A stretch of DNA of 64,000 nt from an uncultured Psychroserpens sp. (GTDB lineage: Bacteria; Bacteroidota; Bacteroidia; Flavobacteriales; Flavobacteriaceae): the NCBI RefSeq assembly GCF_947501425.1, contig NZ_CANMVN010000002.1:186001-250000 (forward strand). Direction: 5' to 3'. Numbering within the stretch: position 1 is the first letter of the stretch; every line of letters begins with the position of its first letter. The translations under genes and the position numbers were made by a program. A model generated the notes under the pieces. That model did no database searches. It saw only the letters and a program-made list of their open reading frames with translations, and had not been told where the DNA came from. This document shows positions 1-64,000 of the stretch, one piece after another.

Positions 1-749
1 GAACTGGAACCTCCTGTATCAATAATTTTTCGTCCGTATGGATTTAATGTTTGTCCGCCGATTGCCGAATAACCGCTCGGACAATCACCACAGAAGAAAT
101 AAGCCCATTCGCTTAAATTTGCTTTACCAAGAATGAGTGCACCTTTCGATTTCAATTGTTTCACAATGAAAGCATCTTCAGTAGTATTATCTTTCAACGC
201 TACTGCTCCAGCTGTAGTTGACATTCCTGTTGCATTGATATTATCTTTTAATAAGATTGGCATTCCATAAATAGGGTGTCTTTGCTGTTTTGATGCCTTA
301 AAAGCTTTATCACATGCTTTCGCATCATTTATAATATTGGGATTAATAGCTATTACAGAATTGAGGGACAAAGCATTGTTTCTGTCAAATGTTTTAATTC
401 TGTGGAGGTAAAACTTGGTGAGCAATTCGTATGTCAATGCTCCACTTGTAATGTGTTGTTGAAGGGTTGGAATATCCTGATCCAGGATAAGTGGTTTTAG
501 TGCATTGTATTTAGCTTCAGTAAAATCTTTTAGATCCTTTTCAAATATATCCCAAAGTTCATTAGAGTTAATGTATTTAGAATCTAAGACTTTAAATTCT
601 CTGAATTCTTTCGTAGAAATATCACTAATATCATTTTCGTCTTTAGTATCCTGACTCGTTTCAACATCAGTAGGGGTTTCCTTTTTCTCTTCGGAAGGTT
701 TACAGCTGTAAGTAATAAAAATAAGGCAAAGTAGAAGTATGTATCTCAT
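1..749 (-). CDS. Amidase signature family lipoprotein (C-terminus cut off by window edge)
   Basis: The first 249 residues are present and the rest lies beyond the window start. The start is the ATG at 747-749. It gives a lipoprotein signal peptide, MRYILLLCLIFITYSC, whose last Cys would be lipidated, followed by an acidic/Lys-rich linker. The body reads as an amidase-signature enzyme: ILLKDNI carries the catalytic Lys, ILGKANLSEWA is the typical downstream block, and the sequence stops at DTGGSS, the start of the Gly/Ser-rich region with the cis-Ser and nucleophile Ser. Family members hydrolyse amides such as peptide amides and aryl amides; being a lipoprotein suggests a periplasmic role rather than tRNA amidation. 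It lies 36 bases downstream of the SRPBCC gene on the same strand and may share its transcript. The substrate is unknown. Confidence 0.85.
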   Translation of the reverse strand, partial: MRYILLLCLIFITYSCKPSEEKKETPTDVETSQDTKDENDISDISTKEFREFKVLDSKYINSNELWDIFEKDLKDFTEAKYNALKPLILDQDIPTLQQHITSGALTYELLTKFYLHRIKTFDRNNALSLNSVIAINPNIINDAKACDKAFKASKQQRHPIYGMPILLKDNINATGMSTTAGAVALKDNTTEDAFIVKQLKSKGALILGKANLSEWAYFFCGDCPSGYSAIGGQTLNPYGRKIIDTGGSS

Positions 750-785
750 GGTTAGCATTTTTTATAAAAATACATAAAAATGAGA

Positions 786-1211
786 TTAATTACGTTGTTC
801 AAAAGGAATCACATTTCCCTTTTCAATATAATTTTTTAAGCCTTGGAGTAATTGTGCCCAGCAAAATGAAGAATTCCTGAATTCATGATTATTCTCTGGC
901 CAATTGGTATGTGAGAACTTGAATAAGGTTTTATTATCATGCGATTCAAGTGTGATACCAAAAGTAGTCGGATTCCAATCGCTACTTGAATCTGTCATTT
1001 TTAAATAGAAGTATTCGTTTGCTTTTACTTTTGAGACTTCGGCAAACCAATTATAGTCATCTGTAAAATTAAGATTGTATATGTGACCTAATTCAGGTTT
1101 CCCCGATGATTTTAAAGTCCACCAATTGTCTAAATGTTCTGGCAAACAAAACGCATCGAAGACCTGCTTTACAGATGAATTGATATAGAGATCGAAGTAA
1201 ATATTATGCAT
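786..1211 (-). CDS. SRPBCC/AHSA1-like domain protein
   Basis: A 141-residue cytosolic protein with no signal peptide. The N-terminal INSSVKQVFDAF and EHLDNWW, followed by alternating beta strands (FAEVSKVKANEYFYLKM, TLFKFSHTNW) and a C-terminal helix (WAQLLQGLKNYIE), match the START-like SRPBCC fold of the AHSA1 group. These proteins bind hydrophobic ligands or act as Hsp90 co-factors, but most bacterial members have no known function. The gene overlaps the upstream membrane-protein gene by 8 bases, so the two are probably translationally coupled. The family call is reasonable; the ligand is unknown. Confidence 0.75.
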   Translation of the reverse strand: MHNIYFDLYINSSVKQVFDAFCLPEHLDNWWTLKSSGKPELGHIYNLNFTDDYNWFAEVSKVKANEYFYLKMTDSSSDWNPTTFGITLESHDNKTLFKFSHTNWPENNHEFRNSSFCWAQLLQGLKNYIEKGNVIPFEQRN

Positions 1212-1536
1212 AAGGATTGAAACTATTTACGAATTCATAAACGTAACTTCCCATAAAGATAAATAAAACAGAATAGATGAAAAGAAGCCAAATAGCATAA
1301 GCATTGTAACGCTGCTTATTAAAACTTCTATAGGTATATATTCCTATTAGGATAAATATTAAAGACAGAATAACCATTGGAAACACAGTATATTTCCAGA
1401 GATATTTAGGAATTAGTGGACTGCTAGTTCCGTCAAGATAAGCGTAAACAATACTCTGGAGATAATACAACACGCGAATTATTGCAAGACCAAAGGTTAT
1501 GATAGAAAGGAGTCTTAACGTTTTTTCGCTATTCAA
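1204..1536 (-). CDS. Small membrane protein, three predicted TM segments
   Basis: A 110-residue protein that I do not assign to a named family. Hydrophobic stretches around residues 8-35, 48-68 and 78-104 suggest three membrane spans, with short polar loops containing YRSFNKQRYNAY. It begins 12 bases after the ftsY stop codon and overlaps the next gene (SRPBCC) by 8 bases, so it probably belongs to an ftsY-led transcript. No catalytic residues or signal peptide stand out. Confidence 0.7.
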   Translation of the reverse strand: MNSEKTLRLLSIITFGLAIIRVLYYLQSIVYAYLDGTSSPLIPKYLWKYTVFPMVILSLIFILIGIYTYRSFNKQRYNAYAIWLLFIYSVLFIFMGSYVYEFVNSFNPYA

Positions 1537-1548
1537 ATATGTGGTTTT

Positions 1549-2523
1549 CTACTTAAAGAAACTATCTACAAACTCATACTTATTAAAGACCTGAAGATCT
1601 TCAATACCTTCACCTACTCCAATATACTTTACAGGAATTTGGAACTGGTCACTAATACCAATCACTACACCACCTTTAGCTGTTCCGTCAAGTTTAGTAA
1701 CCGCTAATGTAGTAACTTCTGTAGCTGCTGTAAATTGTTTAGCTTGTTCAAAAGCATTCTGACCTGTAGAACCGTCTAACACCAACAATACATCATGAGG
1801 TGCGTCGCCAACCACTTTTTGCATGACACGTTTCACTTTGGTCAACTCGTTCATTAAATTGACCTTGTTGTGAAGTCTTCCCGCAGTATCAATAATGATA
1901 ACATCAGCATCCTGATTAACACCTGATTGTAAGGCATCAAAAGCAACACTAGCTGGATCACTTCCCATTTCTTGACGAATCATTGGGACATCAACGCGAT
2001 CTGCCCATACCTGAAGTTGATCAATAGCCGCAGCTCTAAAGGTATCTGCTGCACCAAGAACAACTTTAAGTCCTTTCTTTTTAAACTGATAAGCTAACTT
2101 ACCAATAGTTGTTGTCTTACCAACACCATTTACACCAACAACCATTAATACATAAGGTGTTTTAGAGCCGTCTTCTTGTCTTGGTAATTCTGGAATGGTA
2201 TACTCTGTATCTTCTCCAGAATTCGTCTCAGACAAGAGTCCAGCAATCTCTTCACGTAAGATTTGGTTGAGCTCAGAAGTTCCCAGATACTTATCTTTAG
2301 AAACACGTTCTTCGATACGTTCAATGACTTTCAATGTGGTATTGACACCAACATCACTAGTCACTAAAACTTCTTCGAGGTTATCTAAGACATCATCATC
2401 AACTTTAGATTTACCTGCAACTGCTTTATTTAATTTTGAGAAAAACGATGTTTTCGATTTCTCTAACCCTTTATCAAGGGTTTCTTTTTTTTCCGAAGAA
2501 AATATCTTTTTAAAAAAACTCAT
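1549..2523 (-). CDS. ftsY: Signal recognition particle receptor FtsY
   Basis: A 324-residue SRP-receptor GTPase that docks SRP-bound ribosomes at the inner membrane. The N-terminus MSFFKKIFSSEKK is a short amphipathic, basic membrane-binding segment, with no long acidic A domain, as usual in Bacteroidota. The N domain spans about residues 30-105. The G domain shows the P-loop GVNGVGKT (130-137), the DTFRAAA insertion-box motif, DTAGR (212-216), TKLDG (276-280) and a C-terminal GVGEGIEDLQVF. In this phylum ftsY commonly follows rpmB-rpmG-DUF4295. Here that order is kept, but a terminator and a structured repeat of about 150 bases lie between DUF4295 and ftsY, so ftsY probably has its own promoter. 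Confidence 0.98.
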   Translation of the reverse strand: MSFFKKIFSSEKKETLDKGLEKSKTSFFSKLNKAVAGKSKVDDDVLDNLEEVLVTSDVGVNTTLKVIERIEERVSKDKYLGTSELNQILREEIAGLLSETNSGEDTEYTIPELPRQEDGSKTPYVLMVVGVNGVGKTTTIGKLAYQFKKKGLKVVLGAADTFRAAAIDQLQVWADRVDVPMIRQEMGSDPASVAFDALQSGVNQDADVIIIDTAGRLHNKVNLMNELTKVKRVMQKVVGDAPHDVLLVLDGSTGQNAFEQAKQFTAATEVTTLAVTKLDGTAKGGVVIGISDQFQIPVKYIGVGEGIEDLQVFNKYEFVDSFFK

Positions 2524-2565
2524 TGTATTGTATCGTCGTTTTTAGTTTAGCTGTTCTATTATGCG

Positions 2566-2720
2566 TTAGGGATTGCAGCGGTATCCTTTTCTCATGTCAC
2601 CTTGAGCGCAGTCGAAAGGTTTTAACATGATAAAAGATTTAAGCGTAAAGCCCGACGCTCCAGAGCTTTTAAGCCTACGAAGCACTTCGGCGAAGAAGGC
2701 GAGCGAAAGAGCGTAACGTC
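2566..2720. repeat. Structured intergenic repeat element upstream of ftsY
   Basis: This non-coding stretch has strong dyad symmetry. Bases 2583-2597 (ATCCTTTTCTCATGT) pair with 2625-2638 (ACATGATAAAAGAT) to form an imperfect stem. Then come AAGCGTAAAGCCCGAC and a second nested hairpin: ACGCTC (2655-2660) with GAGCGT (2709-2714), GCCT (2673-2676) with AGGC (2697-2700), and CGAAG (2678-2682) with CTTCG (2685-2689). The blocks GCAGCGGTATCCTTTT and AAAAGATTTAAGCGTAAAGCCCGAC resemble a dispersed intergenic element I recall from other flavobacterial genomes; that is recollection, not a search. It is markedly more GC-rich than its surroundings and fills most of the 324-base gap before ftsY. Confidence 0.55.
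2596..2619 (+). repeat. Dispersed 'TGAGCGcAGTCGAAaG' repeat copy
   Basis: GTCACCTTGAGCGCAG followed by TCGAAAGG belongs to the same short repeat family as the copies at 58640-58664 and 58680-58708 (TACTGAGCGGAGTC and CACTGAGCGTAGCG). This copy sits in the loop of the larger structured element at 2566-2720, so one repeat family is nested in another. Confidence 0.6.
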
Positions 2721-2793
2721 AACACATAGAATACAACAACCTTGCCCTAATTAATACACTGCTAAGTTGTCATACTTCCTCAAATATAGACAT

Positions 2794-2823
2794 AAAAAAA
2801 CTGCTTTCAAATCTGAAAGCAGT
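2794..2823 (-). terminator. Terminator of the rpmB-rpmG-DUF4295 operon
   Basis: Read on the minus strand, the hairpin ACTGCTTTCA / TGAAAGCAGT with a 4-base loop is followed by seven T residues. It begins about 25 bases after the DUF4295 stop codon, the right place to end the ribosomal-protein operon. Confidence 0.85.
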
Positions 2824-2847
2824 TCGGTATTAAACACAAGTGTTTAA

Positions 2848-3000
2848 TTATTTTTTACTTAAAAAATCATTGACAAACTCTGGTGCCATTACTGACTCAA
2901 CAAACATGTAAGCGCCAGTTTTTGGAGATTTTACCATTTTGATCGCTTTAGTAAGTCTTTTAGATCCTGTTTGTAATGATGCTACTGATTTCTTTGCCAT
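2848..3000 (-). CDS. DUF4295 family small basic protein
   Basis: A 50-residue protein starting MAKKSVASLQTGSKRLTKAI and ending EFVNDFLSKK. Small Lys-rich proteins of the DUF4295 family occur directly after rpmG in Bacteroidota, and both size and position match. The central part (KMVKSPKTGAYMFVE) is conserved-looking. The gene begins 16 bases after the rpmG stop, so it is co-transcribed with rpmB and rpmG. The placement suggests a ribosome-associated role, but no function is established. It is short, but start, stop and downstream terminator are all clean. Confidence 0.88.
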   Translation of the reverse strand: MAKKSVASLQTGSKRLTKAIKMVKSPKTGAYMFVESVMAPEFVNDFLSKK

Positions 3001-3016
3001 GACTTATATAATTTTC

Positions 3017-3199
3017 TTATTTAATCTCTTTGTGAACTGTCATACGCTTTAAGATAGGATTGAATTTTTTGATTTCCATTCTATCTGGCGTATTCTTTTT
3101 ATTTTTTGTAGTGATGTAACGAGAAGTTCCTGGCATTCCAGACTCTTTGTGCTCTGTACATTCTAATATAACCTGTATTCTATTTCCTTTTTTTGCCAT
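3017..3199 (-). CDS. rpmG: 50S ribosomal protein L33
   Basis: A 60-residue L33, the usual length, starting [20 protein letters not shown]. The L33 signature is visible in [20 protein letters not shown] and the end [12 protein letters not shown]. The zinc-binding CxxC pairs of the C+ form are absent (only one Cys), so this is the zinc-independent type. It lies between rpmB (27 bases upstream) and DUF4295 in one operon. Confidence 0.97.
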
Positions 3200-3226
3200 T
3201 GTACGTGTATTTAACGCGTTATGCTA

Positions 3227-3463
3227 TTATTTTAAAAATCCTTTGGATTTTGCTTCTTTGATTGCAGCAGAAATACCAATCTTGTTGATGGTCTTCAATG
3301 CTGAAGTAGATACTTTTAAAGTAACCCACTTATCTTCTTCAGGAATGTAAAAACGTTTCTTGATCAAGTTAGCGTTAAATTTACGCTTTGTTTTATTCAT
3401 CGCGTGAGAAACATTGTTTCCAACCATCGCTTTCTTTCCTGTAAGTTCACAAACTCTTGACAT
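3227..3463 (-). CDS. rpmB: 50S ribosomal protein L28
   Basis: A 78-residue L28, first gene of the rpmB-rpmG-DUF4295 operon. It starts MSRVCELTGKKAMVGNNVSH, the typical L28 N-terminus, continues with NKTKRKFNANL and LKVSTSALKTINKIG, and ends AIKEAKSKGFLK. It is an early-assembly large-subunit protein. A good promoter lies 40 to 70 bases upstream. Confidence 0.98.
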   Translation of the reverse strand: MSRVCELTGKKAMVGNNVSHAMNKTKRKFNANLIKKRFYIPEEDKWVTLKVSTSALKTINKIGISAAIKEAKSKGFLK

Positions 3464-3503
3464 TTCTTTCTAACTTTAAATTATGTTCTTTTAAAACAGG
3501 GTG

Positions 3504-3531
3504 CAAATTTAGTAAAACTTTACAATACCAA
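3504..3531 (-). promoter_or_regulatory. Bacteroidota-type promoter of the rpmB operon
   Basis: On the minus strand, TTG (3529-3531) is followed by 17 bases and then TAAATTTG (3504-3511). This is a full match to the flavobacterial -33/-7 consensus TTG-N17-23-TAnnTTTG. It leaves a leader of about 35 bases before rpmB. Confidence 0.75.
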
Positions 3532-3544
3532 CAAACTAAAAGTG

Positions 3545-4792
3545 TTACTTTTTTAAAATTTCTTTTTGTAACATTTCAAAGGCTTTATTTGCTGCTTTAT
3601 TGATCACTTTTACACGATGATTACCAAAACTAAACTTCTCAGAATACACACGATCTTTTGTTGCGATAGCTATATATACTATACCCAGATCTTCTGCAGT
3701 ATCATCTTTGGTAGGACCAGCATTTCCTGTAGTAGCAATGGCATAATCGGTTTGTATCAATTGTAAGACATTTTTAGCCATCGCTTCAGCAACTTCTCCG
3801 CTCACTACGGAGTGTTTATCTATAATAGCTTCGGAAACCTTGAGCACATTCACTTTAGTCTCTTTGGTATAACTCACTACACTTCCTTTAAAGTATTTTG
3901 AGGCTCCTGCATTGGCTGTAAAGCGCTCTGCTATGAGTCCGCCAGTGCAACTTTCAGCAGTAGCCACGGTTTTTCCCATTTCAGTTAAATACTTACCAAT
4001 AACAGCTTCAATGGATAAATCCTCCTCAAAACCAGCAAAGATATCTTCAATTTGCGGTAATAAGGTCTGGGTTTGCTTTTCCATTTCGGTTGTAATGCGT
4101 GCTTTATCCATGCCTTTTGCTGATAAACGCAAACGCACACGTCCTAAACTAGGTAGATATGCCAATTTTATAAAATCTGGCAAGGCACTTTCAAAGGACT
4201 CAATACGTTCTGCTAATGAACTTTCACCCATGCCATAGGTCAAAAAGGTTTTATGCTGTATGTAAGGAAATTCAAATCGCGTACGCAATTTTGGCAGGAC
4301 TTCGTCTTCTATAAGTGCTTTCATCTCATAAGGCACTCCAGGTAGTGATATAAAAACAGTCTCATTTTTTTCAAGCCACATGCCTGGTGCACTACCATAT
4401 TTATTCATTAACACCTCAGCCTTTGATGGTACTAATGCCTGATCTAAGTTGACTTGCATGATAGGTTTCTTGACATAAATCTCCCAAATATGCTCGATAT
4501 TTTTTCTCACTGAAACATCTTCTTTTAATGTATCATCGAAATAATCGGCTATGGTTTTTTTTGTGATGTCATCTTTTGTTGGCCCTAAACCACCAGTAAC
4601 AATGACAATATCTGCATTGGCTTCCGCTTCTTCAAACGCTTTTAGAATATGAGTTCTATCATCTTGTACTGAAGTGATCTGGTATACTGAAACTCCTATT
4701 TTATTGAGTTGCTTTGCTATAAATGCTGAGTTTGAATCAACAATTTGGCCAATGAGAATTTCATCACCAATGGTAATAATTTCTGCTTGCAT
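3545..4792 (-). CDS. cinA: CinA family nicotinamide-nucleotide amidohydrolase
   Basis: A full-length 415-residue CinA. Residues 1-170 are the molybdopterin-binding-like (MoCF) domain, with IITIGDEILIGQIVDSN, TGGLGPTKDD and LPGVPYEM. A linker leads to the C-terminal amidase domain from about 255, with the catalytic block ATAESCTGGLIAERF, then GASKYFKGSVVSYT and IATTGNAGPTKDD. The C-terminal domain deamidates NMN in pyridine-nucleotide recycling; the N-terminal domain has been linked to ADP-ribose pyrophosphatase activity. The start overlaps the upstream Hpt stop by one base (TAATG), so translation is probably coupled. It is the last gene of an FAH hydrolase-Hpt-cinA operon. Confidence 0.96.
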   Translation of the reverse strand: MQAEIITIGDEILIGQIVDSNSAFIAKQLNKIGVSVYQITSVQDDRTHILKAFEEAEANADIVIVTGGLGPTKDDITKKTIADYFDDTLKEDVSVRKNIEHIWEIYVKKPIMQVNLDQALVPSKAEVLMNKYGSAPGMWLEKNETVFISLPGVPYEMKALIEDEVLPKLRTRFEFPYIQHKTFLTYGMGESSLAERIESFESALPDFIKLAYLPSLGRVRLRLSAKGMDKARITTEMEKQTQTLLPQIEDIFAGFEEDLSIEAVIGKYLTEMGKTVATAESCTGGLIAERFTANAGASKYFKGSVVSYTKETKVNVLKVSEAIIDKHSVVSGEVAEAMAKNVLQLIQTDYAIATTGNAGPTKDDTAEDLGIVYIAIATKDRVYSEKFSFGNHRVKVINKAANKAFEMLQKEILKK

Positions 4793-5133
4793 TATAGATT
4801 AAAATCTTGCTTTAGTTCTGCAGTTGCTTGTTCTACAGCAGTTAGTACCAAGTCTAATTCTTTAGAACAATCTTCATCTGCTTTCTCAAACTTTCCCCAG
4901 TCTTGTACAACAATCAGATCCTGAAGTACACCAAGTTCAAATAAATCTACTGTTGGCTTCATTTTATGTGCTGCCTGATAGGCATTGTAGTAATCTTGTT
5001 CAGCTACTGCTTTTTTGAGTCGTTCTGCATCTTCAGGCACTTCCTCTAAAAATGCTTCTGCCAATGATTTCACAAAATCCATGTCATTATCGGCTAATTC
5101 TTTAACTCTTGCTAATTTGTAATGTTGTTCCAT
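4792..5133 (-). CDS. Histidine-containing phosphotransfer (Hpt) domain protein
   Basis: A stand-alone 113-residue Hpt domain, all helical. The phospho-acceptor is in YQAAHKMKP (His56), the classic HxxK context, preceded by the helix FLEEVPEDAERLKKAVAEQD and followed by DLFELGVLQDLIVV. Such proteins relay phosphate between hybrid histidine kinases and response regulators in the cytosol. No kinase or response regulator is encoded in this window, so its partners are elsewhere. It lies 3 bases after the FAH-family gene and overlaps cinA by one base. Its association with those metabolic genes is unexplained. Confidence 0.88.
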   Translation of the reverse strand: MEQHYKLARVKELADNDMDFVKSLAEAFLEEVPEDAERLKKAVAEQDYYNAYQAAHKMKPTVDLFELGVLQDLIVVQDWGKFEKADEDCSKELDLVLTAVEQATAELKQDFNL

Positions 5134-5136
5134 GTA

Positions 5137-5748
5137 TTATTTTACTGTAATAGAAAACAATTGTTTGTCTTCGATATAACCCTTTAATTTATCGTTTGCA
5201 ATAACTTTGCCAACTCCTGATGGAGTTCCCGTAAATATAACATCTCCAATCTTTAAAGTAAAATATTTTGAGACATATTCTATGATCTCATCAATTTTCC
5301 AGAGCATCAAACTCGTGTTTCCGTCTTGAACAATCTCATCATTTTTGTACAAACTGAAATTGATGTTATTGACATCTTCAAAGTCGGTTTTAGGGAGCCA
5401 TTGACCTATAACTGCTGCTCCATCAAAAGCTTTAGCTTTCTCCCATGGTAATCCTTTAGCTTTGAGCTGTGCTTGTAAATCTCTTGCTGTAAAATCAATA
5501 CCCAATCCAATATGATCATAATATTTATGAGCAAACTTTTTAGCGATGTGTTTTCCTACTTTATTAATCTTAACCAAAATCTCAACTTCGTGATGCACGT
5601 CTTCTGAAAAATCTGGAATAAAAAACGGCTGCTTCTTTAATAAAATAGAGGTATCTGGTTTTAAAAATACTACAGGATCTGTAGGCCGTTCGTTTTCTAA
5701 TTCTTTTATGTGGTCTGTATAATTACGACCAATACAAATGAGTTTCAC
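5137..5748 (-). CDS. Fumarylacetoacetate hydrolase (FAH) family protein
   Basis: A 203-residue single-domain FAH-family enzyme; members hydrolyse or decarboxylate acylpyruvates and related 2-oxo acids. Visible motifs are the start MKLICIGRNYTDHIKE, VFLKPDTS, the metal-binding HHEVEILVKI (E-x-E) with GIDFTARD, and GDVIFTGTPSGVG near the end. The length matches short bacterial FahD1-type acylpyruvase or oxaloacetate decarboxylase proteins. It is the first gene of a three-gene operon with Hpt and cinA, behind a consensus promoter at 5802-5829. The substrate cannot be read from the sequence. Confidence 0.92.
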   Translation of the reverse strand: MKLICIGRNYTDHIKELENERPTDPVVFLKPDTSILLKKQPFFIPDFSEDVHHEVEILVKINKVGKHIAKKFAHKYYDHIGLGIDFTARDLQAQLKAKGLPWEKAKAFDGAAVIGQWLPKTDFEDVNNINFSLYKNDEIVQDGNTSLMLWKIDEIIEYVSKYFTLKIGDVIFTGTPSGVGKVIANDKLKGYIEDKQLFSITVK

Positions 5749-5801
5749 CTTTATTTAGAGTTTAGCTGTTATTCTAAAATTAGATATTTCAATTAAAGGG
5801 A

Positions 5802-5829
5802 CAAAATTACGGAAAGAATTACAGAGCAA
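5802..5829 (-). promoter_or_regulatory. Promoter of the FAH-Hpt-cinA operon
   Basis: On the minus strand, TTG (5827-5829), a 17-base spacer and TAATTTTG (5802-5809) match the flavobacterial consensus fully. The first gene starts about 55 bases downstream. Confidence 0.75.
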
Positions 5830-5838
5830 CTAATAACT

Positions 5839-6759
5839 TTAGTTAGATAATGTAAGGGTAATAGCTGGAATAAACATTTTTTGATCTGCAGGCGTATTAA
5901 CATTATAGTTCCACCATTTACCATCAACATAAAAAACGACTTTATGATCTCTTACCAAAGCAGATGTGGCCGCAAAAGATGGTGCATATCTTGTAATTTT
6001 TCTGGTTTCTCTTTTTCCTTCTGGATTGACAAAACTAGTTGTTCCTTCGTAGGCATTATAGGGTATAGCCAAGCCTTCTAACGCAACATATAAGCCATTA
6101 GTTGGAAATGTAACACTGTGCCTTGACAAGTCAATAAAAACCAGATCCTGGTCTTTTCCAACGTTAATAATGATGTTCTGAAATATGAGATCCTCATCAG
6201 GCAAACCATCTTTACCAACCGTATATAATCTAATTCTAAATTTAGAGTCGCGTTGATCAGTAAACACCCCTTCATTGAGATGAACTGTAAGCGATTTCAG
6301 ATATTGTGTTTGTTGATAATTTGCACGATACGGAAAGTATAATCCTATGTTCCATGGTCGTGTACCAGCTCCAAAACCTCCGTAAATATTATCCTTTCGC
6401 AACGGATTTATCTCTAAAAACTGATCCTCTATTTTTTTAGAAATCAAAACTTCATTGAGTTCTTCAATTGAAGGTTGTAAATAAATCTTTACTGTTTTCA
6501 GTAAATCTACTACTGTTATTTCCTTATCATGATAACCAAGAGAGGATAACCTCACGGATTTTTCTAAATCTTCATTATATATGGTGAGAGTATAACTTCC
6601 ATCTTCCTGACTGGATGTTCCTGCTTTGGAGTTGACGATACTGATATTGACATACGGAATTGGCGCTCCGGTTTTTGCATCTAGAACAACCCCTTTTGCT
6701 TCATTTTCCTGAGCAAAAATAAATAGTGGTAATAGAAAAAAGAGGAGTTTTAATTTCAT
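5839..6759 (-). CDS. Exported protein with N-terminal CarboxypepD-reg domain
   Basis: A 306-residue exported protein. The signal peptide MKLKLLFFLLPLFIFAQ is followed by a CarboxypepD-regulatory-like beta domain (AKGVVLDAKTGAPIPYVNIS, GYHDKEITV) to about residue 95. The C-terminal 200 residues are a beta-rich module with LRIRLY-type strands, DGLPDEDL and FPTNGLYVALEGL. It shares this layout with the gene at 49369-50349 and the two are probably paralogs. Unlike SusC/TonB receptors there is no plug or barrel, so it is likely a periplasmic or surface-anchored protein. It follows the exonuclease gene by 35 bases on the same strand. Function unknown. Confidence 0.8.
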   Translation of the reverse strand: MKLKLLFFLLPLFIFAQENEAKGVVLDAKTGAPIPYVNISIVNSKAGTSSQEDGSYTLTIYNEDLEKSVRLSSLGYHDKEITVVDLLKTVKIYLQPSIEELNEVLISKKIEDQFLEINPLRKDNIYGGFGAGTRPWNIGLYFPYRANYQQTQYLKSLTVHLNEGVFTDQRDSKFRIRLYTVGKDGLPDEDLIFQNIIINVGKDQDLVFIDLSRHSVTFPTNGLYVALEGLAIPYNAYEGTTSFVNPEGKRETRKITRYAPSFAATSALVRDHKVVFYVDGKWWNYNVNTPADQKMFIPAITLTLSN

Positions 6760-6794
6760 TTAAAAAAGGGCGTATCTTAATTATAAAAACGTCT

Positions 6795-7571
6795 TTAATC
6801 CAATTTATTATTAAACTGACGTAATTTAATGGCTGTTAACACTTTTTTGGTATATAACGGAAAATCTGCATTGAGCAACCATCCAAAATAGCCTGGTTCT
6901 TTTTCCAGGATTTCAGTTACCAGTTTCCCTTTGTGCTTTCCAAATGAAAAACACTCTTGACCTTCTTTGTTAAAGCTAATAAAACCTGCAAAATCTGCAA
7001 ATTTCTTTCTTGAGCTGAAATCGGCCAGAAATTTAGCATCGTTCTCAAGTGTTTCATATCGGTCTAATTGTGATTTCAGTACTTCGTAGGTTGCTAAAGT
7101 ATCCGCTTCAGCACTATGCGCATCATCCAGGTTTTTATCACAATAGAATTTATAGGCTGCTGTCAATGTACGCTGCTCCATTTTATGAAATATGGTTTGT
7201 ACATCAATTGATAATCTGTTTTTCATATCGAAATCAACATCGGCACGTAACATCTCTTCTGCCAGCAACGGAATATCAAAACGATTAGAGTTGAAACCAC
7301 CGAGATCAGAATCTTTGATCATGGCATACACCTCTTTTGAAATCTCCTTAAATGTTGGTTTATCAGCAACATCAGCATCTGAAATACCATGCACTAAAGT
7401 AACCTGAGGTGGAATAGGAATGGTAGGATTAACACGTTGGGTATACGTTTCTTCTTTTCCGTTTGGGTGCACTTTTAAAATTGAAATTTCTACTATTCGA
7501 TCGTTGGTAATATTAATTCCTGTAGTTTCCAGATCGAAAAAACAGATAGGCTTTGATAAATTTAGTTGCAT
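6795..7571 (-). CDS. DnaQ-like 3'-5' exonuclease (DEDDh) with Exo X-like C-terminal domain
   Basis: I use the ATG at 7569-7571 (258 residues) because the family fold begins there; the frame stays open to 7715 but the upstream part is low-complexity and unlike the family. MQLNLSKPICFFDLETTG carries the D-x-E of motif Exo I. GFNSNRFDIPLL supplies the second-motif Asp, and DAHSAEADT the His and final Asp of the DEDDh class. After residue 180, FGKHKGKLVTEILEKEPGYF and GWLL resemble the C-terminal domain of exodeoxyribonuclease X. This is a DNA repair or proofreading type nuclease, not the polymerase itself. Confidence 0.9.
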   Translation of the reverse strand: MQLNLSKPICFFDLETTGINITNDRIVEISILKVHPNGKEETYTQRVNPTIPIPPQVTLVHGISDADVADKPTFKEISKEVYAMIKDSDLGGFNSNRFDIPLLAEEMLRADVDFDMKNRLSIDVQTIFHKMEQRTLTAAYKFYCDKNLDDAHSAEADTLATYEVLKSQLDRYETLENDAKFLADFSSRKKFADFAGFISFNKEGQECFSFGKHKGKLVTEILEKEPGYFGWLLNADFPLYTKKVLTAIKLRQFNNKLD

Positions 7572-7665
7572 AGCGAAGATTTTAAACAAAGGTAACCAGA
7601 ATAAATAAAAAATTCTATTGATATGAAATTTGAGTTTACAAAATAAAAAGCCGAAATTCGTTTCA
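7572..7665. promoter_or_regulatory. Divergent intergenic region, exonuclease / AraC regulator
   Basis: These 94 bases separate the divergent exonuclease and AraC-regulator starts and must hold both promoters. They are AT-rich, and I could not place a convincing -33/-7 pair for either gene. Confidence 0.4.
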
Positions 7666-8796
7666 ATGGAAATAACAAAAATTCTCATTGTTCTACTTTT
7701 ATGTATTGGAGCCATACAGGGCTTGATTTACGGTATTATTTTATTCAAGTCTACAAAACGCAATAAGACAGCCAATAAATTATTAGCTATTATTTTGTTC
7801 TTTTTATCCTATCGTCTAATTGTACAAATCATGCGTCTATTTGGTCTGGGTTACTACGATAGCTGGTATTATATAATGATTGATTTAAGCTGGATTCATG
7901 GAGCACTTCTTTATTTCTATACAAAGGCACAAATTCAACCTAGTTTAAAACTAAAAAGAAAAGATTTAATTCATTTCATTCCTGTAGTCCTACAAATTAC
8001 ATGTAGTGTATTTGTTAGATTACAAAATCTCTATTGGGATGGTACGAAAGAAAGTTTATCCTGGTTGGGATATTGGGGATATGTTGTTTGGATGAATAAT
8101 TCTACAATTTATATCATTGCCAGTATGCTTATCATATTTTACACACATAAATCTCAAAAACTACTAAGCTCTGCAACAGAAATACTGGATACAAACGATA
8201 AAAAACTGTCATGGATCAAACGGATAATGACCTCCTTTAAGGTGTATTTCATTGTGGTCTTGTTAGTACTACTTATTGATCTAATCGTCTATAATTACAC
8301 TAATGAAGGCTCTTATTTCTATTTTGTACGATTCTATTATTATCCTTTTTTCATAGGCATCGCTATTCTTACCTATTGGATAGGTCTAGAAGGATTCTCT
8401 CGAAGAAATGATCCTGAATTTACTGTAAAAACCGAACTTAATTCAGAAGAAAAAAAGAAGCTTGAGAAAATTGCTAAGACTTTGGAACAATCAATGCAAG
8501 AAAAAAAGCTTTTTAAAAACCAAGATCTATCTTTAAATAGTCTTGCCAGGCAACTAGATATCAAACCTTATTTAATTTCTCGTTGTTTGAATGAGATCTT
8601 CAACAAAAGATTCAACGATTATATCAATGGATATCGAGTAAAAGAAGTTCAGGAATTAATCAACGATCCAAAAAACTCAAAATACACATTACTAAGTATG
8701 GCAATGGAAGCAGGTTTCAATTCTAAATCTTCATTTAACCGTGCCATAACAAAGCAACTTGGTATTTTACCTAGCGAATTAAAACCGAATAAATAA
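7666..8796 (+). CDS. AraC family regulator with N-terminal membrane sensor domain
   Basis: I chose the ATG at 7666 (376 residues); an upstream TTG at 7630 would add 12 polar residues before the first membrane span. Residues 1 to about 245 contain roughly seven hydrophobic segments (for example ILIVLLLCIGAIQGLIYGI, YFIVVLLVLLIDLIVY), a layout common in Bacteroidota one-component regulators. The C-terminal 110 residues are an AraC helix-turn-helix: LSLNSLARQLDIKPYLISRC, NDYINGYRV, and TLLSMAMEAGFNSKSSFNRA ending LGILPSELK. It probably senses a membrane or periplasmic signal and binds DNA directly. A 64-base inverted repeat and a promoter separate it from two exported-protein genes, its likely targets. 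Confidence 0.92.
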   Translation: MEITKILIVLLLCIGAIQGLIYGIILFKSTKRNKTANKLLAIILFFLSYRLIVQIMRLFGLGYYDSWYYIMIDLSWIHGALLYFYTKAQIQPSLKLKRKDLIHFIPVVLQITCSVFVRLQNLYWDGTKESLSWLGYWGYVVWMNNSTIYIIASMLIIFYTHKSQKLLSSATEILDTNDKKLSWIKRIMTSFKVYFIVVLLVLLIDLIVYNYTNEGSYFYFVRFYYYPFFIGIAILTYWIGLEGFSRRNDPEFTVKTELNSEEKKKLEKIAKTLEQSMQEKKLFKNQDLSLNSLARQLDIKPYLISRCLNEIFNKRFNDYINGYRVKEVQELINDPKNSKYTLLSMAMEAGFNSKSSFNRAITKQLGILPSELKPNK

Positions 8797-8798
8797 AG

Positions 8799-8862
8799 GT
8801 TTCAATTTGTTAATTGGCACCATATAAATTCATTAAAAAAGTGTCAATTAGCTATTTGAAAC
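8799..8862. promoter_or_regulatory. 22-base inverted repeat downstream of the AraC gene
   Basis: Bases 8799-8820 (GTTTCAATTTGTTAATTGGC plus AC) are the near-exact reverse complement of 8841-8862 (18 of 22 positions, two of the differences being G-U compatible in RNA). The arms are 20 bases apart. There is no T-run after the second arm, so it is not a standard terminator. It could be an operator pair for the adjacent AraC regulator or an mRNA structure. Confidence 0.7.
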
Positions 8863-8866
8863 GATA

Positions 8867-8891
8867 ATTAGAATTCTAATAGATAGGTTTG
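8867..8891 (+). promoter_or_regulatory. 14-base palindrome followed by a -7 element
   Basis: ATTAGAATTCTAAT (8867-8880) is a perfect palindrome. TAGGTTTG (8884-8891), a full match to TAnnTTTG, follows it and lies 22 bases before the ATG at 8914. The palindrome is where a regulator would control this promoter. No well-spaced TTG was found; the nearest is 25 bases upstream. Confidence 0.6.
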
Positions 8892-8913
8892 AAGAAATTT
8901 TAAATCAAAAACT

Positions 8914-9309
8914 ATGAAACCCATTTATGTAATACTTATTGGAATCTTATCAATGTTACCAATTCAAACAAATGCTCAATCGGTCGAATCTGACTTAAGT
9001 GTTTTAAAAGGTGTCTGGATATTGGATATGAGTCCGCAAGACACTACAGATTCAAATTTTGCCAAAATGATTATCACTCATGCAGATACTAAAAGTCTAA
9101 AAGGTTTTTTCTATCGTGATGGTGTAAAAATTCGGAATGGAAAAACAAACACACAAACTCATACGATTTATGCAGCATTAATCTCAGGAGATGGCACAGG
9201 CGATTATAACACGTCATTTTACTACAAAGACGGAATACTTTACGGAACAACACATGCAGTTGATAGAGATTTCCTTTCAGTTTGGACTGCCACTAAAGAA
9301 AAAGAATAA
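8914..9309 (+). CDS. Small exported protein of unknown function
   Basis: A 131-residue protein with a clear signal peptide (MKPIYVILIGILSMLPIQTNAQ). The mature part, about 109 residues, is beta-rich: LKGVWILDMSPQDTTDSNFA, TDTKSL-like strands, FFYRDGVKIRNGKTN and DYNTSFYYKDGILYGTTHA. It resembles small lipocalin-like 'cost of fold' domains in which LKGVW begins the barrel, but I cannot name a family. Only 3 bases separate it from the hydrolase gene downstream, so the two form an operon. Both sit behind the 8867-8891 promoter and next to the AraC regulator. Confidence 0.78.
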   Translation: MKPIYVILIGILSMLPIQTNAQSVESDLSVLKGVWILDMSPQDTTDSNFAKMIITHADTKSLKGFFYRDGVKIRNGKTNTQTHTIYAALISGDGTGDYNTSFYYKDGILYGTTHAVDRDFLSVWTATKEKE

Positions 9310-9312
9310 ACT

Positions 9313-10809
9313 ATGAGATTACTAAAGCATCCTACCATTATATATATTACGACTTTTTTATTAATGTTTCAGTCGTGTAAGAGCCAAGAGACATCTCACT
9401 TTGTACCTACGTTTAAAGAGTCAAAAAACTCTTTTTTCAAAATTAAGGAAGACCAAGCCTACACCTTTGGATATCTAAAAGTTCTTGAGAACAGAGATAA
9501 ACCAAACGGAAGAACTATAGAACTTCCTATTTATATTTTTAAAAGTCGTCATCCCAACCCCAAAAAAGATCCTATAATTTATACTGTAGGTGGTCCTGGT
9601 AATTCAAGCATGTATTCTGCGCAATACATGAAGTATTATAAATATTTAGATGATAGGGATGTTATTCTCTTTGAACAACGAGGAACAGAATTCTCAAAAC
9701 CTCATCTGGACTGTCCGGAATGGGCTGAAGCGCTTTACCAATCCAGCCTACCAGATTTTGACAAACAAACCTCAGATCAACTTTTAGAATCTGCAGCAAC
9801 AGCCTGTAGAGAACGATTAAAAGAACAACAAATTGATCTGAATCAGTATCACACGACTGCTATTGCTGAGGATATAAATGATTTAATTAATGCTTTAGAC
9901 ATTGAGTCTTATAACTTACTAACCATATCATATAGTACAAAAATTGCCCAAGTGCTTTTAAGAGATCATCCAAAGCGTATTAGAAGTGTAGTTATGGATT
10001 CGCCTTTACCCTTAGAAGTTAATTATGATGAACAAAGCATTACTAATTTGGTAGAATCTGTGGATAAACTTTTTTTTGATTGTGAAAATGATAGGGATTG
10101 CAACAAAGCTTACCCTAATGTAAAGACACGCTTCTGGACGTTCTTATCAGAAACAACAAAAACACCAATAGAGCTTACTGTGGAGCATCCAAACACTAAA
10201 AAAGAGGAATTATTTTATCTTTCAGGCAATGATCTCATTTCTATTGTTTCTGCTGCATCAACAGGAGATATCTATGCAGTTCCTTCTGAAATAGACAAAC
10301 TGTTACGCGACGATTTCAGTACTATCAAATACAAGTTAATTAATCTATTACAAAATAAAGGCTCTGGCTCTGGAATTGGAATGCGTTTATCTGTTTGGTG
10401 CGCTGAAGAGTATCCTTTTGCTTCTCAAGATGCTATTTACAAAGAATCAAAAGCATATCCTGAATTAATAGGATTAGAACCTGACGTTTATTCTTCCTCA
10501 GTTTGTAATATATGGAGCGTAAAAAAAGTGGAAGACATTGAAAATTCACCTGTAAAAAGTGATATTCCTGTATTATTAATCAATGGGGAATATGATAGTC
10601 AGACACCACCTAAATGGGCAGCTCAAATGCAAAATAACTTATCTAGTAGTTTTCATATTATTTTTAAAGGATGGAAACATACACCAACAACTAATTGGAG
10701 TAATACTTGTGCTATGGAAATGGCTAATCAATTTTTTAATGACCCAACTACTAAACCAATTATTCCCTGCTTTGAAAATATAACATCTCCAAAATTTAAA
10801 GTTGATTAA
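9313..10809 (+). CDS. Alpha/beta hydrolase lipoprotein (proline iminopeptidase / TAP-like)
   Basis: A 498-residue lipoprotein with signal peptide and lipobox LLMFQSC. The alpha/beta-hydrolase core shows the oxyanion-type loop TVGGPGNSS, DRDVILFEQRGTEFS, the nucleophile region LLTISYSTKIAQVLL, MDSPLPLEVNYD, then INGEYDSQTPPKWA with the catalytic Asp and FKGWKHTP with the catalytic His. This is the layout of the tripeptidyl aminopeptidase / proline iminopeptidase group. The nucleophile elbow is unusual: family GxSYG is replaced by T-I-S-Y-S, keeping Ser but losing both glycines. Four Cys late in the chain may form disulfides, fitting a periplasmic or surface enzyme. It probably cleaves short peptides, if active. 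Confidence 0.85.
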   Translation: MRLLKHPTIIYITTFLLMFQSCKSQETSHFVPTFKESKNSFFKIKEDQAYTFGYLKVLENRDKPNGRTIELPIYIFKSRHPNPKKDPIIYTVGGPGNSSMYSAQYMKYYKYLDDRDVILFEQRGTEFSKPHLDCPEWAEALYQSSLPDFDKQTSDQLLESAATACRERLKEQQIDLNQYHTTAIAEDINDLINALDIESYNLLTISYSTKIAQVLLRDHPKRIRSVVMDSPLPLEVNYDEQSITNLVESVDKLFFDCENDRDCNKAYPNVKTRFWTFLSETTKTPIELTVEHPNTKKEELFYLSGNDLISIVSAASTGDIYAVPSEIDKLLRDDFSTIKYKLINLLQNKGSGSGIGMRLSVWCAEEYPFASQDAIYKESKAYPELIGLEPDVYSSSVCNIWSVKKVEDIENSPVKSDIPVLLINGEYDSQTPPKWAAQMQNNLSSSFHIIFKGWKHTPTTNWSNTCAMEMANQFFNDPTTKPIIPCFENITSPKFKVD

Positions 10810-11057
10810 TCCTTTGAGATTCGATATTAGACACTGAAAGTTATTTTTATTCAAATACAACCCAATACTACATTGACAGTTTTATTGTAAATAAGATAGT
10901 TATCACATTGTCATACTGTTGTTTTATTTTTTCATTTTGAAATCCCAAACTTAATAATTAGTTAACAGACTATAAAAACAGGTGTTTCTACCCGTTTATA
11001 ACATTCAAGTTTCATTTAAATTAGACCTAAATTAATTTTAACTCTACATCTACTATT
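10810..11057. other. AT-rich intergenic gap
   Basis: These 248 bases between two same-strand lipoprotein genes contain no open frame, hairpin terminator or clear promoter that I could identify. Confidence 0.5.
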
Positions 11058-12617
11058 ATGAACACCTATTTAACAAAATCATTATTGTTTTTACTCACAG
11101 TAATGTTTACACTCTCATGCAAACCAAAACCTGCGGAAAAAGGGAATAACAATCAAAAGTCATCAGATTTTCCATACACGCTTTCTGTTGAAGTCACCGA
11201 AAAGAAAAACGCACCTTCTTTACAATCTTTTGTACATGGTGTACATGGGAATGATTGGCTCTTATTTGCTGGCAGAACCAACTCCGGAAGTACTGATGAT
11301 GGTGGCTTACACTCGATAAATAAAGGCAACTATGCTAATACATCATTTTTACCTCCTTCATTCAATGAGGATATTTTTGTCTATAATATTGATGAGGATA
11401 AAACCATAAAAATATCATTGGCAACTTTAGATTCAGTTCTTAAAGCGAAATATCCTAAAAACTATTCGGTTTATAAAGACTACAAAGCTGTATTTAAAAA
11501 CTCGAATGCTTTAGTTAAGCAGCATGGAGAATATCTATACGTCCTTGGAGGTTATGGTCCAGTTGACTTAGTTAATCCTGGTAAACAATATGAAACCTAT
11601 AAGCAAGTTGCTAAAATCCATGTGCCTTCGTTGATCAATATTGTAAAAAAGAAATACGAAGGTGTTAACAGCGAAAAGTTATTTGCTTTTGGCAAAGATA
11701 AAGACAGTTTATTAGTAAGTACTGGTGGAGAATTACATACTACAGGCACTGGGTCATCACTTAAATTTTACATGGCTGGAGGTCATAATTTTAATAATGC
11801 TAGACAAAAATATGTGGATGCTGTTTACCCATTTACCTTAATAGACTCCAGTCACACTCTAAAGATTTCAGTTAATACTGCCATCACTGATGTGATTGAT
11901 CCTAGGCAAACTATTGCTGACAATCTCTCAAAATTTAGAAGACGAGACGGACCAATAACTCCAACACTTTATAAAAGCCCTGTAAAAGATCAAATAGAAC
12001 AAGGGCTAGCATTTTACACAGGTGTATTTAAACCAGGTAACGACTTACAAGCTTGGAATGATGCTGTGTATGTACATCCAAATTTTGCTAATGATGAAGG
12101 TAGATTGTTTACAATAGACAAAGCTTATAATCAAAATAATTACAATGTGTACTCTTGTCCGAGTTTTGTCACCTACGATTCAAAAACCGACATCTCACAC
12201 ACCTTTCTAATTGGAGGTATAGGTGATGGAAATTTTGCCGATAGTGGCAATCTATCAGGTTTTACAAATACTGCAGTACATATCGAAACAAATATTGGAG
12301 AACGACCATTTAGAAGTACACATCAACTGATACAGCCTGATGATCTGTTTAATCAAAAAGATAAAAACGAACCGCCCTTTTATGGTGCTGAAGCCATTCT
12401 TTTTGTAAATGATAATGTTCCTCTTTATGCCATTGCAACAGACAAAGCAACCATTACCACAGAAATTCTAGATATGGCATCTTTTGAAGACACGAACATT
12501 GAAGTTGGCTATATTTTTGGTGGTATAGAAGCATTTAAATCTAATCCAGGAACCTATGGAAAAACCAATTCCAGAGCTTCAAATAAAATATGGAAAGTTG
12601 TACTGAAAAAGAAGTAA
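11058..12617 (+). CDS. Lipoprotein of unknown function, Kelch-like propeller features
   Basis: A 519-residue lipoprotein; the signal peptide ends LLTVMFTLSC. Motifs such as WLLFAGRTN, YLYVLGGYGPVD, KFYMAGGHNF, TFLIGGIGDGNF and VGYIFGGIEAF recur at intervals. They resemble the 'GG' turns of Kelch blades, so the protein is probably a beta-propeller facing the periplasm or cell surface. I see no catalytic triad or binding motif. It stands alone, with a strong terminator 19 bases after its stop codon. Confidence 0.75.
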   Translation: MNTYLTKSLLFLLTVMFTLSCKPKPAEKGNNNQKSSDFPYTLSVEVTEKKNAPSLQSFVHGVHGNDWLLFAGRTNSGSTDDGGLHSINKGNYANTSFLPPSFNEDIFVYNIDEDKTIKISLATLDSVLKAKYPKNYSVYKDYKAVFKNSNALVKQHGEYLYVLGGYGPVDLVNPGKQYETYKQVAKIHVPSLINIVKKKYEGVNSEKLFAFGKDKDSLLVSTGGELHTTGTGSSLKFYMAGGHNFNNARQKYVDAVYPFTLIDSSHTLKISVNTAITDVIDPRQTIADNLSKFRRRDGPITPTLYKSPVKDQIEQGLAFYTGVFKPGNDLQAWNDAVYVHPNFANDEGRLFTIDKAYNQNNYNVYSCPSFVTYDSKTDISHTFLIGGIGDGNFADSGNLSGFTNTAVHIETNIGERPFRSTHQLIQPDDLFNQKDKNEPPFYGAEAILFVNDNVPLYAIATDKATITTEILDMASFEDTNIEVGYIFGGIEAFKSNPGTYGKTNSRASNKIWKVVLKKK

Positions 12618-12635
12618 TTAGATTGTTAAAAAGTA

Positions 12636-12665
12636 AAAGCACAACTTAAAAGTTGTGCTTTTTTT
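12636..12665 (+). terminator. Rho-independent terminator
   Basis: AAAGCACAACTT pairs with AAGTTGTGCTTT and is followed by a T-run. It ends the lipoprotein transcript; the A-rich 5' side could also serve the minus-strand transcript coming from the E2 gene. Confidence 0.88.
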
Positions 12666-12667
12666 AT

Positions 12668-12763
12668 TTATGTTGTCAATGCTATAACTCCCATTGTAAT
12701 CCAATAAATCACATAAAAGCCTAACACAATAAGAAACCAACCAACCAGATAATACATACGCAT
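12668..12763 (-). CDS. Candidate 31-residue single-span membrane protein downstream of the E2 gene
   Basis: This short frame reads MRMYYLVGWFLIVLGFYVIY followed by WITMGVIALTT. It is nearly all hydrophobic, enough for one membrane span. AAAGGAG lies nine bases before the ATG, a good ribosome binding site. The frame stays open upstream to the E2 stop, so a TTG at 12824-12826 would give a 52-residue version with a basic N-terminus. It ends just before the 12636-12665 hairpin. It is probably co-transcribed with the E2 gene. Function unknown; it could be non-coding. Confidence 0.45.
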   Translation of the reverse strand: MRMYYLVGWFLIVLGFYVIYWITMGVIALTT

Positions 12764-12829
12764 TTCGGTAAGCTCCTTTACCACAGTATAAGCCTTAAAA
12801 ACAAGATGTCTTAACGTTGGTTTCAAAAC

Positions 12830-14170
12830 TTAGATCTCTCTATTAGGATCCCAGGCTTCTAAATAATCTTTTACGGCTTTCACAAATTGTCCGCCAAGTG
12901 CACCATTCACCACTCTGTGATCATAAGAATGCGATAAGAACATTCTATAACGAATACCAATAAAATCACCTTCAGGAGTTTCAACCACTGCAGGAACTTT
13001 TCTGATGGCACCAAGGGCTAAAATACCAACTTGAGGTTGATTAATAATAGGTGTTCCCATAATACTTCCAAAGGTACCAACATTGGTCACAGTATAAGTT
13101 CCGCCTTGTATATCGTCTGGCTTTAATTCATTATTTCTAGCACGAGAAGCAAGATCATTAACTTTTTTGGTCATACCTACCAAGTTCAATTGGTCAGCAT
13201 CTTTGATTACTGGAACAATAAGATTTCCATCGGCTAAAGCTGCAGCCATTCCTAAATTGATATGCTTTTTCTTAATGATATTATCACCTTGAACAGATAT
13301 ATTCATCATTGGGAAATCACGTAATGCTTTCGCTACGGCTTCCATAAAAATTGGGGTAAACGTAAGATTTTCACCTTCACGTTTGAAGAATTCATCTTTA
13401 ACTTTCTTACGCCAGTTCCATATTTTAGTTACATCAGCTTCAATAAAACTCTGAACATGTGCAGAGGTCTGAACAGATTCAACCATGTGGTGAGCAATCA
13501 ATTTACCCATTCTGGTCATCTCAATGATTTCATCATCTCCACTGGCAACTACAGGAGTAGCTTCTGTTTTCTTTTCAGCACCATTAGATTGTGTAGGAAC
13601 TACTTTAGGTGTTTCCTTAGTCTCTACTTTAGCTGGTGCTGGTTGAGAACCTCTTTGATCTAAGTATGCAAGAATATCATTTTTAGTCACGCGTCCGTCT
13701 TTACCAGAGCCAGGCATGGCATCTAACTCACCTTGAGAAACACCCTCCTTTTTTGCAATATTTCTTACTAAAGGCGAATAAAAACGATCACCAGAACTAA
13801 TAATTGGCGCAGCTGTTTCCTGAGCTACAGCTACTGCCTTAGATACTTCAGCTACAGCTACAGGTTCTGGAACAGATTCTTGTTTTATTGCTTCAGTTTT
13901 TGGAGCATCACTTGCACTATTATCATCACCGTCAATTTCAATAACTGCAATTGTTTGACCAACTTGTACTACATCATCAACATCAAATAACTTTTCTAAC
14001 AAGACGCCATCAACTTCACTTGGAACCTCGCTATCTACTTTATCGGTAGCAATTTCTAATACAGCTTCATCAGCTTCAATAGTATCTCCTACTTCTTTTA
14101 ACCAAGACGTAATTGTTGCTTCTGCAACACTCTCTCCCATTTTAGGGAGCTTTAGTTCAAATTTTGCCAT
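12830..14170 (-). CDS. 2-oxo acid dehydrogenase E2 (dihydrolipoamide acyltransferase)
   Basis: A 446-residue E2 with the standard three parts. The lipoyl domain (residues 1-80) carries the lipoylation site in EIATDKVDSEVPSE. An Ala/Pro-rich linker leads to the E1/E3-binding domain, SPLVRNIAKKEGVSQGE ... GKDGRVTKNDIL, near residues 135-170. A second flexible linker precedes the catalytic domain from about 215. The catalytic block reads SHSYDHRVVNGALGG, with the His intact but Asn in place of the usual Asp of HxxxDG. The single lipoyl domain and overall form fit a branched-chain keto acid or 2-oxoglutarate E2; no E1 or E3 gene is adjacent, so the substrate is not decided. Confidence 0.93.
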   Translation of the reverse strand: MAKFELKLPKMGESVAEATITSWLKEVGDTIEADEAVLEIATDKVDSEVPSEVDGVLLEKLFDVDDVVQVGQTIAVIEIDGDDNSASDAPKTEAIKQESVPEPVAVAEVSKAVAVAQETAAPIISSGDRFYSPLVRNIAKKEGVSQGELDAMPGSGKDGRVTKNDILAYLDQRGSQPAPAKVETKETPKVVPTQSNGAEKKTEATPVVASGDDEIIEMTRMGKLIAHHMVESVQTSAHVQSFIEADVTKIWNWRKKVKDEFFKREGENLTFTPIFMEAVAKALRDFPMMNISVQGDNIIKKKHINLGMAAALADGNLIVPVIKDADQLNLVGMTKKVNDLASRARNNELKPDDIQGGTYTVTNVGTFGSIMGTPIINQPQVGILALGAIRKVPAVVETPEGDFIGIRYRMFLSHSYDHRVVNGALGGQFVKAVKDYLEAWDPNREI

Positions 14171-14207
14171 ATCTGTAATCTAAGGTCGATAATTAGTTTG
14201 TTGATTG

Positions 14208-14215
14208 CAAAATTA
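14208..14215 (-). promoter_or_regulatory. -7 promoter element of the E2 gene
   Basis: On the minus strand TAATTTTG matches TAnnTTTG fully and lies about 40 bases before the E2 start. No TTG at the ideal spacing was found. Confidence 0.5.
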
Positions 14216-14260
14216 ATGAAAAATCAATACAATTATTGAGATTATTTCAATTAATTATTG

Positions 14261-15358
14261 TTAGAAAGTAATCACCTCTCCTCTACGTTTAGAGCTGTTA
14301 CTTCCGATGATAAAGTTAGAATTTTTTGGCAGAATTTTATAGGTTGCATTACAATTTTCAGGTGTATTGGACAAGATTTCGATAATTGACTTAAAATTAA
14401 GGTAGTTATTATCTAGAATGTATTCGGTATTGTTTTCGTATGTATCCATTTCTAACTTCAACTTTACATTCTGTTTTAAAACATCTAATAAAGGTTTAGA
14501 TAATTCCGAAGAAATTAAAACATATTGTTTGACTGTTGTATTTGTATTTTTAGAAGTATTCTTAAATAAAGGTGCTAATTTTATTCCTAGCCATACGAAC
14601 ATATCAAAAATAGAATTTGACTTAAAATGTTTGTCATAAAAAATCTGCATGGCGCCATAAAAACGTTTAGCATAGACCTCATCTTTTAAGGTACTTTCGC
14701 CCTTGTAATGTACTACTGAAGTACTGCCATTATAGATATTACGATAACCCGCTCTCAGCACTTTATAAGACAGATCAACATCATCACCATACATAAAATA
14801 ATCCTCATCAAATCCATTGACTTCTTTGTAGATAGAATTTTTTAATATCATAAAAGCGCCAACAAAAATTGGAACCTCACCAGAGGCTTTCTGATCTAAA
14901 TCACTTACATAATAAGATCGAGATAGACCCAAAATCTTTTTTATAGCAACATATGGTGTTGGAATATTTCGCTTGCTTTCTGGTAAAAAACGCCCTTGTC
15001 CGTCAATAAGTCGGCAAGCTATAATTCCGAGGTTCTTTTCTAATTCAGAATCATTTAATAGCAATTTAAAAGTATCTTCAGCAACTACTGTATCGGGATT
15101 TAAAATACATAGGTATTCTCCCTTAGCTTTTGCAACTCCTATATTGTTTCCTTTAGCAAATCCCAAGTTTTCTTTATTTTCTATAAGAATTACCTCTGGA
15201 AATAAATTCTTAACCATTATACAGCTATCATCGGCAGATTGGTTATCAACAACGATGATTTCAGAATCTATATCAGTAAGTGCCGCCTGAACACTTTTTA
15301 GGCATAACTCCAAAAAGTGGCGCACATTGTAATTTAGTATGATTACTGACAGCTTCAA
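14261..15358 (-). CDS. Glycosyltransferase family 2 (rhamnosyltransferase-like)
   Basis: A 365-residue cytosolic GT-A enzyme without the C-terminal membrane spans of many GT2 proteins. Motifs are the start LSVIILNYNVRHFLELCLKS, IIVVDNQSADDS, ENLGFAKGNNIGVAKA, the DXD-like LCILNPDTVV, FVGAFMILKNSIY and NGFDEDYFMYGDDVDLSYKV, the acceptor-side ED region. This pattern is typical of rhamnosyl- or glucosyltransferases building surface polysaccharide. It follows recR by 7 bases on the same strand, so recR and this gene share a transcript. The sugar and acceptor cannot be told. Confidence 0.9.
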   Translation of the reverse strand: MKLSVIILNYNVRHFLELCLKSVQAALTDIDSEIIVVDNQSADDSCIMVKNLFPEVILIENKENLGFAKGNNIGVAKAKGEYLCILNPDTVVAEDTFKLLLNDSELEKNLGIIACRLIDGQGRFLPESKRNIPTPYVAIKKILGLSRSYYVSDLDQKASGEVPIFVGAFMILKNSIYKEVNGFDEDYFMYGDDVDLSYKVLRAGYRNIYNGSTSVVHYKGESTLKDEVYAKRFYGAMQIFYDKHFKSNSIFDMFVWLGIKLAPLFKNTSKNTNTTVKQYVLISSELSKPLLDVLKQNVKLKLEMDTYENNTEYILDNNYLNFKSIIEILSNTPENCNATYKILPKNSNFIIGSNSSKRRGEVITF

Positions 15359-15365
15359 ACGCGGT

Positions 15366-15983
15366 TTAGGATTTTAAAGAGGCTTCGAAAGGAATTCTAT
15401 TAATGATACTTCTACCTAAGGTCACTTCGTCAGTATATTCTAACTCGTTGCCTACTGAAATTCCTCGTGCTATTGTAGACGTCTTGACATCGAAATCCTG
15501 AATTTGTTTATAGATATAGAAATTAGTTGTATCGCCTTCCATAGTTGAACCTAATGCAAAAATGAGTTCTTTAATGGTTCCCTGTTTTACTTTTTCGACT
15601 AAAGGTTGAATATTCAATTCGTTAGGTCCAATACCATCCATTGGAGATATTTTTCCACCTAAAACATGGTATAATCCTTTAAAAGAACTTGTGTTTTCTA
15701 TAGCCATAACGTCTCTGATATCTTCTACAACACAGACAATATCTTCAACTCTATTAGGATTTGCACAAATTTCACAAAGATCGGTGTCGCTAATATTGTT
15801 ACAACTTTTACAAAATTTGATCTCTGTTCGCATGACACTTAACGCTTTTGAAAAATCAAGCGTTTGTTCTTTGGGCTGACGAAGGAGATGCAAAACCAAC
15901 CGCAATGCAGTTCGTTTACCAATTCCTGGTAACTGAGACATTTCGTTGACTGCATTTTCAAGTAACTTTGAAGAAAATTCCAT
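15366..15983 (-). CDS. recR: Recombination mediator protein RecR
   Basis: A 205-residue RecR of standard length. It has an N-terminal helix-hairpin-helix ([20 protein letters not shown]), a C4 zinc finger ([16 protein letters not shown]), and a Toprim domain from [14 protein letters not shown] through [11 protein letters not shown] to [20 protein letters not shown]. RecR forms a ring with RecO to load RecA at gaps. It is the first gene of a two-gene operon with the glycosyltransferase. Confidence 0.98.
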
Positions 15984-16028
15984 GAGTGCTAAATTACGAT
16001 TTGTAAGGCAATTTAAAGTAGCTTTAAA

Positions 16029-16057
16029 TAAAAAACCACTATTATTTTAATAGTGGT
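16029..16057 (-). terminator. Terminator of the secreted propeller gene
   Basis: On the minus strand ACCACTATTA / TAATAGTGGT is followed by a run of six T. It lies about 25 bases after the stop codon of the 16081-18594 gene and before recR. Confidence 0.85.
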
Positions 16058-16080
16058 CATTAGATCGATTTGTGTTTGGT

Positions 16081-18594
16081 TTATTCTATAATCAGTTTTT
16101 TAGTAATAACACCATTAACATTGTTCACCTTAACGAAATACAATCCAGAAGCATAGCTTGAAATATCAATTCGTTTAGGTGTTCCAAGACTCTCATTTTT
16201 TGAGTAGTACATAAGTTTTCCAAGAGCATCATAAATTCTAATAGACACGTCAGTGCTTCTATCCCATTCTAAAGTAATGTCTTTAGTAGCTGGATTAGGA
16301 TATATTGAGATACTGTTTAATTCGAAATCCTCTACACTTAACGACGCATCATAAAGATCTGAAGCCCATACACCTCTTCCAAAAGTTGCACAATAAATTT
16401 TATTGTTTGCTGTATTGATCTCTAACTCTGAAACTTCAGCATTTGGCAAATTATTACTAAAAGGCTGCCAGCTAGTTGGTGTTTCGTTATCGATATAATA
16501 GACGCCATAATTCATACCTAAGTACAAACCATCTTCACCATTGTCGTGCCATACCAAAGCAAGAGCAGTAAAGTTTGGCAAGTCATACAAATAAGGTGTC
16601 CAGGTTGCTCCTGCATCGTCAGAAACATACACTTTTTGAGAACTGTTAGTCGCAATTGCTACTTTATTAGGGTTTGATGGATGAATAGCAATAGAGTTAA
16701 TATAACCATTAAAACCAGATAATAACTGCCAATTTGTAGCACCTCCATCAGTCGTTCTGTAGAGGTTTGAAGCGTTTGAGGCGTAGATGTAATTAGGATT
16801 GGATGTTGCTACTTTCATCTGATCTAAGTTCCCTGAAAACAACTGAGAAATAGGCAACCAGCTTTGTCCACCATCAGTTGATTTATAGACTTGATCGAAT
16901 CCACCGTAAAGTACATCCTGAGCAATTGGGTCTTGTTCGTATGGTGTTACCCATTCTCCCGATTTATTATCAGGAGAACCTAATGCGGTATAATTAGCAC
17001 CTCCATTGGTATCTTTATATAAAGATCCGAAATACACAGTTCCGTAAATGATATTACTATTGTTTTTATCTACAATAGCTTCCATACCATCACCTCCCAT
17101 CCAGTGTTCCCAAGTACCATCAGTCTTCATGATAGTAGTTCCGTTATCCTGAGAGCCTCCATTAATAATAACAGGATCCGTTTGACTGATTCCAATTTTA
17201 TAAAACTGGTGAATTCCTAGACCTGCTGTAAGGTCTCTGTAGTAATTGACATTTAATGTAGAGGGATCATCTGCAACAAAAATACCTCCATCACTACAGA
17301 CATATAATTTGTTATTGACAAATTTTAACATGTCAATATCAGCATGGCAATATCCTATATCAAGAAAGTTAGAACTTTGTGGATTCCATTGTGATGTAAT
17401 CGTAAAATCTAACCCTCCGTTAGTAGATCTCCAGGTATTAATTCCAGCAATATGCACTTCATCTACATTTGTTGGATGAACAGCTATATCCATATCTCTT
17501 GGTGCTTGTCCTGGTCCAAAAGTATCAGGATCTGTTGGATTTGTATTATATCCAAAGTAATTTTTACCTGTATGATCTAAAGTTGTAAAAGAGGCTCCAG
17601 AATTTGTTGACTTATATAAATTCCCAAAACCGCCACCATCAGCTTCCAAAACATACAGAATATTGGCATCAGTACCAGAAACATTTTCTGAAACTCCAAT
17701 CATTTTAGGTCCATCTCCAAATCCTGTAACAGGAAGAAAACTAGCTCCTCCATTTGTCGATACGAGGAAAATTTCTCCAGAAGCATAGATAGTATTATAG
17801 TCTCCAGGTTTGAATTCAATATCGTAACCTGAATTCATAAATGGATAAATATCTGTCCAAGTCGCCCCTGAATCTGTCGATTTTCTGATACCATAACTCG
17901 CTGAGCTACAATACATTTTTGATGTATCCGTAGGGTCGATGAGAATTCTATTTACTGCACCATTACCCATATCACTCAGAAAATTCCAGGTTGCTCCACC
18001 ATCTGTAGATTTATAAATATTTCCACCAGTAGAACCCCAAAAATAAATGGATGGATTAGTAGGATCAATGGCTAAAGAATATACATTTAAAGTAGGCATA
18101 TTATCAGTTAATACGGCCCATGTGTTTCCTCCATCTGTAGTTTTCCATACACCTCCAGAGACACCACCAACAATCATGTGGTCAGCATTTCCATTTTCAA
18201 ATGCCACTGATGTTATTCTTCCCACTCCTGGGTTATAACCTCCTGTAAGGGTCCATGATGTAGGACCAAGTTCTTCCCAGGTTCCTACAGTAGTTCTAGC
18301 TAATTGAAAGCTTTCATTGAGTGTTGCATTATAGTTTTCCAGTTCGTCAATATAAAACTCCTGAGATTTGAGCATCCCAGTGTCGTCCATATTTCTGATA
18401 GCCCGATATTCCCATCGTTTATAAGATTTGAAACCTGTTCCTCTTTCAGTTCCTACTTCGGCAAAATGCGCTTCAGCTGCTGCTTGTATTTCAGCAACAG
18501 TATACGAACCATCTTCAATCATTTGTCGGAAATCTTGTGCCCATGTGACACATATAGAAAGCAAACATATAAATAGTAGGTGATATTTTTTCAT
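16081..18594 (-). CDS. Secreted sortilin/BNR-repeat propeller protein with type IX sorting domain
   Basis: I use the ATG at 18592-18594, giving an 837-residue protein whose signal peptide is MKKYHLLFICLLSICVTWAQ; an upstream in-frame ATG at 18636 would put 14 extra residues before it. From about residue 100 there are at least ten Asp-box/BNR-like repeats of the form S-x-D-x-G-x-T-W (TTDGGNTWAVL, STDGGATWNFL, STDSGATWTDI, STDGGQSWLPI, SDDAGATWTPY). They form a sortilin-like beta-propeller. The last 80 residues are a type IX secretion sorting domain: SISIYPNPATKDITLEW, SVRIYD-like strands, SSYASGLYFVKVN and TKKLIIE. The product is probably exported and anchored at the cell surface; its ligand or substrate is unknown. 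Confidence 0.92.
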   Translation of the reverse strand: MKKYHLLFICLLSICVTWAQDFRQMIEDGSYTVAEIQAAAEAHFAEVGTERGTGFKSYKRWEYRAIRNMDDTGMLKSQEFYIDELENYNATLNESFQLARTTVGTWEELGPTSWTLTGGYNPGVGRITSVAFENGNADHMIVGGVSGGVWKTTDGGNTWAVLTDNMPTLNVYSLAIDPTNPSIYFWGSTGGNIYKSTDGGATWNFLSDMGNGAVNRILIDPTDTSKMYCSSASYGIRKSTDSGATWTDIYPFMNSGYDIEFKPGDYNTIYASGEIFLVSTNGGASFLPVTGFGDGPKMIGVSENVSGTDANILYVLEADGGGFGNLYKSTNSGASFTTLDHTGKNYFGYNTNPTDPDTFGPGQAPRDMDIAVHPTNVDEVHIAGINTWRSTNGGLDFTITSQWNPQSSNFLDIGYCHADIDMLKFVNNKLYVCSDGGIFVADDPSTLNVNYYRDLTAGLGIHQFYKIGISQTDPVIINGGSQDNGTTIMKTDGTWEHWMGGDGMEAIVDKNNSNIIYGTVYFGSLYKDTNGGANYTALGSPDNKSGEWVTPYEQDPIAQDVLYGGFDQVYKSTDGGQSWLPISQLFSGNLDQMKVATSNPNYIYASNASNLYRTTDGGATNWQLLSGFNGYINSIAIHPSNPNKVAIATNSSQKVYVSDDAGATWTPYLYDLPNFTALALVWHDNGEDGLYLGMNYGVYYIDNETPTSWQPFSNNLPNAEVSELEINTANNKIYCATFGRGVWASDLYDASLSVEDFELNSISIYPNPATKDITLEWDRSTDVSIRIYDALGKLMYYSKNESLGTPKRIDISSYASGLYFVKVNNVNGVITKKLIIE

Positions 18595-18757
18595 AGTGTT
18601 AATGGTTATGAATAAAAAGTAATTTTTAAGTCTCATCCCTTTGAATATCTTAATTAAAAGAAAAACAAAAGGTTTAATTAAAAATTACTTAATATTGTTT
18701 ACAATTTTTTTAGCTAAAATAAGGTTTTTCAATTAAAACCCCGTTAAAACAACATTT

Positions 18758-20218
18758 ATGTCGACGAACGCCATTATTCTTCTCATTGTAGCCTATTTTG
18801 GCGTGCTTATTTTAATATCGTATTTCACAGGAAAAGAAGATTCTAATGAAGCCTTTTTTAAAGCTAATAAATCTGCACCTTGGTATTTAGTTGCCTTTGG
18901 TATGATAGGCGCTTCTCTGTCTGGCGTAACTTTTATATCTGTTCCAGGAGCTGTTGAAGCCAAACAATTTGGATATTTTCAAGTTGTTCTTGGTTATTTT
19001 TTTGGATATCTTATCATTGCTTATGTTCTATTGCCTCTATATTATAAGCTAAACCTAACTTCAATTTACACCTATCTTAAAGAACGGTTTGGTAATACCA
19101 GTTACAAAACAGGATCAATTGCATTTCTTATTTCAAGGACTGTTGGTGCTGCCTTTCGGTTATTTTTGGTAGCTAAGGTGTTACAACTACTCATCTTTGA
19201 TAGTTTTAATATGCCTTTTGCAATTACAGTTATTATCACCATCGCACTCATTTGGTTATACACGTTTAGAGGTGGAATTAAAACCATTATTTTCACTGAT
19301 ACGCTTCAAACACTTTTTATGTTGGTATCCGTTGTGGTTACAATTTCTTTTCTGGCATCAGCTTTAGACCTAAATAGTATTTCAGACGTCTATAATAATG
19401 TAAAAGAGAGCCAACTGAGTAAAGTCTTTTTTTTAGATGATGTTAACGATGCTCAATATTTTATAAAGAGCTTTCTTGCAGGAATTTTTATCACGATTAC
19501 CATGACAGGTTTAGATCAGGATATGATGCAAAAAAATCTGACTTGTAAGAACCTAAAAGAGGCTCAAAAAAATATGATTAGTTTTAGTGTGATCTTGGTA
19601 TTTGTGAACATCTTATTTTTAGCCTTGGGATTACTTCTAACGCAATATGCAGCACAACATGGTATTTCAGCTAAGAAAGATGATTTATTTCCTACAATAG
19701 CTATGCTTCCGGAAATTGGCGTGGTGACATCTGCATTCTTTTTACTTGGACTTATAGCTGCCGCATATTCGAGCGCAGACAGTGCTTTAACCTCACTTAC
19801 GACCTCTTTTTGTATCGATATTATCGAATTAGATACCAAACCAAAAGCTCAGCAAAAAAGAGTTCGTAAACAAATTCATGTCCTTTTTAGTGTCATTCTT
19901 GTAGTGGTTATTATTTTGTTTGATCTCTTATTTAAAGACGTATCGGTAATATGGGAACTATTTAAAGCTGCAGGATATACTTATGGCCCTCTACTTGGAT
20001 TGTTTGCCTTTGGCATTTTAACTAAGAAACACCTTAAAGATCGTTATGTTTGGATCATTGCGCTTGTAGCACCTCTGGTTTCTTACTTTATAAATATGTA
20101 TTCGGTAGACTTACTAAATGGCTACCAGATAGGATTTGAGATCTTAATTGTAAATGGGTTGTTGACGTTTTTAGGATTATTATTTATTTCGAAAAAAACG
20201 ATCGTTAGTATTGATTAG
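18758..20218 (+). CDS. Sodium:solute symporter (SSS family)
   Basis: A 486-residue inner-membrane transporter with about 13 hydrophobic segments, the usual SSS length and topology. Motifs include FFKANKSAPWYLVAFGMIGA and SLSGVTFISVPGAV near the first Na+ site, FRGGIKTIIFTDTLQTLFML, TMTGLDQDMMQKNLTCKN, and AAYSSADSALTSLTTSFCID, the conserved Ser/Thr of the second Na+ site in TM8. It probably drives uptake of a sugar, amino acid or organic acid with sodium; the substrate is not deducible. Its 3' end overlaps the convergent CoA-binding gene by 14 bases. Confidence 0.94.
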   Translation: MSTNAIILLIVAYFGVLILISYFTGKEDSNEAFFKANKSAPWYLVAFGMIGASLSGVTFISVPGAVEAKQFGYFQVVLGYFFGYLIIAYVLLPLYYKLNLTSIYTYLKERFGNTSYKTGSIAFLISRTVGAAFRLFLVAKVLQLLIFDSFNMPFAITVIITIALIWLYTFRGGIKTIIFTDTLQTLFMLVSVVVTISFLASALDLNSISDVYNNVKESQLSKVFFLDDVNDAQYFIKSFLAGIFITITMTGLDQDMMQKNLTCKNLKEAQKNMISFSVILVFVNILFLALGLLLTQYAAQHGISAKKDDLFPTIAMLPEIGVVTSAFFLLGLIAAAYSSADSALTSLTTSFCIDIIELDTKPKAQQKRVRKQIHVLFSVILVVVIILFDLLFKDVSVIWELFKAAGYTYGPLLGLFAFGILTKKHLKDRYVWIIALVAPLVSYFINMYSVDLLNGYQIGFEILIVNGLLTFLGLLFISKKTIVSID

Positions 20219-20567
20219 TACTTAATAATACTAAAGTGCAAGCCTCTTCAAAATATATTCCTTCTTGTTTTAAGAAGTTTTGAAATTCAGAATTTTCGGT
20301 GCCTGGATTAAAAATAATTCGCTCAGGATTTAGGGCAACGATATAATCATAAAATGCTTTTTGTCGCTCCGGATTAAGATATAAGGCAACAGTATGTATG
20401 TCTTTGTAAGGCATCAAATTCGTATCAATAGTAACTCCTGAAACCTCTCCTGTTCTCAAGCCAAAAGCTACCACCTCATGTCCGTGATCTACTAATCTTC
20501 TAATAGCAATATTAGAATAACGTTGTGGTTTTAAAGATGCTCCTATTACTAAAGTCCGTTTACTCAT
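20205..20567 (-). CDS. CoA-binding domain protein
   Basis: A 120-residue Rossmann-type protein of the CoA_binding family. It starts MSKRTLVIGASLKPQRYSNI, with the nucleotide-binding GAS-type turn, and continues AIRRLVDHGHEVVAFGLRTG, ALYLNPERQKAFYDYI and RIIFNPGTENSEF. Small single-domain members bind CoA or a related cofactor; their function is mostly unknown. It overlaps the symporter's 3' end by 14 bases in a tail-to-tail arrangement. Confidence 0.92.
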   Translation of the reverse strand: MSKRTLVIGASLKPQRYSNIAIRRLVDHGHEVVAFGLRTGEVSGVTIDTNLMPYKDIHTVALYLNPERQKAFYDYIVALNPERIIFNPGTENSEFQNFLKQEGIYFEEACTLVLLSTNQY

Positions 20568-20620
20568 ATCAAATTATTTGCTGCAAAAATAACACTACAA
20601 TATTTAAGGTATGCTTCAAA

Positions 20621-20660
20621 TGTTAAAAGGATGTTAAGTTGTGTTAAAAAAAGTAACACA
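20621..20660 (+). promoter_or_regulatory. Tandem TGTTAA direct repeats upstream of the TonB-type gene
   Basis: TGTTAA occurs at 20621, 20632 and 20642, a phasing of 11 and 10 bases. This is the reverse complement of the TTAACA half-site pattern bound by PhoP/PhoB-type winged-helix regulators. The last copy is also the left arm of an inverted repeat, TGTGTTA (20640-20646) / TAACACA (20654-20660). The array ends about 75 bases before the ATG at 20737. Confidence 0.5.
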
Positions 20661-20690
20661 GCATAAAAGATGTCGTCTATGAAGTATCAG

Positions 20691-20704
20691 CCATCAATTG
20701 ATGG
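20691..20704. promoter_or_regulatory. Perfect 14-base palindrome in the leader of the TonB-type gene
   Basis: CCATCAATTGATGG is a perfect palindrome located 33 to 46 bases before the start codon at 20737. It could be an operator or a small mRNA hairpin. The role is inferred from position only. Confidence 0.5.
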
Positions 20705-20736
20705 TGTATAAACTAATCAATCAAATCAATCAAAAA

Positions 20737-23202
20737 ATGAAAAAAATCACACAACTGTGCATTTTTCTATTTGCCCTTATGGCATTTGCACAACCTCCAA
20801 AATTAAAAGACGGATCTGTTTCCGGACGTGTTATGGATGCGTCCATAAAGCAACCTTTACCCTATGTTAATGTTGTTGTTAAAGATGCTTCAGACAACAT
20901 CATCACTGGTGGAATAACTAGCGACGATGGTAAATTCAAAATTGAAAAAATTCCTGAAGGAAAGATCAAAGTTGAGATCACTTACATAGGTTATAAAACC
21001 GAATCTAGACAAGCCACTATTGAAAAAGGCAATTACAAAATTGACCTCGGAGACATCTATATTTCTGAAGATGCCGAAAGTCTTGAAGAAGTAACAGTTG
21101 TTGCCGAAGTATCAACCATTCAACAAAAAATTGATAGAAAAGTTATCAATATTGGTAAAGATCTTACAACATCTGGACCTACAGCTTCCGATATTATGAA
21201 TAATATTCCATCTGTAAATGTCGACCAACAAACTGGTGATATTTCTCTGAGAGGAAACCAAAACGTACAAGTGATGGTTGATGGAAAACTTTCAAATATT
21301 CCTGCTGCTCAACTTTTAAGGCAAATTCCTTCAACATCAATTAAACAAATTGAATTGATTACAAATCCTTCAGCTAAATACAATCCAGACGGCATGAGTG
21401 GGATTATTAATATTATACTTCATAAAAATGTAAACATAGGATTTAATGGTAGTGCTAATGTAGGATTGAGCTACCATCTGGAGCCTAAGTTCAACAGTTC
21501 TATTGACATGAATTATAGAAATGGTAAACTGAATTTCTTCGGAAGCTATGGTAATAATATTTCAGATAATAGAAACACTGGATTATTAACACAAACAGAA
21601 GCTGAAGTGTCTCAAACTTTCGACTTCTTAGACCAACGTAATTCGCACCTGTTTAAATTTGGCGTCGATTATTACATCAACGATAAAAACACATTTTCGG
21701 TGTTTACTAATCAAAATATCTTTGATGGCGGAACTTTAGGTCAAACCAATTTATTTTCCATCATTGACCCGTCAGATAGTCAACTTCAGGACTTTGATAA
21801 CACTAACGAAAATACAAGTCAGCAATATAATGTCAACTATAAATTAGACTTTGATAAAGAAGGTCATAATATCGAGTTAGAAGTAGATCATAATATTTTT
21901 GATAGTGAATTACAAACCCTCAATACATTTACAGGTGTTGATGTTCGACCAAATTTTAATGAGTTAACCGATACCGAACGAAATAGAACGACGATAAACC
22001 TAGATTATGTGAATCCGTTATCTGAAACCTCAAAATTAGAGGCTGGGTTACAAGCGCGATTATTTGACAATTCCATTGGTTATAATTCTGATGCACGAGT
22101 GAGTAATGAATTTGGAGAATTTATCCCTACACAAACACTCTTTGATTATGAGCGAAACATCTATTCGGCATATGTAAGCTATCAGAAAAAGTTAGAGAAA
22201 TGGTCTTATCAATTGGGATTAAGAGCAGAAACAGTAAACGTAGAAGCATTAGCTGTAGATACTGATCTTACTGATAACACGACTACAAATTTCCCGTTTG
22301 AAAATGATTACACACAAGTATATCCTTCGGCATTTATAACCTACAATCCTTCGGAAAAGAACTCCTATCAATTTAGTTTTAGCCGACGAGTAGATCGTCC
22401 TGGTGTTGGACAGGTAAATCCTGTTCCTGAATTTAACACTCCATTAATATCTCAGTTTGGAAACCCTGAATTAGAGCCTCAATTCACAAATTCAGTTGAA
22501 GTAAATTACACCAGAAATTTCGAAAAAGGAAGCATTACAGGTGGTGTGTTTTTTCGCTTAATAGAAGACGAGATCAATCAAGGTGTATTTGTTGACCGAT
22601 CTGATATTGGTTCTGGTCGTGTAATTTTAACCAATGATAATTTTGATAATACTACAGCTTATGGTGTTGAATTATCAAGCAGCTACAGACCAACAACATG
22701 GTGGAGTTTTAACGCTAGTTTTGATCTCTATGCACGAAAGCAAACAGGTTTTGCAGAATCGTTAGACCCAACAATTCCTAATCCGACAGAAAGTGATATT
22801 GAAGTTAGTAATGTAGAAGTAGATAATATCATTTATAACTTTAGAGTCTTCAATAATTTTAAAGCAACAAAAAAGCTATCATTCTCTCTGTTTGCAATGT
22901 ATAGAGGAAAAGATACAGGATTAAACTTTGAAATGGATCCAATGTACTTTGTCAACTTAGGTATGCGCTATAGCTTTTTGGAAGATAACAGAGCAACGTT
23001 TAGTATGAATTTCAACAATGTATTTGATACTCAGGAAATATCTATCGTGAGTGAACGTCCGTTTAGACAAACTGTAGACTTCCGTCCGGAATTCAATACC
23101 ATCTTTGTTGGATTGTCATATCGTTTTGGAGGTGGAAAATACAGAGCAAAATCTCGTAAACGTCGTGATAATGATGAAAAATCAGGAGGAGGAATCCTGT
23201 AA
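20737..23202 (+). CDS. TonB-dependent receptor-like outer-membrane beta-barrel protein
   Basis: I chose the ATG at 20737 (821 residues) because MKKITQLCIFLFALMAFAQ is a complete signal peptide; the longer frame from 20698 has 13 polar residues before it. After the signal comes a CarboxypepD-reg domain (SVSGRVMDASIKQPLPYVNV, ITYIGYKTES), then a plug domain (ASDIMNNIPSVNVDQQTGD, DISLRGNQNVQVMVDG, NPSAKYNPDGMSGIINI). A barrel of about 550 residues follows, ending VFVGLSYRFGGGKYR and an unusual basic tail (KSRKRRDN). It belongs to the 'outer membrane beta-barrel family' group of TonB receptors rather than SusC. The upstream TGTTAA repeats hint at phosphate-type control. Ligand unknown. Confidence 0.93.
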   Translation: MKKITQLCIFLFALMAFAQPPKLKDGSVSGRVMDASIKQPLPYVNVVVKDASDNIITGGITSDDGKFKIEKIPEGKIKVEITYIGYKTESRQATIEKGNYKIDLGDIYISEDAESLEEVTVVAEVSTIQQKIDRKVINIGKDLTTSGPTASDIMNNIPSVNVDQQTGDISLRGNQNVQVMVDGKLSNIPAAQLLRQIPSTSIKQIELITNPSAKYNPDGMSGIINIILHKNVNIGFNGSANVGLSYHLEPKFNSSIDMNYRNGKLNFFGSYGNNISDNRNTGLLTQTEAEVSQTFDFLDQRNSHLFKFGVDYYINDKNTFSVFTNQNIFDGGTLGQTNLFSIIDPSDSQLQDFDNTNENTSQQYNVNYKLDFDKEGHNIELEVDHNIFDSELQTLNTFTGVDVRPNFNELTDTERNRTTINLDYVNPLSETSKLEAGLQARLFDNSIGYNSDARVSNEFGEFIPTQTLFDYERNIYSAYVSYQKKLEKWSYQLGLRAETVNVEALAVDTDLTDNTTTNFPFENDYTQVYPSAFITYNPSEKNSYQFSFSRRVDRPGVGQVNPVPEFNTPLISQFGNPELEPQFTNSVEVNYTRNFEKGSITGGVFFRLIEDEINQGVFVDRSDIGSGRVILTNDNFDNTTAYGVELSSSYRPTTWWSFNASFDLYARKQTGFAESLDPTIPNPTESDIEVSNVEVDNIIYNFRVFNNFKATKKLSFSLFAMYRGKDTGLNFEMDPMYFVNLGMRYSFLEDNRATFSMNFNNVFDTQEISIVSERPFRQTVDFRPEFNTIFVGLSYRFGGGKYRAKSRKRRDNDEKSGGGIL

Positions 23203-23248
23203 AAATAAAGTTTAGTAACCTGCATATAATAGTTGATGGTTAGTGTTA

Positions 23249-23300
23249 ATGTCTGGTTATTAAATAAGAAAACCCAAAGCTTTTAAGTTTTGGGTTTTTG
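23249..23300 (+). terminator. Hairpin unit A: terminator of the TonB-type gene
   Basis: AAAACCCAAA (23269-23278) pairs with TTTGGGTTTT (23289-23298) and a T-run follows. It begins about 67 bases after the stop codon. The preceding CTGGTTATTAAATAAG resembles the lead-in of units B and C. Confidence 0.75.
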
Positions 23301-23339
23301 TTTTTATACTTTTAGACCTTGTATGTAATGATTTTCAAT

Positions 23340-23445
23340 TACTTACGACTTAGATAGTATCATAAAGTAATTTTTTAGATAGTTAAAACATACTATTGGT
23401 TAATTAGCAGGAAATCCGAGATCTGAATGTCTCGGATTTTTTTAT
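23340..23445 (+). ncRNA. Candidate small RNA, hairpin unit B
   Basis: AAATCCGAGA (23412-23421) pairs with TCTCGGATTT (23430-23439), followed by seven T. No gene ends just before it, so the terminator should belong to an untranslated RNA. The lead-in ATTGGTTAATTAGCAGG (23395-23411) is nearly the same as that of unit C. The 5' end is not defined; I place it only roughly. Confidence 0.4.
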
Positions 23446-23554
23446 GTCACATTTCGTAATGTTAATTGATAGTTAAAAATGTTAAGATTTAAAATAAAAG
23501 TAAGGTTTTGACGTCATAAGGTTGTGATAAGTTTTAAAGCTAATCAGTTTAAAA

Positions 23555-23640
23555 AAATCACTTTTTTATAGTTTGAGTGTTTTTAGTAAAATTGGTTAAT
23601 AGCAGAAAAATCCCAAAGCCTAGGCTTTGGGATTTTTTGT
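23555..23640 (+). ncRNA. Candidate small RNA, hairpin unit C
   Basis: AAAATCCCAAAGCC (23607-23620) pairs with GGCTTTGGGATTTT (23623-23636) and a T-run follows. The lead-in ATTGGTTAATAGCAG (23591-23605) matches unit B. Because it has A-rich and T-rich flanks it could also work as a minus-strand terminator for fabH, about 120 bases away. The 5' end is approximate. Confidence 0.4.
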
Positions 23641-23761
23641 TCTTATAATTATTTCAAAACAACAATTAACTCTGACTTGTAACACTCAAAAAAACGGTTG
23701 TTTCTTATGAGATGTAAATTCTTACAAAAGGTTGCTTCAAAAAGGCAAAAAAAATGTCAAA

Positions 23762-24772
23762 TTACCATTTTATAATCACACTTCCCCATGTAAAACCACT
23801 TCCAAAAGCAGCTAATACAACCGTATCGCCTTCTTTGATCTTGCCCTCTTCCCAGGCTTCAGTTAATGCAATTGGAATTGACGCAGCTGTTGTATTTCCG
23901 TATTTCTGGATATTATTGAATACCTGATCATCATTTAACTTAAACTTTCGTTGAATGAATTGTGCAATACGTAAATTGGCTTGGTGTGGAATCAACATAT
24001 CAATGTCGTCCACCTGAAGATTATTTTTCATCAAACCTTCCATAATCACTTCGCTAAAACGAACAACCGCATTTTTAAAGACAAATTGTCCGTTCATATA
24101 CGGGAAATAACTTTCATCATTTGGATCATTTTCAGCAAGTATATCATTAACCCAACGTTTACCCATTCCTGGAGCTATCAACACCAATTCCTCAGCATGT
24201 TCTCCCTGAGAGTGTAAATGTGTAGATAAAATACCTTTAGTTGTGTCTTCCTCTCTCGTTAGAACGGCAGCACCTGCTCCATCTCCAAAGATTACTGAAA
24301 CACCACGTCCACGAGTCGTTTTATCTAATCCATATGAATGTAGTTCACTACCAATAACCAGTATGTTTTTGTACATACCTGTTTTTATAAAATTATCGGC
24401 TACAGAAATAGCATATACAAATCCAGAACACTGATTTCTAACATCTAGCGCACCAACTGTTTTGATATCTAAAGCGTGTTGCACTTGTACACCTGGTCCA
24501 GGAAAATACATATCTGGGCTTAAGGTTGCAAAAATGATAAAATCAATATCGTCTTTATCAATTCCGGAACGTTCAATGGCTACTTTTGCAGCTTTAACTC
24601 CCATCGTGGCAGTGGTATCTCCAGAGCCTTTCTCTACCCAACGTCGTTCTTTGATTCCGGTTCGTTCCTGAATCCATTCATCATTAGTATCCATCATTTT
24701 GGATAAATCATCATTAGTCACCACATTATCAGGAACATAATGCCCTAATCCTATAATCTTGGAATTGTACAT
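23762..24772 (-). CDS. fabH: Beta-ketoacyl-ACP synthase III
   Basis: A 336-residue KAS III that condenses acetyl-CoA or a branched acyl-CoA with malonyl-ACP to start fatty acid synthesis. The catalytic triad is in place: Cys115 in VRNQCSGFVYAI, His263 in IPHQANLRIA and Asn293 in KYGNTTAASIP. Other landmarks are IIGLGHYVPDNVVTN, DEWIQERTGIKERRW and FGDGAGAAVLTR. A -7 element lies upstream. It is not beside plsX or rpmF, so it is probably one of two or more KAS III copies in the genome; a role in a specialised lipid is possible. Confidence 0.95.
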   Translation of the reverse strand: MYNSKIIGLGHYVPDNVVTNDDLSKMMDTNDEWIQERTGIKERRWVEKGSGDTTATMGVKAAKVAIERSGIDKDDIDFIIFATLSPDMYFPGPGVQVQHALDIKTVGALDVRNQCSGFVYAISVADNFIKTGMYKNILVIGSELHSYGLDKTTRGRGVSVIFGDGAGAAVLTREEDTTKGILSTHLHSQGEHAEELVLIAPGMGKRWVNDILAENDPNDESYFPYMNGQFVFKNAVVRFSEVIMEGLMKNNLQVDDIDMLIPHQANLRIAQFIQRKFKLNDDQVFNNIQKYGNTTAASIPIALTEAWEEGKIKEGDTVVLAAFGSGFTWGSVIIKW

Positions 24773-24800
24773 AGTAAAATTTAATATTAAATAAATCGTA

Positions 24801-24808
24801 CAAATTTA
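24801..24808 (-). promoter_or_regulatory. -7 promoter element of fabH
   Basis: TAAATTTG on the minus strand matches TAnnTTTG and lies 29 bases before the fabH start. A matching TTG at standard spacing was not found. Confidence 0.5.
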
Positions 24809-24957
24809 ACCATTTCAATGCTAATCCTATTTGCATTCGTTATGCACGCATAATAATCTTAAGCGAAATATTATAAGTATGTAATTTTAACAACTAATTG
24901 CCTCTGAAAGATTTCTATTTTAAGTATCTTAAAGCTCTAATAAAATCCAGATGTAAA

Positions 24958-27417
24958 ATGAAACAATTAATTCAATTATTTACTTTATTTATCGTCTTCA
25001 GTAGCTACGCACAACAAAATCTTACGTACCAACAACCACCTGAAGACATTCTTGAACTTGCCGATGTAGAACTCGCTCCTGGAGTGCAAATAGATAGTAA
25101 AGGAGAACATATGGTCTTATTGTATCGTGACCAATACAAATCCATAGCTGAATTATCTGAAACAGAATTAAGACTCGCCGGACTCAGAATCAATCCAGTA
25201 ACAAATATTGGAAGTCGGACCCGATACTTTACAAATATCAAGGTAAAGAAAACAAGCGATAAAGATGCCAGACAAGTTTCTGGTTTACCAAACAATCCTA
25301 GATTATCTGGTTTTAGCTGGTCTCCTGATGAATCCATGATTGCATGCCTCAATACGACAACTAAAGGTGTTGAAGTTTGGGTATTACACATAGCAGAAGC
25401 AAAAGTCACAAAACTAACTGATGCTGCTGTAAATGCTAATATGGGGAGCACAATCAACTGGTTTAAAGACAATAAAAATTTATTGGTTAAAATGCTTCCT
25501 AGCAATAGAAAAGAATTGATTAATACCGCAATTGCAGTTCCTACGGGACCTACAATTTCCGTAAGTGATGGTTCAAAAGCACAAAACAGAACCTATCAGG
25601 ATCTTTTAAAAACACCAAATGACGAATTTAATTTTGAGCAATTAGCACTTTCAGAAATAAAAAAAGTATCAATAGATGGAACTGTCCAAAACTTTTTAGA
25701 TCCAGATATGTATCGTGGTATCAGTTTTTCACCTGATGGAAATCATATTATGATTACAAAGATCAAACGTCCTTTCTCTTATTTAGTCACCTACACACGG
25801 TTTCCTAGTGAAAGTAGTATTTATGACACGACAGGAAAAGCTATCAAAACGGTTAATACTGTACCTTTAGATGAAGTAAGACCTAAAGGATTTATGTCTA
25901 CTCGTAAAGGAAAACGAAACATGTCATGGCGCGCTGACCAACCTGCAACATTGGTTTGGGTAGAGGCTCTCGATAATGGTGATCCTGCTGTAGAAACCGA
26001 TTATAGAGATGCGTTATACCAACTCAAAGCGCCTTTCAATAGTCAGCCAAAAGAAATTTTAAAAACTAAACAACGCTTTGGTGGTGTACAATGGGGAGAT
26101 GAGTCTACAGCTATTGCCTACGATTATTGGTGGAATACCAGAAATACAAAAACATATGTATTCAATCCATCAAGTCCTGATAGGACACCAAAAATTATTT
26201 CAGACAGAAGCTATCAGGATGTATACAGCGATCCTGGAGATTTTGTGAGCTCAAAAAATAAGTTTGGACGCTACACTTTAGAAATGAATGGAGACAAACT
26301 CTACCTTATGGGAGATGGTTATACCAAAGAGGGGCAATTTCCATTTGTTGATGAATATAATTTAAAGACGAATAAAACAAAGCGTTTGTATCAATCTGAA
26401 TACAAAGACAAAATAGAAAATTTAAGTTCGGCTATTGATATGAAAAAAGGTGAAATTCTGGTTCGTATTGAATCGCCAACCGAATATCCTAATTATTACA
26501 TCAGAAATATTAATAAGAAGAATGACCTTACACCTATCACAGCATTTGAAAATCCGTTTAAAAGCCTAGAGAAAATCAATAAACGTGTTATAAGTTACAA
26601 ACGTGATGACGGATTAGACCTCGAAGGAACGTTATACTTGCCATTGGATTATGAAGAAGGAAAAAAATATCCTATGATCTTATGGGCTTATCCTCGCGAG
26701 TACAAGAATAAATCCAGTGCCTCTCAAAGTACAACCAATCCCAATGAGTTTGTGTATCCATATTGGGGTTCACCAATCTATTGGGTCACCAGAGGTTATG
26801 TAGTCTTAGATGATGCCGCTTTTCCAATTGTTGGTGAAGGAGATGAAGAGCCAAATGATTCTTTTAGAACTCAGCTTGTTGCTAATGGAAAAGCAGCAAT
26901 TGACGCAGTTGATAACTTAGGCTATATAGACAGAAATAAAGTTGCTGTTGGTGGTCATAGTTATGGTGCATTCATGACCGCTAATTTATTATCACACTCC
27001 GATCTTTTTGCAGCAGGTATTGCCAGAAGTGGTGCATACAATAGAACTTTAACGCCTTTTGGTTTCCAAAGTGAAGAACGTAGTTATTGGGAATCACCTG
27101 AAATCTACTACAATATGTCACCATTTATGCATGCTGATAAAATGAAAACACCTTTATTACTTATTCATGGTGTGGCCGATAATAACTCTGGAACGTATCC
27201 TTTGCAAAGCGAACGTTATTTTAATGCGTTAAAAGGACTTGGAGCAACGGTTCGTTTGGTGATGTTACCAAAAGAAAGTCATGGCTATGCTGCCAAAGAA
27301 TCGATCATGCACATGTTATGGGAACAAGATCAATGGCTAGAGAAATATGTAAAAAACAAAGAGGAAGAGGAAGAGGAAGAACCTATTAGTAAATCTGAGA
27401 CAGAGATTAAAAACTAG
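24958..27417 (+). CDS. S9 family prolyl-oligopeptidase-like serine peptidase (exported)
   Basis: The ATG at 24958 gives an 819-residue protein with signal peptide MKQLIQLFTLFIVFSSYAQQ; an upstream in-frame start at 24898 adds 20 residues. The N-terminal two thirds form a beta-propeller with WD/TolB-like strands (LSGFSWSPDESMIACLN, GISFSPDGNHIMITK). The C-terminal hydrolase domain shows VAVGGHSYGAFMTANLL with nucleophile Ser668, LIHGVADNNSG with the Asp, and KESHGYAAK with the His. The closest group is the glutamyl endopeptidase-type S9 peptidases. An acidic run of seven Glu near the C-terminus, coded by GAGGAA repeats, is unusual. It is probably periplasmic and degrades peptides. A terminator follows directly. 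Confidence 0.92.
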   Translation: MKQLIQLFTLFIVFSSYAQQNLTYQQPPEDILELADVELAPGVQIDSKGEHMVLLYRDQYKSIAELSETELRLAGLRINPVTNIGSRTRYFTNIKVKKTSDKDARQVSGLPNNPRLSGFSWSPDESMIACLNTTTKGVEVWVLHIAEAKVTKLTDAAVNANMGSTINWFKDNKNLLVKMLPSNRKELINTAIAVPTGPTISVSDGSKAQNRTYQDLLKTPNDEFNFEQLALSEIKKVSIDGTVQNFLDPDMYRGISFSPDGNHIMITKIKRPFSYLVTYTRFPSESSIYDTTGKAIKTVNTVPLDEVRPKGFMSTRKGKRNMSWRADQPATLVWVEALDNGDPAVETDYRDALYQLKAPFNSQPKEILKTKQRFGGVQWGDESTAIAYDYWWNTRNTKTYVFNPSSPDRTPKIISDRSYQDVYSDPGDFVSSKNKFGRYTLEMNGDKLYLMGDGYTKEGQFPFVDEYNLKTNKTKRLYQSEYKDKIENLSSAIDMKKGEILVRIESPTEYPNYYIRNINKKNDLTPITAFENPFKSLEKINKRVISYKRDDGLDLEGTLYLPLDYEEGKKYPMILWAYPREYKNKSSASQSTTNPNEFVYPYWGSPIYWVTRGYVVLDDAAFPIVGEGDEEPNDSFRTQLVANGKAAIDAVDNLGYIDRNKVAVGGHSYGAFMTANLLSHSDLFAAGIARSGAYNRTLTPFGFQSEERSYWESPEIYYNMSPFMHADKMKTPLLLIHGVADNNSGTYPLQSERYFNALKGLGATVRLVMLPKESHGYAAKESIMHMLWEQDQWLEKYVKNKEEEEEEEPISKSETEIKN

Positions 27418-27435
27418 TCACATTACAAAAGATAT

Positions 27436-27464
27436 AAGCCATTCCTATAAGAATGGCTTTTTTT
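27436..27464 (+). terminator. Rho-independent terminator
   Basis: AAGCCATTC / GAATGGCTT with a 6-base loop and a T-run, 19 bases after the S9 peptidase stop codon. Confidence 0.88.
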
Positions 27465-27549
27465 ATGCCATCTTGTCATAATTTGTCTATTGGTATTTTA
27501 TTTGCCTAACACTAACTATTCAAATTAATTATATTAAAACACATATATC

Positions 27550-29436
27550 ATGACAAAAGGAAACATTAATGTATCGGTAGAAAATATTTTTCCGCTCATT
27601 AAAAAATTCTTATACAGTGACCACGAAATCTTTTTACGTGAGTTAATCAGTAACGCAACCGATGCTACACTAAAACTTAAACACTTAACAAGCATTGGTG
27701 AATCTAAAAGCGAATATGGAAATCCGCAAATTGAAGTCAAAATCGATAAAGACGGTAAAAAACTTCACATCATTGATCAAGGTTTAGGTATGACAGCTGA
27801 TGAAGTTGAAAAATACATCAACCAAGTCGCGTTTTCTGGAGCTGAAGAGTTTTTAGATAAATACAAAGATGCTGGTAAAGATGCTGGGATTATTGGTCAT
27901 TTCGGACTTGGATTTTACTCGGCATTTATGGTAGCTGAAAAGGTTGAAATCATCACAAAATCTCACAAAGATGAACCTGCGGCACATTGGACTTGTGATG
28001 GATCTCCAGAATTCACACTTGAAGCATCTGACAAAACTGACAGAGGTACTGAAATCATCCTTCATATCGCTGAGGACTCTACTGAATTTTTAGAAGAAGG
28101 TCGTATTAGTGAGTTGTTGACCAAGTATAACAAGTTTATGCCAATTCCGATTAAATTCGGAACAAAAACTGAAACCCTTCCAAAGCCTGAAGATGCTAAA
28201 GAAGATGATCCTGCCCCAACTCAGGAAGTTGATAACATCATTAACAATCCTAATCCTGCTTGGACAAAGCAACCAACTGAACTGGAGGACGATGATTATA
28301 AAAATTTCTACAGAGAACTGTATCCAATGCAGTTTGAAGAACCATTATTTAATATTCATTTAAATGTAGATTATCCGTTCAACTTAACCGGAATCCTATA
28401 TTTCCCTAAGATGACAAACGACTTGAATATGCAAAAGGACAGAATCCAATTGTACCAAAATCAAGTGTTTGTAACCGACAATGTTGAGGGTATCGTTCCA
28501 GAATTCTTAACCATGTTAAGAGGTGTGATTGATTCTCCAGATATTCCTCTAAATGTGTCACGTAGTTATTTACAAGCTGATGGTGCAGTGAAGAAAATTT
28601 CATCTTATATCACACGTAAGGTTGCAGATAAATTAAAAAGTTTGTTCAATAATAGTCGTGAAGATTTCGAAAAGAAATGGGACGATATTAAGATCGTTAT
28701 TGAATACGGAATGCTTTCCGAAGAAAAATTCTTTGAAAAAGCCGATGCCTTTGCGTTATATCCAACAGTAGATGGCAAATACTACACTTATGAAGAATTA
28801 TACAATAAGATCAAGGCAAAACAAACCGATAAAGATGATAAACTGGTAATCTTGTATGCTGCAGATAAAGATGCACAACACTCATACATTGAAGCTGCAA
28901 AAGCCAAAGGATATGAAGTGTTACTACTAGACTCTCCTATTGTATCACACTTAATTCAGAAATTAGAAACTACAAAAGAGAACATTTCGTTTGCACGTGT
29001 TGATGGTGATCATATTGATAATCTAATCAAGAAAGACGACACATCGGTTTCTAAACTTTCAGAAGAGGAAAAAACTAAATTAGATGAGTTATTAAAAGAG
29101 GTGATTCCTTCAGAGAAATTTAGTGTACAACTAGAGGCTATGGATAGTAATGCATCACCATTTATAATTACACAACCAGAGTTTATGCGTCGAATGAAAG
29201 AGATGCAACAAACAGGTGGTGGCGGTATGTTTGGAATGGGCAATATGCCAGAGATGTATAATCTTGTGGTCAATACCAATTCTGAACTTGTTGGTCAGAT
29301 TTTAGGGACCAAAACCAGAAAAAAACAAGAGCGTTTAATTAATCAAAGTTTAGACTTGGCACGTTTGTCTCAAGGCTTACTCAAAGGTGAAGAGTTGACA
29401 AACTTTATCAAGCGTAGCTACGATATGATTAAATAA
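27550..29436 (+). CDS. htpG: Molecular chaperone HtpG (Hsp90)
   Basis: A 628-residue bacterial Hsp90 of typical length. The GHKL ATPase domain shows ELISNATDA (31-39), IDQGLGMT (75-82) and IIGHFGLGFYSAFMV. The middle domain has NFYRELYPMQFEEPLFNIH, PKMTNDLNMQKDRIQLYQNQ and DIPLNVSRSYLQ with the conserved Arg. The C-terminal dimerisation domain lacks the eukaryotic MEEVD tail. A loop rich in Asp/Pro (KPEDAKEDDPAPTQEV) lies in the N-M linker region, as in many Bacteroidota copies. It is a single-gene unit with its own terminator. Confidence 0.98.
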   Translation: MTKGNINVSVENIFPLIKKFLYSDHEIFLRELISNATDATLKLKHLTSIGESKSEYGNPQIEVKIDKDGKKLHIIDQGLGMTADEVEKYINQVAFSGAEEFLDKYKDAGKDAGIIGHFGLGFYSAFMVAEKVEIITKSHKDEPAAHWTCDGSPEFTLEASDKTDRGTEIILHIAEDSTEFLEEGRISELLTKYNKFMPIPIKFGTKTETLPKPEDAKEDDPAPTQEVDNIINNPNPAWTKQPTELEDDDYKNFYRELYPMQFEEPLFNIHLNVDYPFNLTGILYFPKMTNDLNMQKDRIQLYQNQVFVTDNVEGIVPEFLTMLRGVIDSPDIPLNVSRSYLQADGAVKKISSYITRKVADKLKSLFNNSREDFEKKWDDIKIVIEYGMLSEEKFFEKADAFALYPTVDGKYYTYEELYNKIKAKQTDKDDKLVILYAADKDAQHSYIEAAKAKGYEVLLLDSPIVSHLIQKLETTKENISFARVDGDHIDNLIKKDDTSVSKLSEEEKTKLDELLKEVIPSEKFSVQLEAMDSNASPFIITQPEFMRRMKEMQQTGGGGMFGMGNMPEMYNLVVNTNSELVGQILGTKTRKKQERLINQSLDLARLSQGLLKGEELTNFIKRSYDMIK

Positions 29437-29480
29437 GATGAAATGTTATGCTGAGTTTAAATCGGCATATCACTAATAAC

Positions 29481-29513
29481 AAAACCACCTTGTATTTTCA
29501 AGGTGGTTTTTTA
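29481..29513 (+). terminator. Terminator of htpG
   Basis: AAAACCACCTTG / CAAGGTGGTTTT with a 6-base loop and a T-run, 45 bases after the htpG stop codon. Confidence 0.9.
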
Positions 29514-29714
29514 TGTAACTGATATTACTCATATGAAAATACCGACATCTTCAATAATTTTGCAATTAGTATTAAAAAATAAGCCATCTTAATTGCTGCC
29601 ATCTGTTTTTTCTTGTTAATATCAACCAATCAACTGATATTTTAAAAGAATACCGAAGCTTAACAGTTCATTTAAAAGGTTTTGCGTAATTTATACTACC
29701 AATCAAAAACTAAA

Positions 29715-30296
29715 GTGAAATCTGACAATTCCAAAATACAACACATTTTTAAAGATCTTTCATTTTCTGAAGATGAAATTAAGATCATTGAATCTGTATT
29801 CCAAAAGGTGGTTTACAAAAAAGGAACAGTCATATTAGAACCAGATGCCACTGTAGAAACCCAGTATTATATTTCAGAAGGTTGTTTACGTTCTTACCAC
29901 ATAGATGCTCAAGGCAAAGAACATACGGTTCAGTTTGGAATCAAAGATTGGTGGATTAGTGATTATACCGCATTCTTTTCTTCATCAAAGTCTATAATGA
30001 ATATTGAAGTACTTCAAGACGCTGTGTTATATCGATTATCAAAAAAAGACAAAGAATACCTTTATGCTAAAATCCCAAGGATAGAAACTTTTTTTAGAAA
30101 AAAACTGGAACGAGCATTTGGCGCGTTTCAAAAACGAATTTTATCTAATTTATCTCAAACTGCAAAAACCCGTTACCTTAACTTTATCAATACCTACCCT
30201 AATATAGAACAATGTGTAAAGAACTATCACATTGCCTCTTATCTCGGAATTACTACGGAAAGTTTAAGCAGAATTAGGAAAGAATTAGCAAACTAA
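29715..30296 (+). CDS. Crp/Fnr family transcriptional regulator
   Basis: The start is uncertain: there is no ATG at the 5' end. I prefer the GTG at 29715 (193 residues), which matches the usual size of this subgroup; a TTG at 29682 adds 11 residues. The N-terminal cyclic-nucleotide-binding-like domain includes KKGTVILEPDATVETQYYIS, EGCLRSYHIDAQGKEHTVQF and LQDAVLYRLSKKD. The C-terminal helix-turn-helix is recognisable in YHIASYLGITTESLSRIRKEL. It has no Cys cluster for an Fe-S centre, so it is not a classical FNR. It stands alone, downstream of htpG, and could control targets anywhere. Confidence 0.88.
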   Translation: MKSDNSKIQHIFKDLSFSEDEIKIIESVFQKVVYKKGTVILEPDATVETQYYISEGCLRSYHIDAQGKEHTVQFGIKDWWISDYTAFFSSSKSIMNIEVLQDAVLYRLSKKDKEYLYAKIPRIETFFRKKLERAFGAFQKRILSNLSQTAKTRYLNFINTYPNIEQCVKNYHIASYLGITTESLSRIRKELAN

Positions 30297-30341
30297 TTTG
30301 ATTTCTTAACATACATCAATTTTTTTACCAATCACTAACAG

Positions 30342-30440
30342 TAGATTTGCACAAAATAGTAAGATTGACATAACCCTATTGTAAATCCCTATGATTAATA
30401 GCTGATTAAGCGCAAGTCGAAGACACTTGCGCTTTTTTTT
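30342..30440 (+). ncRNA. Candidate small RNA with promoter and terminator
   Basis: TAGATTTG (30342-30349) is a full -7 match. About 60 bases later a strong terminator hairpin, AAGCGCAAGT (30408-30417) / ACTTGCGCTT (30425-30434) with eight T, ends the unit. There is no open frame between them, and the Crp/Fnr gene ends 112 bases before the hairpin. The lead-in GATTAATAGCTGATTA (30393-30408) resembles those of the hairpin units at 23395 and 23591. It could alternatively just be a distant terminator for the Crp/Fnr gene. Confidence 0.45.
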
Positions 30441-30484
30441 ATAACTTTAGTTCCCACAATACTAAATCACAACTTCAGCTAATC

Positions 30485-31663
30485 ATGAAAAAAAACAATT
30501 CCAGAAGAACATTTATAAAGAAAAGCACATTAGCTGGTTTAGCTATTCCTCTATTAGGATCAACGCTAGTCTATTGTGATTCAAAGGCGAAAAAAGAACC
30601 TAAAAGTTCAGATAAAAAACAACTAAACATCTTAATTCTTGGTGGTACAAGTTTTTTAGGACCTCATCAAATTGCTTATGCTATTTCCAGAGGTCATAAG
30701 GTCTCTACATTCACCAGAGGCAAAACTATTCCTACCATTCATCAAGAAGTATTTAAAAATGTTGAGCAGCTTATAGGCGATAGAGAAAATAACTTAAAAG
30801 CTTTAGAAAACAGAACTTGGGATGTCGTCATTGACAATTCTGGACGAAAAGTTCAATGGACTAAAGATACAGCCAATCTATTGAAAGACAATGTAGGTAT
30901 CTACATGTACACCTCCTCAACAGGAGTGTATTATCCGTACAAAGGAAATGATATTTCCGAAGACACTCCACTTGTTTTAAATATGCCTGAGGGACTTACA
31001 GAAGACCAAGAATATGAGCAGGACTACGGTATCATGAAAGGCAACTCCGAATTAGAAACCATAAAAGCTTTTGGTAAAGAACGTTCTATTATTGTAAGAC
31101 CTACCTACATGATTGGTCCTGGAGATAAAACAGATCGCTTTATACATTGGCCTCTCAGATTTGCTCAAGGTGGAAACATTTTAGTTCCAGGAAAAAAGGA
31201 AGACCTAGTACAATATTGCGATGTTAGAGATGTCGCTGAATGGTTTATACGTTTAGCAGAAAATAAAAGCTATGGTATTTATAATGCTGTTGGACCTAAA
31301 GAGAAACAAACCGTTTTGGAATTTGCAAAAGAAGGTGCTAAAACTTTTGATACCGAAGCTTCATTTACATTGGTTGACGATTATGAATTCCTCAAAGACA
31401 ATAACATATTTTTCACCATACCATGGGTTATAGCAGAAGGCGATCATTATGGGTCAGCAAGGATTTCGAATACAAGAGCTTTAGAGAACGGATTAACCTA
31501 CAGACCATTAAAAGACACCGTAAAAGACACCTATGATTGGTGGTTATCTGATGCCGTCTCAGATGAGCGAAAACAAAACTATGCCAACGACCCGAACTCG
31601 TTAATGGCAAAAGAGAACGAGATGCTTTCTAAATGGAAAAAACATCAAGGCATTAAGAATTGA
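30485..31663 (+). CDS. NAD-dependent epimerase/dehydratase, Tat-exported lipoprotein
   Basis: A 392-residue protein. The N-terminus MKKNNSRRTFIKKSTLAGLA is a twin-arginine signal (SRRTFIKK), and LVYC at residues 28-31 looks like a lipobox, so the folded enzyme is probably exported and lipid-anchored. The mature part starts with a Rossmann fold: LNILILGGTSFLGPHQ, VSTFTRGKT and WDVVIDNSGR. Then YTSSTGVYYPYKG and SIIVRPTYMIGPGDKTDRF follow, an extended-SDR pattern related to isoflavone-reductase-like and mRNA-binding epimerase proteins. Tat export of NAD(P)-binding oxidoreductases is typical when the cofactor is loaded in the cytosol. Substrate unknown. Confidence 0.9.
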   Translation: MKKNNSRRTFIKKSTLAGLAIPLLGSTLVYCDSKAKKEPKSSDKKQLNILILGGTSFLGPHQIAYAISRGHKVSTFTRGKTIPTIHQEVFKNVEQLIGDRENNLKALENRTWDVVIDNSGRKVQWTKDTANLLKDNVGIYMYTSSTGVYYPYKGNDISEDTPLVLNMPEGLTEDQEYEQDYGIMKGNSELETIKAFGKERSIIVRPTYMIGPGDKTDRFIHWPLRFAQGGNILVPGKKEDLVQYCDVRDVAEWFIRLAENKSYGIYNAVGPKEKQTVLEFAKEGAKTFDTEASFTLVDDYEFLKDNNIFFTIPWVIAEGDHYGSARISNTRALENGLTYRPLKDTVKDTYDWWLSDAVSDERKQNYANDPNSLMAKENEMLSKWKKHQGIKN

Positions 31664-31816
31664 TGATAATCCGAAATCATTGTTTAAAACAAAGCTTTTC
31701 AATAGTTTAAATTCTTACTATTAATAGGTTTCAAACTCTACATTTAACAATAAAAAATCAAATCTAAATCAGGTAGTATTACCTATAAATCTGAGCTTTA
31801 AATCATTTACATTGGG

Positions 31817-31841
31817 TGTTTAATTAGTAATCAATTAAACA
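31817..31841. promoter_or_regulatory. 9-base inverted repeat just before the decarboxylase/oxidase cassette
   Basis: TGTTTAATT (31817-31825) and AATTAAACA (31833-31841) are perfect inverted arms 7 bases apart, ending 7 bases before the ATG at 31849. As DNA it could be an operator; as RNA it would form a hairpin over the ribosome-binding region of the first gene in the cassette. Confidence 0.6.
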
Positions 31842-31848
31842 TCATATT

Positions 31849-32214
31849 ATGAATGAACCAGAATTTAAAGCAACCATGACCATTCCTAAGAATGGAAAAA
31901 AACTGTGGACAGACATTATGCAAAATCCACCTGCACTCCCAAAAGGTGTTACCGAAGACCAATATATTGTAGCTTCTTGTGCTAAATTCTCTGATGGCGT
32001 AACTGTCTTTGGAGGTGTAGCTGTAGGACCAAAAGATCAAGGTTTTAATTATCCACTATTTATGGTATTTGATAAAAACATGCATCAAGTTGGTGGTTGG
32101 CCAATTGATCCAAGTGATTGGGAAGATTTTCAAGTAAGCTCTATTCAATTCGCTATAGATCCAAATGACGATGATGGTAATTATCTACTGAACATTGTTG
32201 AAGAAACATCATAA
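31849..32214 (+). CDS. Conserved-looking 121-residue protein of unknown function
   Basis: A 121-residue cytosolic protein with no signal peptide or membrane span. It is acidic and beta-rich, with TMTIPKNGKKLW, YIVASCAKFSDGVTVFGGV, QGFNYPLFMVFDKNMHQVGG and QFAIDPNDDDGNYLLNIV. I do not recognise the family. It is first in a same-strand run with a thiamine-diphosphate decarboxylase (26 bases downstream) and a flavin amine oxidase, so it is likely an accessory to those enzymes. A 25-base inverted repeat covers its leader. Confidence 0.75.
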   Translation: MNEPEFKATMTIPKNGKKLWTDIMQNPPALPKGVTEDQYIVASCAKFSDGVTVFGGVAVGPKDQGFNYPLFMVFDKNMHQVGGWPIDPSDWEDFQVSSIQFAIDPNDDDGNYLLNIVEETS

Positions 32215-32240
32215 TACCAAGAAAATAGTGATAAGAACTT

Positions 32241-33968
32241 ATGAAAGATAAAACACCCAAAAAGGTATTCACAGTAGCTGACTACCTACTTACCCGACTT
32301 AAACAATTGAATGTTACTGAAGTGTTTCAGATTCCCGGAGATTATGTAAAACATTTTACCCAGTCTCTGGAACATTTTGATGGAATAGAAACTATAGGTA
32401 CGTCCAACGAGCTTGATGCAGCTTACGCAGCTGATGCCTATGGACGTACACGTGGTTTAGCTGCTGTATCTCTACAATATGGCGTAAGTACATACAGCGC
32501 ATTAAATGCTATTGCTGGCGCCTATGTAGAGCGCAGTCCTGTTGTTGTCATTAGTGCAACTCCTGGAGCTGATGCACGCCAAATAGGAGATATGTATAAT
32601 GTATTGTATCACCATTCTACAGGCAATCTCAATGCAGATCAGGAAATTTTTGAACACGTCACTGTAGCTGCAGACACTTTAAGCACTTCAGTTGGTGCTG
32701 CTAAAAAAATAGATGATCTCATCGTGGCAGCAATCACACATCAAAGACCTGTATATATTGCATGTTATAAGGAAGTATGGGGAGAGCCTTGTCAGAAACC
32801 TTCTAAAAAGAAGCTTGAACCTATTGTTTCAAAGAGTAAAAAAGCTGCACTCAAAAATGCTGTAACTCAAGCCTGGACAAAAATCAATCAAGCTAAATCG
32901 CCGTTGATATTTGCCGGAGTAGAAATTCTACGTCATGGCTTAACTAAAGAATTAAGTGAGCTGATAAAAGTAAGTGGCATGTTATACACCACAACCAGTC
33001 TTGGGAAAACAGTTCTGGATGAGAAGGGTGATAAATTTATTGGCACCTATTCTGATCAAGCTTCAATACCAGAGGTTTTAGGATGCGTAGAAGTTTCAGA
33101 TTGCTTCATAAATTTAGGGACAATCATTACAGATGATTATCTGTGGTTTGTAGAAAATAAATTTGCTGATATGATTATCTCCACCACGCAAGAAATGCGA
33201 GTTGGATATTTTACATATGAACGTGTAACGTTAAAAGACTTTATGCTTGCGTTAATAGAACGTTTTAAGGATGACAAGGGGTATCCATTAAAAACCAAAG
33301 CTCCTAAGCAACCTAAATTTCCTGAACCATGGATGTCAAATTCTGATCCAAAATTCAACAAGAAACCTGAAACAATAACATTCAATCGTTTTTTTGAGCA
33401 TTCAATGCAATTCTTAAAGAAAGAAAACATGTTAGATGATATCATTATGACCTTTGGTGTAAGTTCATCAATGTATGTAGCTACCAATGCTTATGGTTTA
33501 TCCAAAAACTCATACATATCCTCTGCCGCATGGCAATGTATAGGCTTTGAAACAGGAGCTGCCTCTGGTGCACAACTAGGGAGTGGCAAACGTGCATGGA
33601 CTGTATCAGGTGATGGTGGATTTATGATGATTGCCCAAGCATTGTCAACACTTGTTAAGTATAAACTTAATTCAGTCATTTTCGTAATGAACAACGGTGT
33701 TTATGCTATAGAGCAAGTGTTTGTAGATATGAATTCTTTTAAAGCTGGTCCACAATACAAGTTTGATACGTTTGACATCTTACCAAGATGGGATTATCAG
33801 GCATTAGCAAAAGCTTTTGGAGCACACAGCTACAAAGCAAAAACAATAGCTGAGCTCAATGCCGTTCTCAAAAAATTAAAAACAAAGACAAATCTTCCAA
33901 CCTTAGTTGAAATAGTAATCCCTGAAAAGGATTTACCTAAGCAAATGGAAAGAATTGGCAATGAATAA
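32241..33968 (+). CDS. Thiamine-diphosphate 2-keto acid decarboxylase (pyruvate/indolepyruvate decarboxylase-like)
   Basis: A 575-residue enzyme with the three domains of the PDC/IPDC family. The Pyr domain carries the activating Glu57 in GTSNELDAAYAADAYG, and the paired His124-His125 in VLYHHSTGN, a hallmark of non-oxidative decarboxylases. The central domain includes KSPLIFAGVEILRHGL. The ThDP-binding motif is GDG (457-459) through NN in VMNNGVYAIEQ. These features separate it from acetolactate synthase. It should turn a 2-keto acid into the aldehyde and CO2. The flavin amine oxidase gene follows by 52 bases and could supply the keto acid from an amino acid. Whether the substrate is aromatic, branched or pyruvate is not visible. 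Confidence 0.88.
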   Translation: MKDKTPKKVFTVADYLLTRLKQLNVTEVFQIPGDYVKHFTQSLEHFDGIETIGTSNELDAAYAADAYGRTRGLAAVSLQYGVSTYSALNAIAGAYVERSPVVVISATPGADARQIGDMYNVLYHHSTGNLNADQEIFEHVTVAADTLSTSVGAAKKIDDLIVAAITHQRPVYIACYKEVWGEPCQKPSKKKLEPIVSKSKKAALKNAVTQAWTKINQAKSPLIFAGVEILRHGLTKELSELIKVSGMLYTTTSLGKTVLDEKGDKFIGTYSDQASIPEVLGCVEVSDCFINLGTIITDDYLWFVENKFADMIISTTQEMRVGYFTYERVTLKDFMLALIERFKDDKGYPLKTKAPKQPKFPEPWMSNSDPKFNKKPETITFNRFFEHSMQFLKKENMLDDIIMTFGVSSSMYVATNAYGLSKNSYISSAAWQCIGFETGAASGAQLGSGKRAWTVSGDGGFMMIAQALSTLVKYKLNSVIFVMNNGVYAIEQVFVDMNSFKAGPQYKFDTFDILPRWDYQALAKAFGAHSYKAKTIAELNAVLKKLKTKTNLPTLVEIVIPEKDLPKQMERIGNE

Positions 33969-34020
33969 CAGCAATACTTGAGACTACAAAACAACAATAT
34001 TTCAACATAAATAATCAATT

Positions 34021-36012
34021 ATGAAAGCTAAAACATATTCAATTTTTGGTGCAGGTGCAGCAGGATTATATACCGCTTGGAGATTACTCAATGGAAAAGC
34101 AAAAAAAGGAAAAGACCAAAGAATGCTAAGAAAAGGCGACGTATTAGAGCTTTATGACTGGGGGAAATATGATTTCTCTAAAAATAATTCAGGTACTAGA
34201 GCACCAGGAGCACGTGTGTGCACATGGCACTACAAAGACGATAAAAATAATTCGTATTTAGAATTGGGAGGCATGAGATACTCGTTTTGGGATGGTAAAC
34301 CAATGGGCGAAGGTCATCGGGTAGTTACAAAAACCATTGAGAGGCTTGGTTTAGACAAATATGCTGTACCCTTCAATGAATCATCAGATCCGTTGATGTC
34401 GTTACGAACAAGAAACATGTATATTTCTGAAGTAAATTCTAACCAACCTGCACCTTATTCAGTAAATAATTACGGAGCTGATTCTCCTCCAGATGACGAG
34501 TTTAAAACCATAGAATCTGTTGCCATCACAGAAGAATCAGGACCTAAAACCAGAAGAGAATGGTGTGATTTTTATCAGAATGGAAAAATAAATATTGACA
34601 TGCCAGAAAGCTCAGTATTCCAAAAAGGTGATCTGCTAAAAGACATAGGCTATTGGAATTTAGCTTATGACATGCTTGGTCAGGAAGGCTTTAGTTATTT
34701 AGCCGACGGCAACGGTTATTCCTCTAATGTAGTCAATAGTAATAGCGCTCAGTCGTTTAGTGTGAATGATGAATTTACACCTGGAACTGAATATAAAACT
34801 CTAACTAAAGGGTTCTCTAGTCTATTTACTGGTTTATTTGTTGATATCGAAAAGCTTGCTAAAAAGAAAGGCGTCACATTACACTATCATCCTGATGTAA
34901 GGCTACGTTCCATTCTAGACACAAAAAAGGGCATTCATTTTACAACAGCCACTCGTCAAGCACCTGATAAACTGGCAGAGAGCAAAACTTGTGATGCTGC
35001 TTTTCTTGCAATGCCAAGAAGTGCCATAGAATTAGTAGCGCAAGGCACTCGCTATAGTGATAAAGATGGCTTGGACGTGCTCAATCATGAAAAAGTTCAA
35101 CTTTATCTCGAATCGGTAATCATGGAACCTTCCTATAAGATCGGAATGTTTTTTGACACACCTTGGTGGAGAGAAACGCCTGATGGTTCGCCTAAATATC
35201 CTGCCAAATTGACCTCTTACTTTTTGACTTCCGAAGGTATTTCCGAATTAAAACGTCATAAATTTCCAGCTAAATATATCAAAGAGTTACAACATGCTAA
35301 GCATCCACCTATTCTGAATACGTCTTACACAGATAAAAATACATTCATAGAAGCTGTGGAAGCTCATACTAAAAAACGCTTGACTTACGAACAGGAACAA
35401 CTCATTTTGAAAGTTGCTGAATTGGATACCATTGGACCAAGCATTACAGATATGCCAATAAGGCAAGTGGTATACTTTGGAGACAATGCGCTTAAAAAGA
35501 AAGGCAAAAAGATCTACGGAATTCTCGCCAGTTATGATGATATTCAATACACCGACTTTTGGAAACCTTTAGAACTAGGACCAAAAGCTAAACGTAAAAT
35601 TCCAGAGTCTAGAGATGTTCAACCTTTGGAAGGACCTCGTGATGCTCCACCAGTCATGATTAAAGCATTACGTCAACAGCTGGCAACATTACATTTTGGA
35701 CCACAGGCTGATTATTCATCTGTACCAATGCCATTAGAGACTAAATACATGGATTGGTCGCTACCACCATTCAATGCTGGTTATCACGCCTACAAATCTC
35801 ATTTCAATATGAGAGATGTACAGCAAAATATTAGAAAACCATCTCAATTGATTAAAGGTAAGAATAGTGAGATATTCATTGTAGGTGAAACCTATTCTAA
35901 TGATCAGGCATGGGTTGAAGGTGCGTTTTGCACATCAGAATCTGTGTTGAACGAGTTTTTTAATATCGAACCAATTATAGACGAAAAACACTATCCGTTT
36001 ATTTGTCCGTAA
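34021..36012 (+). CDS. FAD-dependent amine / L-amino acid oxidase-like protein
   Basis: A 663-residue flavoprotein, longer than a typical monoamine oxidase. The FAD dinucleotide motif GAGAAGLYTAW is at residues 10-20. LELGGMRYSFWDG matches the GGMRF-type motif of L-amino acid and tryptophan oxidases. The C-terminal FAD/substrate block reads SLPPFNAGYHAYKSHF and FIVGETYSNDQAWVEGA, typical of this family. There is no signal peptide, so it acts in the cytosol. It is third in a cassette with the unknown protein and the ThDP decarboxylase, ended by a terminator. An amino acid to keto acid to aldehyde route is the plain inference. Confidence 0.85.
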   Translation: MKAKTYSIFGAGAAGLYTAWRLLNGKAKKGKDQRMLRKGDVLELYDWGKYDFSKNNSGTRAPGARVCTWHYKDDKNNSYLELGGMRYSFWDGKPMGEGHRVVTKTIERLGLDKYAVPFNESSDPLMSLRTRNMYISEVNSNQPAPYSVNNYGADSPPDDEFKTIESVAITEESGPKTRREWCDFYQNGKINIDMPESSVFQKGDLLKDIGYWNLAYDMLGQEGFSYLADGNGYSSNVVNSNSAQSFSVNDEFTPGTEYKTLTKGFSSLFTGLFVDIEKLAKKKGVTLHYHPDVRLRSILDTKKGIHFTTATRQAPDKLAESKTCDAAFLAMPRSAIELVAQGTRYSDKDGLDVLNHEKVQLYLESVIMEPSYKIGMFFDTPWWRETPDGSPKYPAKLTSYFLTSEGISELKRHKFPAKYIKELQHAKHPPILNTSYTDKNTFIEAVEAHTKKRLTYEQEQLILKVAELDTIGPSITDMPIRQVVYFGDNALKKKGKKIYGILASYDDIQYTDFWKPLELGPKAKRKIPESRDVQPLEGPRDAPPVMIKALRQQLATLHFGPQADYSSVPMPLETKYMDWSLPPFNAGYHAYKSHFNMRDVQQNIRKPSQLIKGKNSEIFIVGETYSNDQAWVEGAFCTSESVLNEFFNIEPIIDEKHYPFICP

Positions 36013-36040
36013 AACATAAAATCAATAGTAACAGTCAACC

Positions 36041-36070
36041 AAAAACCATCTCTAAAGGATGGTTTTTTTT
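36041..36070 (+). terminator. Terminator of the decarboxylase/oxidase cassette
   Basis: AAAAACCATC / GATGGTTTTT with a 7-base loop and a T-run, about 30 bases after the oxidase stop codon. Confidence 0.88.
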
Positions 36071-36166
36071 ACAGCAATAAAACCTGTAAATTAGAGCATC
36101 ATTATTTTTAATTTAAATAGGACTTCTGAATTCGTAAGAACATTGAAAGCCTTGAACACTCTAATC

Positions 36167-36694
36167 ATGCTAAGAACATCTCTTTTTGTAATTCTATTGT
36201 TTACACTATATACTAATCATGCTGATGCACAAAATCTAGAGAACCTTAAAGAAATCAATCAGGTTTGGGATAAGTTCTACAAAGCGTTTGAAACCCAAGA
36301 CTATAGCCTAATGGCAGATATTCATTCTAAAAAACTAATTCGTATTTCTGGTGGCAGATCTATTATTGACTACGATACCTACATTAGTAATTACGAAGCC
36401 GGATTTAAAAGAGATATCAATAATAAAGACACCAGTACTATTTCATTACGCTTTTTTGAGCGTATAAACAATGACTCAACAGCGAGTGAAAGAGGTGTTT
36501 ATAAACTCACAAGAAATAAAGGTAAGAGTAATGAAAAAACCTATTATGGGCAATTTCATGTCATATTCTCTAAAGAAAATGGTGTATGGAAAATAACGAT
36601 GGATTATGACTCTTCAGAGTTTGATACTATAGGTGAAGGTGATTACCAAAAAGCTCATGCAATTAATGATTATGAAAAGTTTATAAAACAATAA
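36167..36694 (+). CDS. Exported SnoaL/DUF4440-like (NTF2 fold) protein
   Basis: I use the ATG at 36167 (175 residues), which gives the signal peptide MLRTSLFVILLFTLYTNHAD; an upstream TTG at 36143 adds 8 residues. The mature part looks like an NTF2-like domain: VWDKFYKAFETQDYSLMADI, HSKKLIRISGG near the start, and YYGQFHVIFSKENGVWKITM and DYDSSEFD near the end. This is the DUF4440/SnoaL pattern. It lies directly before the MOSC gene (TAA, one base, GTG), so the two are co-transcribed. Function unknown. Confidence 0.8.
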   Translation: MLRTSLFVILLFTLYTNHADAQNLENLKEINQVWDKFYKAFETQDYSLMADIHSKKLIRISGGRSIIDYDTYISNYEAGFKRDINNKDTSTISLRFFERINNDSTASERGVYKLTRNKGKSNEKTYYGQFHVIFSKENGVWKITMDYDSSEFDTIGEGDYQKAHAINDYEKFIKQ

Positions 36695-36695
36695 A

Positions 36696-37328
36696 GTGAA
36701 AATCATATCCACAAATATTGCCCAACCCACTACATTTTTATGGAACGGTAAAAACGTTAAAACAGGCATTTATAAAATACCCATAAACACCCCTATTTTT
36801 CTCGGAAAAGAAGCTGTTAAAGGTGATGAAGTATCAGACCGAAAAGTTCATGGTGGAGAGTTTAAAGCTTGCTATTTATTTTCTGCAGACCACTATCCCT
36901 ATTGGAAGAATCTATATCCCGATCTGGATTGGACCTATGGTATGCTTGGTGAAAATTTAACTGTTGATGGTTTAGATGAAAAACAAATTCATATTGGTGA
37001 TATTTACAAATTAGGAAATGCTTTGATTCAAATCACGCAACCAAGAGAACCTTGTTTTAAATTTGGAGTAAAGTTTAAATCACAAGACGTTTTAAAGCAA
37101 TTTATTGAACATAGTTATCCAGGTACTTATGTTAGGATTTTAGAGGAAGGATCTGTTAATATTGGTGACACGTTTAAACTTACTGAAAAGGCTAGAAACA
37201 GCATCTCTATTTACGATTTTTTCCAACTTTTATTTTCTGAAGTAAAAAACAAGGCACACATTAGAGCTGTTCTTGATAATGATGCCTTACCACAACGAAA
37301 AAGAGATAAATTGAAACATTATCTATAA
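36696..37328 (+). CDS. MOSC domain protein
   Basis: A 210-residue MOSC protein starting at a GTG one base after the preceding stop codon. Features are KIISTNIAQPTTFLWNGKNV, GDEVSDRKVHGGEFKACYLF, GMLGENLTVDGL, and ITQPREPCFKFGVKF with the conserved Cys proposed to carry sulfur or bind the molybdenum cofactor. The C-terminal helical segment (IYDFFQLLFSEVKNKAHI) is the YiiM-type extension. YiiM-like proteins reduce N-hydroxylated compounds in some bacteria. It is the second gene of a run that also contains the miniature VgrG-like protein 20 bases downstream. Confidence 0.92.
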   Translation: MKIISTNIAQPTTFLWNGKNVKTGIYKIPINTPIFLGKEAVKGDEVSDRKVHGGEFKACYLFSADHYPYWKNLYPDLDWTYGMLGENLTVDGLDEKQIHIGDIYKLGNALIQITQPREPCFKFGVKFKSQDVLKQFIEHSYPGTYVRILEEGSVNIGDTFKLTEKARNSISIYDFFQLLFSEVKNKAHIRAVLDNDALPQRKRDKLKHYL

Positions 37329-37348
37329 AAATTATTAACTCTTAAACT

Positions 37349-37966
37349 ATGACAAAAACTCCTGGCTTTACAGAAGGAAAATTAATAGCTTTTGACATCT
37401 TAACCAACGGTAAGAAAATACGAGATACCATTGAGATTACTGCTATTGAAATTGAACAAGAGGTCAATTTAAATGATCAAGCTTATATAACCATAAATGA
37501 CGAAAGAGACGACAATAAAAGCTTTAAAGTGACCAATTCTGAAACTTTTAAATTGGACACAAATATTGAAATCAAATTAGGTTACGACTATGCGCAATTT
37601 TCGGTGTTTAAAGGGACTATTCATGGGCAATTATTAACTAATTCAACTGAATCTGATTTTCTAAATATCATTTGCAAAACAAATGACATCAGACCAATTG
37701 ATGAAGATTTCTCGAAAGCACCCGTTTTACAAATTGATTACGAACAGGATGTTATAGCATATGAATTGTTATTACACAAAGATAACCTAACTCAAATTGA
37801 AGGATTCGTTTCGTTCAAAGGCTATGCAAACACTAATGTAAACGATACTCTGATTCTTAAAAATTTTGGAGATAAATTCAATAAGATTTACCGTATCACT
37901 AAAGTTATTCATCATATTTCAAATGGCGACTGGATAACCACTGCTAATATGATTAGTCAACCCTAA
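37349..37966 (+). CDS. Stand-alone miniature VgrG / phage gpD-like hub protein
   Basis: A 205-residue protein with no signal peptide. Residues 8-110 read like the first gp27-type barrel of VgrG: FDILTNGKKIRDTIEITAIE, IEQEVNLNDQAYITIND, FKVTNSETFKLDTNIEIKLG and FSVFKGTIHGQ. Residues 150-205 read like the last part of the hub domain: EGFVSFKGYANTNVNDTLIL, NFGDKFNKIYRITKVIHH and GDWITTANM. The middle of the hub, the OB-fold neck and the needle are missing; full VgrG proteins are roughly three times longer. No sheath, baseplate, ClpV or PAAR gene is in the window. It sits between a MOSC gene and a DUF3592-like membrane gene. The role is unknown. Confidence 0.62.
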   Translation: MTKTPGFTEGKLIAFDILTNGKKIRDTIEITAIEIEQEVNLNDQAYITINDERDDNKSFKVTNSETFKLDTNIEIKLGYDYAQFSVFKGTIHGQLLTNSTESDFLNIICKTNDIRPIDEDFSKAPVLQIDYEQDVIAYELLLHKDNLTQIEGFVSFKGYANTNVNDTLILKNFGDKFNKIYRITKVIHHISNGDWITTANMISQP

Positions 37967-37972
37967 ATAAAC

Positions 37973-38527
37973 ATGCATATCCCATTTTCTGACAAACTCA
38001 ACTTTTTTAAATTTTCACTAAAGAAAAATTCTGGTCCGTTATCAATCGGACTCATTTTCATAATCATTGGTGTAGTACTCATGTGCATTGGTTACTTTAT
38101 TGCTGACAACAATTTTCTAATCGGATTTGGTTTTACATTTTTCAGTTTCAGTGGTTCGTTTCTATTATATACGATGCCTTCAAGCTTTACTCATTATTAT
38201 GAGCAGGCGCTCACAAAAAAATATGGTAAATATTCCATTGCTAAAGTCATTAAAAAGCGGGTTGATGATTATTCATACACTTCAAACACCTTTGAAAGTG
38301 GGCAACTCAAACATTACGAAGAGTTTTTGTATGTTATAGAGTTTCAGTTTGATCATGACCACACAACCTATTATAACGAGTGCTTTTTTGAAGACAAAAC
38401 AATATACGACGCCATTACTTTAGATACTCCTATACCTATTAAATTCTTAAGAAATAATCCTGAAAAAGTTACGGTTAGACTTCGAAAACTTTCCAATGAC
38501 CTTGGCCTTTCCCAATCGTCTAAATAG
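37973..38527 (+). CDS. DUF3592-like membrane protein
   Basis: A 184-residue protein with two membrane spans (residues about 25-47, GPLSIGLIFIIIGVVLMCIG, and 49-69). A soluble domain follows: SIAKVIKKRVDDYSYTSNTF, YEEFLYVIEFQFDHDHTTYY and TPIPIKFLRNNPEKVTVRL. The 'LYDAI-T-P-V-Y-NP' type ending resembles DUF3592 proteins. It starts 6 bases after the VgrG-like gene and is probably co-translated with it. Function unknown. Confidence 0.72.
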   Translation: MHIPFSDKLNFFKFSLKKNSGPLSIGLIFIIIGVVLMCIGYFIADNNFLIGFGFTFFSFSGSFLLYTMPSSFTHYYEQALTKKYGKYSIAKVIKKRVDDYSYTSNTFESGQLKHYEEFLYVIEFQFDHDHTTYYNECFFEDKTIYDAITLDTPIPIKFLRNNPEKVTVRLRKLSNDLGLSQSSK

Positions 38528-38557
38528 ATCTATACATTTTAAATTGATTGAGCTGTT

Positions 38558-38575
38558 ATGTAACATTTGTTACAT
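38558..38575. promoter_or_regulatory. 18-base palindrome (Crp/Fnr-type operator candidate)
   Basis: ATGTAACATTTGTTACAT: arms ATGTAACA and TGTTACAT are perfect, with a 2-base centre. It is the most distal of three dyads before the FadL-SQR-DsrC-DsrE operon. Confidence 0.6.
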
Positions 38576-38579
38576 GCGC

Positions 38580-38597
38580 ACATGACAATTATCATGT
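38580..38597. promoter_or_regulatory. 18-base inverted repeat, second operator candidate
   Basis: ACATGACAATTATCATGT: arms ACATGA / TCATGT around a 6-base centre. It shares its arms with the third dyad at 38639-38653. Confidence 0.6.
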
Positions 38598-38638
38598 TAT
38601 TTTCTGGTGTTTTGAAGTACCTTTATTAGGCCCTTAAA

Positions 38639-38661
38639 ACATGATAATCATGTGATATTTG
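38639..38661 (+). promoter_or_regulatory. Third operator candidate with an adjoining -7-like element
   Basis: ACATGATAATCATGT (38639-38653) is a perfect dyad around a central A. GATATTTG (38654-38661), 7 of 8 matches to TAnnTTTG, follows immediately. A regulator bound here would cover the promoter of the operon starting at 38701. Confidence 0.55.
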
Positions 38662-38700
38662 ATACAATATTTATCAAATATTACAACTAAATATATAATC

Positions 38701-40032
38701 ATGAGATCAATTTTCACAAAATTTCTGTATGTACTATTTTCAGTATCAGCAATGGCACAATCGGGTCATATTATGCAAGGTGCTGGATCAGTTAATATGT
38801 CTATGGGAGGTGCGTCGACTGGACAACCTTTAGATATTTCAGGAGCGTTACAATGGAATCCAGCATCAATATCAACATTTGACGGTACCATTATCAGTCT
38901 AGACATTGGTTTGTTTTCTTCATCTCCAAGACTTTTTTCAACAGTTCCAGAATTTGACACATCAGGACAACCAACTGGAAACTTCTTTTCAGGTATGACT
39001 GAAGATGACAGAGGACTTTCTCCAATGCCTGCTTTAGGCGTCGTTTGGAGCAATGCAAATAGCAAACATACTTTTGGTGCTTCTGCATTTGGTATTAGTG
39101 GCTTTGGAGTCACATTTCCTGAAAGTATGACCAACCCTATAAATATGCCACAAAGTATGGGCGGATTTGGTAGAATAGAATCTGATTATAGTCTTTTACA
39201 AATTGGATTCACATGGGCTTATGAACTCAACGAGCATTTTTCGATAGGTGTTGAACCTACCTTCAACTATGCTACGTTAGAGCTTATGCCTAACCCTACT
39301 GCCGACCCTAATCAAGCAGGTTATCCATCGACGAATAAAGCTACGGCAACAGGATTCGGAGGTCAGATTGGTCTTTTCTATGATTCTAATTCTGGTTTTA
39401 AAGCTGGATTATCTTACAAGACAACACAATCCTTTAATAATTTCGAATTTGAAAACACCTATTTAGACAATTCAACAAGTACTAATGAATTTAATATGGA
39501 TTATCCAGCTATATATTCTATAGGTTTAGGATATTCAAAATCTGATTTTGACATTGCTCTGGATTATAGATTAGTGGATTACGAAAATACCGATGGTTTT
39601 TCAACTACAGGTTGGACTCCAACAGCATCTGTAAGTGGTTTTGGATGGGAGAACATCTCTATTATTTCAGCAGGTATTCAATATAAAGGTATAAATAAGC
39701 TGCCTTTAAGAGTTGGATATACTTACAGCTCTAATCCCATTAATGAAGACGTTACTTTTTATAATATTCCAGCAACAGCAATTATTAAAAATGCATTTCA
39801 ATTTGGTGTTACCTATGAAGTTAATGAACGCTTTAATTTGAATGCCTTATATCATCATGGTGATAGTGGTGGTAAAACATCAGGACAAATTTTAAATCCA
39901 GGATTTACACAAGACTTCCCTCCTTATGGAGCTATTCCAGGAAGTAATGTGTCCTATGATATGACTACAGACCTATTCATGATAGGATTTAACTATACGT
40001 TTAAACGTAAACAAGACGATACAAACCAATAA
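38701..40032 (+). CDS. FadL/OmpP1 family outer-membrane transporter
   Basis: The ATG at 38701 gives a 443-residue protein with signal peptide MRSIFTKFLYVLFSVSAMAQ; the frame is open to 38659 but those residues would precede the signal. The N-terminal hatch region (MQGAGSVNMSMGGASTGQPL and ALQWNPASIS) is the FadL signature NPA. Barrel strands follow (FKAGLSYKTTQSFNNFEF, PLRVGYTYSSNP), ending DLFMIGFNYTFKRK. FadL proteins move hydrophobic molecules across the outer membrane. Only 10 bases separate it from the SQR-like gene, so it heads a sulfur-metabolism operon, where it might import hydrophobic sulfur species; that is inference. Confidence 0.9.
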   Translation: MRSIFTKFLYVLFSVSAMAQSGHIMQGAGSVNMSMGGASTGQPLDISGALQWNPASISTFDGTIISLDIGLFSSSPRLFSTVPEFDTSGQPTGNFFSGMTEDDRGLSPMPALGVVWSNANSKHTFGASAFGISGFGVTFPESMTNPINMPQSMGGFGRIESDYSLLQIGFTWAYELNEHFSIGVEPTFNYATLELMPNPTADPNQAGYPSTNKATATGFGGQIGLFYDSNSGFKAGLSYKTTQSFNNFEFENTYLDNSTSTNEFNMDYPAIYSIGLGYSKSDFDIALDYRLVDYENTDGFSTTGWTPTASVSGFGWENISIISAGIQYKGINKLPLRVGYTYSSNPINEDVTFYNIPATAIIKNAFQFGVTYEVNERFNLNALYHHGDSGGKTSGQILNPGFTQDFPPYGAIPGSNVSYDMTTDLFMIGFNYTFKRKQDDTNQ

Positions 40033-40042
40033 CACTTTAAAG

Positions 40043-41293
40043 ATGAAACAGTTACTTATATTAGGAGCAGGAACATCAGGAACGATGATGGCTAACCATT
40101 TAAGAAAAGCCTTATCAAAAAAAGAATGGAATATAACAATTGTTGATCAGGAAGAGACACATTATTATCAACCAGGATTTTTATTCCTACCATTTGATAT
40201 CTATAAAACGAAACAGGTAAAGAAAAAAATTGAAAAATTCATACCAAAGGGTGTCAAGCTGCTCAAGGAAAAAATAAATAGAATTGATAAGGATAATGAT
40301 TTGGTTGTACTCGAAAACGAGAATATCCTCCAATATGACATTTTGATTATTGCTACAGGAACCAATATAGCTCCACAAGAAATTGAAGGTATGCTTGGCG
40401 ATCACTGGCAAAAATCGGTTTTTGATTTTTACACTTTTGAAGGCGCCAGAAACTTAAGAAATAAATTACGTACATGGGAAGGTGGAAAATTAGTAGTTCA
40501 TATTTCTGAAATGCCAATTAAATGTCCTGTTGCACCATTAGAATTTGCTTTCTTGGCAGATTCCTATTTCATAAACAAAGGCATGAGAGACAAAGTAGAT
40601 ATTACTTACGTTACACCTATGTCTGGTGCGTTTACAAAGCCTATTGCTACTAAGGAATTAGGACATCTGCTTGAGCAGAAAAATATTAAAGTGGTACCTG
40701 ATTTTAATATAGAACGTGTTGATGCTGAAAATCAAAAAATTATTGATTATGGCGAAGAAGAAGTTGCATACGATCTCTTGGTCACAGTACCAACTAATAT
40801 GGGAGACGAGCTAATAGAACGATCTGGTTTTGGTGATGAACTTAATTTTGTTCCTACAGATAAAACCACACTTCAAACTAAGGTAAAAGATAACATCTTT
40901 GCTATTGGTGATGCTACAAATATCCCAGCATCCAAAGCAGGATCTGTAGCCCATTTTGAAGCTGAAATTCTAACTGAGAATATCCAACGTTATATTCAGG
41001 GTAAGGAATTAAAAAAAGAGTTTGATGGTCATGCCAATTGCTTCATAGAAACAGGTCATGGTAAAGCATTATTGATAGATTTCAATTACACTCAAGAACC
41101 TGTAAAAGGCACATTCCCATTTCCAAATGTTGGCCCACTAAGCCTTTTAAAAGAAACACATATGAATCATATGGGAAAACTCGCCTTTAGATGGATCTAC
41201 TGGAATATGTTAATCAAAGGAAAACATATCCCTTTTGTATCTGCCACAATGAGTACATCAGGAAAACAATTAGAAACAACAAATAACTTATAG
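40043..41293 (+). CDS. Sulfide:quinone oxidoreductase-like FAD-dependent enzyme
   Basis: A 416-residue two-dinucleotide-binding-domain flavoprotein. It opens with LLILGAGTSGTMMANHL (GxGxxG), has ATGTNIAPQEIEG, and the second FAD-contact motif IFAIGDATNIPASKAGSVAH. Two cysteines are placed like the redox pair of SQR: Cys161 in MPIKCPVAPLE and Cys333 in GHANCFIETG. The C-terminal segment FRWIYWNMLIKGKHIPF looks like the amphipathic membrane-binding tail. The enzyme would oxidise sulfide to protein-bound persulfide or polysulfide and pass electrons to quinone. Genes for a DsrC/TusE-like and a DsrE-like sulfur carrier follow within 25 bases each, which supports a sulfur role. Confidence 0.9.
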   Translation: MKQLLILGAGTSGTMMANHLRKALSKKEWNITIVDQEETHYYQPGFLFLPFDIYKTKQVKKKIEKFIPKGVKLLKEKINRIDKDNDLVVLENENILQYDILIIATGTNIAPQEIEGMLGDHWQKSVFDFYTFEGARNLRNKLRTWEGGKLVVHISEMPIKCPVAPLEFAFLADSYFINKGMRDKVDITYVTPMSGAFTKPIATKELGHLLEQKNIKVVPDFNIERVDAENQKIIDYGEEEVAYDLLVTVPTNMGDELIERSGFGDELNFVPTDKTTLQTKVKDNIFAIGDATNIPASKAGSVAHFEAEILTENIQRYIQGKELKKEFDGHANCFIETGHGKALLIDFNYTQEPVKGTFPFPNVGPLSLLKETHMNHMGKLAFRWIYWNMLIKGKHIPFVSATMSTSGKQLETTNNL

Positions 41294-41297
41294 AATT

Positions 41298-41615
41298 ATG
41301 ACAACTACTGAAAAAACATATGCAGGTGTTTGTGTCACCTGTAACGAGCAAGGCTACTTAACCAATTTTGAACAATGGAATAAAGATGTAGGCCTTGCAA
41401 TTGCAAAAGAAGAACAAATTGAGATGACAGATAAGCACTGGGAAGTCATTCAGTTTTTACAAGAACAACACAAGAAGCAAGTTCCACTTAGTATTAGAAA
41501 AATTGGAAAAAGTGGTGTGGTTAGTATCAAAGAGTTCTATCAACTTTTCCCAAAAGGCCCTTTGAAAATATCAAGTAGAATTTCTGGTATTCCAAAACCG
41601 GTAAGTTGTATATAA
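41298..41615 (+). CDS. TusE/DsrC family sulfur carrier protein
   Basis: A 105-residue DsrC/TusE homolog: EQGYLTNFEQWNKDVGLAIA, HWEVIQFLQEQH, IKEFYQLFPKGPLK and the C-terminal ISGIPKPVSCI. The penultimate Cys (CysA) is kept. The second DsrC cysteine, ten residues upstream, is replaced by Ser, so this is the single-Cys TusE-like class rather than the DsrC of dissimilatory sulfite reductase. A CxxC (GVCVTCNEQGYL) near residues 12-15 is atypical. It lies 4 bases after the SQR gene and 22 bases before the DsrE-like gene. It probably accepts persulfide sulfur and passes it on. Confidence 0.88.
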   Translation: MTTTEKTYAGVCVTCNEQGYLTNFEQWNKDVGLAIAKEEQIEMTDKHWEVIQFLQEQHKKQVPLSIRKIGKSGVVSIKEFYQLFPKGPLKISSRISGIPKPVSCI

Positions 41616-41637
41616 AATAGTTTAACCTCTAAACACA

Positions 41638-42129
41638 ATGATCATGGAAAACGGAGAAGACAAACCTATCAAAAAGATGATGCTCATCCTTTCAAAGGCG
41701 ACTATAGATAATGTTTATGCTTGTTTCATATTAGCCAATGGAGCTAGAATGGAAGGTATAGAATCTGAAATATTTTTTACGTTCTTTGGATTGGAAGCCA
41801 TTCAAAAAAAGAAACTCGAACACTTACATGTAGCAACAGTTGGTAATCCCGCTATGCATATTCCAACACTATTAGGAGGTTTACCCGGTATGGAAGCCTT
41901 AGCGACTAAGATGATGAAATCTGAAATGGAGAAACTCGACATTCCACCAGTTGGTGAATTCTTAGAGATTCTTGCAGCATCAGGCACAAAACTTTGGGCT
42001 TGTAAACTTGCAATGGATATGTTCCATATTGAAGAAAAACACTTAATTGATGATTTAGATGGCGTGCTCACCGTTGGTGATTTCTATGTCAGAGCCCAAG
42101 GTGATAACACCCATCTTTTATTTATTTAA
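41638..42129 (+). CDS. DsrE/DsrF/DrsH-like family protein
   Basis: A 163-residue protein starting either at 41638 or at the second ATG at 41644. It has the DsrE-like fold: KKMMLILSKATIDNVYACFI at the start, EIFFTFFGLEAIQKKKLEH, and the active Cys in KLWACKLAMDMF, then LDGVLTVGDFYVRAQ. This is the DsrE2-like subgroup often found with SQR, rhodanese or TusA genes, where it acts as a sulfur trafficking protein. It closes the FadL-SQR-DsrC-DsrE operon, and a terminator follows within 25 bases. Confidence 0.9.
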   Translation: MIMENGEDKPIKKMMLILSKATIDNVYACFILANGARMEGIESEIFFTFFGLEAIQKKKLEHLHVATVGNPAMHIPTLLGGLPGMEALATKMMKSEMEKLDIPPVGEFLEILAASGTKLWACKLAMDMFHIEEKHLIDDLDGVLTVGDFYVRAQGDNTHLLFI

Positions 42130-42149
42130 CTTCCAATAATTACAAACGG

Positions 42150-42182
42150 AAAACCACTTTACATGAGTAAGGTGGTTTTTTA
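42150..42182 (+). terminator. Terminator of the sulfur operon
   Basis: AAAACCACTTTAC / GTAAGGTGGTTTT with a 4-base loop and a T-run, about 20 bases after the DsrE-like stop codon. Confidence 0.9.
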
Positions 42183-42204
42183 ATTTAGACTCTAAGTTTT
42201 AAAC

Positions 42205-42212
42205 TATCTTTG
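42205..42212 (+). promoter_or_regulatory. -7 promoter element of the DEAD-box helicase gene
   Basis: TATCTTTG is a full match to TAnnTTTG, 17 bases before the ATG at 42230. It lies just after the terminator of the previous operon. No TTG is seen at standard spacing. Confidence 0.6.
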
Positions 42213-42229
42213 TCCACAAATACATCAAT

Positions 42230-43465
42230 ATGTCATTTAAAGACCTAAAACTTAACAGACCTATTTTAAGAGCTGTTGCCGAAGCTGGTTATGATAACCC
42301 AACGCTGGTGCAGGAGCGCACAATTCCTTTGGTTTTAGATCGAAAGGATATCATTACTTCCGCGCAAACTGGCACAGGAAAAACTGCAGCATTTGCTTTA
42401 CCAATCTTACAGTTATTATTTGACAGACAAGACGCACCCAAAAAAGGAAAGAAGATTAGGGCTTTAATTGTTAGTCCAACTCGTGAATTAGCGATTCAAA
42501 TTGCCAAAAACTTTACAACCTACAGCACATATACCAATTTAAGATCTGCTGTTATTTATGGAGGCACCTCTATTGAACCGCAGAAAGATATTCTTGCTAA
42601 AGGAATCGATATTTTGGTAGCAACTCCTGGTCGATTACTTGATCTACATAAACAAGATCTTGTAAATTTAGATTATATAGAAACTTTTGTTTTAGATGAA
42701 GCCGATCTCATGTTAGATATGGGATTTATTGATGATGTCAAGAAGATAGAGCGTTTATGTCCTGATGACAAACAAACATTGTTATTCTCAGCAACAATGC
42801 CATATAAGGTAGAGCAATTAGCCAACTCGATTTTAAAAGATCCTGAACGTATTGAAGTGACACCAACATCTTCAGCAGCTAAAAATGTGAGTCAGTTGTT
42901 GTATTATGTTCCAAAGCGTAACAAGATAGAATTATGCTTACATCTTCTCAGAAATGAGATTAAAGGAAGCATTCTCATTTTTAGAAGAACAAAATTTGGT
43001 GTTGATAAATTACATCAAACCTTATTAAAAAATGGTTACAAAGCTGAACGCCTGCATGGTGATCGTTCACAAAATGAGCGTCAGAATGCGCTAGCCGATT
43101 TCAAACGCAATAAGGTCAATATTCTTATTGCTACAGATGTTGCCGCTCGTGGTATAGATATTAATGAATTAGATGCCGTCATTAATTTTGATCTTCCGAA
43201 TGTTCCTGAAACCTATGTACATCGCATTGGAAGAACTGGTCGTGCAAGTCATATGGGTCATGCTTATTCATTCTGTTCTGCCGATGAAAAAACATATATC
43301 AAAACGATCCAGCAATTAATCAATGTGCAAATCCCTATTGAAGACAACCATCCTTATCCTCTAGATCCAAAGGCAAAACCTATTGTCCATAAGAAGAAAG
43401 GCAGTAAGTATAAAAAAGGCAGAAAAAGTCAGGCGTCTAAAAAGAAAAAGAAACGTTGGTATTGA
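42230..43465 (+). CDS. DEAD-box RNA helicase
   Basis: A 411-residue RhlE-type helicase. The Q motif region LVQERTIPL, motif I AQTGTGKT (45-52), PTRELA, GG, TPGR, the DEAD box VLDEADLMLDMG (156-159), SAT (187-189), then ARGIDI and HRIGRTGRA in the second RecA domain are all present. The C-terminus (KKKGSKYKKGRKSQASKKKK) is a short basic RNA-binding tail. It is probably active in ribosome assembly or mRNA turnover, for example in the cold. Monocistronic, behind its own -7 element. Confidence 0.97.
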   Translation: MSFKDLKLNRPILRAVAEAGYDNPTLVQERTIPLVLDRKDIITSAQTGTGKTAAFALPILQLLFDRQDAPKKGKKIRALIVSPTRELAIQIAKNFTTYSTYTNLRSAVIYGGTSIEPQKDILAKGIDILVATPGRLLDLHKQDLVNLDYIETFVLDEADLMLDMGFIDDVKKIERLCPDDKQTLLFSATMPYKVEQLANSILKDPERIEVTPTSSAAKNVSQLLYYVPKRNKIELCLHLLRNEIKGSILIFRRTKFGVDKLHQTLLKNGYKAERLHGDRSQNERQNALADFKRNKVNILIATDVAARGIDINELDAVINFDLPNVPETYVHRIGRTGRASHMGHAYSFCSADEKTYIKTIQQLINVQIPIEDNHPYPLDPKAKPIVHKKKGSKYKKGRKSQASKKKKKRWY

Positions 43466-43470
43466 TCATA

Positions 43471-43497
43471 AAAAAACCAAGAGTAATAACTCTTGGC
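43471..43497 (-). terminator. Terminator for the minus-strand sigma-factor operon
   Basis: On the minus strand CCAAGAGT / ACTCTTGG with a 4-base loop is followed by seven T. It sits 24 bases beyond the stop of the 43521-44138 gene. It may also stop helicase transcripts from the other side, though the T-run there is weak. Confidence 0.82.
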
Positions 43498-43520
43498 TTG
43501 ATTTGATTTGCTCTGGATTC

Positions 43521-44138
43521 TTATTCAAAAATAATCTCAACAAGGTAGTAGTTTGGAATATTAAAAACGCGTCCCCATTCTTCAGGTTTATGCTCACTTC
43601 CTGCAACATCGCAGTACTTTTTCCATCCCGTTGTTTTATCGATATAAGGCAAAAAATAGCCCATAATCAAGGTATTAGTGTTTACCGCTACTGACATTGG
43701 ATCAGAAGTTTTTAAGAAATCATGCAATGCATATTTATCTTTAGAAACCTTGATATCATACAATCGTGGTGTTGAAAACCTATCGAACATAAAATTCATT
43801 TTAATGGTATTGTCTAATTGGGTTTTGACATAATACTTAAACTCAAAAACCGAATCAGTAATAGCTGGTATATAATTAAACTTACTACTATCCATAATGG
43901 TATCTGTTTTAGCCAGAGAGCCATTAGTATATTCTTTTACCATTAGCCTGTAATCCTTGCCTTTAAGATCATCACCTGTAAAGCTAAGTTTGATCGTTTC
44001 TACCTCTTGAAACCTCAGCAAGTCTTGCAATTCTTTATTATCAGAACCATATTTGGTTTGCAGTTTAATGTTACTATTTTGCGCGTTTAGTGTGCTGAAG
44101 CAAATCAATGCCACAGCTAATGTGATTAAATGTTTCAT
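43521..44138 (-). CDS. Exported protein of unknown function (last gene of sigma operon)
   Basis: A 205-residue protein with signal peptide MKHLITLAVALICFSTLNAQ. The mature part is beta-rich (VETIKLSFTGDDLKGKDYRL, FEFKYYVKTQLDNTIKMNF, YLVEIIFE at the end). It contains two Cys far apart at most, and no motif I recognise. It follows the DUF4097-like gene by 6 bases in the operon sigma, anti-sigma-like, 44145-45308, this gene. It is probably an envelope protein in the regulon of that sigma factor. Confidence 0.75.
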   Translation of the reverse strand: MKHLITLAVALICFSTLNAQNSNIKLQTKYGSDNKELQDLLRFQEVETIKLSFTGDDLKGKDYRLMVKEYTNGSLAKTDTIMDSSKFNYIPAITDSVFEFKYYVKTQLDNTIKMNFMFDRFSTPRLYDIKVSKDKYALHDFLKTSDPMSVAVNTNTLIMGYFLPYIDKTTGWKKYCDVAGSEHKPEEWGRVFNIPNYYLVEIIFE

Positions 44139-44144
44139 ATGAAT

Positions 44145-45308
44145 TTATTTTGATTTAATGAATGTTTCGTTGGCTGTGTAAAGAATACCTCTAACCATAT
44201 CTAAATTGATAGCTCCTGAAAAATGCCCTTGACCTTTAGCTTTACGTTCCATCATGTTGAATTTTTCATCGCTTTTTGTAGGCTGCATGGTAATAGACAT
44301 ATTTTCAAAATGATTAACCGTATTATTACCTATAACACTTAAACTGAAGTCGTAAGTTTCAGGATAGAAGAAATATAACTTGGTATACTCTGAAAAGAGA
44401 TCAAATCGTTTGAAATCTTTAGCCCAATTATATAACCAATATTCGCCATTATAATCAGTAATACTAACTTTATCTTGAATCTCGCCAATTTCAATTTTAG
44501 AGAATTCAGAATTGATGGATACATTTTGCAGACTTCCTATTTTTCCATTGATAACATTATCAAAAGAAAAGTTGCCACCAGAAATTCCTTCAAATTCAAA
44601 ACTGGCATCATTAACTTTAAAATTATTGTAATTATTACTTAGGTATTTTCCTTCTAAAGTACCTTTTTTTAGGTTTAATGATATCTCATTGGTCACATCA
44701 TCTAAAAATGAAATTTGTGCCTGATTCCCTATAATTTTAACGTTTACAAAAGCAGGTAGTTTGATTACAAATCGGCTCTTATACATTTTAACACGTTTAA
44801 AATCTATATCTTTCTTCTCACCATTTTCACTGAGCATTTTTAAGTTTTTAAAAGGCAAATTTTTAAACTCACCTCCTCTTATCTCTTGTAATAAAGAATC
44901 TTTAGATTTTCTCTGAATGGTATCATTAGCTTTACCAAATTTAAAATCGGTATCCTCTAAAGTTAACCCAAAAGGAGCGTCAAGCTGGTAAGCCACTTTT
45001 GAAATATTTTGAAAACTGGAGGCATTAAGCGTTACCGTATTTTCAAATTGTACCGCTTCAATTTTAATGTCATTTAAAAAAGACTCCATTTCTTTTTTAG
45101 AATATTGGCTAAACTCAATAGTGTAGTCGAAATGAACTTTCCCATCTGTGGAGGCTTCAATAGCAACTGTAGTATTCTCTAAATTTAGGAGGGTTGCGGT
45201 GCTTTTATTGACCTCAAAACTTTGAGAATACACCGTTTTTTTCTGTGCGGAAACTGAAACTGATGTGATGAGCATCAGCGTCAATAGTTTAAATGTTAAT
45301 CGTTTCAT
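44145..45308 (-). CDS. Exported DUF4097-like beta-rich protein in sigma operon
   Basis: A 387-residue protein with signal peptide MKRLTFKLLTLMLITSVSVS and AQ. The mature region is a long run of short beta strands with regularly spaced Asn/Gly (NLKKGTLEGKYLSNNYNNFK, FEFEGISGGNFSFDNVINGK, VSINSEFSKIEIGEIQDKVS), the look of a beta-helix or of DUF4097-type putative adhesins. Its start overlaps the anti-sigma-like gene by 20 bases. Bacteroidota ECF modules often carry such a protein, and it may be part of envelope stress sensing. No enzymatic residues are evident. Confidence 0.78.
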   Translation of the reverse strand: MKRLTFKLLTLMLITSVSVSAQKKTVYSQSFEVNKSTATLLNLENTTVAIEASTDGKVHFDYTIEFSQYSKKEMESFLNDIKIEAVQFENTVTLNASSFQNISKVAYQLDAPFGLTLEDTDFKFGKANDTIQRKSKDSLLQEIRGGEFKNLPFKNLKMLSENGEKKDIDFKRVKMYKSRFVIKLPAFVNVKIIGNQAQISFLDDVTNEISLNLKKGTLEGKYLSNNYNNFKVNDASFEFEGISGGNFSFDNVINGKIGSLQNVSINSEFSKIEIGEIQDKVSITDYNGEYWLYNWAKDFKRFDLFSEYTKLYFFYPETYDFSLSVIGNNTVNHFENMSITMQPTKSDEKFNMMERKAKGQGHFSGAINLDMVRGILYTANETFIKSK

Positions 45309-45831
45309 AGTGTTCGTTTTGTTGATTTAATGATTTGATATGTTCTTGAATATCTTTTAAAAGCTGAAGTCGGGTTTGAAGATTTTCAACTAAAGCTTCT
45401 ATAACCATAATATTGTTATTGTCAGCTTTAAATTGTTTTGAGATATCCTTATAATCTTTATCCAGATCATCCAGTTTAGCTCTGTATCGTTTTACTAATT
45501 TATCATCATTAGCAATACTTATAAAACTCTGCCATTCTTTATCAATATTTGCCAGATATTGCTGTTCTATAAGCTCAATCTGAGTTTCTATTGGTGCTTC
45601 TTCTACAACTTGATTAGTGACATTTTCAGTAGTTTTGAAGATGGTAAAGGCCAGTGCCACAAAAAGGATCACAATAGCAGCTACTTTAAACATATAATTA
45701 GTACTGAGTTTTGACTCACGTCTTGGTCTTGACGCTTTCAACTTCTCATAAAATTCTTGTCTATGGCTATCTGGTAAACGTTTACCTGACGCGTCTTCGT
45801 CTTTAAAAAAATCTCTAATATCTTGCTTCAT
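45289..45831 (-). CDS. Anti-sigma-factor-like single-span membrane protein
   Basis: A 180-residue protein with a cytosolic N-terminus of about 46 residues (KQDIRDFFKDEDASGKRLPD), one membrane span (YMFKVAAIVILFVALAFTIF), and a periplasmic coiled-coil-rich part (VKRYRAKLDDLDKDYKDISK and LVENLQTRLQLLKDIQEHI). Location and topology fit an anti-sigma factor for the sigma gene it overlaps by 17 bases, although I see no zinc-binding HxxxCxxC motif. It also overlaps the downstream gene by 20 bases, so the operon is tightly coupled. Confidence 0.78.
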   Translation of the reverse strand: MKQDIRDFFKDEDASGKRLPDSHRQEFYEKLKASRPRRESKLSTNYMFKVAAIVILFVALAFTIFKTTENVTNQVVEEAPIETQIELIEQQYLANIDKEWQSFISIANDDKLVKRYRAKLDDLDKDYKDISKQFKADNNNIMVIEALVENLQTRLQLLKDIQEHIKSLNQQNEHYETINI

Positions 45832-46381
45832 TGTAATATGTTTTTATAAGGTTTTGAAGTTGTAATCGACCTCGTCTTAAATGTGTTCTGCTGGTTTGTT
45901 TAGGAATATCAAGAATGCTTGATATTTCCTCGTGATCATAACCTTCAATAAGGTATAACTTAACTACAATCTGATACTTATTTGATAACTTCTCAATTGC
46001 ATTGAGTACTTGTTGCTTGGTGATTTCTGAATGAAACTCCCAATTATTATCATCTTCTATCGTTAAATCATTTAGTTCTGATTCTATAAAATTCAATCGC
46101 TTCTTTTTCAATTGATCAATACACTGGTTAATCACTATTCGCTTGAGCCAGACTCCAAAAGTGAAATCAGACTGGTAACTATCCAATTTTGTAAATGCTT
46201 TTAGAAAGCTGTCTTGCATAGCATCCTTTGCGTCTTCTTCATTTAAGTATCGACAAGCAATTTGAAACATAGCATCACAGTAAAGATCGTATAGCTGCAT
46301 CATTGCTGCTTCATCTCCTTTCTTGCAGCGATCAATTAAAATGGCATTTGCTTTAGACATTTGGTATTGGTTAGTGTTCAA
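45815..46381 (-). CDS. ECF RNA polymerase sigma factor
   Basis: A 188-residue ECF sigma. Region 2 is seen in MQLYDLYCDAMFQIACRYLN, EDAKDAMQDSFLKAFTKL and FGVWLKRIVINQCID. Region 4 is seen in YLIEGYDHEEISSILDIPKQ and TSRTHLRRGRLQLQ. Two starts are possible: ATG at 46381, or the second Met (46360, MSKANAIL). The promoter TGAAAC-N16-CGTT at 46389-46414 would place transcription start within a few bases of 46381, so either the message is nearly leaderless or the 46360 start is the real one. It heads a four-gene operon with the anti-sigma-like, DUF4097-like and 205-residue exported proteins. Confidence 0.93.
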   Translation of the reverse strand: MNTNQYQMSKANAILIDRCKKGDEAAMMQLYDLYCDAMFQIACRYLNEEDAKDAMQDSFLKAFTKLDSYQSDFTFGVWLKRIVINQCIDQLKKKRLNFIESELNDLTIEDDNNWEFHSEITKQQVLNAIEKLSNKYQIVVKLYLIEGYDHEEISSILDIPKQTSRTHLRRGRLQLQNLIKTYYNEARY

Positions 46382-46388
46382 TATTAAA

Positions 46389-46414
46389 AACGACAGAAAA
46401 ACTCCTGCGTTTCA
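46389..46414 (-). promoter_or_regulatory. ECF-type promoter TGAAAC-N16-CGTT
   Basis: On the minus strand TGAAAC (46409-46414), exactly 16 bases, then CGTT (46389-46392). This is the classical ECF -35/-10 layout (compare SigW-type TGAAAC-N16-CGTA), directly before the ECF sigma gene, and suggests autoregulation. Confidence 0.65.
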
Positions 46415-46444
46415 AAATTCTTGATTTTTTTTCACAAAAGTGAT

Positions 46445-46452
46445 TATCTTTA
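46445..46452 (+). promoter_or_regulatory. -7-like element before the 448-residue frame
   Basis: TATCTTTA (7 of 8 to TAnnTTTG) has TTG 21 bases upstream (46421-46423). It lies inside the frame that could begin at 46440, so it favours the GTG at 46470 as the true start. Confidence 0.45.
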
Positions 46453-46469
46453 ATCTCAAAATCCAACCA

Positions 46470-47786
46470 GTGAGTCAAGATTATAACAATCCTGCGTTTA
46501 AAAAACTACTTCAAAAACTCCAGGAAGAGAGTTGGCAGTTAGAACTGCTTATTTCTGGTTTTGCCATTTTTGGTTTGTTTCAGGCAGCTAACCCATTAGG
46601 TATTGCAGCACAAGAAGCTAGAAATAATGAACAAATATTCTTGTTTATTATTCTTATCGTAGCTTCAGTGTCATGTTATATTTTATTATTTAATCTTCTA
46701 TTGCATGTCATTTTACGAGGACTATGGATTGGTGCTTTAGGACTCCGATATGTCTCTGGTGATATTGATTATGAAGAATTAAAATACAGTCCGAGATTCA
46801 CAAAATACCTCAGAAAAAAAATTGGTTCTTTTGATCGCTATATTGGAAGTTTAGAAAACTATTGTAGCATTATTTTCGCAATATCTTTCCTATTGATTTT
46901 TTATGTTATTGCCTTTACACTAACAATAGCGTCTATAGCACTTATTGCTTTTTATCTCATAGATAATGACAACAGTATACTCATGACTGTTGGTATTATT
47001 CTTGTGATTTTTATTGTCTTTGGAATGTTTTTTACATTTATTGACTTTATTACCCAAGGATGGTTAAAGAAAAAGAAATGGACATCTGCTATTTATTTCC
47101 CAATTTATTGGGTTTTTAGTTTTATTACACTCTCTTTTTTATACCGACCACTAGTTTATAATTTTTTAGATAACAAATTTGGTCGAAGAATCAGTCTTAT
47201 TTTAGTTCCTTTATATTTTCTTATTTTAATAGGAACAAGTCTTAGATATGAAAAGTCTAACTACATAAAACTAGGAACATCATCTAATGAATTTAGAGCA
47301 AACACATCTAATTATGAAGATTTATTAGACAAGGATAAAGGTCAGTTCATAAGAAATGCCGCTATTCCGTCTAAAGTGATTTCAGAAAATTATCTGAAAG
47401 TATTTATTGTCTATAATGAATATACCGAAGATGTCATTTTTGATTTCAAACCAGAATTAAAACCAAAAAACGATGTCCGTGGATTAGGATCTGACATTCG
47501 TTTTAGTAATGATTTTAGTGACAATTCAAGACGTGATAGCCTAAGACCTATATATATGAAAACTCTTAACGACATCTATTCGTTTAAAGTAGATTCTCTG
47601 GAGTTAGACTCAGAATTTGTTATTAGCGAAAGTAAAACTGGACAGTTTGGATTTGAAACCTATTTAGATTTAAAAGATGTGGCCAATGGGAAACACCTGT
47701 TGAAAGTCTATAGAAAGCGACTCAGAAATAAGGACACGTTATACAGCAGACGTGCAACCATCCCGTTTTGGCATTTTAAAGATTAA
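46470..47786 (+). CDS. Multi-pass membrane protein of unknown function
   Basis: The frame opens at a GTG at 46440, but I prefer the GTG at 46470 (438 residues) because a promoter-like element lies between the two. The N-terminal half has about five hydrophobic spans (FLFIILIVASVSCYILLFNL, IIFAISFLLIFYVIAFTLTI, LILVPLYFLILIGTSL). The C-terminal 170 residues are soluble (VIFDFKPELKPKNDVRGLGS, FGFETYLDLKDVANGKHLL), probably periplasmic. I do not recognise the family. It is divergent from the first ECF sigma gene, and its 3' end overlaps the second anti-sigma-like gene by 4 bases. Being wedged between two sigma modules suggests envelope function. Confidence 0.72.
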   Translation: MSQDYNNPAFKKLLQKLQEESWQLELLISGFAIFGLFQAANPLGIAAQEARNNEQIFLFIILIVASVSCYILLFNLLLHVILRGLWIGALGLRYVSGDIDYEELKYSPRFTKYLRKKIGSFDRYIGSLENYCSIIFAISFLLIFYVIAFTLTIASIALIAFYLIDNDNSILMTVGIILVIFIVFGMFFTFIDFITQGWLKKKKWTSAIYFPIYWVFSFITLSFLYRPLVYNFLDNKFGRRISLILVPLYFLILIGTSLRYEKSNYIKLGTSSNEFRANTSNYEDLLDKDKGQFIRNAAIPSKVISENYLKVFIVYNEYTEDVIFDFKPELKPKNDVRGLGSDIRFSNDFSDNSRRDSLRPIYMKTLNDIYSFKVDSLELDSEFVISESKTGQFGFETYLDLKDVANGKHLLKVYRKRLRNKDTLYSRRATIPFWHFKD

Positions 47787-48205
47787 GCCTCCAGTCGCTT
47801 ATCAAAATAACGCTTAAGCAACGGAATTTGCACACAAAACATGAGTCCGAATAATACTATCGAATATATCATAGTTTGAGACATATTAAAACCTGATAAT
47901 GGATTGGAAATTTCATAATTCAGGAAACGATCAATACCTATCTCACTCAACCAGCCGCTTTCAACATTAGAAGAACCTAAAACCAAATATCCTAAAACAC
48001 CAACAAAAACAATTGCAAGTAAAGACCAAACACGTTTAGATATCAAAGGCACGTAGGTCGTAGCTTTAGAACTATTTAAGGCCGTTATTTGAGACATGAC
48101 CGTTTGTGTAAAATCAAATGACGGACTCTCTATTGCTGATTCCCCTATCACTTTTCGAGATAGGTTATCTAAATGTTTATCTGCGTTCTCGTTCATAATG
48201 TTCAA
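47783..48205 (-). CDS. Anti-sigma-like two-span membrane protein
   Basis: A 140-residue protein. A cytosolic N-terminus of about 70 residues (HLDNLSRKVIGESAIESPSF, DFTQTVMSQITAL) is followed by two membrane spans near residues 68-86 and 110-133. It overlaps the sigma gene by 29 bases, so translation is coupled. The topology is that of a short anti-sigma factor, here without a zinc motif. Start could be at 48205 or the Met three codons later. Confidence 0.75.
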   Translation of the reverse strand: MNIMNENADKHLDNLSRKVIGESAIESPSFDFTQTVMSQITALNSSKATTYVPLISKRVWSLLAIVFVGVLGYLVLGSSNVESGWLSEIGIDRFLNYEISNPLSGFNMSQTMIYSIVLFGLMFCVQIPLLKRYFDKRLEA

Positions 48206-48767
48206 TAATTTCTGGTTCTAATTCCGACTTTAATATAGTTGCCAATTTTTTTCGGCATCTAAACAATTTCACCTTAATTGAATTTACAGTGATACCTACT
48301 ATCTGAGAAATGTCATCTAAAGATAGGTCATCAAAATAATATAAGGTCAATAAAAAACTATCTTGACTTGGCAATCGTTTAATACATCGCTGTATCGCTT
48401 CCTCTCGCTCTTTAGTTTCTATTTGGTCTAATGCGGTATCCATGGTTTTTACCTGATGTGCTGTAAATTCGTTGATTTCAACATCATTCAAATGCTTTTT
48501 GTTCTTCTTTATACGATCCAAACATGTATTGTAGGCAACACGATAGATCCACGTTGAAAACTTAGAATCACCTTTAAACCTATCTAAAGACCTATACGTT
48601 TTTATAAATGTATCTTGTGCTACCTCTTCAGCTTCTTCTCTATTTTTCAGCATTCGCAACGCCAAAGTGAACACCAGATCTTTATAATTATCCACCAGTA
48701 TCGAAAATGCATTTGTATCGCCTTCGATGATTTGATTGATGAGTATTTGGTCGTTGTTGGTGGTCAT
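48177..48767 (-). CDS. ECF RNA polymerase sigma factor
   Basis: A 196-residue ECF sigma. Region 2: FSILVDNYKDLVFTLALRML, EEAEEVAQDTFIKTYRSLDR and FSTWIYRVAYNTCLDRIKKN. Region 4: YYFDDLSLDDISQIVGITVN and SIKVKLFRCRKKLATIL. The first Met at 48767 is the only plausible start. Its own predicted promoter (TGTAACC-N16-CGTC) would put the transcript start only a few bases before the ATG, so the message may be almost leaderless. The partner anti-sigma-like gene overlaps its end. Divergent is a DUF6249-like membrane gene with an identical promoter. Confidence 0.94.
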   Translation of the reverse strand: MTTNNDQILINQIIEGDTNAFSILVDNYKDLVFTLALRMLKNREEAEEVAQDTFIKTYRSLDRFKGDSKFSTWIYRVAYNTCLDRIKKNKKHLNDVEINEFTAHQVKTMDTALDQIETKEREEAIQRCIKRLPSQDSFLLTLYYFDDLSLDDISQIVGITVNSIKVKLFRCRKKLATILKSELEPEIIEHYERERR

Positions 48768-48777
48768 TTTGTGTTAA

Positions 48778-48804
48778 GACGACTTCATTAACCTTTAGGT
48801 TACA
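48778..48804 (-). promoter_or_regulatory. ECF promoter for the second sigma gene
   Basis: On the minus strand TGTAACC (48798-48804), 16 bases, then CGTC (48778-48781). The same motif with the same spacing occurs on the opposite strand at 48834-48860. Confidence 0.72.
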
Positions 48805-48833
48805 GTTTCAGAAGAAAAAAAAATTAAAAAATC

Positions 48834-48860
48834 TGTAACCAAAATTCAAAACCTATCGTC
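48834..48860 (+). promoter_or_regulatory. ECF promoter for the DUF6249-like gene
   Basis: TGTAACC (48834-48840), 16 bases, then CGTC (48857-48860), about 45 bases before the ATG at 48906. It mirrors the divergent promoter at 48778-48804, so both genes are probably controlled by the sigma factor encoded here. Confidence 0.72.
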
Positions 48861-48905
48861 ATAAGCTCAGAACATTTAAAATTAATCAATTAAAAACGAA
48901 ACATT

Positions 48906-49253
48906 ATGGGATCAGAATTAATCATTATACCAATCATATTTGGTGCTATCTTTGGAGTCTTCTATTTATATTTTTCAACACGAAACAAGGAACGCTTAGC
49001 ACTTATTGAAAAAGGCGCAGATGCCAGTATTTTTATGAAAGGCAAACAACAAACAGCACCAATTTGGAAGGTCCTTATACTCAACCTCGCTCTATTACTT
49101 ATGGGAATAGGTGTTGGAACATTCATTGCATCTGTACTGGATAATTACACCACATTAGACGAAGACGCTGTGTATCCTGCCACTATATTTTTCATGGCTG
49201 GTGTTGGACTTTTTATTGGCTTTAACATGACCAAAAACTTAGATAAAGAATAA
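48906..49253 (+). CDS. DUF6249-like small membrane protein
   Basis: A 115-residue inner-membrane protein with three spans (residues about 3-24, 54-75 and 90-108). A short cytosolic loop contains TRNKERLALIEKGADASIF, the hallmark of the DUF6249 group often found beside ECF sigma factors in Bacteroidota. It is divergent from the sigma gene, and both share the motif TGTAACC-N16-CGTC, so it is probably part of that sigma regulon. A terminator follows. Confidence 0.82.
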   Translation: MGSELIIIPIIFGAIFGVFYLYFSTRNKERLALIEKGADASIFMKGKQQTAPIWKVLILNLALLLMGIGVGTFIASVLDNYTTLDEDAVYPATIFFMAGVGLFIGFNMTKNLDKE

Positions 49254-49276
49254 AACATATCTAACCAATCCATTTG

Positions 49277-49307
49277 AAAACCACTGTTAATCTGCAGTGG
49301 TTTTTTT
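49277..49307 (+). terminator. Terminator of the DUF6249-like gene
   Basis: AAAACCACTG / CAGTGGTTTT with an 8-base loop and seven T, about 25 bases after the stop codon. Confidence 0.9.
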
Positions 49308-49368
49308 ATTTACATAGACTTAATGTGTATATTTAGCCATAATGAACTCCATTCTACACATCATGCAA

Positions 49369-50349
49369 ATGAAATACAAACTATGCAACCTACTGCTTTT
49401 GAATCTCGTGTTTTTTTCGAATGCACAAACTAAAATCATTGATGAAGACACCAAATATCCTGTCTCATATGCTACGATTTCATTTGGTGACGGACAAGGC
49501 CTATTTGCTGATGATGACGGCATGTTCATCTTTACAAAAAAACTGTATCCTGATGTAGATTCCTTATTTATTTCAGCTCTAGGGTATAAAGATGTAGCTT
49601 TAGCAACGTCTAATATACCTGAGCTTATAAACATGCAGGTTGAAGCTGACAAACTTGATGAGATTATAGTTAACGCTAAAATAGATCGCAAGTATAAAAA
49701 GGAAAGTATAAAACCCTATCTGGATGATGATTATTACAAATGCTGGTTGCCAACCATAGAAAGTGAGATTGCTATATTTTTTCCTAACGGAAATGAGAAA
49801 CTTAAAAAAATCACTTCTGTTGTTTTTCCTTTTGCCTTAGAATCCAGAGACTGGAAAAAGCGTAAACGTTCCAATGCTGATAAACGTAAATTTTCTACCC
49901 TATTTAAGGTGAAATTCTATGAGAATAATAATGGACTTCCTGGTAATGTAATGACTTACACAAACATTGTATTTAGAGTTACTGAAAAAAATGGAGATGA
50001 GTTTGAATTGGATGTATCTGAACACAACCTTTTTATACCAGACAACGGGTTTTTCGTATCACTTCAGGTATTAGGCTACACTGACCAAAATGGAAAGTTA
50101 TTACCAAATAAAAAGTACAAAGAGATTAAAGGCAAAAACGGAACTGTTAAAATACCAACTAACTTTAGACCTCTACTCCCATTTACGGATGAAATCAACT
50201 CCTATAACACCTATGTAAAACGCGTGTTTATTAGTGGTAATAACTGGGTTCAGTTTAAAAAAGGTAATGGTATTGAATCTAGTTTGCTACGCACCAATCT
50301 CAATAATTATGGTGTTGGTATTAATTACAATGTTTATAAAGATGAATAA
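49369..50349 (+). CDS. Exported CarboxypepD-reg protein (paralog of 5839-6759)
   Basis: The ATG at 49369 gives a 326-residue protein with signal peptide MKYKLCNLLLLNLVFFSNAQ; ATGs at 49342 and 49363 add a few residues. The N-terminal part is a CarboxypepD-reg-like domain (YPVSYATISFGDGQGLFADD, ISALGYKDVAL). The C-terminal part has KVKFYENNNGLPGNVMTYT and NLFIPDNGFFVSLQVLGY, which line up with LYTVGKDGLPDEDL and FPTNGLYVALEGL of the protein at 5839-6759. Several Lys/Arg-rich stretches are present. It is probably a periplasmic or surface protein of unknown function. Its stop overlaps the start of the next gene by 8 bases. Confidence 0.8.
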   Translation: MKYKLCNLLLLNLVFFSNAQTKIIDEDTKYPVSYATISFGDGQGLFADDDGMFIFTKKLYPDVDSLFISALGYKDVALATSNIPELINMQVEADKLDEIIVNAKIDRKYKKESIKPYLDDDYYKCWLPTIESEIAIFFPNGNEKLKKITSVVFPFALESRDWKKRKRSNADKRKFSTLFKVKFYENNNGLPGNVMTYTNIVFRVTEKNGDEFELDVSEHNLFIPDNGFFVSLQVLGYTDQNGKLLPNKKYKEIKGKNGTVKIPTNFRPLLPFTDEINSYNTYVKRVFISGNNWVQFKKGNGIESSLLRTNLNNYGVGINYNVYKDE

Positions 50350-50695
50350 TCCCTGGCATTTATACCTTATGGCTGCGATGTACTTTATTGCAGGTGTCAT
50401 GCATTTTGTTAAGCCTAAAATGTACATGCGTATTATGCCAAAATATTTACCAAAACACAAACAATTGGTTTATCTCAGTGGAAATGCTGAAATGGCGTTA
50501 GCTCTTGGATTATGTATTTCCAGTTTACGAGATATAGCAATCTATGGTATCATAGCCATGTTAACTGTATTTCTATTGGTACACTTTTACATGCTCTCGA
50601 GTGAAAAGGCTGGAGCAGGTATTCCAAAGTGGATTTTGATCTTGCGTATTCCGTTACAATTTGGATTGATGTATTGGGCCTGGTGGTATTTGTAA
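50342..50695 (+). CDS. DoxX-like small membrane protein
   Basis: I use the ATG at 50342 (117 residues). A longer frame from 50234 would overlap the previous gene by more than 100 bases and adds no family sequence. Four hydrophobic spans are visible, with the DoxX-like pattern YFIAGVMHFVKPKMYMRIMP and KYLPKHKQLVYLSGNAEMAL. The 'HF..P..F..I.P.yLP' signature matches DoxX family membrane proteins. It overlaps the upstream gene by 8 bases and abuts the convergent aminopeptidase gene with no gap. Function unknown. Confidence 0.85.
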   Translation: MNNPWHLYLMAAMYFIAGVMHFVKPKMYMRIMPKYLPKHKQLVYLSGNAEMALALGLCISSLRDIAIYGIIAMLTVFLLVHFYMLSSEKAGAGIPKWILILRIPLQFGLMYWAWWYL

Positions 50696-52174
50696 TTAAT
50701 CCAACTTAGGTAATTTCAATTGTCCAAGCACACTTTTTTGCTTCATTAATTTTTCAATCTCATCTGCTGTTCGAGGAGCTTCGGCAGATAAATTAACTGG
50801 TCCATTTTCGGTGATTAAAATATCGTCCTCAATACGAACAGCTATTCCATACCATTTAGGGTCACAGTCACTTCCATCTGGAATATAAATTCCTGGTTCA
50901 ACAGTAATAACCATATTAGCTTTTAAACCACCATAAGTCCCTGGATCATGGACATCTAAACCAATGTGATGTGAAGTCCCGTGAGGAAAATACTGTCGTG
51001 CATCACTAGCACTTTTTGCGATACCTAAATCAACTAAACCTTGATAAATTACTTCTCTTGCAGCCGTATCTGGTGAGCGCATAGTATTACCAATTACAGT
51101 AGCTGCAATACCTGCTTCCTGTGCCCTATAAACAATGTCGTAAATAGCACGTTGTTCATCATTAAATTTTCCGTTTGCTGGAATGGTTCGTGTAACATCT
51201 GCTGTATATCCGTGATATTCTGCTCCCAGATCCATAAGCACCAGATCATTCTCAACTTTCATTTTAGAGTTTTCAATATAATGCAGCACACACCCATTAT
51301 TTCCTGCGCCAACGATACTAGGATACCCCTCATATTCACTCCCATATTTTTTGTAGATATACTCATGAACACCCTGAATCTCAGTTTCAGACATTCCGGG
51401 ATGCATAGCCTTCATAATTTCGCGTTGTCCCATTGCCGAAATACGTACCGCTTTCTTTAGCAACACTAATTCTTCGGGAGTCTTTACTTCACGTAGAGAA
51501 GCCATTAATCGGTATAGTGTTCTAGTATCTGTCTTAACGGTTTCAGCCTCTACATTGGTGTTAGCATCTACTTCAACATCATCGGTTTTATTTTCAATAG
51601 TATAATTATCCACAAGTTTAATCTGCGTTTTAAACGATTGAATAAGATCGTATAAATCAGCATTGTTTCGCGTATTTCTATAATCATCTGCAAAATCAAA
51701 ATACAACACACTATCAAAAGCGGTAAAATCAATACCAGAATTTAAAAATGAACTTCCTGCAGAAGCATGTTCAAAACCTAGCTTTACTTTAGCACCTTCT
51801 ACACCTAGTCGTCTTCCTGTCCATTGCTCAGCTCTTGGGTTTCGTTCTTGCACGTATAGTTTTTCATTGAATTTATTTCCTGTTTCATCGGTTTGTTCTT
51901 CTGAAAAAATGACCAACACAGCATGAGGTTCTTTATACCCTGTTAAATAGTAAAAATTTGGGTCTTGATGATAGACATAATCAACATCATTAGCACGATT
52001 TCTCACTGGATTAGCGAAAAATACTGCAACGCTATTGGCTGGCATCGACTTGCGTAATGCATCCCGTCGCTCTTTGTGGAATTCCTTACTTAGATAATCT
52101 TCAGGTAAGCCCTCTTGAGCAAATCCGATAACTATGGAAAAAAAGAATATTAGAACTGTTACAATAGCTTTCAT
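50696..52174 (-). CDS. Exported Xaa-Pro aminopeptidase (M24 family)
   Basis: A 492-residue protein with signal peptide MKAIVTVLIFFFSIVIGFAQ, so it is periplasmic rather than cytosolic like E. coli PepP. The N-terminal AMP-N domain includes SVAVFFANPVRNRANDVDYV and DPNFYYLTGYKEPHAVL. The pita-bread catalytic domain shows the five metal ligands: Asp in VLMDLGAEYHG and YTADVTRTIP, His in FPHGTSHHIGLDVHD, Glu in VTVEPGIYI-type VEPGIYIPDG, and Glu in AVRIEDDILIT. It removes N-terminal residues before proline. An insert rich in Thr/Val/Asp lies near residue 200. Confidence 0.93.
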   Translation of the reverse strand: MKAIVTVLIFFFSIVIGFAQEGLPEDYLSKEFHKERRDALRKSMPANSVAVFFANPVRNRANDVDYVYHQDPNFYYLTGYKEPHAVLVIFSEEQTDETGNKFNEKLYVQERNPRAEQWTGRRLGVEGAKVKLGFEHASAGSSFLNSGIDFTAFDSVLYFDFADDYRNTRNNADLYDLIQSFKTQIKLVDNYTIENKTDDVEVDANTNVEAETVKTDTRTLYRLMASLREVKTPEELVLLKKAVRISAMGQREIMKAMHPGMSETEIQGVHEYIYKKYGSEYEGYPSIVGAGNNGCVLHYIENSKMKVENDLVLMDLGAEYHGYTADVTRTIPANGKFNDEQRAIYDIVYRAQEAGIAATVIGNTMRSPDTAAREVIYQGLVDLGIAKSASDARQYFPHGTSHHIGLDVHDPGTYGGLKANMVITVEPGIYIPDGSDCDPKWYGIAVRIEDDILITENGPVNLSAEAPRTADEIEKLMKQKSVLGQLKLPKLD

Positions 52175-52302
52175 AATACAATCGTTTTAAGATTCTGAAA
52201 ATTAAGAATAATTAAACGCTTCCAAAGAAAAGATTATAATATTAACATATTTTTAATGGCGTAATATGTATAAAACTCTTCCGAAGAATTAATTATTTTC
52301 GA

Positions 52303-52310
52303 TACTTTTG
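52303..52310 (+). promoter_or_regulatory. -7 promoter element of gcvT
   Basis: TACTTTTG fully matches TAnnTTTG and lies about 53 bases before the gcvT ATG at 52364. Confidence 0.55.
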
Positions 52311-52363
52311 CGAAACAAATTTTGAATACAAATTACCAAGTATTATCAACTAAAAACAATAAG

Positions 52364-53434
52364 ATGAAAAACACAGCTTTAACCGCAACTCACGAAGCTC
52401 TTGGTGCTAAAATGGTACCTTTTGCAGGCTATAATATGCCCGTACAATACGAAGGTGTAAACATAGAACACGAAGCCGTAAGAACTGGTGTTGGTGTGTT
52501 TGATGTATCTCATATGGGTGAATTTTTAATCGAAGGTCCTAATGCTCTTGATCTTATTCAAAAAGTATGTAGTAACGACGCATCAAAACTAACTGTTGGG
52601 AAAGCCCAGTATAGTTGTTTACCTAATGACGATGGTGGCATTGTTGACGATCTTATTGTATATAGAGTTAAAGATGAAACTTACTTACTTGTAGTCAATG
52701 CTAGCAATATTGAAAAAGACTGGAATTGGATTAGTTCAAAAAATGATGTTGGTGCAGACATGCGTGATTTGAGTGAAGATTATTCCTTACTAGCCATTCA
52801 AGGTCCGAAAGCGGTTGAAGCCATGCAAAGTTTATCAAGCCATGATCTTTCAGGTATTAAATTCTACAACTTTGTGGTTGGTGATTTTGCAGGAATTGAA
52901 CATGTGATTATTTCGGCAACTGGTTATACTGGTAGTGGCGGATTTGAAATCTATTGCAAGAACAATGAGGTAAAACAAATCTGGGATAAAGTAGTTGAAG
53001 CTGGTGCAAAACCTATTGGATTAGCAGCACGTGACACCTTGCGTTTAGAAATGGGCTATTGTCTCTACGGAAATGATATTGATGATACAACATCTCCTAT
53101 TGAAGCTGGTTTAGGATGGATTACCAAATTCACAAAAACATTTACAAATTCTGAGGCCTTAGAAGACGAAAAACGTCGTGGACCAAAACGCAAATTAGTC
53201 GCTTTTGAATTGGATGAGCGTGGTATTCCTCGTCAAGGATATGATATTGTAGACTCTAGTGGAAAAACCATTGGAAATGTAACATCTGGAACCATGTCGC
53301 CAAGTTTAGCAAAAGGTATAGGCTTAGGGTATGTACCAACAATTTTTAGTGAAGTTGGTAGTAAGATCAATATACAAATACGTAAAAATGCAGTACCTGC
53401 TACTGTGGTTAAACTTCCATTTTACAAAGGATAG
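52364..53434 (+). CDS. gcvT: Glycine cleavage system T protein (aminomethyltransferase)
   Basis: The ATG at 52364 gives 356 residues, the usual length; upstream in-frame codons from 52322 do not look like family sequence. Motifs are [65 protein letters not shown] and [16 protein letters not shown], with [12 protein letters not shown] near the end. GcvT transfers the methylene group from the H-protein to tetrahydrofolate. gcvH and gcvP are not in this window. The downstream epimerase-like gene begins 22 bases later and may be co-transcribed. Confidence 0.97.
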
Positions 53435-53456
53435 TTTATGCTTTGAAGTGTGATTA

Positions 53457-54290
53457 ATGAAGGAATTTGAAAGTAAACATCGAATCTTAATTTTAGGCGC
53501 CAGCGGCTTTATAGGTAATGCCATCTACAAAGAGCTATGTGCTTATTTTAAGACTTTCGGTACCTATCGTATTCCGAAGAAACACTACCAGAACAACCAT
53601 CATTTTTTCCAGTACAATGTTGAAGAAGACGATGTTTATGAAATCTTAGAAGCCACAAAACCTTCAATAATAATTTCATGCTTACGTGGTGATTTTCGTG
53701 CTCAAACCATTGCTCATCAACATATTGCCGAATACCTTTTAGAGCATGATAGTAAGATTATATTTTTATCTTCTGCTAATGTTTTTGATGCTTACAGTAA
53801 GTATCCGAGTTACGAATTCGACAAAACCTTAAGTGATAGCATTTATGGACATTTTAAGATCAAAATTGAAAATATGCTACTGCGCCTTCCAAAGGAAAAA
53901 GTAGCTATTGCCAGATTACCAATGGTCTTAGGTTCTCAATCACCAAGACTTCAGGAACTCAAACAGCATTTGGAAGATAAAACCGCTATTGAAATCTTTC
54001 CAAATATCATCATGAATGTGACAACCGACTCAAAAGTCACTCAACAAATTCATTACATGATCAATAGGAACAAATTTGGAATCTTTCATTTGGGCAGCAC
54101 AGATCTTGTACATCATGATGAGTACATCAAAGATATTATCAAACAGTTATCTTCTAAAAACGGTGTGACTTTTAAACATGTATATACAACAAACGAAGAT
54201 CGTTATCTCGCTGTACTCCCAAAATTCAATAAACTACCAAAACACTTAGAGATAACCAGCTCTGAAGTTCTTGATGATCTCTTAAAGTAA
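53457..54290 (+). CDS. NAD-dependent epimerase / sugar-nucleotide reductase-like protein
   Basis: A 277-residue extended SDR. It opens HRILILGASGFIGNAIYKEL (GxSGFxG), with IIFLSSANVFDAYSKYPSYE, where S and Y of the active site can be placed. It resembles dTDP-4-dehydrorhamnose reductases (RmlD-like), with VAIARLPMVLGSQSPRLQE and FGIFHLGSTDLVHHDEYIK. The usual YxxxK is not obvious, so activity is uncertain. It lies just after gcvT, though no functional link is evident. Confidence 0.82.
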   Translation: MKEFESKHRILILGASGFIGNAIYKELCAYFKTFGTYRIPKKHYQNNHHFFQYNVEEDDVYEILEATKPSIIISCLRGDFRAQTIAHQHIAEYLLEHDSKIIFLSSANVFDAYSKYPSYEFDKTLSDSIYGHFKIKIENMLLRLPKEKVAIARLPMVLGSQSPRLQELKQHLEDKTAIEIFPNIIMNVTTDSKVTQQIHYMINRNKFGIFHLGSTDLVHHDEYIKDIIKQLSSKNGVTFKHVYTTNEDRYLAVLPKFNKLPKHLEITSSEVLDDLLK

Positions 54291-54407
54291 ATTAAAGAGC
54301 CGTTTAAAGTAAAAATTATTCTGTTCGTCTTTTTTTATAGTTTCAAACACTTATATCTATTATTTTAGGTTAAAATATCTTACATTTAAATAAAAATAAG
54401 ATTGACT

Positions 54408-54698
54408 ATGAGTTTGATGAAAGACGAGAACATTGAAAAAAGACTACTTCGTTTTCCCGATTGGGAACACAGAAACAATACGTTGTATGCCGAATTTGAA
54501 TTCGATAATTTTAAAGATTGCTTTAGTGCAATGAGCAGAATTGCTTTTGAATGCGAAGCTCAAAACCATCATCCTGAATGGACTAATGTCTATAACGTTT
54601 TGAAAATATCTTTATCTACACACGATGCTGACGGTATCACAGAAAAAGATTTTAAATTGGCCGAAGCTATTGAGGCCATTGTTGAAGTTCAAGACTAA
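54408..54698 (+). CDS. 4a-hydroxytetrahydrobiopterin dehydratase (PCD/DCoH)
   Basis: The ATG at 54408 gives 96 residues, the family length. The active-site pattern is complete: EAQNHHPEWTNVYNVLKISL gives HHPEW, then STHDADGITEKDF gives the third His. It recycles the pterin cofactor of aromatic amino acid hydroxylases. Alternatively it serves as a dehydratase in molybdopterin-related chemistry. It is followed 45 bases later by the S41 protease gene on the same strand. Confidence 0.95.
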   Translation: MSLMKDENIEKRLLRFPDWEHRNNTLYAEFEFDNFKDCFSAMSRIAFECEAQNHHPEWTNVYNVLKISLSTHDADGITEKDFKLAEAIEAIVEVQD

Positions 54699-54743
54699 TT
54701 TTGGTTCGATTTTTGATCCTAAAACCCTATCTATTCAGTAGTT

Positions 54744-56801
54744 ATGCTTAAACGCTTACTCTTATTACTTTTTGTTTGTACAATATCCTTTGCTTTTGGT
54801 CAAGAGGATAATTTGTTTTGTGAACAGGTACAAGCACTACAAAAAAAGGTGAGACAAAATCATTATCAACCTAAACGAATCAATGACAGCTTATCTACTT
54901 ATGTATTTGATCTGTTTCTAAAAAGTTTAGATGATGATAAACGTTTACTTACTAAGAGTGATGTGGAAACTTTTGAAAAAGACCGCTATGCTATAGACGA
55001 TTACATTAAAAATAATACTTGTGATTTTATCAATAAATACATTGAGGTATTGTCTGAACGCATTTACAATTCAAAAAAAATAATCAGCGCTTTAGAGAAT
55101 GAAATTTTCGATTACTCTGGTAAAGACACACTTCGCTTTAAACCTGAATCCACTTTCCAATACTTTAAAGATGATGTTGCTATAAAACGCTATTGGAGCA
55201 AACGAATGCGTTATAATATTCTGCATACTTTAGTTGAAAATGATTCTACATTAGAGCGACTTGTAAAGAACTTTAAAACCTTAGAAGCTGACTTAAAACC
55301 TAAGCTAATTCAAAAAGAACTTTGTAAACTTGAGGAATTACAGAACCGACTGGGAAGTATTGAGAGTTTTGTAAAAGAGTCCTTTTTAAATGCTTATCTG
55401 CATTATCACGATCCCAACTCTACATTCTTCTCTGCTACTGAAAAAGACATCTACGAAAACTCCTTATCTAATGATGCTTTATCCTTCGGAATAACCACCG
55501 CAAAAAATGACAATGGAGATATTGTTATAGCTCATATCACTCCTGGTAGTGCAGCTTTTAATGATGGAAACTTTGAGGTTAACGATATAATAAAATCACT
55601 TCAAGCCGATTCTGAAACACTGGAAACCTATTGTGTATCCAATAATGATGTTCTGGCATTTACTACCGACAAAAAACACAATACAGTTATTTTTAAGATT
55701 AAAAAGCAAAATGGCGCAGTAAAAGACATCAAGCTTACCAAGACCAAGACTAAGATTGAAGAGAATACTGTATCTGGATATATTATCGAAGACAAAACAA
55801 AAATTGGATACATTAATATTCCAAGTTTTTATTCAGATTTTGAATCACCAAACGGATTAGGTATTGCAAATGATGTAGCTAAAGAGCTTTATAAGCTTCA
55901 AAAAGAAAAGATTGAAGGCTTGATTCTGGATCTTAGATTTAATGGTGGTGGCTCTATGAGAGAAGCTGCTAATCTTTCGGGAATGTTCATTAATAAAGGA
56001 CCACTTTCAATTTTAAGGTATAACAATGGTGAAACATTCACCATAAAAGATTTTAATAGAGGATCTGTATTTACAAAACCAATTGTAGTACTGGTAAATA
56101 ATTACAGTGCTTCTGCATCTGAATTCTTTGCAGCAGCTATGCAAGATTATAACAGAGCTGTAATTGTTGGAACTACAACACATGGTAAAGCTTCAGCTCA
56201 AGCTATTTTACCATTATCTAATAATGAAGCTCTTGGATACTCAAAACTAACAGTAGAAAAATTTTATCGAATAACTGGTAAAAGTCATCAAGCTAAAGGT
56301 GTTGTACCTGATATCATGTTACCAAATATTTATGACGGTTTTAAAACTCAAGAACAGTATGAAACTTTCGCGCTAAAAAACGATTCAATACCTACAACGG
56401 TTAAAATTCCGAAGTTAAAACCTTTACCAATTCAAAATCTTAAGAAGAGAAGTCTAACTCGTATTAGTGATGATTTACCTTTCAAATCTATCAAAGATCT
56501 TAATCAGCTTATTTTAGAGAACTACTTCAATTTAAATCAAGAGTATCAACTCACATTAGAAAATGTGCATAAGGACATGACAGACTATCGTAAACAATGG
56601 GAAGTTTTCAATGAGCCGATTCTTTCGCATCAATCTAATTTCGTAGTAAAAAATTCAGCTTACACTAAAGAAATCGTGAGTTATAATGAAGATCAGAAAC
56701 TCCTAAACAAAACTGTATTAAACGATATCAAGCAAGACATTTACATTGAAGAGGCACAAGCCATACTTCAAGATTTAATAAATTTAATCCCTCTAAACTA
56801 A
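54744..56801 (+). CDS. S41 family C-terminal processing protease (exported)
   Basis: A 685-residue tail-specific protease. Signal peptide MLKRLLLLLFVCTISFAFGQ is followed by a helical N-terminal domain (about 25-230). A PDZ domain follows at about 245-330 (AHITPGSAAFNDGNFEVNDI). The S41 core contains GLILDLRFNGGGSMREAANL and NNYSASASEFFAAAMQDYNR. The catalytic Ser457 and Lys482 are separated by 25 residues, as in Tsp and CtpA. The C-terminal domain (540-685) is Tsp-like and helical. It degrades or trims periplasmic proteins from their C-termini. The next gene starts 2 bases later, so the two form an operon. Confidence 0.95.
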   Translation: MLKRLLLLLFVCTISFAFGQEDNLFCEQVQALQKKVRQNHYQPKRINDSLSTYVFDLFLKSLDDDKRLLTKSDVETFEKDRYAIDDYIKNNTCDFINKYIEVLSERIYNSKKIISALENEIFDYSGKDTLRFKPESTFQYFKDDVAIKRYWSKRMRYNILHTLVENDSTLERLVKNFKTLEADLKPKLIQKELCKLEELQNRLGSIESFVKESFLNAYLHYHDPNSTFFSATEKDIYENSLSNDALSFGITTAKNDNGDIVIAHITPGSAAFNDGNFEVNDIIKSLQADSETLETYCVSNNDVLAFTTDKKHNTVIFKIKKQNGAVKDIKLTKTKTKIEENTVSGYIIEDKTKIGYINIPSFYSDFESPNGLGIANDVAKELYKLQKEKIEGLILDLRFNGGGSMREAANLSGMFINKGPLSILRYNNGETFTIKDFNRGSVFTKPIVVLVNNYSASASEFFAAAMQDYNRAVIVGTTTHGKASAQAILPLSNNEALGYSKLTVEKFYRITGKSHQAKGVVPDIMLPNIYDGFKTQEQYETFALKNDSIPTTVKIPKLKPLPIQNLKKRSLTRISDDLPFKSIKDLNQLILENYFNLNQEYQLTLENVHKDMTDYRKQWEVFNEPILSHQSNFVVKNSAYTKEIVSYNEDQKLLNKTVLNDIKQDIYIEEAQAILQDLINLIPLN

Positions 56802-56803
56802 AC

Positions 56804-57838
56804 ATGAAAAAGTTTACCCTTATCACATCACTGGTTCTAGTGTTTGTGAGTTCTACATTGACTGCCCAAAATTTTAAAACCGCATCAGAATATCTAGATT
56901 TTGTTGGAAAAGAACAGCAAGCTGTAACTAAAAGCATGTGGAAATACACCAAAGCTGTTGCTCATAGTAAAAGTGATAGAAGTATTGATGGCAAACGAAA
57001 AAACTTATTAAAGACAGTCGATAGAGCAATTGCAAAAATTCAAAAAGCCAATGGTTTTGATGGCGATGATTATAAAAATAAGGTACTGAAACATATGACC
57101 TTTAATAAGAATTTGCTCAATCATGATTATGCTAAAATCATTGACATGAAAGAAGTTGCTGAACAATCCTATGATGCTATGGAAGCTTATATTTTAGCTC
57201 AGGAAATGGCTGACAAAAAAATGGAAGAATCACAACAAGACTATGAAAAAGACTTTTACGAATTTGCTGCTAAACATAATATCAATATTATAGAAAGTGA
57301 ATCTGATCTTGGTAAAAAAATGAAAATTTCTAATGAAGTTTTTGAGCATTACAACGATCTGTATTTAACCTATTTTAAAGTCTACATAAATGAGGTATAT
57401 CTATGGGAAGCTGTAGAGTCCAACGATGTAAGTGCCATTCAACAAAACGCTAATGCATTAAGTGCTGCAGCAAAGGAAGGCTTAGAAGTCTTGAAGACCA
57501 AAACCACTTATAAAAATGATACCTCAATTATAAATGCTACTAAAAAGGCATTTGAATTCTTCATAGATGAGAGTGAAAATCAAATTCCTAAAATAACCGA
57601 ATTCCTGATCATCAATGAAGATTTTGAGAAGATCAAAACAACCTTAGAGCAAACTTCAGAACGTAAGCGCACCAAGGAACAAGTGGACAATTACAACAAA
57701 AAGGTAAAGTCTATCAATAAAGCGGTGAAAACTTATAATAAGGTTAACGCAGATCTTAATACAAAGCGTCAAAATATTATTAACGGACTTAATAATACTA
57801 ACGCTAACTTTTTATCTAAACATATCCCTAAAGACTAG
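56804..57838 (+). CDS. Exported helical protein of unknown function, in operon with S41 protease
   Basis: A 344-residue protein with signal peptide MKKFTLITSLVLVFVSSTLT followed by AQ. The mature part is almost entirely alpha-helical, Lys/Glu-rich and coiled-coil-like (QQDYEKDFYEFAAKHNINII, TKEQVDNYNKKVKSINKAVK). It starts 2 bases after the S41 protease stop, so it is co-transcribed, perhaps a substrate, adaptor or inhibitor of the protease. I do not recognise a named family. Two SDs of hydrophobic content are absent after the signal, so it is soluble in the periplasm. Confidence 0.78.
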   Translation: MKKFTLITSLVLVFVSSTLTAQNFKTASEYLDFVGKEQQAVTKSMWKYTKAVAHSKSDRSIDGKRKNLLKTVDRAIAKIQKANGFDGDDYKNKVLKHMTFNKNLLNHDYAKIIDMKEVAEQSYDAMEAYILAQEMADKKMEESQQDYEKDFYEFAAKHNINIIESESDLGKKMKISNEVFEHYNDLYLTYFKVYINEVYLWEAVESNDVSAIQQNANALSAAAKEGLEVLKTKTTYKNDTSIINATKKAFEFFIDESENQIPKITEFLIINEDFEKIKTTLEQTSERKRTKEQVDNYNKKVKSINKAVKTYNKVNADLNTKRQNIINGLNNTNANFLSKHIPKD

Positions 57839-57847
57839 TAAGACGTA

Positions 57848-57878
57848 TTGTCAATTCGATATAATTTCAATAATTTTG
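57848..57878 (+). promoter_or_regulatory. Consensus promoter of the YebC-like gene
   Basis: TTG (57848-57850), a 20-base spacer and TAATTTTG (57871-57878) match the flavobacterial consensus. The ATG follows 34 bases later at 57912. Confidence 0.75.
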
Positions 57879-57911
57879 GGATTCATTAAAACTACTTAAA
57901 ACAGAATACGA

Positions 57912-58634
57912 ATGGGAAGAGCGTTTGAATTTCGCAAAGCAAGAAAAATGAAACGATGGTCTGCAATGAGTAAAGCCTTTACACGTATAGGCAAAGACAT
58001 TGTAATGGCTGTAAAAGAAGGTGGACCAGATCCTGATAGTAATTCTCGTTTACGAGCAGTCATCCAAAATGCGAAGGCTGTTAACATGCCTAAAGATAAC
58101 ATTGAGCGTGCTATAAAACGTGCTTCAGATAAAAGTCAGGGAGACTTCAAAGAAGTGATTTTTGAGGGTTATGCTCCACATGGCATCGCTGTATTGGTTG
58201 AAACTGCAACCGATAATAATACACGTACTGTAGCCAATGTACGTAGCTATTTTAATAAGTGTGATGGTAGCTTAGGAACATCAGGGTCAGTTGTGTTTAT
58301 GTTTGATCACACCTGTAATTTCAGAATCAATGCTGAAGGTTTAGATCCGGAAGACATTGAATTAGAATTTATAGATTATGGTGCTGAGGAAGTCTTTATT
58401 GACGATGACGGTATTTTAATATATGCACCTTTTGAGAGTTTTGGAGCTATTCAAGCCGAATTAGAATCTCGTGGTATTGAGATCCTATCCTCAGGTTTTG
58501 AACGTATTCCACAAGTCACAAAAAAGCTAACTCCCGAACAAGCTGCTGACGTGGAAAAACTTCTTGAAAAAATTGAAGAAGATGATGATGTACAAAACGT
58601 ATATCACACCATGGAGGAATCTACTGAAGATTAA
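57912..58634 (+). CDS. YebC/PmpR family DNA-binding regulatory protein
   Basis: A 240-residue YebC-type protein. The N-terminal helical domain opens MGRAFEFRKARKMKRWSAMS and has RLRAVIQNAKAVNMPKDNIE and RAIKRASDK. Then DFKEVIFEGYAPHGIAVLVE and NVRSYFNKCDGSLGTSGSVV lead to the two small alpha/beta domains with MFDHTCNFRI and EQAADVEKLLEKIEEDDDVQ. Family members bind DNA as regulators, and some (YeeN/YebC) assist ribosomes on proline-rich stretches; the sequence alone does not decide. It has its own strong promoter. Confidence 0.96.
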   Translation: MGRAFEFRKARKMKRWSAMSKAFTRIGKDIVMAVKEGGPDPDSNSRLRAVIQNAKAVNMPKDNIERAIKRASDKSQGDFKEVIFEGYAPHGIAVLVETATDNNTRTVANVRSYFNKCDGSLGTSGSVVFMFDHTCNFRINAEGLDPEDIELEFIDYGAEEVFIDDDGILIYAPFESFGAIQAELESRGIEILSSGFERIPQVTKKLTPEQAADVEKLLEKIEEDDDVQNVYHTMEESTED

Positions 58635-58639
58635 TTATA

Positions 58640-58664
58640 TCATACTGAGCGGAGTCTAAATGAC
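58640..58664. repeat. Dispersed repeat copy, 'ACTGAGCGGAGTC' type
   Basis: TCATACTGAGCGGAGTC followed by TAAATGAC shares its core with the copies at 2596-2619 and 58680-58708. It sits just after the YebC-like stop codon. Confidence 0.6.
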
Positions 58665-58679
58665 AATGATATTTTATTT

Positions 58680-58751
58680 GTCACACTGAGCGTAGCGAAG
58701 AATCTCAACATACAATGTAGATGCTTTTCTCATGACTCCTTCCGAATGACA
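58680..58751. repeat. Hairpin-like dispersed repeat, 'CACTGAGCGTAGCG' type
   Basis: GTCACACTGAGCGTAGCGAA (58680-58699) starts the element. ACTCCTTCCGAATGAC (58736-58751) looks like a decayed copy of the opposite arm. Intergenic elements of this type recur in flavobacterial genomes, from memory. It lies between the convergent YebC-like and glycosyltransferase genes and may help end both transcripts. Confidence 0.6.
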
Positions 58752-58759
58752 CAGATACC

Positions 58760-59989
58760 TCAAGAATTTTTAGCTTCAATCCACTTACTCATAAACTTAG
58801 TACTTTGCATGGTATGATGCTGAAGCATTTGTCCGATAAAATTCTGTTGTCTATATGTTTCTAAATCTTCTAGTACATTGGTTAAACGTCTGGTGAATTC
58901 TGATTCATGTAGAGCTTTTGAAAATTGGTTTTGCAATAGTTCAAACCCAAGATCCTGCTGCGTCTTCCAAAGTGATTGCTCTTGATATAAAGTCACTGCA
59001 TGAGAGACAAACTCGTCAGCAGTATCACAAATAAAAGGCTCTTTTACATCATCAATAATCCCTTCTACTCCAATGGATGTTGATACAAATGGTGTTCCAT
59101 TTCTCATAGCATCAAACAGTTTTCCTTTCAATCCTGCTCCAAACCTGATTGGTGCTAAAAGCACCTTAGCCTTCTGCATGACGTCATCAACATTTTTAGT
59201 AAATCCCTTAATCAAAAATCCTTCTTGTTCATTATGCAATTGATGAACCTTTTGGGAAGCATAAGCACCATAATTGTGTAATTGAGCATTTGGAAGTTGT
59301 TGCCTTATACCTTTCCATATCGTATCCTTCAAATATAGAAGCGCATTGTAATTGGGTTCATGAAGAAAATTTCCAATACTTATAAAATGTTGACGTGATT
59401 CAAAATCAGGAATTGAAGCTCTTTTTTCTTCGGAAATATCTGCTATCAAAAATGGTAAATACTGAAGAATTGCCTCATCCATCTTAAACGTATTTTTGAG
59501 TAAGGACATTTCAGCTTTAGAAATGATTAAACTTAGATCACATCGGTAAATACTGGCAATTTCTCGCTTTGCAGTATCACTAAAGAGATGATGATTTGTT
59601 AACTGAGTACCAGATTTATATGCCTGTTGTCTTGCACGTCGTAAAAAGTGCAGATCTTCAGTGTCTAAAAGTTTTAGAGCTTTAGGACATTTGCTGGAAA
59701 CACGCCAGCCAAATTGCTCTTCAGTCATAAAGCGATCAAACAAAACCACATCAGGTTTGAGCTTTAAAATGAAATCGTCAAAACCCGAGTCATTGAGCAC
59801 TATAGTAACTTTCTCTACACCTACAGAAGAGAGGTCAAAAGCATTATCACTTTTAGCACATGCACTTGCAAAAGTGATATGATAATCTAGCGATTGAAAA
59901 AAAGAAATAAGCTGCATCATCCTGCTACCAGCAGCAGAACTCTTAGGCTCTGGCCAAACAAAGCCTATGATAAGTAACTTTTGTTTCAA
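58760..59989 (-). CDS. Glycosyltransferase (GT4/GT1-like, GT-B fold)
   Basis: A 409-residue GT-B glycosyltransferase. It opens KLLIIGFVWPEPKSSAAGSR, has KPDVVLFDRFMTEEQFGWRV, the middle region QHFISIGNFLHEPNYNALLY, and the donor-binding C-terminal half with KVLLAPIRFGAGLKGKLFDA and NGTPFVSTSIGVEGI, the usual E-x7-E type area being GVEGIIDD. It transfers a sugar from a nucleotide donor, probably to a surface glycan. It lies 11 bases after the haem-binding protein gene on the same strand, an odd pairing. Confidence 0.9.
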   Translation of the reverse strand: MKQKLLIIGFVWPEPKSSAAGSRMMQLISFFQSLDYHITFASACAKSDNAFDLSSVGVEKVTIVLNDSGFDDFILKLKPDVVLFDRFMTEEQFGWRVSSKCPKALKLLDTEDLHFLRRARQQAYKSGTQLTNHHLFSDTAKREIASIYRCDLSLIISKAEMSLLKNTFKMDEAILQYLPFLIADISEEKRASIPDFESRQHFISIGNFLHEPNYNALLYLKDTIWKGIRQQLPNAQLHNYGAYASQKVHQLHNEQEGFLIKGFTKNVDDVMQKAKVLLAPIRFGAGLKGKLFDAMRNGTPFVSTSIGVEGIIDDVKEPFICDTADEFVSHAVTLYQEQSLWKTQQDLGFELLQNQFSKALHESEFTRRLTNVLEDLETYRQQNFIGQMLQHHTMQSTKFMSKWIEAKNS

Positions 59990-60000
59990 AAGAGTGTTAA

Positions 60001-60468
60001 TTATTGTGGCTTTGGTTCCAGGCTATATTTAAGTCGTACATTTTTAGCCCACTCCACAACAAGTTTAATTTGCTCATCAGTTAGATTACCATGAGTATAA
60101 GTATAAGAAGGCAGAGGCATATGGGTTTCTTCAACTTCTTCTATCAATTCTTCCAGTTTGTGATCCTTTTTCTTAAGAGAATATGATTCCCATTCAGAAA
60201 CATTAAAATCACCTTTCCCATGCTCTATATGATCTGCTATCCAATAGTTGACAGGTGTAATGCTATTGTACCAAGGATATTTGGTCACATCACTATGACA
60301 ATCAAAACAGTTGGTTTTTAAAATCTCATGAACGTCATTTGGCGGATTGGTATCTGCTATAAATGCATCTATGGACGCCATATCACCTTGATTCTTATCT
60401 GGAGCAAAAAATTGCATGATGATGAATACAATTAATAGCGCAACAAGGATTTTTTTTATAATTTTCAT
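60001..60468 (-). CDS. Haem-binding domain protein (single CxxCH)
   Basis: A 155-residue membrane-anchored protein with an N-terminal hydrophobic segment (KIIKKILVALLIVFIIMQFF). The Haem_bd-type domain has the c-type haem site CFDCH (Cys54, Cys57, His58) in EILKTNCFDCHSDVTKYPWY. It continues SITPVNYWIADHIEHGKGDF, NVSEW and MPLPSYTYTHGNLTDEQ, the distal Met candidate. It is probably a periplasmic small cytochrome of the kind common in Bacteroidota, of unknown partner. It is first in a two-gene run with the glycosyltransferase. Confidence 0.92.
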   Translation of the reverse strand: MKIIKKILVALLIVFIIMQFFAPDKNQGDMASIDAFIADTNPPNDVHEILKTNCFDCHSDVTKYPWYNSITPVNYWIADHIEHGKGDFNVSEWESYSLKKKDHKLEELIEEVEETHMPLPSYTYTHGNLTDEQIKLVVEWAKNVRLKYSLEPKPQ

Positions 60469-60516
60469 CTATTTAATATTATGTAATTTAGAAGCGTTAA
60501 AAATAAGAAAATCAAT

Positions 60517-61083
60517 TTGACTACCGAAGAACTTTATGAAGAATTAAATTACGTTAATCACTCTCGTGAGAAACGCTTGTATTATGCAAATTTGGTCATT
60601 GCTAATCCTGAACTTATTCCAAAATTGTTGGATATTTTATTTATGGTAGATGACAAAATATCCTGCAGAGCTGCTTGGGTATTTGAATTTATGTGTGGAG
60701 AACGTCTTGAGGCTTCAATTCCGTATTTAGATAATTTTACTGAAAACATCCATCGTGTCCATTTGGATTCTGCAGTTAGACCAGTAGCTAAAGTTTGCGA
60801 GTATTTGATCACGGCTTACTATTCAAAACATAACAATCAAATCAAATCTGTGTTACTTGCTAAACATAAAGAGCGCATTGTAGAAGCTTGTTTTGATTGG
60901 ATGATTAATGATGAAAAAATTGCACCCAAAGCTTATGCTATGAATACCTTATATCTTCTGGGTCAAGATTATGATTGGATTCATCCAGAGTTAGTCATGA
61001 TTCTGGAACGCGATTACCAAATGCAAAGCTCAGGATTTAAAGCCAGAGCGCGACATATTTTAAAGAAAATAAAAAAACACTAG
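60517..61083 (+). CDS. HEAT-like helical repeat protein
   Basis: A 188-residue cytosolic protein beginning with a TTG codon; no in-frame ATG is available. It is entirely helical, in short paired helices (PELIPKLLDILFMVDDKISC, RAAWVFEFMCGERLEASIPY, KIAPKAYAMNTLYLLGQDYD, FKARARHILKKIKKH), an arrangement like HEAT or Armadillo repeats. I know of similar proteins encoded near purB in this phylum, sometimes mislabelled as adenylosuccinate lyase. It overlaps the convergent DUF1028 gene by 4 bases. It is probably a binding or scaffold protein. Confidence 0.78.
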   Translation: MTTEELYEELNYVNHSREKRLYYANLVIANPELIPKLLDILFMVDDKISCRAAWVFEFMCGERLEASIPYLDNFTENIHRVHLDSAVRPVAKVCEYLITAYYSKHNNQIKSVLLAKHKERIVEACFDWMINDEKIAPKAYAMNTLYLLGQDYDWIHPELVMILERDYQMQSSGFKARARHILKKIKKH

Positions 61084-62060
61084 AGTTTTAAAATCTGTTT
61101 CAATTCCTCTTCGGAAATTGCTAAGAGTTTACTTTTCATCAATCGTGCAGTCAATTCTCGCCAATTCTCATCTTGCTTAAAGATTGATTTCAAAATTGGG
61201 AAAGCCTTTTCAAACTGCCTGTTATTTAGCAAGTTTATGGCATACCAGTATTGCATTTCCAGGTTTTCAGGAAATAATTGCTGCGCATTTAAATACATGT
61301 TTTCAGCCAGTTTAGAATCTCCAGCTTCCATTGCCAGATCGCCTTTATTCATAAAATCGTAAGCCTTATGCATTTCTATTAAACGCTCCAATTCGGCAAC
61401 AGGATTCTCATGGTCTTCAACCCGAAGATCCATAATGGTATCTTCCCATGAATTGCCTGTGGCTTCCCCTTTCACTATTAATATTGCTGCAGATTGTTTT
61501 CCGCGAATATCTCCTTTTTCACTTTGAGCTGCTTTCATCGCAGCCATAATTCGCTCACTCAAGGATCCTTGTGTGTTTTCAAAAGTATCAGCCATAGCAT
61601 CCCAAACTGTATTTTTGAGCATCATATTGGCTTGAACAGAAAAGTTTTTTCCTTGTCGATGCCCAGCAGCTTCAATACATAAATTGCCAGTATGCGTCGC
61701 GACATCACCATTAGCATTCAAAAAGGCAACTTGTCTATACATTTTTCCCTCATCATTAGCAATTAATGCATCAAGAGCTTGTTGCGGACTTAGACCTTGC
61801 TCCATCAATGCTAATCCTTTTGGCCCATAACTAGGATTAACTAACGATTGTGTAGCTACTACACCAACTCCTGCCTTACCATAAGTTACCGTAGTTCCAA
61901 CACTAAACCAATGCGACTGCACTGCAACACCAATATCACCAGTTACAGAGTCTCTGGCAACAATAGAATAGGTATGTGTGAACGGTTCAGATTGTTTATA
62001 CATTTGAGAATACATGGATTGGAAACTTAAAATAATTATGAATAAAAATACCTTGTTCAT
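61080..62060 (-). CDS. DUF1028 family protein with signal peptide and TPR-like tail
   Basis: A 326-residue exported protein (signal peptide MNKVFLFIIILSFQSMYSQ). The DUF1028 core (residues about 25-225) reads HTYSIVARDSVTGDIGVAVQ, SHWFSVGTTVTYGKAGVGVV, ATQSLVNPSYGPKGLALMEQ and QGKNFSVQANMMLKNTVWDA, an Ntn-hydrolase-like fold. A C-terminal part (about 235-320) has helices like TPR repeats (AYDFMNKGDLAMEAGDSKLA, LEMQYWYAINLLNNRQFEKA). The function of DUF1028 is not established. It is divergent from purB, sharing a 90-base promoter region. Confidence 0.92.
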   Translation of the reverse strand: MNKVFLFIIILSFQSMYSQMYKQSEPFTHTYSIVARDSVTGDIGVAVQSHWFSVGTTVTYGKAGVGVVATQSLVNPSYGPKGLALMEQGLSPQQALDALIANDEGKMYRQVAFLNANGDVATHTGNLCIEAAGHRQGKNFSVQANMMLKNTVWDAMADTFENTQGSLSERIMAAMKAAQSEKGDIRGKQSAAILIVKGEATGNSWEDTIMDLRVEDHENPVAELERLIEMHKAYDFMNKGDLAMEAGDSKLAENMYLNAQQLFPENLEMQYWYAINLLNNRQFEKAFPILKSIFKQDENWRELTARLMKSKLLAISEEELKQILKL

Positions 62061-62120
62061 TGTAAATAATTTTATGTCCTAAGATAACCAAATTATCTTC
62101 AATTTACGGCTTGATTTTGC

Positions 62121-62128
62121 TATCTTTG
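62121..62128 (+). promoter_or_regulatory. -7 promoter element of purB
   Basis: TATCTTTG fully matches TAnnTTTG and lies 21 bases before the purB ATG at 62150. It also argues against the longer frame that opens at 62111. Confidence 0.6.
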
Positions 62129-62149
62129 CTGCTTCAAAACACACAACTA

Positions 62150-63493
62150 ATGTCAATATCATCCCTTAATGCCATCTCTCCTATCGATGGTCGATACAGA
62201 AGTAAAGTCAGTAATCTCGCTCCATATTTCTCAGAAGAAGCACTTATAAAGTATCGTGTTCTGGTTGAAATCGAGTATTTTATTGCTTTGTGCGAATTTA
62301 ATTTACCGCAACTCTCAGATATTGACTCTACTGTGTTTGATGAGTTAAGAGCCATTTACAAAACTTTCACACCTGAAGATGCTCAGGCTATAAAAAACAT
62401 TGAAGCTGTTACCAATCATGATGTTAAAGCCGTTGAATACTTTATTAAAGAACAATTTGATAGATTAAATCTAAGTAAGTATAAGGAATTTATTCACTTC
62501 GGATTAACTTCACAAGACATAAATAATACGGCAATTCCATTAAGCATCAAAGAAGCGATGAATGATGTGTATGTTCCAGAATATTTTGAGCTTTTAAAAA
62601 AGCTTAAGGCTCTTGCTGAAGATTGGAAAGCCATTCCTATGCTTGCCAGAACACATGGGCAACCTGCTTCACCTACTCGATTAGGTAAAGAAATACAAGT
62701 ATTTGTTGTTCGTTTAGAAGAACAATTCAATTTACTTAATGATATCCCAAGTGCTGCAAAATTTGGTGGTGCTACCGGAAATTATAATGCTCATAAAGTA
62801 GCCTATCCTGACATGGATTGGAAGAGCTTTGGAACCAATTTTGTACAATCAACACTAGGGTTACAACATTCCTTCCCAACCACGCAGATAGAGCATTATG
62901 ATCATATGGCAGCTTTATTTGATGCATTAAAACGAATCAACACCATTATTATTGACCTCGATCGTGATATTTGGACTTATGTGTCGATGGACTATTTTAA
63001 ACAGAAAATCAAAAAAGGAGAAGTTGGAAGTAGTGCTATGCCACACAAAGTAAATCCGATAGACTTTGAAAACTCTGAAGGTAACTTAGGTATTGCTAAT
63101 GCTATTTTTGAGCATCTATCTGCTAAATTACCAATATCGAGATTACAGCGTGATTTGACCGACAGTACTGTGTTGAGAAATGTAGGTGTGCCTTTCGCAC
63201 ATACACTTATTGGATTTAAATCAACACTGAAAGGACTGAACAAATTACTACTTAACGAGTCAAAGTTTGCTCAAGACCTAGAGAATAACTGGGCTGTGGT
63301 TGCTGAAGCCATTCAAACCATTTTGCGTCGTGAGGCCTACCCTAACCCTTATGAAGCACTGAAAGGTCTAACTAGAACTAACGAAACAATCAATGAACGC
63401 TCTATTTCAGAATTTATTAATACCTTAGATGTTTCCGAAGCAATTAAAGCTGAATTAAAAGCCATTAACCCAAGCAATTATACTGGAATCTAA
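62150..63493 (+). CDS. purB: Adenylosuccinate lyase
   Basis: The ATG at 62150 gives 447 residues, starting MSISSLNAISPIDGRYRSKV as in the E. coli-type long PurB; a frame open from 62111 would include the promoter. Other landmarks are AVTNHDVKAVEYFIKEQF, FGLTSQDINNTAIPLS, ARTHGQPASPTRLGKE, KFGGATGNYNAH and the signature loop VGSSAMPHKVNPIDFENSEG with the catalytic Ser. It catalyses two steps of purine synthesis, cleaving SAICAR and adenylosuccinate. A small membrane gene follows 4 bases later. Confidence 0.98.
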   Translation: MSISSLNAISPIDGRYRSKVSNLAPYFSEEALIKYRVLVEIEYFIALCEFNLPQLSDIDSTVFDELRAIYKTFTPEDAQAIKNIEAVTNHDVKAVEYFIKEQFDRLNLSKYKEFIHFGLTSQDINNTAIPLSIKEAMNDVYVPEYFELLKKLKALAEDWKAIPMLARTHGQPASPTRLGKEIQVFVVRLEEQFNLLNDIPSAAKFGGATGNYNAHKVAYPDMDWKSFGTNFVQSTLGLQHSFPTTQIEHYDHMAALFDALKRINTIIIDLDRDIWTYVSMDYFKQKIKKGEVGSSAMPHKVNPIDFENSEGNLGIANAIFEHLSAKLPISRLQRDLTDSTVLRNVGVPFAHTLIGFKSTLKGLNKLLLNESKFAQDLENNWAVVAEAIQTILRREAYPNPYEALKGLTRTNETINERSISEFINTLDVSEAIKAELKAINPSNYTGI

Positions 63494-63497
63494 ACCG

Positions 63498-63695
63498 TTG
63501 AAAACACCTACTAGAAATACATTGACACTTGTCTTCTCTGGACTTATCGTCTCTGGATTCTTCTTATCTGGTCTTTTAGATATTCTGGATTACCTCATTG
63601 TTAAAGCTATTTTATTTTCATCATTTGCCTTACTCGGTATTTATTTAATACTTATTATTTTAAAAGACTCTGAAAAACCAACAGATCAGAAATGA
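63498..63695 (+). CDS. Small two-span membrane protein
   Basis: A 65-residue protein starting at a TTG 4 bases after the purB stop. Two hydrophobic spans (residues about 9-29, and 31-53, IVKAILFSSFALLGIYLILI) and a charged tail (KDSEKPTDQK) make up the whole chain. There is no recognisable family. Its stop (TGA at 63693) overlaps the ATG of the HAD remnant at 63691, so the two would be translated together. Confidence 0.65.
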   Translation: MKTPTRNTLTLVFSGLIVSGFFLSGLLDILDYLIVKAILFSSFALLGIYLILIILKDSEKPTDQK

Positions 63696-63774
63696 CTTCG
63701 GTAATTTTTGATATAGATGGTACATTGATATATTCAACAGTTGAAGACACCCTGTGCTTTTCTAAAGGCATATA
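63691..63774 (+). pseudogene. Remnant of a HAD-type phosphatase (N-terminal 27 residues only)
   Basis: MTSVIFDIDGTLIYSTVEDT is an unmistakable HAD-superfamily start: a beta strand followed by DIDGT with the nucleophile and acid Asp residues. But the frame stops after 27 residues (CFSKGI, stop at 63774), where real members have about 200. No other frame downstream restores a HAD protein before the hairpin at 63789-63814. So it is the 5' end of a deleted or truncated gene that was coupled to the upstream small membrane gene by an ATGA overlap. Confidence 0.8.
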
Positions 63775-63788
63775 ACCCTAAAAGCAAA

Positions 63789-63814
63789 AACCACCTCAAA
63801 ATATTGAAGTGGTT
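63789..63814. terminator. Hairpin between convergent gene ends
   Basis: AACCACCTCAA (63789-63799) pairs with TTGAAGTGGTT (63804-63814), one G-U pair. The preceding A-rich stretch makes it a better terminator for the minus-strand gene ending at 63843; a plus-strand T-run is missing. Confidence 0.6.
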
Positions 63815-63842
63815 CCCTATTAACATTTTAAATAAGGGTCAG

Positions 63843-63998
63843 TTATTTAAAAAACTTTGTAATGCTTTTGATTTGGCTTTCTTCAATATTACTTTCATCG
63901 AGTACTTTAGCCAATTGCATGATCTTAGTAAAATTCATATCATCTCCAAGAATTCTTACAACTGCAAATCCTGTATCAAATGAATGTCCGAGAAGTAC
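63843..63998 (-). CDS. Unidentified protein, C-terminal 51 residues (cut off by window edge)
   Basis: Only the last 51 residues are in the window. They read LLGHSFDTGFAVVRILGDDM, then NFTKIMQLAKVLDESNIEES and QIKSITKFFK before the stop at 63843. Frame and stop are clear, but no family is recognised. A terminator-like hairpin lies just beyond the stop. The gene begins beyond position 64000. Confidence 0.65.
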   Translation of the reverse strand, partial: VLLGHSFDTGFAVVRILGDDMNFTKIMQLAKVLDESNIEESQIKSITKFFK

Positions 63999-64000
63999 AA

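Follow-up and report, generated by a model that had tools for sequence, protein, structure and literature searches.

In the window analysed here, a stretch of 64,000 nucleotides from an uncultured Psychroserpens sp., the gap between an ECF sigma factor gene and a DUF6249 gene contains two mirror-image copies of the motif TGTAACC-N16-CGTC, one on each strand. Judging from the sequence comparisons below, these are, with a probability of about 0.9, two divergent promoters of the ECF type that are recognised by the product of the sigma gene at 48177–48767 and serve the operon of this sigma factor and its candidate anti-sigma factor on one side and DUF6249 on the other. The boxes, their spacing, their conservation and the gene layout are computed directly. 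The true evidence for the boxes is their conservation among relatives, not the coincidence of two motifs inside one gap. The features of the locus are the following:

48798–48804, minus strand: −35 element TGTAACC on the sigma side, read from the sequence; 67 of 70 homologous loci have the whole site with no more than one mismatch
48775–48781, minus strand: extended −10 element CGTC-TTA on the sigma side, from the sequence and column conservation
48834–48840, plus strand: −35 element TGTAACC on the DUF6249 side, read from the sequence; invariant in 66 aligned sites with at most one mismatch
48857–48863, plus strand: extended −10 element CGTC-ATA on the DUF6249 side, from the sequence and column conservation
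48805–48833, no strand: 29-bp A/T-rich tract (83% A+T) between the −35 boxes, a possible shared UP element
48177–48767, minus strand: ECF sigma factor, 196 aa (Pfam Sigma70_r2, 72.3 bits; Sigma70_r4_2, 50.1 bits)
47783–48205 (or from an ATG at 48196), minus strand: candidate anti-sigma factor, 140 aa, two hydrophobic segments; overlaps the sigma gene
48906–49253, plus strand: DUF6249 membrane protein, 115 aa, three predicted helices (PF19762, 55.9 bits, cut-off 33)
49276–49305, plus strand: probable intrinsic terminator past DUF6249, a 12-pair hairpin with a T tract

The gap measures 138 bp from start codon to start codon (48768–48905; the sigma gene starts at 48767 on the minus strand and DUF6249 at 48906 on the plus strand). 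A sequence-only reading of this DNA had reported TGTAACC-N16-CGTC once per strand, and both direct reading and a pattern search of the whole genome (3.70 Mb in 40 contigs) reproduce its coordinates exactly: on the plus strand, TGTAACC at 48834–48840 and CGTC at 48857–48860, and on the minus strand, TGTAACC at 48804–48798 and CGTC at 48781–48778, separated in both cases by 16 bases (17 if the −35 box is counted as TGTAAC). The further claim that such a pair is unlikely by chance is true of this particular motif, given that TGTAACC-N15-17-CGTC on either strand appears in only 2 of 20,000 dinucleotide shuffles of the gap. It does not extend to mirrored motifs in general: any exact mirrored 7+4 motif with a spacer of 14–19 bases is found in 806 of 3,000 shuffles, and those with six or more G/C in their 11 bases, like the present pair, turn up in 6 of 4,000. 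The coincidence argument is therefore weaker than stated because unspecified mirrored 7+4 motifs are frequent in so A/T-rich a gap. Genome-wide, TGTAACC-N15-17-CGTC has four matches, two of which are the pair at the locus, compared with six matches of a reversed-pattern control.

When 149 family genomes were searched with the sigma protein, 137 gave matches at E 1e-20 or better, many of them paralogues. From this match list, 70 loci were examined (the 30 best and 40 further ones), with up to 450 nt upstream scanned. The compared loci share descent and are not independent; with this reservation, 51 of the 70 loci have an exact site on the sigma side and 67 a site with no more than one mismatch, and the corresponding counts on the DUF6249 side are 57 and 66. 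The site is missing on both sides at L081, L101 and L102 and on the DUF6249 side at L094, and the same four loci lack a divergent DUF6249-like ORF, which phmmer detects in the other 66; at L081, part of DUF6249 is located about 1.1 kb off (tblastn), and a matching site is found there (G016:C122:64376). Another 80 named loci were collected via the alignment of DUF6249, in genomes that overlap partly with those of the 70-locus set. On the DUF6249 side, 77 of these match exactly and 3 with one mismatch; on the sigma side, 69 match exactly, 8 with one mismatch and 1 with two, and 2 lack the site. A sigma homologue is present in 77 of the 80. Within the genus, 20 of the 23 genomes have exact sites of both kinds (on different contigs in G390 and G409); the three genomes without the exact pair (G389, G396 and G406) also have no sigma match at E 1e-40, whereas in the family search the same query matches its own genome (G000) and G045 at 1e-109 or better. 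The orthologous gaps had been named in the sequence-only reading as the place where the proposal could fail. In these gaps, the boxes are nearly invariant, the spacers are variable, and the spacing and the flanking genes are kept, which supports, at the level of sequence, both a mirror promoter pair conserved beside the two genes and the proposal that the sigma factor drives its own operon together with DUF6249.

When the family sites are aligned by their boxes, the box columns carry 1.1–2.0 bits compared with at most 0.84 bits for the spacer columns, and TGTAACC is practically invariant. The conservation continues past the −10 box, with the consensus CGTC-W-TA on both sides. In the 67 aligned sigma-side sites, the −10 columns are C in 80%, G in 97%, T in 100% and C in 100%, with A as the third base past CGTC in 95%; in the 66 aligned DUF6249-side sites, the respective values are 89, 96, 100 and 100%, followed by T as the second base past CGTC in 96% and A as the third in 100%. 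The spacing is N16 in all 55 matches at the 30 best loci, from a scan that permitted spacers from N15 to N19. The two −35 boxes are 16–34 bp apart in 59 of the 66 loci with both sites and 43–219 bp apart in the remainder. Averaged across the 61 loci whose boxes are separated by less than 60 bp, the tract between them is 84% A+T, and the columns 11–18 bases upstream of the boxes are 89–100% A/T; this tract may serve both −35 boxes as a shared UP element.

The distance from the promoter to the gene is tightly constrained on the sigma side. CGTC ends 9–11 nt before the sigma ATG in 74 of the 77 named loci with a sigma homologue, and TGTAACC begins 33–38 nt ahead of the aligned sigma start in 67 loci of the first set; in the window, the ATG is 10 nt after CGTC, with an in-frame TAA starting 9 nt before the ATG. 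On the DUF6249 side, CGTC is 45 nt before the ATG. Transcription from ECF promoters usually starts 5–9 nt past the −10 box. Because CGTC is only 9–11 nt before its start codon, the sigma mRNA is expected to have little or no leader, and the DUF6249 mRNA would have a leader of approximately 36–40 nt. For EcfF of Bradyrhizobium japonicum, the account in PMC3420878 gives a transcription start mapped 6 bp after the −10 element and a −10 element so near the start codon that the authors preferred another start codon. A start codon misplaced in the same way is unlikely here because the next methionine of the sigma factor is residue 39. In Flavobacterium psychrophilum, leaderless mRNAs account for 5.5% in the figures of PMC9723704; the predicted near-leaderless sigma mRNA falls in the group without Shine-Dalgarno sites.

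The sigma factor contains Sigma70 regions 2 and 4 only (its Sigma70_r4 match overlaps the Sigma70_r4_2 match), as is the case for ECF (group IV) factors, and the autoregulatory promoter upstream that also characterizes them has its counterpart in the sites with at most one mismatch at 67 of the 70 loci. The best NCBIfam match, NF007223 (Bacillus subtilis SigW), scores 148.1 bits, below the cut-off of 209, so that the protein is not assigned as a SigW equivalog; neither is it assigned to the GFO_1088/PG0214 family, with 109.9 bits against the NF058625 cut-off of 130. A small ORF overlaps or adjoins the sigma gene downstream in 62 of the 70 loci and has two hydrophobic segments in 52 of those. 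The corresponding 140-aa protein of the window has no Pfam match over the cut-off, no NCBIfam match and no known anti-sigma domain, and its position is what suggests an anti-sigma role. An unrecognised class of anti-sigma factors is plausible for this partner because only 6% of the Bacteroidetes ECFs have a class I anti-sigma factor nearby, as stated in the survey data of PMC7406223. The AlphaFold model of the DUF6249 protein consists of helices 3–37, 53–81 and 86–110 (mean pLDDT 74, pTM 0.43), a topology too simple for a meaningful fold comparison; a literature search on DUF6249 had a sole match, on plant kinases, judged by title. The DUF6249 transcript probably covers a single gene because a probable terminator directly follows it, a call for which the terminator scan alone is weak, with shuffles of the region averaging 0.8 such sites.

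The arrangement extends beyond the family. DUF6249 is present in 75 of 247 genomes of the phylum, at 81 places, 70 of which were examined (L205–L274). The sigma gene is divergent from DUF6249 in 55 of these loci and the layout differs in 8; among the other 7, four lack DUF6249 by profile and three lack the sigma factor by tblastn. The pattern xGWAACx-N16-xRTC is found on both strands in 37 of the 55 divergent loci compared with 0 of 5,500 shuffled gaps. By rank, such a mirror pair is present in 13 of 13 divergent loci of the family, 9 of 9 of the class and 15 of 33 of the other classes of the phylum, with the distance between the boxes reaching 762 bp. Separately, DUF6249 is upstream of the sigma gene in the same direction at L211, L215, L244, L251, L254 and L274, all from distant relatives.

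The two sites of a pair tend to share their variant bases. In all 37 phylum loci with a mirror pair, the two sides agree in the third −35 base (T in 32 and A, the GAAAC form, in 5). They agree in the −10 box in 29 of the 37, among which L217 and L227 have CATC pairs, and in all 11 box bases in 23; at L235 and L236, which had two sites on one strand, the more similar pair was counted. Within the family, the −10 boxes have changed jointly to AGTC/AGTC in four cases and to CATC/CATC in two, and are unmatched in 6 of 66 loci, which combine a sigma-side AGTC with a DUF6249-side CGTC. The main locus of G082 (L020) has this unmatched combination; the same genome has a second, paralogous cassette (L104) with CATC on both sides. 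Joint change of the boxes is what a pair kept in step with its sigma factor would resemble, and shared descent contributes to it. L104 and L103 (in G039) are distant cassettes, with 36–38% sigma identity and CATC on both sides, and could represent a split in promoter specificity.

A second, look-alike class of sites becomes apparent when the motif is relaxed. TGTAAC-N16-18-CGTC has 21 matches in the own genome of the window, the same number as the control. Fifteen of the 21 have the shorter spacing, and of these, 14 have A as the seventh base and 13 are intergenic. The shorter-spacing sites (L409–L425) precede ABC transporter genes, a rhodanese, small membrane proteins and lipoproteins, as named by eye. 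One site of this TGTAACA-N15-CGTC class is located before an ECF gene about 2 kb past the end of the window (C2:252031); the product, the only shorter-spacing target compared with a family library, belongs to the GFO_1088/PG0214 family (NF058625, 236.4 bits, cut-off 130). Thus, TGTAACA-N15-CGTC and TGTAACC-N16-CGTC probably represent separate promoter classes, each with its own sigma factor. If so, two look-alike ECF promoter classes in one genome would differ by one base and one spacer position, and cross-talk between them is possible. A regulon search with the relaxed motif mixes in sites that resemble a different ECF regulon. In addition, TGAAAC-N16-CGTT at 46389–46414 of the window (minus strand), upstream of the other ECF sigma gene (45815–46381), is a candidate promoter of yet another class.

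The sequence-only reading had also offered the motif as a search pattern for the whole regulon. In relatives, the motif finds the locus pair and, on mixed evidence, a set of candidate PF00144 genes; in the genome of the window, it adds almost nothing. Raw counts of the exact motif carry no signal outside the locus: in the 149 family genomes, there are 214 matches, 108 at the 70 loci and 106 elsewhere, and the reversed-pattern control has 225. Extending the motif to CGTC-W-TA leaves 63 of the 149 genomes with a match (8 for the control), and most of the listed matches are at the locus, with at least 11 elsewhere. Outside the pair, the own genome contains one doubtful intergenic site and one intragenic site. 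The former (C7:62760) precedes by 3 nt an ORF of 298 aa that matches nothing in Pfam; with its poor extended −10 and no similar spacer among the sites listed for 22 congeners, it is not claimed as a target. The latter (C1:497686) is rejected as a promoter given that it falls inside an ORF.

Sites were classed as promoter-like if they fell between genes and no more than 250 nt ahead of a gene in the same orientation. By this definition, 80 fetched off-locus sites include 16 promoter-like ones among 56 in sigma-bearing genomes vs 1 among 24 in genomes without the sigma factor (Fisher p 0.016), where sigma-bearing status is judged from the sigma protein search matches. Fourteen of the 80 sites were hand-picked (4 from the extended pattern and 10 from the genus list), a further 2 belong to the own genome, and one of the 80, L360, is truly the sigma-side site of G390. 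With the hand-picked sites left out and the comparison restricted to the matches listed for the exact motif in the family, the difference is 9 of 41 vs 1 of 23 (p 0.08, not significant). PF00144 beta-lactamase-family genes, a family name that is no sign of resistance, account for 9 of the 16 promoter-like targets and for 4 of the 9 in the restricted set; Pfam was run on seven of the nine candidates, all of which matched (7/7), and L329 and L359 were identified by tblastn. In the genus list, 6 of the 22 off-locus sites are promoter-like, and 4 of these 6 precede PF00144 genes. Exact sites are also found at L107 (G059) and L351 (G108), in both genomes 10–12 kb away from the sigma gene; they precede genes of similar appearance by eye, with DUF4440 and DUF3471 domains (Pfam was run on L107 only).

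Orthologous, secreted-looking PF00144 hydrolases (L379–L408, L426–L439 and L447) have such a promoter in most of the scanned relatives. That the hydrolase is a further target of the same sigma factor in some relatives is somewhat more probable than the opposite. With N15 or N16 and a single mismatch allowed, a site is present among the family orthologues in 21 of the 29 scannable loci out of 30, or in 17 of 25 without the four loci that prompted the search; among the genus orthologues (at least 48% identity), in 13 of 14 scannable loci, or 10 of 11 without the prompting loci; and among the PF00144 paralogues of the genus (at most 38% identity), in 0 of 15. All 13 family hydrolase sites with N16 are in sigma-bearing genomes, and the hydrolase gene is within about 10 kb of the sigma gene in G049, G125, G072, G024, G148, G029 and G059. 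These observations speak against a self-limited system, in which the sigma factor drives only its own operon and DUF6249 everywhere and the PF00144 sites come from other sigma factors or chance. Such a system nevertheless keeps a substantial share of the probability, although below one half, for several reasons. The 106 off-locus exact matches compare with 225 for the reversed control. None of the 15 PF00144 genes in the own genome has a site, and none of its listed matches exceeds 32% identity to the site-bearing hydrolase. The spacing is N15, as in the other promoter class, in 8 of the 21 family and 10 of the 13 genus hydrolase sites. One of the eight family N15 sites is in a genome outside the sigma-bearing set (G122), and G396, which likewise lacks a close homologue of the sigma factor, has an N15 site ahead of the hydrolase with A as the seventh base, as in the TGTAACA-N15-CGTC class. 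The −10 boxes of G096 and G077, AGTC at the sigma locus and CGTC at the hydrolase, also speak against a shared sigma factor; in G142, by contrast, AGTC is found both at the sigma-side locus and at the hydrolase.

The remaining alternatives concern the mirrored boxes themselves. The boxes could be promoters mainly of another ECF factor, for example, the GFO_1088/PG0214-family factor past the window end, given that the −35 core and the −10 box are common to both classes and that this NF058625 member (236.4 bits) has a TGTAACA-N15-CGTC-type site before its own gene. This is improbable: 14 of the 15 shorter-spacing sites have A as the seventh base, and the locus sites have C there and a spacer longer by one base; the pair has also been lost from the three congeners that lack the window sigma factor; and the third −35 base agrees on both sides in 37 of 37 phylum loci. 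Still less credible are the boxes as an operator for a dimeric DNA-binding regulator. The inverted layout and the similar distance between the boxes in most loci would fit a dimer, but that distance ranges between 16 and 219 bp in the family and reaches 762 bp across the phylum, yet the −35/−10 spacing is N16 in 55 of 55 matches, and the distance from −10 to ATG is nearly fixed on the sigma side. As for chance repetition of the boxes, the abundance of unspecified mirrored 7+4 motifs in the shuffled gap (806/3,000) is in its favour, but the rarity of this motif (2/20,000) is not, and the conservation refutes it, leaving a negligible probability. Divergent promoters of the adjacent sigma factor, the preferred reading, have to accommodate two contrary observations, namely, that the sides do not always change jointly (six of 66 loci have AGTC on one side, that of sigma, and CGTC on the other) and that both sites fit the tested pattern in only 15 of the 33 divergent loci from other classes.

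From the conserved boxes and gene layout, we infer which sigma factor reads the boxes, where transcripts start, that a signal acts on the system, and that DUF6249 has a role in it. The membrane partner, the candidate anti-sigma factor encoded at 47783–48205, would release the sigma factor, with which RNA polymerase would start at both promoters. The minus-side transcript would yield more sigma and anti-sigma factor, that is, positive feedback plus a brake, and the plus-side transcript would yield the DUF6249 membrane protein. In some relatives, the same sigma factor may also drive the secreted PF00144 hydrolase, which, if correct, points to an envelope-stress response. More tentatively, and on present evidence doubtful, the locus could be a phylum-wide self-contained cassette, in which a sigma factor with a leaderless mRNA is combined, through mirror-image promoters that command both genes alike, with DUF6249 as a dedicated sensing or resetting protein, the promoter specificity changes as a unit, duplicates are orthogonal (as in the CATC cassette of G082), and PF00144 is recruited in some lineages. 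Alternative-sigma promoters are little known in Bacteroidota; the locus provides a motif, TGTAACC-N16-CGTC-W-TA, the likely sigma factor and a natural series of variants, as well as a first handle on the DUF6249 family.

A full-text literature search, judged partly from abstracts, returned nothing recognised on this promoter pair or on DUF6249 together with an ECF sigma factor; several known systems are comparable in part. The promoter proposed for ECF group 16 in PMC3420878, tGTAACc-N16-CGAA, has the same −35 element and the same N16 spacing as the locus but differs in the −10 box, CGAA there and CGTC here; with CGTC on both strands, the locus is not placed in the ECF16 promoter group as that source outlines it. 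EcfF, which comes from Bradyrhizobium japonicum rather than from a flavobacterium, is autoregulated, as proposed here, but has its own motif, GTAAC(g,a)-N14-15, and the passages on it in PMC3420878 make no mention of DUF6249. The SM6 promoter class of Flavobacterium psychrophilum, as tabulated in PMC9723704, has a CGT box in common with the locus; by eye, its Table 2C genes (ABC ATPase, rhodanese-related, ECF/anti-sigma) resemble the TGTAACA-N15-CGTC set more than the locus. The Bacteroidetes RpoE-like group of ECF factors, ECF03, is mentioned in PMC7406223 and PMC10880074. In the Dma/Das systems of Bacteroides (ECF21), as described in PMC13088901, an ECF sigma factor of Bacteroidota is paired with an anti-sigma factor in the membrane, the arrangement proposed here. 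The Dma2 protein is built from one membrane helix, a long region resembling a tether and a barrel at the C terminus, whereas the candidate partner at the locus has 140 aa and two hydrophobic segments.

The closest parallel in architecture is with autoregulated ECF operons in general. Most ECF sigma factors, according to the overview in PMC3817407, autoregulate from a promoter immediately upstream, and the locus resembles such operons in having a sigma-2/sigma-4-only factor, an adjacent membrane partner and its own upstream −35/−10 promoter. It differs from the operons described there in the second matching promoter facing DUF6249 and in the sigma-side promoter nearly touching the start codon. 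The mechanism of autoregulation is thus of a known kind; the distinctive features of the locus are its mirror arrangement, which recurs in several classes of the phylum, the link to DUF6249 and the near-leaderless geometry.
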